36,136 nt of DNA. Origin: Natrinema thermotolerans DSM 11552. Its GTDB lineage: Archaea > Halobacteriota > Halobacteria > Halobacteriales > Natrialbaceae. The translations under genes and the position numbers were made by a program. Where the stretch lies: positions 72,088 to 108,223 of the forward strand of contig AOIR01000032.1 of the NCBI GenBank assembly GCA_000337115.1, read 5' to 3'. Every line of letters starts with the position of its first letter. The stretch's first letter is position 1. A model generated the notes under the pieces. It searched no databases and was not told where the DNA came from. It saw only the letters and a list, made by a program, of their open reading frames with translations. This document shows positions 1-36,136 of this stretch, in pieces.

Positions 1-40
1 CAGTCGTTTCACTCCCTCACTCATCCCTCGCACGACATCA

Positions 41-72
41 TCGACTGCCCTCGCTGACGCTCAGGCAGTCGA
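41..72. repeat. Inverted repeat (9-bp arms) near window start
   Basis: TCGACTGCC (41-49) and GGCAGTCGA (64-72) are perfect reverse complements separated by 14 bases. The repeat lies in the 189-base leader before hel308, which otherwise shows no gene. It could be the hairpin of an upstream transcript end or a protein-binding site. There is no T-run after it, so a terminator role is not supported. Confidence 0.4.
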
Positions 73-158
73 CAGCGCGCGCCACCGCAGACCGTTCGGC
101 CGATGGCGGGCGAGACGTGACGGGGCAGTCGAGCGTCCAGCGTAGCGCGAGACGACAG

Positions 159-164
159 TTTAAA
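159..164 (+). promoter_or_regulatory. TATA-like box of hel308
   Basis: TTTAAA lies 26-31 bases upstream of the ATG at 190. This is the spacing expected for an archaeal TATA box driving a leaderless or nearly leaderless transcript. No Shine-Dalgarno sequence is needed or seen before the start. Confidence 0.55.
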
Positions 165-189
165 CCACGGGACGCGCCAAGGACGCGTA

Positions 190-2562
190 ATGAATATCGA
201 GGAGCTGTCGGGGCTCCCGGCCGGTGCCGTCGACCACTTCCGGCGCGAGGGCATCGAGGAACTCTACCCGCCCCAGGCCGAGGCCGTCGAGGCCGGGGCG
301 ACCGACGGGGAGAACCTCGTGGCCGCCGTCCCGACCGCCAGCGGGAAGACGATGATCGCCGCGCTCTCGATGCTGTCGGCGATCGAACGCGGCGGAAAAG
401 CGCTCTATATCGTCCCCCTGCGGGCGCTCGCCAGCGAGAAGAAAGAGGAATTCGAGGCCTACGAGGAGTTCGGCGTCACGGTCGGGGTCACGACGGGCAA
501 CTACGAGAGTACCAGCGACTGGCTCGCGACGAAGGACATCGTCGTCGCCACCAGCGAGAAGGTCGACTCGCTCGTGCGCAACGGCGCGGACTGGCTCTCG
601 GAGCTGACCTGTGTCGTCAGCGACGAGGTCCACCTGATCGACGACCGCAATCGGGGACCGACCCTCGAGGTGACCCTCGCGAAACTCCGGAAGCTCAACC
701 CGGGGATGCAACAGGTCGCGCTGTCGGCGACGGTCGGCAACGCCGACGAGATCGCCGACTGGCTCGACGCGGCCCTGATCGACACCGACTGGCGGCCGAT
801 CGACCTGCGGATGGGCGTCCACTACGGCAACGCCCTGAACTTCGACGACGGCTCGACCCGGGAGGTGCCGGTCCAGGGCAGCGAAAAGCAGGAGGCCGCG
901 CTCGTCCGCGACATCGTCCGGGAGGGCGGCTCGTCGCTGGTGTTCGTCAACTCCCGCCGGAACGCCGAGGCCGCTGCGGGCCGGCTGGGCGGGGTCGTGA
1001 AACCGGAGCTGACCGGCGACGAACGGGCCGAACTCGCCGAGTTGGCCGACGAGATCCGCGACGACAGCGACACCGAGACGAGCAAGGACTTGGCCGACTG
1101 CGTCGAACGGGGCGCGGCCTTCCACCACGCCGGCCTCTCGAGTACCCAGCGCTCGATCGTCGAGGACGCCTTCCGCGACCGCCTCCTGAAGGTGATCTCG
1201 GCGACGCCGACGCTCGCCGCGGGGGTCAACACGCCCGCCCGCCGCGTGATCGTCCGCGACTGGCGGCGGTTCGACCCCAGTGCGGGCGGGATGTCCCCGC
1301 TCGACGTCCTCGAAGTCCACCAGATGATGGGGCGAGCGGGGCGTCCCGGGCTCGACCCCTACGGCGAGGCCGTGTTACTCGCCAAGAGCCACGACGAGAG
1401 CGAGGAGCTGTTCGACCGCTATATCTGGGCCGATCCCGAGCCCGTCCGGTCGAAACTGGCGGCCGAGCCCGCGCTGCGGACCCACGTCCTCGCGACCATC
1501 GCCTCCGGCTTCGCCCGCACCCGCGAGGGCCTGCTCGAGTTCCTCGAGGCCACCCTCTATGCCAGCCAGTCGAGCGAAGCCGGCCGGCTCGAGACGGTCA
1601 CCGACACCGTCTTGGAGTACCTCGAGTCGAACGACTTCATCGAGCGCGAGGCGCGTAGCACCTCGGAATCCTCGAGCGGTTCACCGCGAGAGCGCGACGA
1701 CGACGGCGCGTTCACAACCGCGGCCGCTCTCGAGGGCGGCGGCCGCGACGAGGACCTCGAGGCGACCAGCCTCGGCCACACCGTCTCGCGGCTCTATCTG
1801 GATCCGATGAGCGCCGCCGAGATCGTCCACGGACTCGAGGACGCCGACGAGCGTCCGACGGCGCTCGGGCTCTACCAACTCGTCTCGCGGACGCCGGACA
1901 TGTACGAACTCTACCTCCGGTCGGGCGAGGACGAGCAGTACGGCGAACTGTTCTACGAGCGCGAGGCCGAACTGCTGGGTGCCGCCCCCAGCGAATTCGA
2001 GGAGGAACGCTTCGAGGACTGGCTGGCCGCGCTCAAGACCGGCAAACTGCTCGAGGACTGGGCCGACGAGACCGACGAGGAACGGATCACGGACCGGTAC
2101 CAGATCGGCCCCGGCGACCTGCGCGGGAAGGTCGACACCGCCGAGTGGCTGCTGGGCGCGGCCGAATCGCTGGGCGCGGAAATCGACAGCGAGTGGACCG
2201 TCGCGGTCCGGGAGGCCCGCGCCCGCGTCGAACACGGCGTGAGCGAGGAACTGCTCGAACTCGTCTCGGTCGGGAGCGTGGGTCGCAAGCGCGCCCGGCG
2301 GCTCCACGACGCGGGGATCGAGGAACCCGCGGACCTCCGGACTGCCGACAAGAGCGTCGTCCTCGGGGCCTTGAAGGGGAAAAAGACGGCGGAGAACATC
2401 CTCGAGAACGCCGGCCGCGAGGACCCCTCGATGGACGGCGTCGAGCCGAGCGCGAGCGACGCCGCTGACGGGACGGCCGGAAGCGATGGAACGGACGACG
2501 GCACCGTGGAAGCGACGGAGGCGGAGCCAGACGACAGTCAAGCGAGCCTGGGTGATTTCTGA
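190..2562 (+). CDS. hel308: Hel308-type superfamily 2 DNA helicase
   Basis: The 790-residue protein is an ATP-dependent 3'-5' DNA helicase of the archaeal Hel308/Ski2-like family, which acts at stalled replication forks. Visible motifs in order are: Q-motif-like LYPPQAEAV (about 25-33); Walker A PTASGKT with Lys53; DEVH box (145-148); motif III SAT (179-181); motif [10 protein letters not shown]; motif V around [15 protein letters not shown]; and motif [12 protein letters not shown] (from 378). A C-terminal helix-hairpin-helix region ([17 protein letters not shown] onward) follows. Residues about 490-525 form a low-complexity Ser/Asp/Gly insert between the winged-helix and ratchet regions, typical of halophilic versions. 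The protein ends in QASLGDF, which looks like a PCNA-interacting peptide. The stop overlaps the cgi121 start by one base, so the two are probably co-transcribed. The length and motifs fit the family well. Confidence 0.93.
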
Positions 2563-3062
2563 TGGAGGTACTGGAATGTACCCTCGCGATCGACGATCTG
2601 GACGAATTCGTTGCCGCGCTCGGCGAACTCGGCGACCGCCACGGTGTGACGGTCCAGGCCTTCGATTCGCGGTACGTGGCCGATCGACGACACCTCGAGC
2701 GCGCCGTCGAACTGGCCGATCGAGCCATCGACCGCGACGAGAACGTCGCTCGGGACCGCGCCGTCGAGATCCTGCTGTACGCCGCGGGCCGCCGGCAGAT
2801 CGATCGGGCCCTCGAGATGGGCGTCGACGAGGGCGAGACGCAGGCGGTGGTACTCGTCGACGGCGACGGGGACGAACGCGCCGCGCTCGAGGCGGTCGAG
2901 GACCTGGCCGCGTTCCGCGGGCGGACCGAGACGCTCGAGTCGCGGGACGACGAAACGCTGTGTGACTTCTTCGGGGTTCCCGACGCCGAGCGGGCGGCGA
3001 CCGACGCGGGGCTGACGGCGCTGGTCCGCGAGCGGGTCGCGCTGCTCGAGGTCGAGAAGTAG
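2562..3062 (+). CDS. cgi121: KEOPS complex subunit Cgi121
   Basis: This 166-residue acidic protein matches the archaeal Cgi121 pattern. It has an N-terminal strand, a helix with AVELADRAI, then a DRAVEILLYAAGRRQIDRALEMGV core, and a later helix-strand pair. Cgi121 binds the Bud32 kinase in KEOPS, which transfers threonylcarbamoyl to make t6A37 on ANN-decoding tRNAs. The RAVEILLYAAGRRQI segment is the most family-typical piece. The ATG shares its A with the last base of the hel308 TGA, a coupling commonly seen in haloarchaea. The assignment rests on that pattern and on the neighbour. No other KEOPS gene is in the window. Confidence 0.85.
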   Translation: MEVLECTLAIDDLDEFVAALGELGDRHGVTVQAFDSRYVADRRHLERAVELADRAIDRDENVARDRAVEILLYAAGRRQIDRALEMGVDEGETQAVVLVDGDGDERAALEAVEDLAAFRGRTETLESRDDETLCDFFGVPDAERAATDAGLTALVRERVALLEVEK

Positions 3063-3123
3063 GCCGGCGTCGACAGGTCCGAATCGACACTACGCTCTTG
3101 TGTCGGCACGAGATACATCCGCC

Positions 3124-4503
3124 ATGGCCACCCTCGAGGACCCCGTCGAGATCGGCGGTCTCACGATCCCGAACCGGCTCTACCGCGCGCCGCTGCTCGA
3201 GTGTGCGGGCAACGGCCCCGACGCGGTCGACGCGCTGATCGCGGACCTCGAGCCCGCGGCCGAGTCGGGGGTCGGGCTCGTCTGTCAGGGCGCGACGATC
3301 GTCCGCGGCGAGGGCGGCTGTGCCGCGCCGGGGATGACCCGCGTCCACTACCCCGAGTTCGTCTCGCGACTGTCGCGGCTGACCGACCGGATCCACGACC
3401 ACGGGAGCCGGATCGCCATCCAGCTCGAACACGGCGGCCTCCGGAGCATGGAGACCTGGCACGCCGAATACCGCGACGAGCATCCGGACCTCGAGCAACT
3501 CGCCGTCTCGCGACCCCCGTGGCAGTTACGCGCCCTCGATCGGCTGGGCTTTCTCGCGTACGACCCGCACGTCCTCACGACCGAAGAAGTGTACGAACTC
3601 GCGGCGGATTTCGGCCGGGCGGCGGCCCGTGCCGTCGACGCCGGCTACGACGCCGTCCACCTCGCCGGCGCGAACATGGGGATCGTCCAGCAGTTCTGCT
3701 CGCCCTTCTACAACTGCCGGGACGACGAGTTCGGCGGCTCGCCCGAAGCGCGACTCGAGTTCCTCGCGGTCGTCCACGACGAGATCCGCGAGCGGGCCGG
3801 CGACGTGCCGCTGCTGACGAAGGTGCCGGCCGAAACGCCCGCCCCGCCCGCGCCGATCGTCCGTCGCAAACTCTCGCTTCGGGACGGCGTCGAGATCGCG
3901 CGTCGACTCGAGCGGATCGGCTACGACGCGGTCGTGCCGGTACAGACGTCCGTCGTCTGGGACATGAGCATCGTCCGCGGAGAGTACCCCGAGCGGGCGT
4001 GGGACAACGAGGGGCTGCAGGCGGAGTACGACGCGGCGTTCGGCGGCCCGGCCCGAAAGCGACTCGTCGCGCTGGCGAACCGGCTCCAATCGCTGCAGTA
4101 CGACTTCGAACCCGCGTGGAACGAGACGTTCTGTCGCCGGGTTCGCGAGCAGGTGTCGATCCCGGTGCTGGCGGAGGGAGGGATTCGCGAGCGAGCGCAG
4201 ATGGATCGGTTGCTGGGCGACTCGAGCGGGGATCGGGGCGGTGCGAGCAACGCCGACCCGGCCTGTGACATGGTCGGCATGGCTCGACCGTTCTACGCCG
4301 AGCCGCGACTTGGCGCACGGCTGCTCGAGACCGGCAGTAACGGGTCCGCCGCCGAGGGCGACGACTCCGTACGTGTCCTCTGTGAGAGCTGCAACAACTG
4401 TACGGTACCGCAAGCGACCGGCGCGCCGGGGATCTGCCGGACGCCCACAGTGGTGCGAAAACGGGGCGAACTCGAGCGAAACGGTGCCTACGACCGGTCG
4501 TAG
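3124..4503 (+). CDS. Old-yellow-enzyme-type NADH:flavin oxidoreductase
   Basis: This is a TIM-barrel FMN oxidoreductase of the OYE / 2,4-dienoyl-CoA reductase family. The N-terminus (PVEIGGLTIPNRLYRAPLLE) is the family's first strand and FMN-binding turn. IQLEHGGL, the helix GYDAVHLAGANMGIVQQFCSPFYNCRDDEFGGS and the late phosphate-binding segment ending in VGMARPFYAEPRL follow in the usual order. A CxxCxxC-x11-C cluster (Cys420, 423, 426, 438) matches the 4Fe-4S site of the dienoyl-CoA reductase branch. The protein stops there (459 residues), so it lacks the second FAD/NAD domain of full-length DCR. A separate partner may deliver electrons. I chose ATG 3124 over an in-frame ATG at 3100 because homology-like sequence begins at TLEDPVEIGG. 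The natural substrate is unknown. Confidence 0.85.
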   Translation: MATLEDPVEIGGLTIPNRLYRAPLLECAGNGPDAVDALIADLEPAAESGVGLVCQGATIVRGEGGCAAPGMTRVHYPEFVSRLSRLTDRIHDHGSRIAIQLEHGGLRSMETWHAEYRDEHPDLEQLAVSRPPWQLRALDRLGFLAYDPHVLTTEEVYELAADFGRAAARAVDAGYDAVHLAGANMGIVQQFCSPFYNCRDDEFGGSPEARLEFLAVVHDEIRERAGDVPLLTKVPAETPAPPAPIVRRKLSLRDGVEIARRLERIGYDAVVPVQTSVVWDMSIVRGEYPERAWDNEGLQAEYDAAFGGPARKRLVALANRLQSLQYDFEPAWNETFCRRVREQVSIPVLAEGGIRERAQMDRLLGDSSGDRGGASNADPACDMVGMARPFYAEPRLGARLLETGSNGSAAEGDDSVRVLCESCNNCTVPQATGAPGICRTPTVVRKRGELERNGAYDRS

Positions 4504-4507
4504 CGCC

Positions 4508-5206
4508 TTACAGCGTCACGGTGTCGCTGGTCAACTCCGCGAGCGTCCCCTCGGTCCAGGTGTCGTTGACGCCGACTCTGAACCGCGAGTCGGTCGGGCC
4601 CGCATAGTGAAGCTGCAGGGTGTACGAACCGTCGTCGGCGATCGGCGCCGCTTCCTTCCGGTCCGCATCGACCTGCTCGAGTGCGATCATCTCGTCGGCG
4701 TACTCGCGACTGGTCGTCCCGCTGATCTCGTAGCGCTGGAAGTCTGCCTGAACGTTCGACCCCTCGACCGGATATCCCTGCATTTCCCAGCCGCCCAGTC
4801 CCTCGTCGATCGCGTACGTGTGTTCGTAGCCCGCATCGATCAGCGACGCGGCGCGCTGAGAGGACAGGTGATGGGGACACCGACAATAGGTAACGATCCG
4901 CGTGTCCGTCGACCACTCCTCGACCGGGTCGTTCTCGGTTCCGTCCGGAGCCGGCGAGAACACGGCACCCGCGATGCGGAGTTCCTCGTACTGATCGCGG
5001 CCCCGTGCGTCCGCGAACCGTGCCTCATCGTTGTCGTACCACTCGTAGACGTCCGTGACCGGCGCGAGCGGGACCTCGGTTCCGTCGGTCGTCGTCGTCT
5101 CGTAGTCGAACTCGTTGGCCGGCGTTCCATTGTCGTCGCCGAGACAGCCGGCGACCGCCCCGAGCGATACCGTCCCCCCGAGAGCGAGGAATCTCCGTCG
5201 ATTCAT
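4508..5206 (-). CDS. Rhodanese-like lipoprotein
   Basis: The 232-residue secreted protein starts with an RRRF twin-arginine motif and a lipobox-like AVAGC (Cys21), then a Thr/Asp-rich linker. It is probably exported by Tat and anchored by a lipid at the outer face of the membrane. Residues about 45-150 read as a rhodanese fold: an ARGRDQYEELRIAGAV segment, then strand IVTYC at the active loop, then GYEHTYAIDEGLGGWEMQGYPVEG, a typical rhodanese end. The loop is YCRCPHHLSSQRA, with Cys108 and Cys110 instead of the plain CxxGxR loop. The C-terminal ~70 residues form an extra beta-rich domain (YTLQLHYAG and so on). I chose ATG 5206 over 5254 because it places the signal correctly. The substrate is unknown. 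The gene converges on the reductase at 3124-4503 with only 4 bases between them. Confidence 0.8.
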   Translation of the reverse strand: MNRRRFLALGGTVSLGAVAGCLGDDNGTPANEFDYETTTTDGTEVPLAPVTDVYEWYDNDEARFADARGRDQYEELRIAGAVFSPAPDGTENDPVEEWSTDTRIVTYCRCPHHLSSQRAASLIDAGYEHTYAIDEGLGGWEMQGYPVEGSNVQADFQRYEISGTTSREYADEMIALEQVDADRKEAAPIADDGSYTLQLHYAGPTDSRFRVGVNDTWTEGTLAELTSDTVTL

Positions 5207-5333
5207 AGGTTCGTCTAGCGACGAGAGGGAGATATGGTTTCTGGTGACTCTCACGTCACCACCGACCCCTTCGTTTCAACTGGAGACCGACAGACGAGGC
5301 TGGAAGATTGCTCGAGTCGAAACGGCGGAGAAG

Positions 5334-5406
5334 TAGTCCATCCTGGATTCGAACCAGGGTCGAAGCCCCCAGAAGGCTTCAGGATTGGCCACTACCCTAA
5401 TGGACT
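5334..5406 (-). tRNA. tRNA-Gln (anticodon CUG)
   Basis: Read on the minus strand, AGTCCAT at 5406-5400 pairs with ATGGACT at 5341-5335, followed by discriminator A at 5334. The D-arm contains AGTGGCCAA. The anticodon stem AAGCC/GGCTT encloses loop TTCTGGG, giving anticodon CTG (codon CAG, Gln). The T-arm CCTGG-TTCGAAT-CCAGG is perfect. CCA is not encoded and no intron is seen. The length is 73 bases. The A at position 1 fits archaeal tRNA-Gln, which is charged with Glu and then amidated. Confidence 0.95.
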
Positions 5407-5415
5407 TGACATGTT

Positions 5416-5439
5416 TCGTCGGTCTTCGACTTCCGACGA
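5416..5439 (-). promoter_or_regulatory. Hairpin in the tRNA-Gln leader
   Basis: On the minus strand TCGTCGG (5439-5433) and CCGACGA (5422-5416) form a 7-bp stem with a 10-base loop, ending 10 bases before the mature 5' end of tRNA-Gln. It may lie in the precursor 5' leader removed by RNase P. An AT-rich TATA-like stretch (TCTAATATG on the minus strand) lies further out near 5465-5473. Confidence 0.35.
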
Positions 5440-5522
5440 GGTACCAGATAGTAGTGGAGGTGCATATTAGAGTGTTACGAACTGGGACGATGACGGGGTG
5501 CGTATCGAGTCGACGCTGCCGT

Positions 5523-6317
5523 TCATGACGTGTCGACCGTCGGCGGTTCGTAATGCTCCGCTCGATGGCAGTTCGCACAGAGGACGCTACACCGCTCGAT
5601 TTCGGCTCGTATCCGCGTTTTCGGCCGATCGTCCGCGACCAATTTCGTGACACTCGCCGCCTTCGGAGGGGCGTCGTGATGGTAATCCAGACACCCGGGA
5701 TCGGACTCTCCACAGCGGTTACACCCCCGCTCTCGTTTCCGGTCGTGAACCCACTGACGGCGCTCCCGAGTCGGCTGCGAGTAATGGATTTTTCGGTGGC
5801 AGTTCGCACAGAGGACCTCACACTTCTCGATCTCGTCACGGAGCCGGTCTTTTCCGTAGCCGTAGGTCACCATCTTCCCGATTGCCATTTCCTTCGTCGC
5901 TGTCTCGAGGTGGTGGAAATCGAGGCACGCGACGCTGTCGACCGCACATCTGGAACAGCCACGCTCTTGTTTGATCTCATTGAGCCACGAACGAAGCCGC
6001 GAACGACGGCGTAACGATCGTTCCGTATTCCAGTCGACGTTTCGGTAGTGCCACCGCTGGTCGACCGAGAGTTCCTCCCAGACGAGTCCGGGCGGCAATT
6101 CGACATCAGCCGGCTTCGGCTCCACGCGGGATCCGGTAGACGGAGCCGTCTCGAGCCCCGCTCTCTCCTTCGCATCGTTCCAACCACCACAGGTCCGAAT
6201 TATCGTCGCGGAAGCCGGCGTCAGTCTCAGCTCCTCGTACTGCGCCTTCGTCGGCGACTCACCCAGTCGCTCGGCGGCCTCCCGCAGCGCCTCGAGGCAC
6301 TCCGCCTCGGAAACCAT
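5523..6317 (-). CDS. Tandem double-HNH endonuclease-like protein with a homing-endonuclease-associated repeat
   Basis: This 264-residue protein has three modules. Residues 1-57 read as one helical 'homing endonuclease associated' repeat (LREAAERLGESPTKAQYEEL ... GGWNDAKERAGL). Two HNH-type zinc units follow, at about 121-179 and 199-256. Each has CxxC, then CLD(F/Y)HH, then VLCANCHRxxHY, so both retain the zinc cysteines and the H/N/H catalytic positions. It is probably a DNA-binding nuclease; the target is unknown. ATG 6317 is chosen over 6425 because the upstream residues look non-coding and overlap the promoter of the divergent purO. The gene ends 117 bases upstream of tRNA-Gln, on the same strand. 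The duplication could serve single-chain double-strand cleavage, which is inference. Confidence 0.75.
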   Translation of the reverse strand: MVSEAECLEALREAAERLGESPTKAQYEELRLTPASATIIRTCGGWNDAKERAGLETAPSTGSRVEPKPADVELPPGLVWEELSVDQRWHYRNVDWNTERSLRRRSRLRSWLNEIKQERGCSRCAVDSVACLDFHHLETATKEMAIGKMVTYGYGKDRLRDEIEKCEVLCANCHRKIHYSQPTRERRQWVHDRKRERGCNRCGESDPGCLDYHHDAPPKAASVTKLVADDRPKTRIRAEIERCSVLCANCHRAEHYEPPTVDTS

Positions 6318-6433
6318 ATCGCCGTTGGCCGCGGCATTCCATATAAACCCTCGCCGGCGCTCCGATCCGAAGCCTGGCGAGAGAGCGGGCGCGAACCGAC
6401 ATTCCTTTTCCCCAGTCGCGCGCACGCTCGAGT

Positions 6434-7024
6434 ATGTACGTCGGACGATTCGTCGTCGTCGGTCCCGAGGTCGGCGCCTATCGCGTCTCCTCGCGATCGT
6501 TCCCGAACCGCAAGCTCACCGCTCGAGACGAGGCCCTGACCGTCGGACCCACGGCGGACGCTCCCGAGACGGACAACCCCTACGTCTCCTACAACTGCCT
6601 GCGGGTCGTCGAGACGCCGACCGGTGAGACGGCCGCCTTCGGCAACGGCTCGCACGTCGATCCGATCGCGGAGAAACTCGAGTTGGGGTATCCCGCCCGC
6701 GACGCCCTCGCCGAGAGCCTGCTGGCGCTTGACTACGAGAAAGACGACTACGACACGCCCCGGATCGCAGCGACGATCGGCGGCGACGGCGAGGCCCTGA
6801 TCGGGACCGTTCGCAAGGACGCCCTGCTGATCGAGACCGTCGACGAGCCAACGCTGGTCGCGACCTACGAGAAGAACGCGCCCGAGGCGTTCGAGTTCGA
6901 CGCCGACGGGGCCGCGGCGGCCGCGAGCGAGGCCTACGACCTCGAGTTCGAACACGCGGTCTGTGCGGCCGGCGTCGCTCGGACCGACGACGGGTTCGAG
7001 ACGGCGATCGAGAACGGCAAGTGA
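6434..7024 (+). CDS. purO: Archaeal IMP cyclohydrolase PurO
   Basis: PurO (EC 3.5.4.10) closes 5-formyl-AICAR to IMP, the last step of purine synthesis in many archaea. It replaces the cyclohydrolase half of bacterial PurH. The 196-residue length fits the family. Typical segments are [10 protein letters not shown] at the start, [33 protein letters not shown], the middle [19 protein letters not shown], and the late [14 protein letters not shown]. The fold is Ntn-hydrolase-like, and the protein is cytosolic. The start ATG lies about 24-30 bases after a CCTTTTC stretch (6404-6410) that may be the TATA element. The gene diverges from the HNH gene with 116 bases between their starts. Confidence 0.92.
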
Positions 7025-7103
7025 CGCCGCTTGCGGACGGAATTGATCGGCGGACGTGAGAATCGTCGGTGTCTTTTTATCAACACCTATATGATCGACA
7101 TTT

Positions 7104-7490
7104 ATGGCGACCGACCGGGATAGCCGACGGTTTGAGTCCGCAGGGCTCGTCTTCGAGTTCCTCTTCGCGCTCTTCGTGGGGACCGTCGTCTACGTCGAAT
7201 GGTGGGACGGGGCGGTCCCGCCGCTTCCGGACACAGTGGTGCTGCTGATAGCCGTCGGGAGCGGACTCGCGCTGGGCGGTATGGCCGCCGTCCTCGACGA
7301 CCGACGGACGGTCCGTACCGGTGCATGGCGGCGGGGACTCCGCGTGGCCGTCGCCGTCGTCGGGGGCGGATTCGTTCTGGGTACAATCGTTGTCCCGGAC
7401 GGGTTGCCAGTTGCGGTCGAACTCGGCGTCCTTGCGGTAGTCTGGGGGAGCGTCGCCGGGAAGTTCCTGCTCCGGATCGGGCCGGACTGA
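7104..7490 (+). CDS. Small four-helix membrane protein, unknown function
   Basis: This 128-residue protein has about four hydrophobic segments: FEFLFALFVGTVVYVEW, VVLLIAVGSGLALGGMAAV, VAVAVVGGGFVLGTIVV and VELGVLAVVWGSVAGKFLL. They are separated by short charged loops, including RRTVRTGAWRRGLR. It looks like an integral membrane protein with no catalytic motif that I recognise. A T-rich stretch (CTTTTTATC, about 7072-7080) sits near -30 and could be its TATA box. I know of no function. Confidence 0.6.
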   Translation: MATDRDSRRFESAGLVFEFLFALFVGTVVYVEWWDGAVPPLPDTVVLLIAVGSGLALGGMAAVLDDRRTVRTGAWRRGLRVAVAVVGGGFVLGTIVVPDGLPVAVELGVLAVVWGSVAGKFLLRIGPD

Positions 7491-7616
7491 CAGCAGCAGC
7501 GTCACCACAGTTGTCGTGTCTGTTGGCCGTTCCTGAGCGGCGGTCCCCGTTCGAGATGCTCGCTGCCGGCGACCGGTCGGCCAACCTACAAGCCCCTCGC
7601 GGCGCTATCCTCGTCC

Positions 7617-8285
7617 ATGAAGGCCGGACTCATCTCTGATGTCCACAGCAACCGGGTCGCGCTCGAGACCGTCCTCGCGGACATGCCCGCGGTCGACGTA
7701 CTGTGCTGTGCGGGCGACGTGGTCGGCTACAACCCCTGGCCCGGCGACTGCGTCGACGAACTGCGTGCGCGGGACGTGCCGACGGTGATGGGCAATCACG
7801 ACGCTGCCGTCGCCGGGGATACCCCGTTCCGGTTCAACGGCATGGCCAAGGCCGGCGTCGACCACGCGAAGGCGACACTATCCGACGACCAGCTCGAGTG
7901 GCTGGCCGACCTGCCGGCGGAACGGCTAGCGTGCGACGGCCGGGTGAAGCTGGTTCACGGCCACCCGGACGATCCCGACCGCTACACGCGCTACACCTAC
8001 CCGGAGGAGTTCACCGAACGGATGCTCGGCGACGAGGACGTGCTGGTACTCGGCCACACCCACGTGCAGGGCGTCGAACGGTTCGGGGAGGGGATCGTCG
8101 TCAACCCGGGCAGCGTCGGCCAGCCCCGCGACGGGGACCCGCGAGCGGGCTACGCGGTAGTCGATCTCGACGCCCTGACCGTCGAGACACACCGCGTCGA
8201 GTACGATATCGACGCGGTCCAGGCGGCCGTCGAGAAGGCCGGACTGCCGAGTCGCATCGGCACCCGGCTGGCCCGCGGGAAATAG
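7617..8285 (+). CDS. Calcineurin-like metallophosphoesterase (YfcE type)
   Basis: This 222-residue protein has the full metallophosphoesterase motif set: D-x-H in ISDVHSN near the start, GDVVGYNPWP, GNHDAAV, a later VHGHP, and GHTHVQ near the C-terminus, then NPGSVGQPR. These bind two metals and place it in the YfcE/MJ0936 group of single-domain phosphodiesterases or phosphatases. It is cytosolic with no signal peptide. The physiological substrate cannot be read from the sequence. The ATG at 7617 places the first metal Asp eight residues in, as usual for the family. Confidence 0.85.
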   Translation: MKAGLISDVHSNRVALETVLADMPAVDVLCCAGDVVGYNPWPGDCVDELRARDVPTVMGNHDAAVAGDTPFRFNGMAKAGVDHAKATLSDDQLEWLADLPAERLACDGRVKLVHGHPDDPDRYTRYTYPEEFTERMLGDEDVLVLGHTHVQGVERFGEGIVVNPGSVGQPRDGDPRAGYAVVDLDALTVETHRVEYDIDAVQAAVEKAGLPSRIGTRLARGK

Positions 8286-8480
8286 GACTCGAGCGACGCG
8301 GTCGGCACCCCGAAACGAACCCTTTTACACTCACCCCGCTGCTACTGCCGGACATGGTATCCATCGGCCACACCGCGCGTCCCGCTCGGAACCGACCCCG
8401 TCGCGCCGTGGGCCGGTGTTGTCGCTTGCCGTCCCCGTACCGCACGCGTCGCCTCGAGACCGCCGCCGCGACGGAGACCG

Positions 8481-8996
8481 ATGTTCGAGCGCGTGCGTGA
8501 GGACGTCCGGGCGATGGCCGAGCGCGACCCCGCCGCGAAGGGGCGACTCGAGGTCCTGTTGTGTTACTCGGGGCTGCACGCGGTCTGGGGGTATCGGCTC
8601 GCCCACCGTTGCTGGAACCGCGGCGGCGGGTTCCGGTTGCTCGCCCGACTGCTCTCCCACCTGGTGCGCTGGCTGACCGGCGTCGAGATCCATCCGGCCG
8701 CCGAACTCGGCCGCCGGGTGACGATCGACCACGGGATGGGCGTCGTCGTCGGAGAGACGGCCGAAATCGGCGACGACGTTCACATGTATCACGGCGTCAC
8801 GCTCGGCGGCGACACGAACGAACCGGTCAAGCGCCACCCGACCGTCGAGGACGGCGCGCAACTGGGCGCGAACGCGACGCTGTTGGGCGACATCACGATC
8901 GGCGAGGACGCGGCCGTCGGCGCCGGCTCGGTCGTCACGAGCGACGTGCCGGCAGGGGCGACCGTCGTCGGGGTTCCCGCAGAGCGGGTCGACTGA
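8481..8996 (+). CDS. cysE: Serine O-acetyltransferase
   Basis: This protein makes O-acetylserine from serine and acetyl-CoA (EC 2.3.1.30), the entry to cysteine synthesis. Residues 1-60 form the helical N-domain (short archaeal/plant-like form), with [19 protein letters not shown]. The left-handed beta-helix follows ([41 protein letters not shown]), with the catalytic Asp-His pair in DHG and YHGVTLGG. It ends in the usual [13 protein letters not shown]. The length is 171 residues, as in archaeal short forms. A longer ORF-like leader (8354-8480) is discussed under rejected items. The cysteine synthase partner is not in this window. Confidence 0.9.
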
Positions 8997-9143
8997 GGGC
9001 TCGAGGACGGCGCTTCTGGTACGGAGTTCGATTTTACGTTATAGGGCCGTCCGGTTCGAGACAGGCGGTCCCGCTCTGTCGGCACCCACGACTGTATCTT
9101 GCCGTTCGAATGCAGTAAATATCCCTACCAGTGATGTTAGTAA

Positions 9144-9151
9144 CTATTATA
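9144..9151 (+). promoter_or_regulatory. TATA-like box of the toxin-like gene
   Basis: CTATTATA lies 24-31 bases before the ATG at 9175, consistent with a leaderless archaeal transcript. The surrounding 9110-9174 stretch is AT-rich against a GC-rich background. Confidence 0.5.
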
Positions 9152-9174
9152 CGTGGTCTTTAGAATTCTCAGCT

Positions 9175-12100
9175 ATGGGGGGTCAGACCAAGCGTGCGGC
9201 AGCGGTAGTATTTTCGCTACTTATTGCGACATCAATGGTCGTAACGCCCGTGCTGGCGAACGGGGGAAGTACAGGCTCAACAGCGACTCGATCGGAGTTC
9301 GTCGACGGAACGGATCCGTTCGACCGAGTAGGTCCGAACGGGCCGCCGAATCAGACGAAATCGAAAAGAGGTCCACCGGACCACGCTGGCCCGGGCAATA
9401 GCCCACCGGACGGGGCGGACGGCAACGGCACTAACCGACCGGTGGTCAATGAGAACTTCACTGCGAACACGTCGACGGGCGCGCTCCTCAGAGCGGCGTC
9501 TCACCTGTACCGACTCGAACCGGACAGCCAAGCCGAAGCGGATGCCGTCAACGACACGCTCGTGTCGATCAACGCCTCGCTATCGGAGTCCCGATCGTTT
9601 CGTCGAGCCGACTCCGAGGCGTCGTTCGAGCATCTGAAAGACGCACAGAAAGACCTCAAAACGGTCGCGAAGGAAACGGACAACGAGACGGCGGTCGAAA
9701 ACGCGAGTCGCCTCCTCTACGAGGCGAGCGCACTCAATTCGAAACGCGCGATCTATCACGCCGAGTTGTCGTTCGATCGATACGGCGACGCGTTTCCGAA
9801 CCACGGACAGGAGCGCAAAACGGATCAGGCGATTATCAACGCCAGAGCGGCGTTCGAACGAGGTGACAGCGCGGTTCCCCCGGGAACACCGCGGCGCGGA
9901 CCGCCGGGAGATTCGCTCGAGCAGACGATTCAGTCGCACGCGAACGGCATTACGCACCACAGAACGGCGTGGCGACACGCCGAGCGAGCGCTCGAAACGA
10001 TCGCGAAACACACCGAGCCTCGGTTAACGCTACGGCAGGGACACGCCTTCGAGGAGAACGAATCGATCCACGTTCGTCTCGAGGCCGTAGTCACCGACGC
10101 TCGCGCCCACGCCTTCGACGAAGCGAACGTCACACTCGAGAACGGGACCACGGAGCCGATCGAGTTCGGATCGCAAGCGACGATATCGAGAACCACTGGC
10201 AGTACGGAACTCGATCTCGGTCCTCGTCCGGAGAACCAGACGGTCACGGTTACTGTAACGTCGAGCGACAATCCGGGTCGAAGCGTCGAAGAGACGCTCG
10301 AAATTCGGATCGAGGAGCGAGACATACACTGGGATCTGCCCGCTCCCGACGAGTACGCTCGAGCCTCGGTGACCGATTCGGAGTCCAACGTTACCGTCGA
10401 TGTCGAAGGAGACGGCGTTCACAAGAGCCTGATTTCGGTCGCGAACCGATCGACCGAGACCGGGAGTCAGTACCGCGCCGGTCCGATGGTTCGGATCGTT
10501 AACGAGACGTCGTTCGACCAAGCCGAAGTACGGGTCCCGATCAACGAGACGGTGTTAGAGAACACTGACGGGAACCTGACCATTTACAAATGGGATCCGA
10601 GTTCGGACGAGCGGTGGCACGCGGTCGAAACCGATATCGATCCCGACAATCTGACTGCGACGACGACCGTTTCCGAGTTCTCGTACTTCACGGTCGCCGA
10701 AGCCGGGGCCAGCCAGTCCTATCAGGACAGAGCGTCGCCCGGGTGGCCGCAGTTGGACGACTTCCAATCCGTAGACGGCTGGGATCGGACCGGTTCCGTG
10801 TCGGTGGTCAACGGGACGGCAGTCCTCGAAAGCCAGGCCGAAGACGACGAGAACGACGGTGGCAGCGGTGGCGGCATCGGTGGCGGCGGTGACGACGGCA
10901 GTGACGACGAGGACGGAGCCGACGACGGAAACGAGGTGACCGATCCGCCGGAACTCTGTTTGCCGATTGTCGGCTGTGTGGAACTTCCCCCATTACCATT
11001 GGGAGGGTTAGGAAGCGCCGCCATAGAGCAGTCGTCGCACGACATCGCGACGCAGTCTCCCGAGGAACACGCGCGACTCACGCGAACTGCCGAGATTCCG
11101 GCGGGAGCGGAGCGCGTCTGGTTCGAAACGCGTGTCAAGAGTTCCGCCACGGACGGAAACGCGACGATCATCGTTGAGGGAGAATCCGACTCGAAGCTCG
11201 TCCACCTGAATCTTGTCCAGTCAGACGATTGGATCACTGAAGAGGCCGACCTCTCCGAGTTCGAGGGCGAAGAAGTGACGGTTCGGATCGAAACTCAGGG
11301 GACCGCCGAACTCAGGGTCGACTACGTCGGCATTCTGGTCGATTCGACCGGGAGCGGCTTCCCGGACGAGGTCGAGCGGTTGGACCTGCGGATGCCAGTC
11401 GGCGAGGACGGCGTCCGTAACACCCCGCTGAACTTGGACCCGAACCGGGCTGATACGAGCGGCAACGGCCTTCGTGACAGCGAAATCGTCGATATCGAAT
11501 GGGGATACGATGCGGCCGGTTCCAACGGTCAGTGGCAGCTCGAGGGCGAGGCCGTCGACGCCGAGGCCCACCCTGCACGGATCGATACGACTGGTGACGG
11601 ACTGACGGACGCTGAACAACTCGAAGGCTGGGAAATAACGTACACGTCTTCCCGTGAAGATTCGCTCGAACTACTTTCCAAACTGCAAGACGCGGATAGT
11701 ATCGATGAGCTAGAGGCCTCGGAAAGTGATTTCCTCGAGACCGAAACCGCATCTCCCGATCCGCTTAGCAATTACACTGACATCGACGGGGTATCGGACG
11801 CCAAAGAAAGACGACTAGGGACGGATCCCGAATCACGTGATACGACCGGTGACGGGATTCCTGACTGGGCGTACCGAGGCGGCGAGTACGATCCGACGCT
11901 GTTCGACGTTAGTTCTCCGGAAATCATAATCGAAGACGCTGACTTCAACGATCCGAACGTGGACGTATCCGGGTTGGATCTCCGTGATTGGGAGGCACGA
12001 GTAGCCGGAAGTTACGAGGTCGAATTCACCGTGGACGGCCTGGCTGATCCCGAAGAAGCACGGGTCATTTACAACGGTGACGTCGAAGAGACGGTTCCCC

Positions 12101-13572
12101 TAGGAAATAGACGAAGGAGCGGGGATGTCAAGTTCGATATCGGGACGGTCGATACGTTCACCGACGCCTTCACTGGGTCGCTAGTGACGGTCGAGGCCGA
12201 GGATGAACACGAAGTTATCAACGGAGTCGGCAGTACCGAAGTGCCTGCCGTCGAAGTAAACGGTGTCTGGGCTGCAGCCTCGGAAGAAATTCGCGCTCAG
12301 GGCGTCTCTGACGCTAGGATAGAGCGAAATTTGGGGACGCTACAGGGGGTCACATACGGTGCCGGTGAATCGGCCGAATCCGTCCAAGCCCTGTACGAAA
12401 GTCCGGTCGAGAGTATCGCTGCCTTGCGAGAGATTCCTGCCGCCATCGTCAATTTGGACGAGGTTATTGCGGCGATGCCAGAGTCGATCGAAAAGGAACA
12501 GCGTGATAACAACCCACACGATCCAGGAGATCGTTACTACGAGTCATATCGCCAAGGCTGGTACGAGGGCTACATCGCTTGGTTCGTCATCGAAAGCGCG
12601 ATTCCGGTCGGAAAAGCCGGGTCTGCAGTCAAGAGTTCCAAACGGATCCAGAAGACCGTTGATCGACTCAGCGGGCCACGCATTCGCCAAGCGGCCCGGA
12701 TGGCTGGCCGAGTAGACCACGCCACGAAAGCGCCAATTCGATACGGGAAACTGCAGTTCTCGCGTGGGCTCTCTACAGGAATCGGCGTCACTAAGAAAAC
12801 CGGTGAGCGGATACTCAGTCCGGTACCGACGGTCGGGAAGCAGTATCAGGTGTCGAAACTGCTCAGCCGACACGATATCGATGGGGGAAAACTGAACCGC
12901 TACTCACCCGATGAGCAACGGAAAGTCGGGGAATTCACCAACAGGTACGGTGACGAGGGAGCAGAAATCGCCTCAGAAGGTGGTCCGGTTTTCCAACAAA
13001 TCGCCGCAAGTGATACGCTCGACGCTGCGACAACGGACCGGATAGTACGTGCATACGATCAGCGTATAATTGACGAAGACGACATCCAACGGATTGCGCG
13101 TGGTCTTGACGAGGGTGATATCGATCAGGAGGCTATTCATCGTGCGCTCGGGCAGGCAACCAATCTCGACCAAAACGGTCACGCCATAGAGCGTCTTCGG
13201 GCAGCCGATGAGGTGAATGCAGAGTATCCTTCTAATTACGACGACCCGTATGCCTCCGGAACAATAGCTGTTGAATATGTGACTGAAACGGAAGAGAAGT
13301 TCGTAAGGGTTCACAGAGAGAGTAATCAAGTGCGATCGTGGACCATGCGGAGGCATCAGATAGAAGGACTAGAACCTGTCGAAATACAAGAAAAATTCTC
13401 GTTACCTGAGGAACCAGTCTACGTGTCTGACGTAGGCGTTCCAGCAGGTACCAGAATGCGGACTGGTGTTGTTGAATCCAACTTCGGCGGACAGCGCGGA
13501 GCGACCCAGTTCGAACTGCGCGAGAAAATCTCCTCGGAGAATTTCGATAATCAACGTGAAATTCAGCCATGA
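9175..13572 (+). CDS. Large secreted modular protein with a polymorphic-toxin-like C-terminus
   Basis: The protein is 1465 residues long. A Sec signal peptide (about 1-30, cleavage near VLANG) precedes a helical region (about 80-290), a beta-rich region (about 295-500) and an Asp/Glu/Gly linker (about 556-590). A short CLPIVGCVELPPLPLGG segment follows, then a jelly-roll-like part. DxTGxG Ca-binding motifs lie near residues 723, 760, 804 and 889 (thrombospondin-3 type). From about 1120 an amphipathic GYIAWFVIESAIPVGKAGSAVK segment resembles pre-toxin regions. The last ~110 residues (about 1355-1465) resemble bacterial RHS/hemagglutinin toxin tips: RSWTMRRHQIEGLEPVEIQ, VPAGTRMRTG (from 1422) and FGGQRGATQFEL (from 1437). 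A TNT/ADP-ribosyl-type NAD-consuming activity is possible but unproven. The stop overlaps an immunity-like gene. The 3' half is visibly more AT-rich than its neighbours, which suggests transfer. Confidence 0.75.
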   Translation: MGGQTKRAAAVVFSLLIATSMVVTPVLANGGSTGSTATRSEFVDGTDPFDRVGPNGPPNQTKSKRGPPDHAGPGNSPPDGADGNGTNRPVVNENFTANTSTGALLRAASHLYRLEPDSQAEADAVNDTLVSINASLSESRSFRRADSEASFEHLKDAQKDLKTVAKETDNETAVENASRLLYEASALNSKRAIYHAELSFDRYGDAFPNHGQERKTDQAIINARAAFERGDSAVPPGTPRRGPPGDSLEQTIQSHANGITHHRTAWRHAERALETIAKHTEPRLTLRQGHAFEENESIHVRLEAVVTDARAHAFDEANVTLENGTTEPIEFGSQATISRTTGSTELDLGPRPENQTVTVTVTSSDNPGRSVEETLEIRIEERDIHWDLPAPDEYARASVTDSESNVTVDVEGDGVHKSLISVANRSTETGSQYRAGPMVRIVNETSFDQAEVRVPINETVLENTDGNLTIYKWDPSSDERWHAVETDIDPDNLTATTTVSEFSYFTVAEAGASQSYQDRASPGWPQLDDFQSVDGWDRTGSVSVVNGTAVLESQAEDDENDGGSGGGIGGGGDDGSDDEDGADDGNEVTDPPELCLPIVGCVELPPLPLGGLGSAAIEQSSHDIATQSPEEHARLTRTAEIPAGAERVWFETRVKSSATDGNATIIVEGESDSKLVHLNLVQSDDWITEEADLSEFEGEEVTVRIETQGTAELRVDYVGILVDSTGSGFPDEVERLDLRMPVGEDGVRNTPLNLDPNRADTSGNGLRDSEIVDIEWGYDAAGSNGQWQLEGEAVDAEAHPARIDTTGDGLTDAEQLEGWEITYTSSREDSLELLSKLQDADSIDELEASESDFLETETASPDPLSNYTDIDGVSDAKERRLGTDPESRDTTGDGIPDWAYRGGEYDPTLFDVSSPEIIIEDADFNDPNVDVSGLDLRDWEARVAGSYEVEFTVDGLADPEEARVIYNGDVEETVPLGNRRRSGDVKFDIGTVDTFTDAFTGSLVTVEAEDEHEVINGVGSTEVPAVEVNGVWAAASEEIRAQGVSDARIERNLGTLQGVTYGAGESAESVQALYESPVESIAALREIPAAIVNLDEVIAAMPESIEKEQRDNNPHDPGDRYYESYRQGWYEGYIAWFVIESAIPVGKAGSAVKSSKRIQKTVDRLSGPRIRQAARMAGRVDHATKAPIRYGKLQFSRGLSTGIGVTKKTGERILSPVPTVGKQYQVSKLLSRHDIDGGKLNRYSPDEQRKVGEFTNRYGDEGAEIASEGGPVFQQIAASDTLDAATTDRIVRAYDQRIIDEDDIQRIARGLDEGDIDQEAIHRALGQATNLDQNGHAIERLRAADEVNAEYPSNYDDPYASGTIAVEYVTETEEKFVRVHRESNQVRSWTMRRHQIEGLEPVEIQEKFSLPEEPVYVSDVGVPAGTRMRTGVVESNFGGQRGATQFELREKISSENFDNQREIQP

Positions 13573-13907
13573 GTATTGTAACTACAAACGGACGTGAGCT
13601 AACGATCGATGGAAAAACTATCGAACTCCCAAATCAGATCGAAACGGTCTTGGAAATCAATGGTCTGGCGGTAGTCCTATTAGATACCACTGGGCGTTCC
13701 CCGGCTCGAGATAACGTCTGGGCGTTCGATATGGACGGGAGTCTCGTATGGAAAGCTGAACCAGTATTCGAACCATCGAACGACGCCAATACGTACGTGC
13801 AAATTCGACGAGAGGGGAGTGATCTCTGGGCGAGTGATTGGAAGGGGATGGAGTACAAGCTCGATCTCCAAAACGGCAAGCAGATCGAGGAGAAATTCAG
13901 GAAATAA
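13569..13907 (+). CDS. Candidate immunity protein, intact unit
   Basis: This 112-residue cytosolic beta-rich protein has two blade-like motifs: NVWAFDMDGSLVWKAEP and LWASDWKGMEYKLDLQNGKQI. Its ATG overlaps the toxin TGA (ATGA), so it is translationally coupled. This is the arrangement expected for a protein that neutralises the toxin made from the same message. The same layout recurs in the two broken units downstream: Thr/Ile-rich start, FDxDG turn, L-W/C-x then YxxDxxxGxxL. Small proteins with the DG(Y/M)EYxxDxxTGE ending are common beside bacterial polymorphic toxins, by my recollection of the family. Function is inferred from position and pattern. Base composition is AT-rich, like the 3' end of the toxin gene. 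Confidence 0.7.
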   Translation: MSIVTTNGRELTIDGKTIELPNQIETVLEINGLAVVLLDTTGRSPARDNVWAFDMDGSLVWKAEPVFEPSNDANTYVQIRREGSDLWASDWKGMEYKLDLQNGKQIEEKFRK

Positions 13908-14006
13908 TCGAATGGTACTCGTCATACAAGGTGTATCGTTCTCTTGGAGTTCTCAGACTGTCTCACAGATTTCTCTGCGGGCAAGCTACTGGCTCGGGGG
14001 ACACCG

Positions 14007-14423
14007 ATGATCCTGCAAATCAACACGGGACACTCCGAGATCGTGATCAACAACCGAACGATTTCCCTCTCTCACGGAGCGCAAAGCTGTACGGTCGTCG
14101 ATAATACAGCGATCGCGTTGCGTACCGGCTGGTGCCATCCCGACATCGAGTTTTGGGAAGACCTCGGGGTCGATATGAGTCATAAAACTGGCGGCGCTGA
14201 CTTCGAGTTAGAGAACAAATATCGGAACGTAGTTGGCTTCGATGGCGATGCAAACCCACAATGGATACTCCCTGAAGCACCACACGAACCGCCTGAGGAC
14301 GAGGAGCCCTATTACATGAGCCTTTGGCAGACCGACGGGTCCCTCTGAGTCCAGAACAAGAACCAGCACGCCTACCGCGTTGACCCGGACTCCGGTGAAC
14401 TACTCGAGAGCGTCTCGGCGAAC
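14007..14423 (+). pseudogene. Broken immunity-like paralogue (unit 2), in-frame TGA at 14346
   Basis: The ATG at 14007 follows a GGGGG run. The protein starts MILQINTGHSEIVINNRTIS, which lines up with the start of the intact unit upstream. It has the FDGDANPQW turn and then reads TDGSL-stop-VQNKNQHAYRVDPDSGELLES in one frame. The TGA at 14346-14348 sits exactly where unit 1 has Trp (DLWAS) and unit 3 has Cys (NLCGY). A TGG-to-TGA change is therefore the simplest explanation. As it stands, a 113-residue truncated product would lose the last strand pair. The reading frame then runs without a further stop into unit 3. The 99 bases between unit 1 and this start hold no gene. Confidence 0.7.
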
Positions 14424-14751
14424 GTCCTCTACCTCGGCAGCGAGAAGATCGAATTCGACGGCGGCTGGGTCGGGAAGGTTCTCCCCCATCGACGACGATC
14501 TCGTCGCCGTCATGCTCGAGACCTCGAGCCACCCGGATTCGGACGGGCGGAATCCCTACGTGTTCGATCGCGACGGGACAGAACGCTGGTGGGTCGGTGA
14601 CCACCCCCACAGTGATGCGCCAGCGTCGGCACCGCCGTTTACCGACATCTGGCTCGACAACGGCAACCTCTGTGGCTACGCGACCGACGGCTACGAGTAT
14701 CGGTTCGACCCGGAAACGGGAGAGTTACTCGACACGATCTGGCGGAAGTGA
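14424..14751 (+). pseudogene. Broken immunity-like paralogue (unit 3), frameshift in a C-run at 14483-14487
   Basis: The first part (LYLGSEKIEFDGGWVGKVL) is in the frame of unit 2. The rest (PIDDDLVAVMLE ... YVFDRDGTERWW ... DIWLDNGNLCGYATDGYEYRFDPETGELLD) is one frame over. Removing one C from the five-C run restores a single reading frame through KVLPIDDDL. No start codon or stop separates it from unit 2, so either a junction deletion fused the two or a tandem two-unit gene existed. If translated at all, it could begin at ATG 14512 and give a fragment. A homopolymer sequencing error is possible for this lesion, but it would not explain the TGA in unit 2. Confidence 0.65.
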
Positions 14752-14823
14752 CACGAGCCGACGAGCCGTCGGAACTCGAAACCACGCCAGAGAGCGGACA
14801 GAAATGGCCTCAGCGGCCGTGTC

Positions 14824-16218
14824 TCAAACCAGCGGTTCGACCAGTTCCCGACCCGCCTCGAGCAACGCCCCCACCCGCGCCTCGTCTTCGGCCTCGGCGT
14901 AGATCCGCAGCACGGGCTCGGTCCCGCTGGGACGCACCAGCAGCCACGAGCCGTCGGCCAGCAGCAGTTTGAACCCGTCGGCGGTGTTGACGTCCTCGAC
15001 GGCGGTCCCGGCCACTGTCTCGGGGATTTCGTCCTCGAGTTCGGAGACCACCCGCGCCTTCTCGTCGTCGGGACAGTCGACGCTGGTCTTGTCCTGAACG
15101 ACTGTTCCGTGTTCCTCGAGCAGGCGATCCACCCGGTCGTCGATCGGCTCCGCGGCGTGCATCACGGCCGCGAGCAGGGCCATGAGGACGCCGTCCTTCT
15201 CGCGGACGTGGCCCCGGACGGTGAACCCGCCCGACTCCTCGCCGCCGACGAGGGCGTCGTGTTCGCCGATCGCCTGCGCGACCCACTTGAAGCCGACCGG
15301 GACCTCGTGAACCGACTCCCCGTGAGCCTCGGCGACCCGGTCGATCAGGTAGGTCGTGGAGACGGTCCGGACCGCCGGCCCCGAGTCCGTCTCGAGCAGG
15401 TAGTCGTAGAGCGCGGCGAAAAAGAGGTTCTCGTCGAGATAGCCCCGCTCGGGCGTGACGACGGCGAGGCGGTCGGCGTCGCCGTCGTTGGCGATCCCCA
15501 GCTCGGGCGCGGTGTCGTCGGCGGTGACGAGGGCGATCAGCGTCTCGAGGTTCTCGGCGGCCGGTTCCGGCGCGCCGCCGCCGAACTCGGGGTCGGGCTC
15601 GCAGCGCAGACACTCCAGGGACGCGCCGGCCCGCTCGAGCAGGGCGTCGGTGGTCCCGCGGCCGCTGCCGTGCATGGCGTCGTAGGCGACGGTGCGGTCG
15701 GCGAGGTCGACGTCGCCGGCCATCGATTCGACCAGCTCGAGGGCGGCGTCGGCGTGTGGCCCTGCGAAGTCGACCTCGGTGACGGCCCCGTGGTCGGCCT
15801 CGGGGAGCGGATCTGGCTCGGCGAGCCGGTCGGCGATGGCGTCGGTAACGTCGGGGAGGGCCGGCGCGCCGTCGCCGGGGATGAACTTGACGCCGTTGTA
15901 CTCCGGCGGGTTGTGCGAGGCGGTGATCACCAGCCCGCCGGCGAGGTCACGGTCGGCGATGGCGTAGGCGACGAGCGGCGTCGGTCGGTCCCGATCGGCG
16001 AGCAGGACGTCGAACCCGTTGGCACACAGCACCCGTGCCAGTTCCTCCGCGAACCCCCGCGAACCCTCGCGGGCGTCGTACCCTACTGCGACCGGCCCCT
16101 CAAGGCCCTCGTCGGTGAGATACGTCGCGACCGCTTGCCCCACCATCCGAACGCGGGGCGACGTGAACTCCTCGAGCGTCGCCCGCCAGCCGTCGGTACC
16201 GAAGCTGATCGACTCCAT
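14824..16218 (-). CDS. Phosphohexomutase (phosphoglucomutase/phosphomannomutase family)
   Basis: This 464-residue alpha-D-phosphohexomutase interconverts 1- and 6-phosphosugars by way of a phosphoserine. It has ISFGTDGWRA at the start, the catalytic TASHNPP loop (Ser101), the Mg loop DGDADR (Asp245, 247, 249), the sugar loop GEESGG (about 326-331) and the phosphate loop RPSGTEP (about 429). All four signatures are intact. The exact sugar (glucose, mannose or glucosamine) cannot be told from the motifs. A haloarchaeal role in S-layer glycan or nucleotide-sugar supply is likely by inference. It is transcribed towards the toxin/immunity locus, with 72 bases between them. Confidence 0.92.
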   Translation of the reverse strand: MESISFGTDGWRATLEEFTSPRVRMVGQAVATYLTDEGLEGPVAVGYDAREGSRGFAEELARVLCANGFDVLLADRDRPTPLVAYAIADRDLAGGLVITASHNPPEYNGVKFIPGDGAPALPDVTDAIADRLAEPDPLPEADHGAVTEVDFAGPHADAALELVESMAGDVDLADRTVAYDAMHGSGRGTTDALLERAGASLECLRCEPDPEFGGGAPEPAAENLETLIALVTADDTAPELGIANDGDADRLAVVTPERGYLDENLFFAALYDYLLETDSGPAVRTVSTTYLIDRVAEAHGESVHEVPVGFKWVAQAIGEHDALVGGEESGGFTVRGHVREKDGVLMALLAAVMHAAEPIDDRVDRLLEEHGTVVQDKTSVDCPDDEKARVVSELEDEIPETVAGTAVEDVNTADGFKLLLADGSWLLVRPSGTEPVLRIYAEAEDEARVGALLEAGRELVEPLV

Positions 16219-16243
16219 GCACCGGTGGTCGAGGGCCGGCGCG

Positions 16244-16249
16244 AAAAAA
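16244..16249 (-). promoter_or_regulatory. T-run: TATA-like box of the phosphohexomutase or terminator of the upstream gene
   Basis: On the minus strand TTTTTT lies 26-31 bases before the ATG at 16218. That is the right place for a TATA-type element. It also lies 32-37 bases after the stop of the upstream gene (16281), so it could end that transcript. The sequence does not decide between the two. Confidence 0.4.
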
Positions 16250-16280
16250 GCGACGGGACGACGGGGCCGGTCGGAAGCGA

Positions 16281-17234
16281 TCAGGCGTCGACGTCCGCGA
16301 GTCGCTGCTCGAAGAGCCGCTCGCCGGTATCCTCGCAGGTGACTGCGATCACTTCGTGGGAGCTACAGCAGGACTCGACGACCTCCTCGCCCATCCGGAC
16401 GTCGCCGCCGGAGGGACAGGTCTCGAGGAACATCCGGAGTCCGTTGAGGACCTCGCCTTTCGTCTCGGGCGCATAGGCGTCCCAGTCGTCGGTCCACGAC
16501 GCGAGCGCGCGGCTGGCGGCAACGTCGGCGAGCAGGGCGGCGTGGGAAGGCCAGCGGCCGGCCGCGCCGGTCTGCGAGAGCAGTCGGTATGCCTCCCCGT
16601 GTTCGCTGAGTTCGAACCGCTCGGGGTCGGCGTCGAACCCGAAGGCGTCGACGGCCGCCTCGACGTCGACCCCCGACTCAGCGAGCGGGTCGATCTCGCC
16701 GAACCAGACGGCTTCGAACTCGTCGGTGAGACAGAGATCGTCGCGATCCTCGCAGGGCTCGAGGACGTCGTTCTCGAGGAAGAACGTCTCGAGATCGGCG
16801 ACAGGATCGGCGTCGGCTCCGGCAGCGGCGGTCCCGTCGCCGTCGGCGGCTGACGTCGTGTCGTCGGTCGCGACGGCCGCGTCCTCGTCGAACGTGACCG
16901 CGTCGGCCGCCGTCGAATCGCGGTCGGTTTCGGTCGTCGGGCTGCCGCCGAGGCCGCTCGCGACCGTGGGCTCGGGATCCTTGCCGAACCAGCGCAGTAC
17001 TGCAGGCGGGAGGTACCGCTTGGTCAGCGTCGGCGTCCCGGGGACGAGATACCCCCGGAGGTAGATCAGCGCGATCGAAACGCCGACGGCGACCAGTCCG
17101 CCGAGACGGGACTTGCGGGCGACGATCGAGCCGAGTATCGCCGCGATAACCAGGTTCAGGACTGTACAGGGCTCACACCGGTTGTCACCGGTGTACTCCG
17201 GTTGTCTGAGTTCGTCGACGACGTCGATTTGCAT
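16281..17234 (-). CDS. Membrane-anchored protein with paired cysteines, unknown function
   Basis: This 317-residue protein begins MQIDVVDELRQPEYTGDNRCEPCTV. A CxxC pair lies just before two hydrophobic segments (LVIAAILGSIVA, LGGLVAVGVSIALIYLRGYLV). An acidic, low-complexity Thr/Ala/Asp linker (about 95-150) leads to a soluble C-terminal domain. That domain has several cysteines (EPCEDRDDLCL, ETCPSGG, ESCCSSHEVIAVTCEDTG), which could bind metal or form disulfides. The late segment resembles conserved haloarchaeal proteins of unknown function. A TATA-like AATAGATAT lies about 30 bases before the start. Confidence 0.6.
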   Translation of the reverse strand: MQIDVVDELRQPEYTGDNRCEPCTVLNLVIAAILGSIVARKSRLGGLVAVGVSIALIYLRGYLVPGTPTLTKRYLPPAVLRWFGKDPEPTVASGLGGSPTTETDRDSTAADAVTFDEDAAVATDDTTSAADGDGTAAAGADADPVADLETFFLENDVLEPCEDRDDLCLTDEFEAVWFGEIDPLAESGVDVEAAVDAFGFDADPERFELSEHGEAYRLLSQTGAAGRWPSHAALLADVAASRALASWTDDWDAYAPETKGEVLNGLRMFLETCPSGGDVRMGEEVVESCCSSHEVIAVTCEDTGERLFEQRLADVDA

Positions 17235-17322
17235 CTCGAGAGAACTGTCATTCCCGATGGATATCTATTTTTCGGCGTGTGTCAGAAGGAAATGACCGGC
17301 GAGACATTCGTCGTGACCGGCG

Positions 17323-17571
17323 TTACTCGAGGCCCACGAGCCGTTCCTTCTCAGTTCGTGAGAGTTGTTTGATCTCGTACTCGCGGGACATCGCCGCCGA
17401 TTTCGAGTCGAAGCGCTCGTGGTAGCGGAGTTCGACCGGCGTCCGACCGCGGGTGTACTTCGCGCCCTCGCCCGCATCGTGTTCGGCGACGCGTCGCTCG
17501 AGGTCGGTCGTGTAGCCGGTATAGAGGGAGCCATCGGCACACTCGAGGACGTAGACGACGTGATCGGCCAT
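17323..17571 (-). CDS. GIY-YIG domain protein (UPF0213 / YhbQ type)
   Basis: This 82-residue protein is a minimal GIY-YIG nuclease fold: [27 protein letters not shown], then the [17 protein letters not shown] strand-turn with the conserved Arg, and the final helix with YEIKQLSR. The GIY and YIG strands read YVL and YTG, as in the YhbQ/SLX1-like branch. In other organisms such proteins act on DNA, but the role of this one is unknown. It is a single domain with no partner gene nearby. Confidence 0.85.
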
Positions 17572-17648
17572 CGGTCGTGAGCAGGGAGACCAGCCTAAAA
17601 AGCGTCTCGTCCGTGGGGGCGCGTGGTAGTCGTGATCGATCGCGATGG

Positions 17649-17798
17649 TCAGGTGCCGCGAGCGCGCTCTTTCGCGGCTTCAGCGATGCCGGCGTTGGCC
17701 GAACAACTGACACACGCGTGGATCTCGCCGCGTTCGTCGGCGAAGACGCGTGCGAACCGTTCGGAAACGTGCGCGCCGCAGTGGTCACACTTGGGCAT
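17649..17798 (-). CDS. Small zinc-ribbon protein (DUF7563-like)
   Basis: This is a 49-residue protein, [15 protein letters not shown] then [11 protein letters not shown], ending in ERARGT. It has CxxC at residues 4-7 and again at 30-33, forming a one-zinc ribbon. Such tiny zinc-finger proteins are abundant in haloarchaea; the DUF7563 assignment is from memory of the pattern. A TATA-like TTTAA sits about 46-50 bases upstream, with a palindrome just beyond it, so expression is probably regulated. Confidence 0.7.
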
Positions 17799-17843
17799 TG
17801 GTCACACCGGCCGGAGCCGGTATCAGGGTATACCGGGTGTACG

Positions 17844-17873
17844 GTTAAATAGCCTTCTCCAAACACTGTTTGG
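17844..17873 (-). promoter_or_regulatory. TATA-like box with adjacent 15-base palindrome upstream of the zinc-ribbon gene
   Basis: CCAAACACTGTTTGG (17859-17873) is a palindrome with 7-base arms around one central base. Reading towards the zinc-ribbon gene, TATTTAA (17850-17844) follows nine bases later, and the ATG is at 17798. The arms are too close for a good RNA hairpin, so a dimeric regulator's operator is more likely than a terminator for larB, which ends at 17916. A second short palindrome, GGTATACC (17827-17834), lies between the TATA box and the start. Confidence 0.5.
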
Positions 17874-17915
17874 CTTTTGGGTTGTGGAAACTATTTTTGC
17901 CGAACGGGGTAGGGC

Positions 17916-18674
17916 TCAGTCGCGGCCGGCGGCGATCGAACGGGCGATGAGGGTCGCCTGTGCCCCGGCGACGAAGCCCGCATCGACGTTGACGACCGAG
18001 AGGACGGTACAGGACTGGAGCATCCCGGCAAGCGCCGCCTCACCGTCGCCACCGTAGCCGTAGCCGCTCGCGACGGGGACACCGATGACCGGCGTATCGA
18101 CGAGGCCGGCGACGACGGTTGGCAACGCACCCTCCCGGCCGGCGACGACGATCAACACGTCGGCCCCGCGGAGCCGGTCGAGTTGGTCGAGGGTTCGGGA
18201 CAGCGCGGCGACGCCGATGTCGTCGACGCGATCGACCGTCACGCCCGCGTCCAGCAGGACGGTTTCGGCCTCGTCGGCGACCGCTTCGTCGACCGTCCCG
18301 CCGGTGGCGATCCCCACCGTCGCATCGAGCGACGGTGGCTCGTAGTCGGGAGCCAGCACTCGCGCCGTCGCGCTCCGGCGCTCGAGCGTCGCGTCGGGGG
18401 CGGTCGCTGCAAAGTGATCCCTGAGCGCGTCGAACTGCGGCTCCGACAGACGCGTCAGCAGCGCTCGGCCCGTCGTCTCGAGGGCGGTTTCGGCGAGCGC
18501 GACGACCTGTTCGGCCGACTTCCCCTCCGCGAAGATCGCTTCCGGGATCCCGCGGCGCTGTCGACGGGCCGCGTCGAACCGGCCCGCCTCGCCGACCACG
18601 TACCCCCTGAGTTCGGCTTCGGCCTCGGCCGGCGACAGGTCGCCGTCGGCCACGGCCTCGAGGAGTTCGCGCAT
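17916..18674 (-). CDS. larB: Nickel-pincer cofactor biosynthesis protein LarB
   Basis: LarB carboxylates and hydrolyses nicotinic acid adenine dinucleotide to start synthesis of the nickel-pincer nucleotide used by lactate racemase-type enzymes. The 252 residues start MRELLEAVADGDLSPAEAEAEL and contain RRGIPEAIFAEGKSAEQV, then an AIR-carboxylase-like domain: VGIATGGTVDEAVADEAE, VIVVAGREGALPTVVAGL, and VIGVPVASGYGYGGDGEAALAGMLQSC. ATG 18674 gives the usual family length; the frame stays open to 18935, but the extra residues look non-coding. LarC, LarE and LarA are not in this window. A terminal NADH-like Cys (QSCTVLSVVNVDAGFVAG) is the expected ending. Confidence 0.9.
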   Translation of the reverse strand: MRELLEAVADGDLSPAEAEAELRGYVVGEAGRFDAARRQRRGIPEAIFAEGKSAEQVVALAETALETTGRALLTRLSEPQFDALRDHFAATAPDATLERRSATARVLAPDYEPPSLDATVGIATGGTVDEAVADEAETVLLDAGVTVDRVDDIGVAALSRTLDQLDRLRGADVLIVVAGREGALPTVVAGLVDTPVIGVPVASGYGYGGDGEAALAGMLQSCTVLSVVNVDAGFVAGAQATLIARSIAAGRD

Positions 18675-18972
18675 ACCGCCGTTCCGGGGTCGACGTACTC
18701 GAATGCGTCGGCTGGCGGTCGGTCCGGGACGAGTCACGGCGCGGACGCCGTCGAGGATCTTGTGATCTCGTAACGTACGTGCGAGCCCCGGAGGACCGCG
18801 CGCGAGGCAACTCAGCCGATTCGCGACCCCCGTTCGGCGGGGCCGCCACTCATATGCCATATACTTTCCGGTGAAATCGGTGGTCGAAACGGGCGAATCA
18901 ACCGCTGCAACCCCCGTATTTCCGCTGCTAACCAAAATTCTTATATGGAGTTATGCGAAACCGATACACCGT
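18675..18972. promoter_or_regulatory. Divergent promoter region between larB and the DUF1931 gene
   Basis: This 298-base gap separates two divergently transcribed genes. For the right-hand gene, TTATAT (18941-18946) lies 27-32 bases before its ATG (18973), preceded by purine-rich ACCAAAA that could be the BRE. This is a strong leaderless-type promoter. A TATA-like GTATATGGCATATG on the minus strand (about 18850-18863) is nearly 180 bases from the larB start, so larB may have a long leader, or this may be unrelated. I see no gene in the gap. Confidence 0.5.
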
Positions 18973-19140
18973 ATGGCAGATCTTATCGTCAAAGCCGCCG
19001 TAAAGGAAGCGCTCGATGACAAAAACGTTGCCTCCGACTTCTACGACGCACTCGACGAGGAAGTCGACGAGCTTCTCGAGGACGCCGCCCGACGCGCGGA
19101 AGCCAACGACCGGAAGACGGTCCAGCCCCGCGACCTGTAA
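18973..19140 (+). CDS. Short DUF1931-type (histone-fold-like) protein
   Basis: This 55-residue acidic protein, MADLIVKAAVKEALDDKNV to VQPRDL, matches the single-unit DUF1931 pattern. It has an N-terminal VKAAVKEAL helix, a long acidic central helix (FYDALDEEVDELLEDAARRAE), then NDRKTVQPRDL. The family has a histone-like fold, and the RKTVQPRDL ending is also histone-like. Whether it binds DNA is unknown. The strong TATA box suggests high expression. ATG 18973 is preferred to 18871 for promoter spacing and homology. Confidence 0.85.
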   Translation: MADLIVKAAVKEALDDKNVASDFYDALDEEVDELLEDAARRAEANDRKTVQPRDL

Positions 19141-19155
19141 GGGACGCCACCCCAA

Positions 19156-19161
19156 TTTTTT
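19156..19161 (+). terminator. T-run terminator after the DUF1931 gene
   Basis: A run of six T starts 16 bases after the stop at 19140, in otherwise GC-rich sequence. Archaeal RNA polymerase stops at such runs without a hairpin. Confidence 0.5.
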
Positions 19162-19257
19162 CGGACGCTACGGTCGATAGCGATAGCTGTCGCCGGCCGA
19201 CACCCGGGCGACGTTGCCGGCTCGAGTTTTTTGCCCGATGCCGTGATACGGACGGAT

Positions 19258-19713
19258 ATGTTGCGCAGACTGCTGATCGGCTTCGGCCTCCTCGAGATCG
19301 TGAAACCCGAACCGGTGATCGCCGCCTGCGAACGGATCGGCCTCCGAAACCCCGGCGAGCCCCAACCGCGGCCGCTCGCGCTCGCCGGCGCTCGGCTCGA
19401 GGGGCTGGTCTTCGTCTGGCTGCTCGTCCGCGGCCGGCAGGGATCGACGCTGGTTTCCGGGCTGCTCGGGCTCGCCGGGCTGACGCTCGTCCTCGTCCCG
19501 CGGCCGATCATCGACCTCAGTCAGCACCTGGTCTATGCCAACACCGACGACCTCGAGTTGCAGCCGTGGGTCGAGCCCGCGGCGCGGCTGCTTGGCGTCC
19601 TCTATCTGACCGTGACGCTGCTCTCACGGAGTACGAACGAGGAGTCGGCGATTGAGGAAGGGGAATCCGAGATCGCGGAGTCGTCGGGTCGGCCCCCGCT
19701 CCCGGCGCGGTAA
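19258..19713 (+). CDS. Membrane protein of unknown function
   Basis: This 151-residue protein starts MLRRLLIGFGLLEIVKPEPVIAACERIGL. Hydrophobic segments lie at LLIGFGLLEIV (short), LEGLVFVWLLV, LVSGLLGLAGLTLVLVP and LLGVLYLTVTLLS. The C-terminus is Glu/Ser-rich and soluble. It looks like a conserved haloarchaeal membrane protein; no catalytic motif is visible. It converges on rpiA with 22 bases between them. Confidence 0.65.
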   Translation: MLRRLLIGFGLLEIVKPEPVIAACERIGLRNPGEPQPRPLALAGARLEGLVFVWLLVRGRQGSTLVSGLLGLAGLTLVLVPRPIIDLSQHLVYANTDDLELQPWVEPAARLLGVLYLTVTLLSRSTNEESAIEEGESEIAESSGRPPLPAR

Positions 19714-19735
19714 GGGGCTCCGGCCCGAAACCGTT

Positions 19736-20443
19736 TCAGTACCGGCGGACCTCGACGCCGTCGTCGGTGCCGACGTAGGTCGCGTCGGCCATACCGACGA
19801 ACAGCCCGTGTTCGACCACACCCGGAATCGCCGAGAGCCGCGCCGCCAGTTCGTCGGGATCGTCGATCGCGCCGAACGCACAGTCGAGGACGAGATTGCC
19901 GTTGTCGGTCACGACCGGGCCGTCCTTCTCGCCGGCATCTCGGAGCGTCGGCTCGCCGCCGAGGTCCCGAATTCGGTCCGCGACGACGGTATGGGCGTCC
20001 GGAAGGACGGCGACCGGGACCGACCGCTCGAGGCGAGTGGTCAGCTTCGAGGGGTCGGCGACGACGACGAACCGGTCGGCCGCCGCGTCCACGAGTTTCT
20101 CGCGGGCGTGTGCCGCGCCGCCACCCTTGATCAACGCGCCGTGTGCGGCCGCGTCCGCGTCGTCGACGACCTGATCCGCCCCGTCGATCGCCAGATCGAG
20201 GCCGTCGACCGCGTCGAGGTCGGTCAGTTCGATGCCGACCTCGAGGGCCAACTGGCGGGACTGGAAGGAGGTCGGGACCCCCCGGATCTCGAGGCCGTCG
20301 TCGACGGCCCGGCCGAGCGCGCGGATCGCATAGGCGGTCGTCGAGCCGGTGCCGAGGCCGACGACGAACCCGTCGGCGACGTCCTCGGCCGCGCGTTCGC
20401 CGGCCCGTCGTTTCGCCGCGTCGGAGCCACCTGCCGTCTTCAT
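19736..20443 (-). CDS. rpiA: Ribose-5-phosphate isomerase A
   Basis: RpiA interconverts ribose 5-phosphate and ribulose 5-phosphate (EC 5.3.1.6). All signature loops are present in its 235 residues: [47 protein letters not shown] (catalytic Lys/Glu region) and [10 protein letters not shown]. In haloarchaea it supplies PRPP for purine, histidine and nucleotide synthesis. A GGAGG motif sits directly before the ATG, and a TTTTTG stretch near -30 could be the TATA element. Confidence 0.95.
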
Positions 20444-20496
20444 ACCTCCTCACGGGAGCGGCGAGGGCAAAAACGTTGTAATTCGCGGTCGGCCGC

Positions 20497-21351
20497 TCAG
20501 AGATCCGCTCGTCCGAACCCCCAGAGACCCAGTGCCAGCGGCAGGAGCGCCCAGACGGCGAGGATCACGAAACCGAACCACGGCTCGGCCACCAGCGGCA
20601 CGCTCTCGATCAGTCCCTGTGACTCGTAGGCACCCGCCGAGGTGAACTGCGATTCGCGGAGGACGAACCCGATCGCGGAGCCGTAGGCGGCATCCGGCGT
20701 GATGGAGTTGAAGACGAGGTACCAGCCGGGGAACGTCTCGGGAAGGAACGTTCCCTCGATGGCGTAGAGCAGGACCTGTGAGAGTATTCCCCAGAGGGCT
20801 TTGAACAGGACCACGAGTGCGATCGCGCCGACGGCAGCCTTGGTCGTCGACCGGGTCATCGCGGAGATGCCGACGCCGAGACAGACGTAGACGAACCCGA
20901 AAGCGACCGTCACCAGCGTAAAGGCGAGATAGTCGACGGGCGAGACCTCGCCGACGAAGGCGACGAGCCCGATCAGGCCGACGGCGAAGCCGATCAGGAT
21001 CGACACTGCGACGACGCCCGTTCGACCGAGGACCTTCCCGAGGACGACATCCCGACGGCGGTGGGGCAGTCCGAGCAGGAACTTCAGGCTCCCGGTCTCG
21101 CGTTCGCCCGCGATCGCACCGTAGCCGACGATCAGTGCGATCACGGGCACGAGAAAGCCCGCCGGCGTCTGCAACGCGAAGATCAGTCCGATCGTCGACT
21201 CGCCGCCACCCTCCGAAAACAACCCGGAAGCCCACGAGGCCAGCGCGGCTCCGCCGACGGTAAACAGGGCAAAGAGCGCGGTCAGTCCCAGCAGCAGGCG
21301 CGACCGGACTGCGTCACGAAAGTCCTTCTTCGCGACGGTGATCGCGCTCAT
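20497..21351 (-). CDS. ABC-2 type transporter permease
   Basis: This 284-residue membrane protein has an N-terminal amphipathic piece (ITVAKKDFRDAVRSRLL) and about six hydrophobic segments. ERETGSLKFLLGLPHRRRDVVLGKVLG is the cytosolic loop typical of ABC-2 permeases (NatB/ABC2_membrane_2 type). The gene overlaps the upstream ATPase gene by four bases (ATGA), so the two form one exporter of unknown substrate. The large external loop around residues 200-250 is mostly polar. Confidence 0.9.
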   Translation of the reverse strand: MSAITVAKKDFRDAVRSRLLLGLTALFALFTVGGAALASWASGLFSEGGGESTIGLIFALQTPAGFLVPVIALIVGYGAIAGERETGSLKFLLGLPHRRRDVVLGKVLGRTGVVAVSILIGFAVGLIGLVAFVGEVSPVDYLAFTLVTVAFGFVYVCLGVGISAMTRSTTKAAVGAIALVVLFKALWGILSQVLLYAIEGTFLPETFPGWYLVFNSITPDAAYGSAIGFVLRESQFTSAGAYESQGLIESVPLVAEPWFGFVILAVWALLPLALGLWGFGRADL

Positions 21352-22289
21352 CGAACCACCTCCCGGCCGCCGTCGGCCCCCGTAGTGTAGGCGACGAACA
21401 GGTCCTCCAGCGAGGACTCGTCGGTCTCGAAGTCCTCGACAGTGACGCCGTACTCCTCGACGACGTGGAGGACCTCGGTCTTGGCGCGGTCCTCGCAGGC
21501 GACGACGAGGGACCGTCCCTCCGGGGTCACCGAGGAGACGCCGTCGATCGCCTCGACCGCTGCGAGGGCAGCATCCGAGTCGTCGGGGATCCGATCGAGG
21601 GTCACGCGGAGTCTGGTCTGGTCGGGCATCGAGTCGCGCAGTCCCTCGACGGTGTCCTCGGTGATCAGGTCGCCGTCCCGGAGGATGCCGACGCGGTCAC
21701 AGACCGCCTCGACCTGCCCGAGGACGTGACTCGAGAAGAAGACGGTCGCGCCGCGTTCGTTTTCCTCGCGGATGATCTCGCGCATTCGGCGAGCCCCGTT
21801 GGGGTCGAGGCCGGTGGAGGGCTCGTCTAAGATCAGGAGGTCGGGCTCGCCGACCAGGGCCGTCGCGAAGGTGAGCCGCTGGGCCATCCCCTTCGAGTAG
21901 CCGCCGGCCTTCTTCGCGGCCGCGTCGGGCGAGAGACCGACCCGCTCGATGAGTTCGTCGGGGTCGTCGTCGGCCCCCTTGGACTCGATCGCGAACTCGA
22001 CGTGCTGGCGGCCGGTCAGGCGCTCGTAGAGTTCGGCGCCCTCGGGAAGGATACCGGTTCGCTGGCGGATCTCGAGGGAGTCCGCCTGCGCATCGAGGTC
22101 GAACACCCGAACCTCGCCGGTAGTCGGCCGAATGAAGTCCAACAGGAGGTTGATCGTTGTCGACTTACCGGCCCCGTTGGGACCGAGAAAGCCGTATATT
22201 TCGCCGCGCTCGACGGACAGCGAGAGCCCGTCGAGTGCCGTCTCGGTACCGTACCGTTTCGTCACGTTGGATATATCGATGGAGGGCAC
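21348..22289 (-). CDS. ABC transporter ATP-binding protein (ABC-2 partner)
   Basis: This 313-residue ATPase has Walker A GPNGAGKST, Q-loop region around TGILPEGAELYERLT, signature YSKGMAQRL, Walker B LLILDEPSTGLDPNGA and an H-loop at SSHVLGQVE. It is of the drug/Na-exporter type (CcmA/NatA). A C-terminal ~80-residue domain (LRVTLDRIPDD onward) follows. The start codon is GTG at 22289. It heads a two-gene operon with the permease. Promoter elements upstream are unclear, because the most TATA-like bases lie too close to this start. Confidence 0.92.
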   Translation of the reverse strand: MPSIDISNVTKRYGTETALDGLSLSVERGEIYGFLGPNGAGKSTTINLLLDFIRPTTGEVRVFDLDAQADSLEIRQRTGILPEGAELYERLTGRQHVEFAIESKGADDDPDELIERVGLSPDAAAKKAGGYSKGMAQRLTFATALVGEPDLLILDEPSTGLDPNGARRMREIIREENERGATVFFSSHVLGQVEAVCDRVGILRDGDLITEDTVEGLRDSMPDQTRLRVTLDRIPDDSDAALAAVEAIDGVSSVTPEGRSLVVACEDRAKTEVLHVVEEYGVTVEDFETDESSLEDLFVAYTTGADGGREVVR

Positions 22290-22607
22290 TGTTTAACTAT
22301 ACTACTATTTTGGATGACAAATAACTTTCTGCATGCCGGAACGATAGTCGCCACTGAAACTCACTGCGAACCTGATCGTACGACAGCGTTGCAATCAGTG
22401 TGTCAATCGCTTCAGCGGCTACGATATCCGTCCCGGCAGCGAGGACGTATTGTCAATTACGGAATCGGATCGGAAGAGCTATAGTACCTGTTGGGACACA
22501 ATCACTTGTATGCGAGACCCTGCTCTCCACCCCGCCGATTACGCCGGTCCCGATCGGCAACATGGTCCCGCTCGACGACCGACCCGCCGCTCGAGCCGGG
22601 TGGTATA
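22290..22607. other. 318-base non-coding gap, lower GC, with a possible gene remnant
   Basis: This gap lies between the divergently transcribed ABC-2 ATPase and the small membrane protein at 22608. It is visibly more AT-rich than its surroundings. On the minus strand, 22452-22297 is open for 51 codons between TGA and TAG. It reads QYVLAAGTDIVAAEAIDTL then LSYDQVRSEFQWRL, with no ATG or GTG start. That looks protein-like but headless, so it may be a decayed gene fragment. I cannot name its family. Confidence 0.35.
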
Positions 22608-22919
22608 ATGTTGCAACTCGCCCTCCTTCCGCTCCAGTCCGGCGGTGAAGAACTCCCCGTCGACTCGACGACGATGCTCGCCGCGATGGTGATCGGCTTC
22701 GTCATCGCCGTCGCGATCACGGTCGGCGTCGCCTACTGGGTATACAAGGACGCCGCGAAACGCGAGAACAACGAACTCGCGTGGGCCGTCGGCGTCGGCG
22801 CGTTGCTGTTCGTCGTCTTCCCGATCGGTATCCTCGCCGTCATCGCGTACGTCCTCCTCCGAGGCGACGAGACGGCGTCGGAGCCGATGGGCGGCGACGC
22901 GACGAGCGGCGAGTGGTAG
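22608..22919 (+). CDS. Small two-helix membrane protein
   Basis: This 103-residue protein has two strong membrane segments (MLAAMVIGFVIAVAITVGVAYWVY and AWAVGVGALLFVVFPIGILAVIAYVLL). They are joined by YKDAAKRENNELA, a loop motif common in small haloarchaeal membrane proteins and PLDc_N-like families. The N-terminus (LQLALLPLQSGGEELPVDST) may be a short exposed tail or a signal remnant. Function is unknown. ATG 22608 is chosen because upstream in-frame sequence looks non-coding. Confidence 0.65.
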   Translation: MLQLALLPLQSGGEELPVDSTTMLAAMVIGFVIAVAITVGVAYWVYKDAAKRENNELAWAVGVGALLFVVFPIGILAVIAYVLLRGDETASEPMGGDATSGEW

Positions 22920-22998
22920 CCGCCGCGGGTCGTCGCCGACTCCGAGACCCGACGTCCGTGCAGTCGGCCGCCGTCGCGGACACATCGTTACGCCGAAC

Positions 22999-23005
22999 TT
23001 TTTTT
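22999..23005 (+). promoter_or_regulatory. T7 run before the MacB-type ATPase
   Basis: Seven T at 22999-23005 lie 24-30 bases before the ATG at 23029 and about 80 bases after the previous stop. They may act as the TATA-like element of the ABC operon, or end the preceding transcript. The sequence does not decide. Confidence 0.35.
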
Positions 23006-23028
23006 GAGCCGTCCGTCGATCAACGCTC

Positions 23029-23787
23029 ATGGCAACGGCTGAGACGGCCGTCTCCCTCTCGGACGTCCGCAAGACCTATCGGATCGGCGAGCCCGTCCAC
23101 GCGTTAGACGGCGTCTCGCTCGAGGTACCGGAAGGGTCCTATACGGCGATCATGGGCCCCAGCGGCTCGGGCAAGTCGACGCTGATGAACCTCGTGGGCT
23201 GTCTGGACACCCCGACGGAGGGCGAGGTCGTCGTCGGCGGTCGAGCGGTCGACACGCTGGACGACCGCGAGCGGACCCGCCTCCGGGGCACCGAGGTCGG
23301 CTTCGTCTTCCAGACGTTCAACCTCATGCCCCGACTGAACGCCGTCGAGAACGTCGCCCTCCCGCAGCTGTTTCAGGGGATCGACCGGACGGAACGGCGC
23401 GAGCGAGCGCGTGACCTGCTCGAGCGGGTCGGGCTTGCCGACCGCGGGGATCACCTGCCCAACGAACTGTCGGGCGGCCAGCGCCAACGGGTCGCACTGG
23501 CCCGGGCGCTGGTCAACGACCCGGCGATCGTGCTGGCCGACGAGCCCTCCGGCAACCTCGATACCGACACCGAGGCCGAGATCCTGGATCTCTTCGACGA
23601 GTTCCACGACGCCGGGACGACGATGATCGTCGTTACCCACGAGCGCCACGTCGCCGAGCGGGCCGACCGGATCGTCCACCTGCTCGACGGGCGGATCGAA
23701 CGGATCGAGGAACTCGAGGGCGACGGCGCGGTGGAACCGGCCTCCCGAACGGGTTCGTCGGAGCCGACGGAGGCCGATTCCGAGTGA
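23029..23787 (+). CDS. ABC transporter ATP-binding protein (MacB/LolD type)
   Basis: This 252-residue ATPase has Walker A GPSGSGKST, the LolD/MacB-typical VGCLDTPTEGEVVVGG, Q-loop FVFQTFNLMPRLNAVENV, signature LSGGQRQRVALARAL, Walker B VLADEPSGNLD and H-loop VVTHERHVAERAD. The C-terminal ~25 residues are a Ser/Thr/Glu tail. The stop overlaps the permease start (GTGA). The substrate is unknown. MacA-type adaptor genes are absent here, as expected for an organism without an outer membrane. Confidence 0.93.
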   Translation: MATAETAVSLSDVRKTYRIGEPVHALDGVSLEVPEGSYTAIMGPSGSGKSTLMNLVGCLDTPTEGEVVVGGRAVDTLDDRERTRLRGTEVGFVFQTFNLMPRLNAVENVALPQLFQGIDRTERRERARDLLERVGLADRGDHLPNELSGGQRQRVALARALVNDPAIVLADEPSGNLDTDTEAEILDLFDEFHDAGTTMIVVTHERHVAERADRIVHLLDGRIERIEELEGDGAVEPASRTGSSEPTEADSE

Positions 23788-25076
23788 ACCCGCTCGAGAG
23801 CCTGCGGCTGGCGTGGCGCTCGATCCGGGGCCATAAGCTCCGGTCGGCGCTGACGACGCTGGGGATCGTGATCGGGATCGCGGCGGTGATCGCGTTCGTC
23901 ACACTGGGTGCGAGCCTCCAGGCCGGTATCATCGGCGACATCAGTCCCGACGATCAGCGCAACGTCTACGGCTGGGCCGCCGATCCCGACACCGAGGGCG
24001 GGCCGCTGGCGGGTGCCCAACCGGTGTTTACGGACGACGACCTCGCGGCGGTCGGGGACTTAGACGAGGTCGAGGCGGCCTACGGCTACGCGACGATTCA
24101 GACGCAAGCGATCTCGAACGGCGAGGAGACGGTCGCCCAGGGGAACGGACTGATCGCCTCGGGACCGTCGTACATCCGCGAAGAGCGGTTGGCCGAGGGC
24201 AGACAGTTCCGGCAGGGCGAACGCGAGGCGGTCCTCAACCCGGCGGCGGCCAACCAGTTCGAGGAGAACGTCACCGTCGGCGACGAACTGACCGTGACGA
24301 TCCTCGGCGGCGAACGACGGACCGTCGAAGTGGTCGGGATCACCGACACCAGCGAGGGACAGAGCCCCTTCGAGGGGTTCGAGTCCTCGCCGCGGGTGTA
24401 CGTCCCGACCGATCCCTACTACACGGAACAAGCGTCGGGACTCGGAGCCGGCGGCGGTGACGACGGCGGCGACAACGAAAGCGCCGGCGAGAGCGGCGAG
24501 GCCCGCTTCCTCGCGATCATCGTCGAAGCCCCCTCCGACGACGAGGCCGACATCGACGCCGCCCGCGAGAGCGCGACCGACTACCTCGAGAGCGATCGGT
24601 CCGACGCCAGCGAGTTCCTCGGCGACGACCTCGCGGTCACGTTCCGGACGAGTACGGAGCTGCTCCAGCAGCTCCAGGACGTGCTGGATCTGTTACGGAA
24701 CTTCATCGTCGGCATCGCGGCCATCTCCCTGCTGGTCGGCTCGATCGGCATCGCCAACATCATGCTGGTCAGCGTCACCGAGCGAACCCGCGAGATCGGC
24801 ATCATGAAAGCCGTCGGCGCGCAGAACCGCGACGTCTTGGGCCTGTTCCTGACCGAGGCGGTCATCCTCGGGGTGATCGGCGCGATTCTGGGGACCGGAC
24901 TCGGCCTGATCGGTGGCTACGTCGGGGCCGAATACGTCGATCTACCGCTCGTCTATCCCCTCGAGTACGTCGCGCTCGCGATCGTCGTGGGGATACTCGT
25001 CGGGGTCCTCGCGGGGCTGTACCCCGCGTGGCGGGCCGCGCGGACGGACCCGATCGACGCGCTGCGCTACGAGTGA
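23784..25076 (+). CDS. ABC transporter permease (MacB/FtsX type)
   Basis: This 430-residue protein starts at GTG 23784, which overlaps the ATPase stop. An N-terminal membrane helix follows the conserved LAWRSIRGHKLRSALTTLGIVIGIAAVIAFVTLGASLQ, then a large external MacB_PCD-type domain (about 55-295) with an acidic Gly/Asp loop (LGAGGGDDGGDNESAGESG). The FtsX domain follows, with three C-terminal helices: FIVGIAAISLLVGSIGIANIML, ERTREIGIMKAVGA, then EAVILGVIGAILGTGLGLIGG and IVVGILVGVLAGLYPAW. Together with the ATPase it forms a mechanotransmission-type ABC complex. Its stop TGA directly abuts the stop of the convergent gene. Confidence 0.92.
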   Translation: MNPLESLRLAWRSIRGHKLRSALTTLGIVIGIAAVIAFVTLGASLQAGIIGDISPDDQRNVYGWAADPDTEGGPLAGAQPVFTDDDLAAVGDLDEVEAAYGYATIQTQAISNGEETVAQGNGLIASGPSYIREERLAEGRQFRQGEREAVLNPAAANQFEENVTVGDELTVTILGGERRTVEVVGITDTSEGQSPFEGFESSPRVYVPTDPYYTEQASGLGAGGGDDGGDNESAGESGEARFLAIIVEAPSDDEADIDAARESATDYLESDRSDASEFLGDDLAVTFRTSTELLQQLQDVLDLLRNFIVGIAAISLLVGSIGIANIMLVSVTERTREIGIMKAVGAQNRDVLGLFLTEAVILGVIGAILGTGLGLIGGYVGAEYVDLPLVYPLEYVALAIVVGILVGVLAGLYPAWRAARTDPIDALRYE

Positions 25077-25634
25077 TCAGAACCGGTCGCGGTTCCGTTC
25101 GTGATCGTCGTCCCGTTCGTCGTCGATTCGATCGGCACCGAACTCCCTCGAGTCCGCGGTTCCCGAGTCGGGGTCGTACTCGCGGTCCCGCGTCGGCGCG
25201 CCCTCGGTGGGGGGAGCCCCACCCGACTCCGTTTCGTAGCCGATGGTGGCCCGCGTCCGGTGGTGTTGGTCGGGATACTCGCGGGCGAGATACGCGCCCA
25301 GATAGCCGCCGAGCAAGGACGGCCCGACCGTGTAGGCGAGCGCGAAGAACCCGGCGACGACGATCACGACCGAGACCACCGCGAACCCCTCGAGCGGAAC
25401 CCCGCCGGCGAGGCCGATTCCGAGGAGCCCGAACAGGAGCAGTCCCAGCCCCGCGATCGGCAGGAACGCGATCGCACCGGCCAGCGCACCGACGATTGCG
25501 CCCTCGCGGCCGTCCGGCCCCTCGAGGAACCCGGCGACGAGGCCGCCGAGGACGGTCGAGAACGGGATGAACGAGAGGACGACACCGACGACGGCACCGA
25601 TGACGGCGTTGAGAAGGGTTCGAGTGGTTACCAT
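25077..25634 (-). CDS. DUF5518-like membrane protein
   Basis: This 185-residue protein has four hydrophobic segments, LLNAVIGAVVGVVLSFIPF, VGALAGAIAFLPIAGLGLLLFGLLGI, VVSVVIVVAGFFALAY and the GGYLGAYLA end. The start matches the DUF5518 pattern (Gly-rich small helices with GGLVAGFLEGPDGREGAIVGALAGAI). The C-terminal ~55 residues are a polar, highly charged cytosolic-type tail (DRRIDDERDDDHERNRDRF-like). Function is unknown. Its TGA is immediately next to the stop of the MacB permease gene on the other strand. Confidence 0.75.
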   Translation of the reverse strand: MVTTRTLLNAVIGAVVGVVLSFIPFSTVLGGLVAGFLEGPDGREGAIVGALAGAIAFLPIAGLGLLLFGLLGIGLAGGVPLEGFAVVSVVIVVAGFFALAYTVGPSLLGGYLGAYLAREYPDQHHRTRATIGYETESGGAPPTEGAPTRDREYDPDSGTADSREFGADRIDDERDDDHERNRDRF

Positions 25635-25730
25635 ACTGAACGTATGACCGGTATCCTAAAAGTTGTAAGGTGACGGAGACGGCGGGCAGAGCCGCGAGGA
25701 CAGCGATCGCTTCGGGGACTGAACGCGGCG

Positions 25731-25943
25731 TTACAGCCCGCGTCGAATGGGCCCGGCGAGGTCGAACCAGAACGAGAGAACGCCACAGCCCAGCATCCCG
25801 ACGACCGCACCGAGATACAGTTCGAGCCCGAGCGTCTCGAGCATCCACTCGGGATCGAGGAAGCCGGACGCGATGACGAGCGCACAGACGGTTGCGATCC
25901 CTACGATCAAGAGGGCGACGGGAAGCGGGGGCTGACGTTTCAT
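25731..25943 (-). CDS. Very small membrane protein
   Basis: This 70-residue protein has two predicted helices (VALLIVGIATVCALVIASGFL and LYLGAVVGMLGCGVLSFWFDLAG) with a short polar turn. It starts at ATG 25943 (MKRQPPLPV), preferred to 25964. No family is recognised, and coding status rests on the clean hydrophobic pattern. It sits between two membrane-protein genes on the same strand. Confidence 0.5.
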   Translation of the reverse strand: MKRQPPLPVALLIVGIATVCALVIASGFLDPEWMLETLGLELYLGAVVGMLGCGVLSFWFDLAGPIRRGL

Positions 25944-26027
25944 GCGAACGTGTTTGTTACCCAACTAGATCAACGTGTCGTTCACCCCGCTCCGACGGCG
26001 ACCGGCCGCGCCGGCGATATCCCGCCC

Positions 26028-27155
26028 TCAGTCGTCGGCCGTCCGCGGACTCGACTCCTCGAAGGTCGTCTCGGTGTCCTCGGAATCGGACTCGAGGTCG
26101 GCTTCGATGATCTCGCTGAACGTGGCGTCGGTGTTGACCTCGTCGGCCAGCAGGTCGACGGCCTCGACGAAGACGGCGACCAGCAGCGGGCCGACGACGA
26201 CGCCGATCGGGCCGAGAGTAAAGAGCCCACCGGTGAAGCCGACGAAGTAGAGGCTGCCGGGGAGGCCGGCGGAGCGACGCGCCAGCCGCGGCCGGACGAC
26301 GACGTCGGGGAGCCAGCCGACGAGGACGAGGCCGAGAACGCCGATCAGGGCTGCCGCGACGAGGTCGCCGGCGACCGCCTGATAGAGCGCGATCGGCGTG
26401 ATCAGCATGCTCGGCCCGATGATCGGGACGAACTGTAACACGGCGGCGACGATCGCGAGCGTCAGTGCGCCCTCGTATCCCAGCGCCCAAAACAGCGGGT
26501 AGGCAACGGCAAACGTCGCGAGCGAGGTCGCGACCTGCAGGACGTAGATCGCGTACAGCGTTTCTCGAGCCCGCGTGGCGAGCGCGTAGACGACGTCGCG
26601 ATAGTCGTAGGGGATCGGCGCGACGGCGGCCCGGCCCGCCTCGTCGCCTTTGAGCAGGACGCCGAAAATGAGGACGAGAAACAGCGCGAACTTGATCGCG
26701 AGGACCGGGAGGGAAAGCGCGAAGTCGGTCGCGACGCCGCTCAGGGAATCGACCGCCATCGATTGAACCTGGCCGGCCTCGATGGTCTGGGTCGCTCCGA
26801 AGGCCGTGATCGACAGCTCACGCGGCAGGGCCTCGACAGCCTCGAGGACGCCCTCGATGCGGAAGTACAGCGTCACGACGATCGGCGCGAAGACGGCGGT
26901 TGCGCTCGCGAAGCCGATCACGGTCGCCGCGAGCGCGGCCGTCCACTCAGAGAGCCCGCGTCTGACGAGCCACCCCTGGACCGGCATGAGGACGTAGGCA
27001 ACCGTCAGTGCGAAGAGGATCGTTCCCAGTACCTCGAGCAGGATCCCGCCGGTCACGACCCCGAGCGCGACGACGATCCCCGCGAGGACGTAGCGGCGCT
27101 TTCGTCTCGAGCGATCGTCCCCGCGAGCGGTCTCAGTCACAGCCGAGACTCTCAC
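26028..27155 (-). CDS. AI-2E family transporter (PF01594-like permease)
   Basis: This 375-residue protein has about eight membrane segments and the family's layout: an N-terminal helix pair (VLAGIVVALGVVTGGILLEVLGTILFALTVAYVLMPVQGWLVRR), a long middle soluble part, then VAYPLFWALGYEGALTLAIVAAVLQFVPIIGPSMLITPIALYQ and the late VGPLLVAVFVEAV. The C-terminus is an acidic tail. Members export autoinducer-2 or act as Na/H antiporters in bacteria; the haloarchaeal substrate is unknown. The start is GTG 27155, or an alternative GTG at 27140. It diverges from thiB with 83 bases between starts. Confidence 0.85.
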   Translation of the reverse strand: MRVSAVTETARGDDRSRRKRRYVLAGIVVALGVVTGGILLEVLGTILFALTVAYVLMPVQGWLVRRGLSEWTAALAATVIGFASATAVFAPIVVTLYFRIEGVLEAVEALPRELSITAFGATQTIEAGQVQSMAVDSLSGVATDFALSLPVLAIKFALFLVLIFGVLLKGDEAGRAAVAPIPYDYRDVVYALATRARETLYAIYVLQVATSLATFAVAYPLFWALGYEGALTLAIVAAVLQFVPIIGPSMLITPIALYQAVAGDLVAAALIGVLGLVLVGWLPDVVVRPRLARRSAGLPGSLYFVGFTGGLFTLGPIGVVVGPLLVAVFVEAVDLLADEVNTDATFSEIIEADLESDSEDTETTFEESSPRTADD

Positions 27156-27208
27156 TCGAGCGGTAAAGTCTTTGTCCGATTGACGGGACCGATCGGCCGA
27201 TCACGCCG

Positions 27209-27237
27209 TTTAAGACCACTCAGTGTAACCACCGAGT
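27209..27237 (+). promoter_or_regulatory. thiB promoter with an imperfect direct repeat over the likely start site
   Basis: TTTAAG (27209-27214) lies 25-30 bases before the ATG at 27239. Directly after it, ACCACTCAGT (27215-27224) and ACCACCGAGT (27228-27237) form a direct repeat (8 of 10 identical, 13-base period). The repeat lies between the TATA box and the start codon. This position suits a repressor, perhaps responding to thiamine status. The regulator itself is not seen in the window. Confidence 0.45.
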
Positions 27238-27238
27238 A

Positions 27239-28321
27239 ATGGATCGACGGACGTTCATCGGGACGGTCGGTGCGGGGACGGTCACCGGCGTCGCCGGCTG
27301 TCTGACTCGCGACGGCGGCGGGAACGGCGACGGCGACGACGGAACGCTGCGGATCGCGACGTACGATTCGATGGTCAACACGGAGAACTCGGCCGGGCCG
27401 TGGCTCAAAGAGGCGTTCGAGGCCGAACACGACGCCGAAATCGAGTGGACGGTTCCCGACCAGGGACTCACACAGTACGTGCGGAGCGCGCGGGAGAACG
27501 CGGACATCGACGCCGACGCCTACGTCGGGGTCAACGTCGACGACCTCGTCCGGATCGACGACGAACTCGGCGACGGCGAACTCCTGCAGGAACTCGAGGT
27601 TGACCGGCTCGACAACGCCGATCGGATCCGCGACGAACTCGAAATGGGCGACCCCCACGGTCGCGTGCTGCCCTACGACACGGGCTACATCTGTCTCGTC
27701 TACGACGAGACGCTCGTCGACGAACCCGAGACGCTCGCGGACCTGACCGAGCCGGCCTACGAGGACGCGTTGCTGGCTCAGAACGCCCAGAACTCGGATC
27801 CGGGACGAGCGTTCCTGCTGTGGACGATCGACGCCCACGGCGAGGACGGCTACCTCGACTACTGGGGCGACCTCGAGGACAACGGCGTTCGCGTCCTCGA
27901 CGGCTGGACGGAGTCCTACAGCGGCGCGTACATGGAGGGCGAGCGGGCGATGGTCGTCTCCTACTCGACCGATCAGGTGTACGCGAACGAGTACGATTAC
28001 GAGATGAGCCGCCATCAGGTCGCGTTCCCGAACGGGCAGGGCTACGCCAACCCCGAAGGAATGGGGATCCTCGAGGGAGCGACGGACGTCGACGTCGCCT
28101 ACGACTTCTTCGATTTCGTCCTCTCGAGCGAGCCCCAGGCCGAAATCGCCCAGCGAAACGTCCAGTTCCCGGCCGTCGCGGACGACCACGTCGACCTCGA
28201 TTCGACGTTCGACGAGTACGCCCACGAGCCGTCCGAAACGGTCGCGTTCGACTACGATGCGCTTCGGGGCAGCCTCGGCGGGTGGGTCGACGACTGGGCC
28301 CGCGAGTTCGTCGGCCAGTAA
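27239..28321 (+). CDS. thiB: Thiamine-type ABC transporter substrate-binding lipoprotein
   Basis: This 360-residue protein has an RRTFIG twin-arginine-like start and lipobox GVAGC (Cys21), then an acidic Gly/Asp linker. The mature part follows the TbpA/ThiB pattern: LRIATYDSMVN, FEAEHDAEIEWTVPDQGL, the YDTGYICLVYDE hinge, NSDPGRAFLLWTIDAHGEDGYLDYWGDL, and GWTESYSGAYMEGERAMVVSYSTDQVY. These residues line the thiamine site in E. coli TbpA. It is lipid-anchored outside the membrane. It is the first gene of thiB-thiP-thiQ: thiP starts four bases after the stop and thiQ overlaps thiP. Confidence 0.88.
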   Translation: MDRRTFIGTVGAGTVTGVAGCLTRDGGGNGDGDDGTLRIATYDSMVNTENSAGPWLKEAFEAEHDAEIEWTVPDQGLTQYVRSARENADIDADAYVGVNVDDLVRIDDELGDGELLQELEVDRLDNADRIRDELEMGDPHGRVLPYDTGYICLVYDETLVDEPETLADLTEPAYEDALLAQNAQNSDPGRAFLLWTIDAHGEDGYLDYWGDLEDNGVRVLDGWTESYSGAYMEGERAMVVSYSTDQVYANEYDYEMSRHQVAFPNGQGYANPEGMGILEGATDVDVAYDFFDFVLSSEPQAEIAQRNVQFPAVADDHVDLDSTFDEYAHEPSETVAFDYDALRGSLGGWVDDWAREFVGQ

Positions 28322-28325
28322 GCCC

Positions 28326-30227
28326 GTGCCCGCATCGGATCGCCGGGGGCTCCGGAACGCGGTCGTGACCCTCCGGTCGCGCCTCGAGCGCCACGCCCTC
28401 TCGCTCGCGGCGCTCGCGACGGCCGCGGTGCTTGCGATCATGCTCTACCTGCCGGTCGGGGTCGTCTTCGTCGAGGCCGTCCTCGAGGCGGGCCGGCCGA
28501 CGCTCGCCCATTTCCGGTCGGTCCTGACCGATCCGTTCTATGTCGGGGCACTCGCGGACGTCTTCGCGGAGCCGCTTGCGGTCGGGAGCCATCTCGAGGG
28601 CGTCGCCGGCTGGCTCGGGGCCGTCTCGGTGTCCGCTACCGTCGTCCGGCCGATCCCCGGCCTCGAGCTACCGGTGCCGTGGCTCGCCCTCGAGACGCCG
28701 GGGGTCCGGTTGGGACTGTTCGGCTTTACCGCCTATCAGGCGGCGCTGTCGACGCTCGCAAGCGTTGCACTCGGGCTACCAGCCGCCTACGTCCTCGCGA
28801 CCTACGAGTTCCGGGGCCGGCGGACGATTCGCTCGCTGACGATCCTGCCTTTCGTCCTGCCCGGGATCATGGTCGCGGTCGGCTTCTACGCGATGTTCGG
28901 ACGGGGTGGGACGCTCAACGGCCTGCTCGGACTGGTCGGGCTCGGGCCCTACCCCTTCATCGAGGGGAACCCGTTAGCGATCGTGATCGTCGCCCACGCC
29001 TTTTACAACGCGCCGCTGGTGGCCCGCGTGACCGTCGCCGCGTGGGAGTCCGTCGACCGCCGGGCCGTCGAGACGGCCCGCAGCCTCGGCGCGAGTCCGC
29101 GACGGGCGTTCCGCGACGTGGTCGTCCCGCAACTGTTTCCCGCAGTGTTGACCGGCGCGTTGCTGACCTTCATCTTCACGTTCATGACCTTCCCCATCGT
29201 CCTCGCGCTGGGCGGGCTCCAGTTGGCGACCGTCGAGGTCTGGATCTACGACCGGGTGCGCCAGTTGGCCTACGGCGAGGCCGCGACGCTTGCCGTCCTC
29301 GAGACGCTGCTCTCGCTGGGACTCACGTACGCCTACCTCCGGTACGAGTCCGCCCAGTCGGGACTGGCGCGGTCGGCCGGCACGCCCGCGCGGCGGCCGC
29401 TCGTTCCCGACCTGCGGACCGCGCTGTCACCGCGCCGGCTGGCGATCGTCGCTTACGGACTCGTCGTACTGGTGGTCTTCGTCGGCCCGATGGCGAGCCT
29501 GATCGTCGGCAGCGTCACCGACGGGAGCGGGCTCACGCTGCGACACTACGCGTTCCTGCTCGAGCGCCAGCTCGAGGGGGCCAGCTACCAGACGCTGCCG
29601 TGGATCGCGATCCGGAACTCGCTGCTGTTTGGCGTCGCGACGCTCGCGGTCGCCGTCCCGATGGGCGTCGTGATCTCGGTCGTAACTGCCCGGGCGGGCC
29701 GTGCGGGGGCCATCGTCGACGCGCTGGCGATGTTGCCGCTTGCGGTCAGCGGCGTCGTCTTCGGGATCGGCCTGCTCCGAGGACTGGTCTTCGGGATTCC
29801 GTTGCCCGGCGGCTGGCGGTTTCAGGTGACGGGTGCGGTCGCGATCGTCGCGGCCCACGCGGTCGCGGCCTACCCGTTCGTCACGCGCAACGTCTCGCCG
29901 CTGCTCGCGAACCTCGACCCGGCGATGGTCGAGTCCGCCCGCGCGCTGGGTGCCTCCCGGTACCGCGCGCTCCGGGACGTCGAGCTGCCGCTCGTGGCCA
30001 GCGGCATCGTCGCCGGCGCGGCCTTCGCCTTCGCCATCTCGATCGGGGAGTTCTCTTCGACGGTGATTTTGGCGGGCGGCGGCGACACCTACACGATGCC
30101 AGTCGCCGTCGAGCGCTATCTCGGCCGTCGCTCCGGCCCCGCGATCGCCATGGGAACGGTGCTGCTGTTCGTCACGGCCGCCAGTTTCGTCGTCGTCGAC
30201 CGCGTCGGCGGGAGGTTCGAGCGATGA
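28326..30227 (+). CDS. thiP: Thiamine-type ABC transporter permease (fused two-domain)
   Basis: This 633-residue protein is a fused double permease, as in ThiP/FbpB. Two binding-protein-dependent transport domains each carry an EAA loop: ETARSLGASPRRAFRDVVVPQLFPAVLTG and ESARALGASRYRALRDVELPLVASGIVAG. About 12 membrane helices are visible. The start is GTG 28326, five bases after the last base of the thiB stop; the frame is open back to 28257 inside thiB. A hydrophilic joint (ESAQSGLARSAGTPARRPLVPDLRTALS) separates the halves. Specificity is inferred from the adjacent thiB. Confidence 0.88.
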   Translation: MPASDRRGLRNAVVTLRSRLERHALSLAALATAAVLAIMLYLPVGVVFVEAVLEAGRPTLAHFRSVLTDPFYVGALADVFAEPLAVGSHLEGVAGWLGAVSVSATVVRPIPGLELPVPWLALETPGVRLGLFGFTAYQAALSTLASVALGLPAAYVLATYEFRGRRTIRSLTILPFVLPGIMVAVGFYAMFGRGGTLNGLLGLVGLGPYPFIEGNPLAIVIVAHAFYNAPLVARVTVAAWESVDRRAVETARSLGASPRRAFRDVVVPQLFPAVLTGALLTFIFTFMTFPIVLALGGLQLATVEVWIYDRVRQLAYGEAATLAVLETLLSLGLTYAYLRYESAQSGLARSAGTPARRPLVPDLRTALSPRRLAIVAYGLVVLVVFVGPMASLIVGSVTDGSGLTLRHYAFLLERQLEGASYQTLPWIAIRNSLLFGVATLAVAVPMGVVISVVTARAGRAGAIVDALAMLPLAVSGVVFGIGLLRGLVFGIPLPGGWRFQVTGAVAIVAAHAVAAYPFVTRNVSPLLANLDPAMVESARALGASRYRALRDVELPLVASGIVAGAAFAFAISIGEFSSTVILAGGGDTYTMPVAVERYLGRRSGPAIAMGTVLLFVTAASFVVVDRVGGRFER

Positions 30228-31261
30228 CCGACCTCGAACTCGAGGGCGTCGCCAAACGCTACGACGGGACCGCCGCGCTCGAGGGGATCGACCTGACGGT
30301 CCGTGACGGGGAGTTTTTCACCCTCGTCGGCCCCTCCGGCTGCGGGAAGACGACGACGCTGCGGACGGTCGCCGGCTTCGAGTCGCCGACCGAGGGGAGC
30401 GTCCGCTTCGACGGCCGGGCGATGGACGGTGTCCCGCCCGAGGAGCGAGACGTCGGCGTCGTCTTCCAGAGCTACGCCCTCTTTCCCCACATGAGTGTCG
30501 CCGAGAACGTCGGCTACGGGCTGCGATTTCGGGATCCCCCGGACGGGCAGACCGTCGACGAACGCGTCCGGGAGCTGCTCGAACTGGTCGACCTCGAGGG
30601 AATGGGCGAGCGCGACCCCGATCAGTTGTCGGGCGGGCAGCGCCAGCGGGTCGCACTGGCGCGGGCGCTCGCACCTGCTCCCGACCTGCTCTTGCTCGAC
30701 GAGCCGATGAGCGCGCTCGACGCACAGCTTCGGGAGTCGCTGCGCCGACAGGTCAAACGGATTCAGTCGGCACTCGCAATCACGACGGTCTACGTCACCC
30801 ACGATCAGGCCGAGGCGCTGGCGATCTCCGATCGCGTGGCGGTGATGAACGGCGGCCGGGTCGAGCAGGTCGGCCGGCCGCAGGCGATCTACCGCGAGCC
30901 CGCGACGCGGTTCGTCGCCGAGTTCGTCGGCGACAACAACGTTTTCGAGGGCACGGTTCGGGCTCGAGAGGAGGATCAGGCGCGGATCGACGTCGGCGGC
31001 GAGACCCTCGCGGTGTCGGCGGTCCCGCCGGGGGCCGACCGGGTCACCGTCTGCGTGCGACCGGGTGCGCTCTCCCGGAACGTCGGGACCAACCGGCTGC
31101 CGGTGACCGTCGAAACCAGCGAGTTCCTCGGCGAGACCGTCCGCGTCCACGGCCGCTGGAACGGAGTCGAGATCGTCCTCCAACTGCCCGGGGTCCCCGA
31201 AGCCGACGAACTGACGGTCGGGTTCGACCCCGACGACGCTCACGTCGTCGCGACCGACTGA
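30224..31261 (+). CDS. thiQ: ABC transporter ATP-binding protein of the thiamine-type importer
   Basis: This 345-residue ATPase has Walker A GPSGCGKTTT, Q-loop VVFQSYALFPHMSVAENV, signature LSGGQRQRVALARAL, Walker B LLLLDEPMSALD and H-loop VTHDQAEAL. A TOBE-type C-terminal domain (FVGDNNVFEGTVRAREEDQ onward) makes it longer than E. coli ThiQ and closer to PotA/FbpC. The ATG overlaps the thiP stop (ATGA), so the three genes form one operon. The thiamine role rests on ThiB; related importers move iron or polyamines. Confidence 0.88.
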   Translation: MTDLELEGVAKRYDGTAALEGIDLTVRDGEFFTLVGPSGCGKTTTLRTVAGFESPTEGSVRFDGRAMDGVPPEERDVGVVFQSYALFPHMSVAENVGYGLRFRDPPDGQTVDERVRELLELVDLEGMGERDPDQLSGGQRQRVALARALAPAPDLLLLDEPMSALDAQLRESLRRQVKRIQSALAITTVYVTHDQAEALAISDRVAVMNGGRVEQVGRPQAIYREPATRFVAEFVGDNNVFEGTVRAREEDQARIDVGGETLAVSAVPPGADRVTVCVRPGALSRNVGTNRLPVTVETSEFLGETVRVHGRWNGVEIVLQLPGVPEADELTVGFDPDDAHVVATD

Positions 31262-31345
31262 GCCGCGCGCGTGACGCGGCGCCCCGTCTCCGGACCGGAA
31301 TACACAGGGTGGCCGCTTTTCGATCGGATCGTGTTACTTACCTGC

Positions 31346-31657
31346 ATGCAAGTTACTCGTCGGCTCCGGGTCGACCTCGAGCGCCACGAGGTACCCGTCG
31401 GAACCGAGTTCACCGTTCGCGTCCGCGACGACCGGCGACGGCCGGTCGAAGGGGCGTTCGTCGAGGCGGGACGGAAATCGGCCCGCACGGACGAGCGGGG
31501 ACTGTGTCGGCTGCGACTCGACGCGCCGGGCTTCTGGAAGCTCGTCGCCGCGAAGTCCCCGACCGACCGCGTGGCCTACGAGCCGGGGTCGGCGCTCGTT
31601 CGGGTCGTCTCGACGGCCTCGAGACGCCGACCGCGTCGTCTCGTCGGGTCCCGGTGA
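31346..31657 (+). CDS. Small beta-sandwich (carboxypeptidase-regulatory-like) protein
   Basis: This 103-residue protein, MQVTRRLRVDLERHEVPVGTEFTVRVRDDRRRPVEGAFVEAGRKSARTDERGLCRLRLDAPGFW..., has the strand pattern of an Ig-like/CarboxypepD_reg domain. The conserved PVEGAxVE-x-TDxxGLCRL turn matches that family. There is no signal or anchor, and the C-terminus is basic (SRRRPRRLVGSR). Function is unknown. ATG 31346 is used; the gap from thiQ is 84 bases. Confidence 0.6.
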   Translation: MQVTRRLRVDLERHEVPVGTEFTVRVRDDRRRPVEGAFVEAGRKSARTDERGLCRLRLDAPGFWKLVAAKSPTDRVAYEPGSALVRVVSTASRRRPRRLVGSR

Positions 31658-31731
31658 CGAGCGCTCGGCGGGCGGACGGCGTTGAAGCGGCATGGCACAG
31701 CGTTATCCCCGTCGGCGATGTGTGTGAGATT

Positions 31732-31926
31732 ATGGCAGACACCAAGGACGGGCGCGAGGACCAGGCCGACGACGCCGAGGAGCGCCAGCGCGAGCGGGAA
31801 CTCGAGGAGGCCCTCGAGCGCGACGACGAGGACGAGCCGCCGGCCGACGAGACGGACGACGGGGCCGAGTCGGCCGCGGACGACGGTGAGGAATCGGCCG
31901 CGGGAACCGCCTCGAGCGACGAGTAG
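31732..31926 (+). CDS. Very acidic disordered small protein
   Basis: This 64-residue protein is almost entirely Asp, Glu, Ala and Arg (MADTKDGREDQADDAEERQRE...ASSDE). It is probably intrinsically disordered, with a central helix-forming EERQRERELEEALERDDED segment. The start ATG follows TATGTGTGAGATT-like sequence. It may be a real small haloarchaeal protein, but composition bias makes coding status uncertain. Confidence 0.45.
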   Translation: MADTKDGREDQADDAEERQRERELEEALERDDEDEPPADETDDGAESAADDGEESAAGTASSDE

Positions 31927-31948
31927 CGATCGGCGCGATACGCGAGGG

Positions 31949-33910
31949 CTACAGCCCCCAGAAGAAGTTGATCCCGAGGACGGTGACGATCGAGAGCAGG
32001 AACTGCAGCGGCGCGCCGACCCGGACGAAGTCCATGAACTTGTAGCCGCCGGGGCCGTAGACGAACAGGTTCGTCTGGTAGCCGACGGGCGTGAGAAACG
32101 CCGTCGAGGCCGCGAAGGTCACCGCCAGCACGAACGCGAACGGGTTCGCGCCGATCTGGGAGGCGGTCTCGACGGCCACCGGGAGCATCAACACGACGCT
32201 GGCGTTGTTCGAGATCACGCCCGTGATGAGCCCTGTCGCGAGGTAAAAGACCCAGAGGACGCCGAGCGCCGGGAGGTAGGTCCCGGTCGACGCGACGAGC
32301 GACCCCAGGAGGTCGGCCCCGCCGGTCTGTTCTAAGGCGATCCCCAGCGGGATGATGCCCGCAAGCAGGAAGATCACGTCCCACTCGACGGCGTCGTAGA
32401 TCTCGGTCGGCTTGAGGACGCCCGACGCGACCATCGCGACGACGCCGGCCAGCGCAGTGACCATGATCGGTAGGGACAGCGCCGACATGGACTCGAGCGC
32501 GGCGACACCGGTCACACCGGCCAGCGCACTCCCGACCGCGCCCCACGGGATGGCGACGAAGCCGACGACGCCGGCCATGATCGCCGCCGCGTGGGGAATC
32601 TTCTCCGTTCGGTAGTCGGGCTCGTCCGGCTCGTGGGCAACGATGAAGTCGTCGTTTTGCGAGAGCCGGTCGATGCTGTCGGGTGCCGCCTGGACCAACA
32701 GCGTGTCGCCGACTCGAATGCGGCGTTCGTCCATGTCGCTGCGGACCGTTTCCCCTCGACTACGGAAGGCCAGCACGGTCGCGTCGTAGCGCTGGCGGAA
32801 CGTCGACGTCTCGAGCGACTCGCCTACGAGGAAGGAGCCCCGGGGGACGACGACCTCGACCAGCGTGCGGTCGGAGATGTCCTCGGGCTCGAGTTCAGCG
32901 TCGGTCTCGGGACCGCCGTCGATCGTGAGCGTCTCGCGTTCGACGAGTTGTTGGACGGTCGGCCGGTCGGCCCGCAGCCGGAGCGTGTCGCCGGCGCGGA
33001 TCGTCTTCTGGCCGATGGGTTCGATGAACTCCTCGCCGTCGCGGACGACCTGCAGGATGTCGGCGTCGAACTCGACGCGATCGATTGCGTCGGCGACCGT
33101 CGAGCCGACGATCGGGGAGCCCTCGTCGACGATCGCTTCGGTCAGGTATTCCCCGATGGCGTACTCCGTGACGTAGTCCTCGTCGACGGGGACTCGCTCG
33201 GGGAGCAGCCGGTGACCGACGGTCATGAGATAGAGGCTGCCGACGAGGAGGACGATGACGCCGAGTTTGGTGAACTCGAACATCGAGAAGGCGTGGAGTT
33301 CGGGGTACTCCGCGCCGAGGCGCGCGGAGACGTCGCTCGCGAGGATGTTCGTCGAGGTCCCGATCAGCGTGAGCATGCCGCCGAACATCGAGGCGTAGGA
33401 CAGTGGAATCAGCAGTTTCGACGGCGACGTCTTGCCCTTGTGAGCGATGTCGGAGACGACGGGCACGAGGATCGCGACGACGGGGGTGTTGTTGATGAAC
33501 CCGGAGATCGGACCACTAACCCCGATCGTCGCGAGCAGCTGTTTATCGAGGTCCTCGCCGGCGAACGCGGACATCTTCCGGCCGATGATCTGGACGACGC
33601 CGGTCTGACTGATCCCCGAACTCAGAATGAGCATCGCCAGCACGGTGATCGTCGCCGAATTGGAGAACCCGGAGGTCCCTTCCGTCGTCGAGATTTCGGT
33701 GAAGTTCGCGACGCCATCGGCACCCAGAATCATCAACAGCACCATGATCAGGATGGCGGTCACGTCGATCGGCAGCCACTCGGTAATAAAGAGTACCAGC
33801 GCCAAAAGGATGATCGCGAACACCACGAGCATCTGGGGCGTCACCGCGAGCCCGCCGGAATCGGCGGCCAGCGGTACGACTCCGCCCTCGGAGAAGAGAC
33901 GTCCGGTCAC
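31949..33910 (-). CDS. SLC13-type anion transporter with two RCK_C domains
   Basis: This protein is a sodium/anion or sulfate-type carrier. About 11 membrane segments begin at LVVFAIILLALVLFITEWLPIDVTAI. FINNTPVVAILVPVV and NNASVVLMLPVAVET are the paired NxTP/NNAS hairpins of the divalent-anion family. Between the halves lie two TrkA_C (RCK_C) domains, EYLTEAIVDEGSPIVGSTVADAIDRVEFDADILQVVRDGEEF and LVEVVVPRGSFLVGESLETSTFRQRYDATVLAFRSRGE, which could sense ligands. The start is uncertain: GTG 33910 is given; GTG 33844 or ATG 33832 are alternatives, and the frame is open to 34387. The length (about 630-655 residues) fits the family. Confidence 0.85.
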   Translation of the reverse strand: MTGRLFSEGGVVPLAADSGGLAVTPQMLVVFAIILLALVLFITEWLPIDVTAILIMVLLMILGADGVANFTEISTTEGTSGFSNSATITVLAMLILSSGISQTGVVQIIGRKMSAFAGEDLDKQLLATIGVSGPISGFINNTPVVAILVPVVSDIAHKGKTSPSKLLIPLSYASMFGGMLTLIGTSTNILASDVSARLGAEYPELHAFSMFEFTKLGVIVLLVGSLYLMTVGHRLLPERVPVDEDYVTEYAIGEYLTEAIVDEGSPIVGSTVADAIDRVEFDADILQVVRDGEEFIEPIGQKTIRAGDTLRLRADRPTVQQLVERETLTIDGGPETDAELEPEDISDRTLVEVVVPRGSFLVGESLETSTFRQRYDATVLAFRSRGETVRSDMDERRIRVGDTLLVQAAPDSIDRLSQNDDFIVAHEPDEPDYRTEKIPHAAAIMAGVVGFVAIPWGAVGSALAGVTGVAALESMSALSLPIMVTALAGVVAMVASGVLKPTEIYDAVEWDVIFLLAGIIPLGIALEQTGGADLLGSLVASTGTYLPALGVLWVFYLATGLITGVISNNASVVLMLPVAVETASQIGANPFAFVLAVTFAASTAFLTPVGYQTNLFVYGPGGYKFMDFVRVGAPLQFLLSIVTVLGINFFWGL

Positions 33911-34210
33911 GGTTGATAGTACGGATTCCTTGACGATGCCGCTTGAAGCCCCCGGTTCGCCGACGCCGTCGCGATCGGCTGTCCTCCCGGGCGATCGGCG
34001 GCGGGTCGGCCGTCGGAATGCGGCGAACATCATCGGCCACGTTCCTTTGGTTCGAGAACCGGTGGGCGTACTCAAGTGACTGTTCCGAGGACGAACGGGT
34101 ACGGAGACGGCCGACGGTCGACCACCTCTCGTCGCCGCGACTCCCCACCGCTTCTCGCGGCGACCGACTCGAGAGGGCGGCTCGGGCGGCGGCCGCTGCC
34201 CCACCGAGCC
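33911..34210. other. 300-base gap between divergent genes, no gene seen
   Basis: No supported gene lies between the SLC13 start and ATG 34211. The minus frame of the SLC13 gene is open through here, but the translation is Arg/Gly-rich and lacks hydrophobic or domain-like pattern, so it is probably non-coding. The region should hold both divergent promoters; no clear TATA pair stands out. Confidence 0.4.
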
Positions 34211-34519
34211 ATGAACGAGTACACGCTCCCCATCGCGATCGCGAACACGGCGACGGTACTGACCGGCGGCGCAATCGCGTTGCTCGCCTATCGGGCCTTC
34301 CGACGGACCGGGTCGGCGGCGCTGCGTGCCGTCGCCGCCGGCTTCGGCGTCATCGTCGTCGGCTCGATCCTCGGCGGCGGCGTTCACCTCCTCGGCGAGA
34401 CGATGGGGCTGGGCATCGCCCTCCAGAGTTCGGCGACGGCGCTCGGGTTCGCGATCTTGCTCTACTCGCTGTACGCCGAAACCACCGACATCACCGTCAC
34501 CACGGAGCTGTCAGTATGA
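34211..34519 (+). CDS. Small membrane protein (DUF7521-like) coupled to ribL
   Basis: This 102-residue protein has three hydrophobic segments ([70 protein letters not shown]). It starts [12 protein letters not shown] and ends with a beta-like [12 protein letters not shown] tail. It matches a haloarchaeal small-membrane-protein pattern of unknown function (DUF7521-like, from memory). Its stop overlaps the ribL start (ATGA), which suggests co-translation with a flavin enzyme gene. Confidence 0.6.
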
Positions 34520-35004
34520 TCGACGGACCGTCCGGCCGACCGACGCGAGTCGTCGCTCAGGGCACCTTCGACGTCCTCCATCCCGGCCATGTCCACTATC
34601 TGGAGGCGGCCGCCGCGGCCGGCGACGAACTCCACGTCATCGTCGCCCGCGCGGAGAGTGTCACGCACAAACCCGACCCCATGCTGCCGGGCGAGCAGCG
34701 TCGGGACGCCGTCGCCGCGCTCGAGGCGGTCGATCACGCCCGGTTGGGCCATCCATCGGACTTCTCGGTCCCGATCCGCGAGATCGATCCCGACGTCGTC
34801 GTGCTTGGTCACGACCAGCACCACGACGAGGACGAGATCGCCGGGCTGCTTGCAGCGTGGGGAATCGACTGTCGCGTCGAGCGGGCGAGCGGGCTCGAGC
34901 CGACGGCGGAGCGCCTGCACTCGAGCAGCGACATCGTCGACCGGGTTCTCGCGCGGCGGCGGGACGAGCGACGGCCGTCGCTCGAGGCCGAATCGGACGA
35001 CTGA
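34516..35004 (+). CDS. ribL: FAD synthase RibL (archaeal cytidylyltransferase-like family)
   Basis: This 162-residue nucleotidyltransferase has the HxGH motif in [17 protein letters not shown] near residues 15-30, [12 protein letters not shown] in the middle and [10 protein letters not shown] (ISSTxI-like) near the end. In archaea, members adenylylate FMN to FAD, as shown for the Methanocaldococcus enzyme RibL. Related sequences include glycerol-3-phosphate cytidylyltransferases, so the substrate is not certain. It is cytosolic and overlaps the preceding membrane-protein gene by four bases. Confidence 0.85.
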
Positions 35005-35020
35005 GCGGGAACGGGCGACG

Positions 35021-36102
35021 CTACTGCGAGGAGAGCCGTGACTGAAACCGATCGAGACCGACATCGAGCATGTCGGGACTGACGGGCTGGAACTCGCCGT
35101 CGTCGGGGAGATACGGGCGAACCGAGTCCCAGCTGTCGCGTGCGTACCGTTCGTCGAGCAGGACGCGAACGCCGACGTCGTCGGGGCTGCGGATGACCCG
35201 GCCGATGGCCTGTCGAGCCTTCCGCACCGCGGGGATGGTCAGCGCGTACGTGAAGCCGTCGCCGAACGCGTCGTCGTAAGCGCGTCGGACGGCCTTCGTT
35301 CTGGGGCTCGAGGTGTTGACGATCGGGACGCCACAGACGACCGCGGCGGCGAGTCGGTCGCCGCTGTAGTCGACACCCTCGGTCAGGGTTCCCCGCAGGC
35401 TCGTGACCAGCACCTTCCCCCCGCCCGCGAAGAACTCGTCCTTGAGTGACTCCGTGGTCTCGTCGTCGCTGGCGACGTCGAGCAGGACCGGTTTGTCGAC
35501 CCGATCCTTGAGCCGACCGGCGATCCACTCGGCCTCGGCGTAACTTGGCATGCCGACGAGGACGTTGCCGGGGAGGCGGGCGACCGTCGCGACGGCGTTC
35601 GCATAGGATCGGCGGGTCGGGTTCTCCTCGCCCGGTCGGCCGCGGTTGTCGTAGGTGTACTTCGGCGCGGCGACCGCGAAGCTCTCGCGGTTCTCGGCGG
35701 GGAAGTGCAGGCCGTACCGGCGTTCGACGACCGGTCGGTCCTCCTCCCGTGCGAGGTACTGCAGGCCCGTCACCTCGGTGAAGGCCTCGATCGGCTCGAG
35801 GGTGGCACTCATCAGGACGCCACCGCCGAAGTGCCCGAGTCGGTCGCCGATGGCGTCGCTTGGGACGCAGTTGTGAAGCGAGAGGCGAGCGTTGTAGGCC
35901 CGTCGCCACGAATCGGGCGGCTCGGTGTCGTCCCAGGTGCGCTCGAGTTCGATCTCGCGGAAGTAATCGGTGTGGCCGCGGCGGTACCACTCGCCGAGGA
36001 CCCGCCCGACGGCGGGCGCGGCGCGGGTCCGGTCCTCGTCTTCAGCCTCGTTTAAGACCCGCTGGACGACCGCGCCGACGGCCTCGGCGCGGACCCAGTC
36101 GG
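35021..36102 (-). CDS. XPD/Rad3/DinG-like DNA helicase, partial (C-terminal part)
   Basis: Only the C-terminal ~360 residues are present. They include the post-Walker region, with EVTGLQYLAREEDRPVVERRYGLHF, then motif IV-like NVLVGMPSYAEAEWIAGRL, motif V around GKVLVTSLRGTLTEGVDYSGDRL, and motif VI KARQAIGRVIRSPDDVGVRVLLDERY. These match the XPD/Rad3 superfamily 2 group, 5'-3' helicases often with a 4Fe-4S domain. The Walker A and iron-sulfur parts lie beyond the contig edge. The frame is open upstream of an internal ATG at 35812 back to 36102; the TAA at 36111-36113 seen when reading further lies inside adapter-like bases and is not a true stop. Confidence 0.88.
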
Positions 36103-36136
36103 CTGTCTCTTATAAACATCTCTGATGGCGCGAGGG
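36103..36136. other. Sequencing-adapter-like bases at the contig end
   Basis: The last 34 bases start CTGTCTCTTATA, identical to the start of the Nextera transposase read-through adapter (CTGTCTCTTATACACATCT), and then continue ACATCTC-x-GA-like with errors. The 34-base length equals that adapter with its index-side extension. The bases put a false stop in the helicase frame. This looks like untrimmed adapter in a draft assembly, not genome. Confidence 0.85.

What the first reader, a model, noticed from the sequence alone, without database searches (positions are those of the whole stretch)
14007..14751. Two decayed immunity paralogues: a Trp-to-stop change and a C-run frameshift
Unit 2 has TGA at 14346-14348 exactly where its relatives have Trp or Cys. 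Unit 3 returns to one frame if one C is removed from 14483-14487. Orphan immunity genes that accumulate and decay downstream of a toxin are the signature of repeated toxin-tip exchange. Two independent lesions in a row suggest relaxed selection rather than a single sequencing error.
Basis: seen in the sequence. Interest (0 to 1): 0.7.

Follow-up and report, generated by a model that had tools for sequence, protein, structure and literature searches.

The report
One broken two-domain orphan immunity gene
Next to a salt-loving archaeon's toxin gene and its working antidote lies the wreck of a second, older antidote gene; relatives show that such leftover antidotes stay behind, and often decay, when the toxin's killing tip is swapped, which is an ordinary process well recorded here in an archaeon.

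Summary
The two lesions are real (in-frame TGA at 14346-14348; frame change at or beside the C5 run 14483-14487), but they are not in two paralogous genes. "Unit 2" and "unit 3" are the two domains of ONE gene (14007-14751). Intact two-domain relatives exist, with the same 20-residue linker and the same domain-1 loop motif, and "unit 2" falls in the domain-1 clade (99/95 support). So this is one pseudogene with one nonsense and one frameshift lesion. The intact gene before it (13569-13907) is the cognate immunity of the secreted toxin 9175-13572. The toxin tip is predicted to be NADase-like (best fold match Tne2); the immunity is predicted to be beta-propeller blades. The same tip-immunity pair occurs in bacteria (a Capnocytophaga toxin with Rhs-type sequence, an Arenicella MAG). 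The cassette sits at a variable site between a cysE-like gene and a phosphomannomutase gene, nearly empty in most congeners. One congener has a different tip there and a 27-codon relic of the same two-domain gene beside the mutase gene: a fossil of tip exchange. Across relatives, copies touching a tip were never broken (0/25), against 8/29 orphans (p=0.005). The orphan-decay reading is supported; "two paralogues" is not.

The parts
14007..14751 (+).
14007..14345 (+). Domain 1 up to the lesion: 113 codons with the loop motif [AP]D[FIV]xx...RN found in intact two-domain relatives
   Evidence: domain-1 clade 99/95
14346..14348 (+). In-frame TGA inside domain 1 (nonsense lesion)
   Evidence: homology continues across it
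14349..14480 (+). End of domain 1, the 20-residue interdomain linker, and the first strands of domain 2, still in the frame of 14007
   Evidence: two-domain profile positions 105-143, E 2.9e-7 in a four-sequence search; linker lengths
14478..14490 (+). Frame change inside domain 2, at or beside the C5 run 14483-14487
14485..14748 (+). Rest of domain 2 in the shifted frame; stop codon at 14749-14751
   Evidence: 82 bits to the single-domain model, which included this sequence
13569..13907 (+). Intact single-domain immunity gene (imm1, 112 aa), ATG overlapping the toxin stop; cognate of the toxin
   Evidence: predicted propeller-blade fold
9175..13572 (+). Secreted polymorphic toxin, 1465 aa
   Evidence: signal peptide judged by eye
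13162..13569 (+). Toxin tip (C-terminal domain), predicted NAD(P)+ glycohydrolase-like
   Evidence: weak Pfam TNT hits in family members
14683..14886 (+). End of the pseudogene plus spacer plus mutase 3' end, alignable to the relic locus in congener G073 (71% identity)
8481..8996 (+). cysE-like serine acetyltransferase gene, left border of the variable site (name from sequence, not a family scan)
14824..16218 (-). Phosphomannomutase/phosphoglucomutase-like gene, right border of the variable site (name from sequence, not a family scan)

Best explanation
14007-14751 is the pseudogene of one two-domain orphan immunity protein that once neutralised an earlier toxin tip at this locus or in competitors. 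The locus is a haloarchaeal polymorphic-toxin cassette in a variable site between a cysE-like and a phosphomannomutase gene. A large secreted toxin carries a swappable C-terminal tip, and the cognate immunity gene overlaps its stop codon. When a new tip-immunity pair replaced the old tip, the old immunity gene stayed downstream as an orphan. With no partner toxin in its own cell it was no longer essential, and it has now picked up one nonsense and one frameshift lesion. Shown: the gene is broken twice, is one two-domain gene, is not touched by a toxin tip, and has a positional relic in a congener with another toxin fragment. Inferred: that its former partner was a two-domain-type NADase-like tip, the order of events, and that immunity acts by binding the tip.
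For: Two-domain intact homologues in G143, G305, G299, G212, G441, G438, G444, G468; identical 20-residue linker in nine of them and in the window; domain 1 groups with their domain 1 at 99/95. Eight of these copies lie directly downstream of toxins with variants of the same tip family, so the architecture is immunity-linked. imm1 overlaps the stop of the window toxin, as cognate copies do in G026, G064, G045, G287, G234 and others. Broken copies: 0 of 25 beside an intact tip, 8 of 29 without (p 0.005). The site is variable: all 28 congeners keep cysE next to the mutase gene, most within 1 kb; G063 has a homologous toxin with an unrelated C-terminus, G071 and G073 toxin fragments; G063 and G073 share one orphan gene (56% identity) and G073 keeps a 27-codon relic of this gene abutting the mutase gene.
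Against: No close intact orthologue was found, so ancestral codons and order of lesions cannot be read directly. Domain 2 is not resolved between the single-domain and two-domain families. Without the window, the relic and one fragment, the broken-orphan excess is only p 0.05. Many orphans are intact (21 of 29), so being an orphan does not by itself mean decay.
Confidence: 0.85

Rival explanations
1. Two separate tandem single-domain immunity genes, joined in frame by a later deletion and each with its own lesion.
For: Domain 2 scores better with the single-domain model (82 bits; that model included it) than with the two-domain model (21 bits) and is not placed with other second domains. Arrays of separate single-domain orphans exist in G030 and G029.
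Against: Domain 1 belongs to the two-domain clade (99/95) and has its loop motif; the linker has exactly the length found in nine intact two-domain proteins; no start or stop lies between the units.
Confidence: 0.1
2. Assembly or sequencing error in an intact gene.
For: A C5 homopolymer is a classic error site; the assembly is a 68-contig draft; the post-lesion sequence still has coding-like composition, GC3 about 0.8 after both lesions (rotated to the reading frame).
Against: Two different lesion types in one gene, one of them a substitution; broken copies of the same family in other assemblies; a more decayed relic at the same place in G073.
Confidence: 0.08
3. The TGA is the true end of a short functional protein and the downstream part is read from an internal start.
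For: An ORF of 134 codons ends at the TGA and another open frame (14380-14751, TTG start) covers most of domain 2.
Against: All intact relatives continue through the stop with conserved D and invariant G; the TTG frame starts with about 33 codons of out-of-frame sequence and lacks the first strands of domain 2.
Confidence: 0.03

Closest known systems
Orphan immunity arrays of V. cholerae T6SS loci (PMC5361080)
   Same: Old immunity genes retained 3' of a new effector-immunity module after tip or effector replacement
   Different: No T6SS link was examined here; an archaeal secreted toxin; the orphan is broken and two-domain
Serratia Rhs NADase loci with orphan immunity (PMC10539506)
   Same: NADase-type tips, a cognate immunity gene, and orphan immunity downstream; the authors note lacking a 'genomic fossil record' for the order of events
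   Different: The immunity fold here is predicted propeller blades; the orphan is decayed; the congener relic supplies a partial fossil record
Polyimmunity loci and polyimmunity proteins (PMC3482391)
   Same: Tandem immunity genes and multi-domain immunity proteins
   Different: That survey reported most immunity families absent from archaea; the present family has no Pfam model
Staphylococcus esaG immunity strings with pseudogene esaG4 (PMC9484751)
   Same: String of immunity paralogues beside a toxin, one of them interrupted
   Different: Firmicute T7SS, one family with recombination between paralogues
Tne2/Tse6/TNT NAD(P)+ glycohydrolase toxins
   Same: Predicted fold of the tip (Tne2 6b12 probability 0.98; Tse6 TM 0.46) and weak TNT profile hits
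   Different: Sequence identity about 10%; catalytic activity untested; different immunity fold

Membership tests
Orphan immunity gene of a polymorphic toxin locus | Homologous to immunity genes that sit directly downstream of toxin tips | tested here: met
Orphan immunity gene of a polymorphic toxin locus | No cognate toxin tip directly upstream | tested here: met
   The only tip found in the window belongs to imm1 (13234-13566)
Orphan immunity gene of a polymorphic toxin locus | Intact version protects against a specific toxin | not testable with these tools
   needs a co-expression assay
Pseudogene | Reading frame interrupted where intact homologues continue | tested here: met
Two-domain (polyimmunity-type) immunity protein | Two repeats of the immunity domain in one gene, same linker length | tested here: met
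Two-domain (polyimmunity-type) immunity protein | Second domain groups with other second domains | tested here: inconclusive
   (34/78)
NAD(P)+ glycohydrolase toxin (tip of the neighbouring toxin) | Tne2/TNT-like fold | tested here: inconclusive
   probability 0.98 but E 0.056; Pfam TNT E 0.049 at best
NAD(P)+ glycohydrolase toxin (tip of the neighbouring toxin) | NAD(P)+ hydrolysis | not testable with these tools
   biochemical assay needed
T6SS/eCIS-delivered effector | Linked secretion machinery | not tested
   no scan for such genes was run; the toxin appears to have its own signal peptide (by eye)

The most novel reading that the evidence does not exclude
A previously unnamed immunity family made of beta-propeller blades, in single and double versions matched to different variants of an NADase-like toxin tip, is shared by haloarchaea and bacteria. 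The cysE-mutase site of one haloarchaeal genus preserves a readable fossil record of tip exchange, with orphans at successive stages of decay.
Probability: 0.5. Interest if true: 0.55.

Novelty: new member of a known kind. Interest (0 to 1): 0.42.

Why it matters
Tip exchange that leaves orphan immunity genes is well described in bacteria but hardly in archaea. Here one conserved archaeal site shows near-empty, intact, fragmentary and relic states across species of a genus, and an immunity family absent from Pfam lets one measure that breakage was seen only in copies without an intact toxin tip beside them. It also shows a tip-immunity pair shared between haloarchaea and bacteria.

Tried and rejected
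Pfam scan of the units: no family. Single imm1 query in the own genome: domain 2 only at E 0.12, domain 1 not found; queries built from the units themselves were needed. A search of genome contigs with the broken gene found no relative, and plasmids none, so no close intact orthologue was seen. Viral contigs hold no tip relative. An alignment of all immunity proteins was too diverse for pattern search. A weak match of the broken gene in G071 (E 0.039) looked like chance and was dropped. Weak hits in long PQQ/BamB-like proteins were taken as general propeller similarity, not family members. Programmed frameshifting or recoding was not pursued, since two unrelated interruptions would both have to be bypassed.

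Full report
What is in the sequence. A gene for a 1465-residue secreted protein runs 9175-13572, and its stop codon is overlapped by the ATG of a 112-residue gene, 13569-13907. From ATG 14007 a frame runs to TGA 14346-14348, stays open after it, and loses homology near a C5 run at 14483-14487, where homology moves to another frame that ends at 14751. The TGA is not a natural end: with the stop masked, the sequence matches intact genes in G061, G060 and G025 at 43-48% identity over residues 71-134, across the stop at residue 114. The frame change is also internal: matches to G094 and G029 span it.

One gene, not two. Intact two-domain proteins of about 216-253 residues occur in family f4 genomes. 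They match the window from domain 1 through domain 2. From the conserved TG at the end of domain 1 to the first hydrophobic pair of domain 2 there are 20 residues in all nine that were aligned, and 20 in the window. Domain 1 of the window has the [AP]D[FIV] ... RN loop motif of the two-domain set, which single-domain proteins lack. In a tree of separated domains the window's domain 1 falls in the domain-1 clade with support 99/95. Domain 2 is unresolved and looks more like the single-domain family. There is no stop and no ATG between the 'units'. The record is therefore one pseudogene with one nonsense and one frameshift lesion. The residue replaced by the stop is Trp in most single-domain relatives but mostly Leu or Ile in intact two-domain relatives, so its ancestral identity is uncertain.

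Why it is an immunity gene. Across 125 family genomes and 392 order genomes the single-domain family is sporadic. In 25 copies, single- or two-domain, the gene lies within about 200 nt downstream of a complete toxin tip of one sequence family, often overlapping the toxin stop. The window tip (13162-13569) belongs to this tip family (62%, 52%, 53% and 46% identity to G026, G101, G287 and G234). Named relatives come from H. salina, N. bangense, archaeon HArc-gm2, an Arenicella MAG and Capnocytophaga bilenii, each followed by a member of the immunity family. AlphaFold models from six-row alignments are fair for the tip (pLDDT 81) and good for imm1 (89). The tip's best PDB match is Tne2 (6b12, probability 0.98, E 0.056), with Tse6 further down, and Pfam TNT appears weakly in family members (E 0.049 and 0.19). 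That makes an NAD(P)+ glycohydrolase-like tip the best guess, not a proof. The immunity model matches beta-propeller blades (BamB, E 5e-4), in line with the sequence profile.

Orphans decay, cognates do not. Of copies with a complete tip directly upstream, 25 of 25 are intact. Of copies with no tip upstream, 8 of 29 are broken: the window gene, stops in G003, G089 and G107, frame breaks or truncation in G093 and G017, and fragments in G073 and G441. Fisher p is 0.005, or 0.05 if the window gene, its relic and the G441 fragment are left out. Three copies behind a damaged tip are intact and were not counted; copies at contig ends or behind masked sequence were excluded. The classification was made by me from the table.

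A fossil record at one site. The cassette lies between a cysE-like gene and a phosphomannomutase-like gene. All 28 other genomes of the genus keep these two genes together, and in 24 they are less than 1 kb apart. In G063 the site holds a toxin 40% identical to the window's over 882 residues but with an unrelated C-terminus, its own downstream gene and further orphan-like genes. G071 and G073 hold toxin fragments, and G053 has 3 kb of other DNA. G073 and G063 share an orphan-like gene (56% identity, truncated in G073). G073 also keeps the last 27 codons of the present two-domain gene, about 65% identical, abutting the mutase gene, with alignable sequence through the spacer (71% over 228 columns). 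The same orphans under different tips at one position are what tip exchange predicts. In Serratia, authors of a similar case remarked that they lacked such a fossil record (PMC10539506).

Known or new. Retained orphan immunity genes after effector replacement (PMC5361080), polyimmunity proteins (PMC3482391) and interrupted immunity paralogues (PMC9484751) are all described in bacteria. The 2012 survey reported most immunity families absent from archaea and such systems rare there. The present case is a new archaeal member of a known kind. Its added value lies in the comparative record and in a tip-immunity pair shared with bacteria whose immunity family has no Pfam model.

Limits. No reads, no other strain of the species and no close intact orthologue were available. 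The A1-based searches include window sequences, so their E-values for the window are inflated; the claims above rest (two-domain model built without the window). Function of tip and immunity is inferred.

Noticed in passing
L253:4926-5560 and L252:4167-5763: The same toxin-tip and immunity pair occurs in Capnocytophaga bilenii (toxin with Rhs-type sequence) and in an Arenicella MAG, so it crosses the archaea-bacteria border.
   Followed up: partly
L010/L128 (G003), L052/L119 (G089), L047/L113 (G107), window 14346-14348: All four in-frame stops seen in decayed members of this family fall on columns that are Trp in single-domain relatives (two columns, two cases each).
   Followed up: partly
L244 minus strand 9502-9840; L130 6804-7145; L131 minus strand 6720-7064; L247 4953-5279; L141 7343-7699: Detached toxin-tip sequences lie downstream of immunity genes in several relatives, possible reserve cassettes for tip exchange.
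   Followed up: no
L222 2869-9657 (G063): At the same cysE-mutase site: a toxin with a different C-terminus (nuclease-like by eye), followed by genes of 231, 268 and 234 aa without Pfam hits and a HEAT-repeat gene.
   Followed up: partly
L114 6390-8047 (G030): Array of four intact immunity paralogues with no tip directly upstream: retained rather than decayed orphans.
   Followed up: partly
window 13000-14250: G+C falls to about 0.48-0.54 at the tip and imm1 against about 0.70 in flanking genes, fitting recent import of the tip-immunity module.
   Followed up: partly
window 5523-6425 minus strand: 300-aa ORF with two CANCHRxxHY-type motifs (HNH-like by eye), near the tRNA-Gln gene at 5333-5406.
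   Followed up: no
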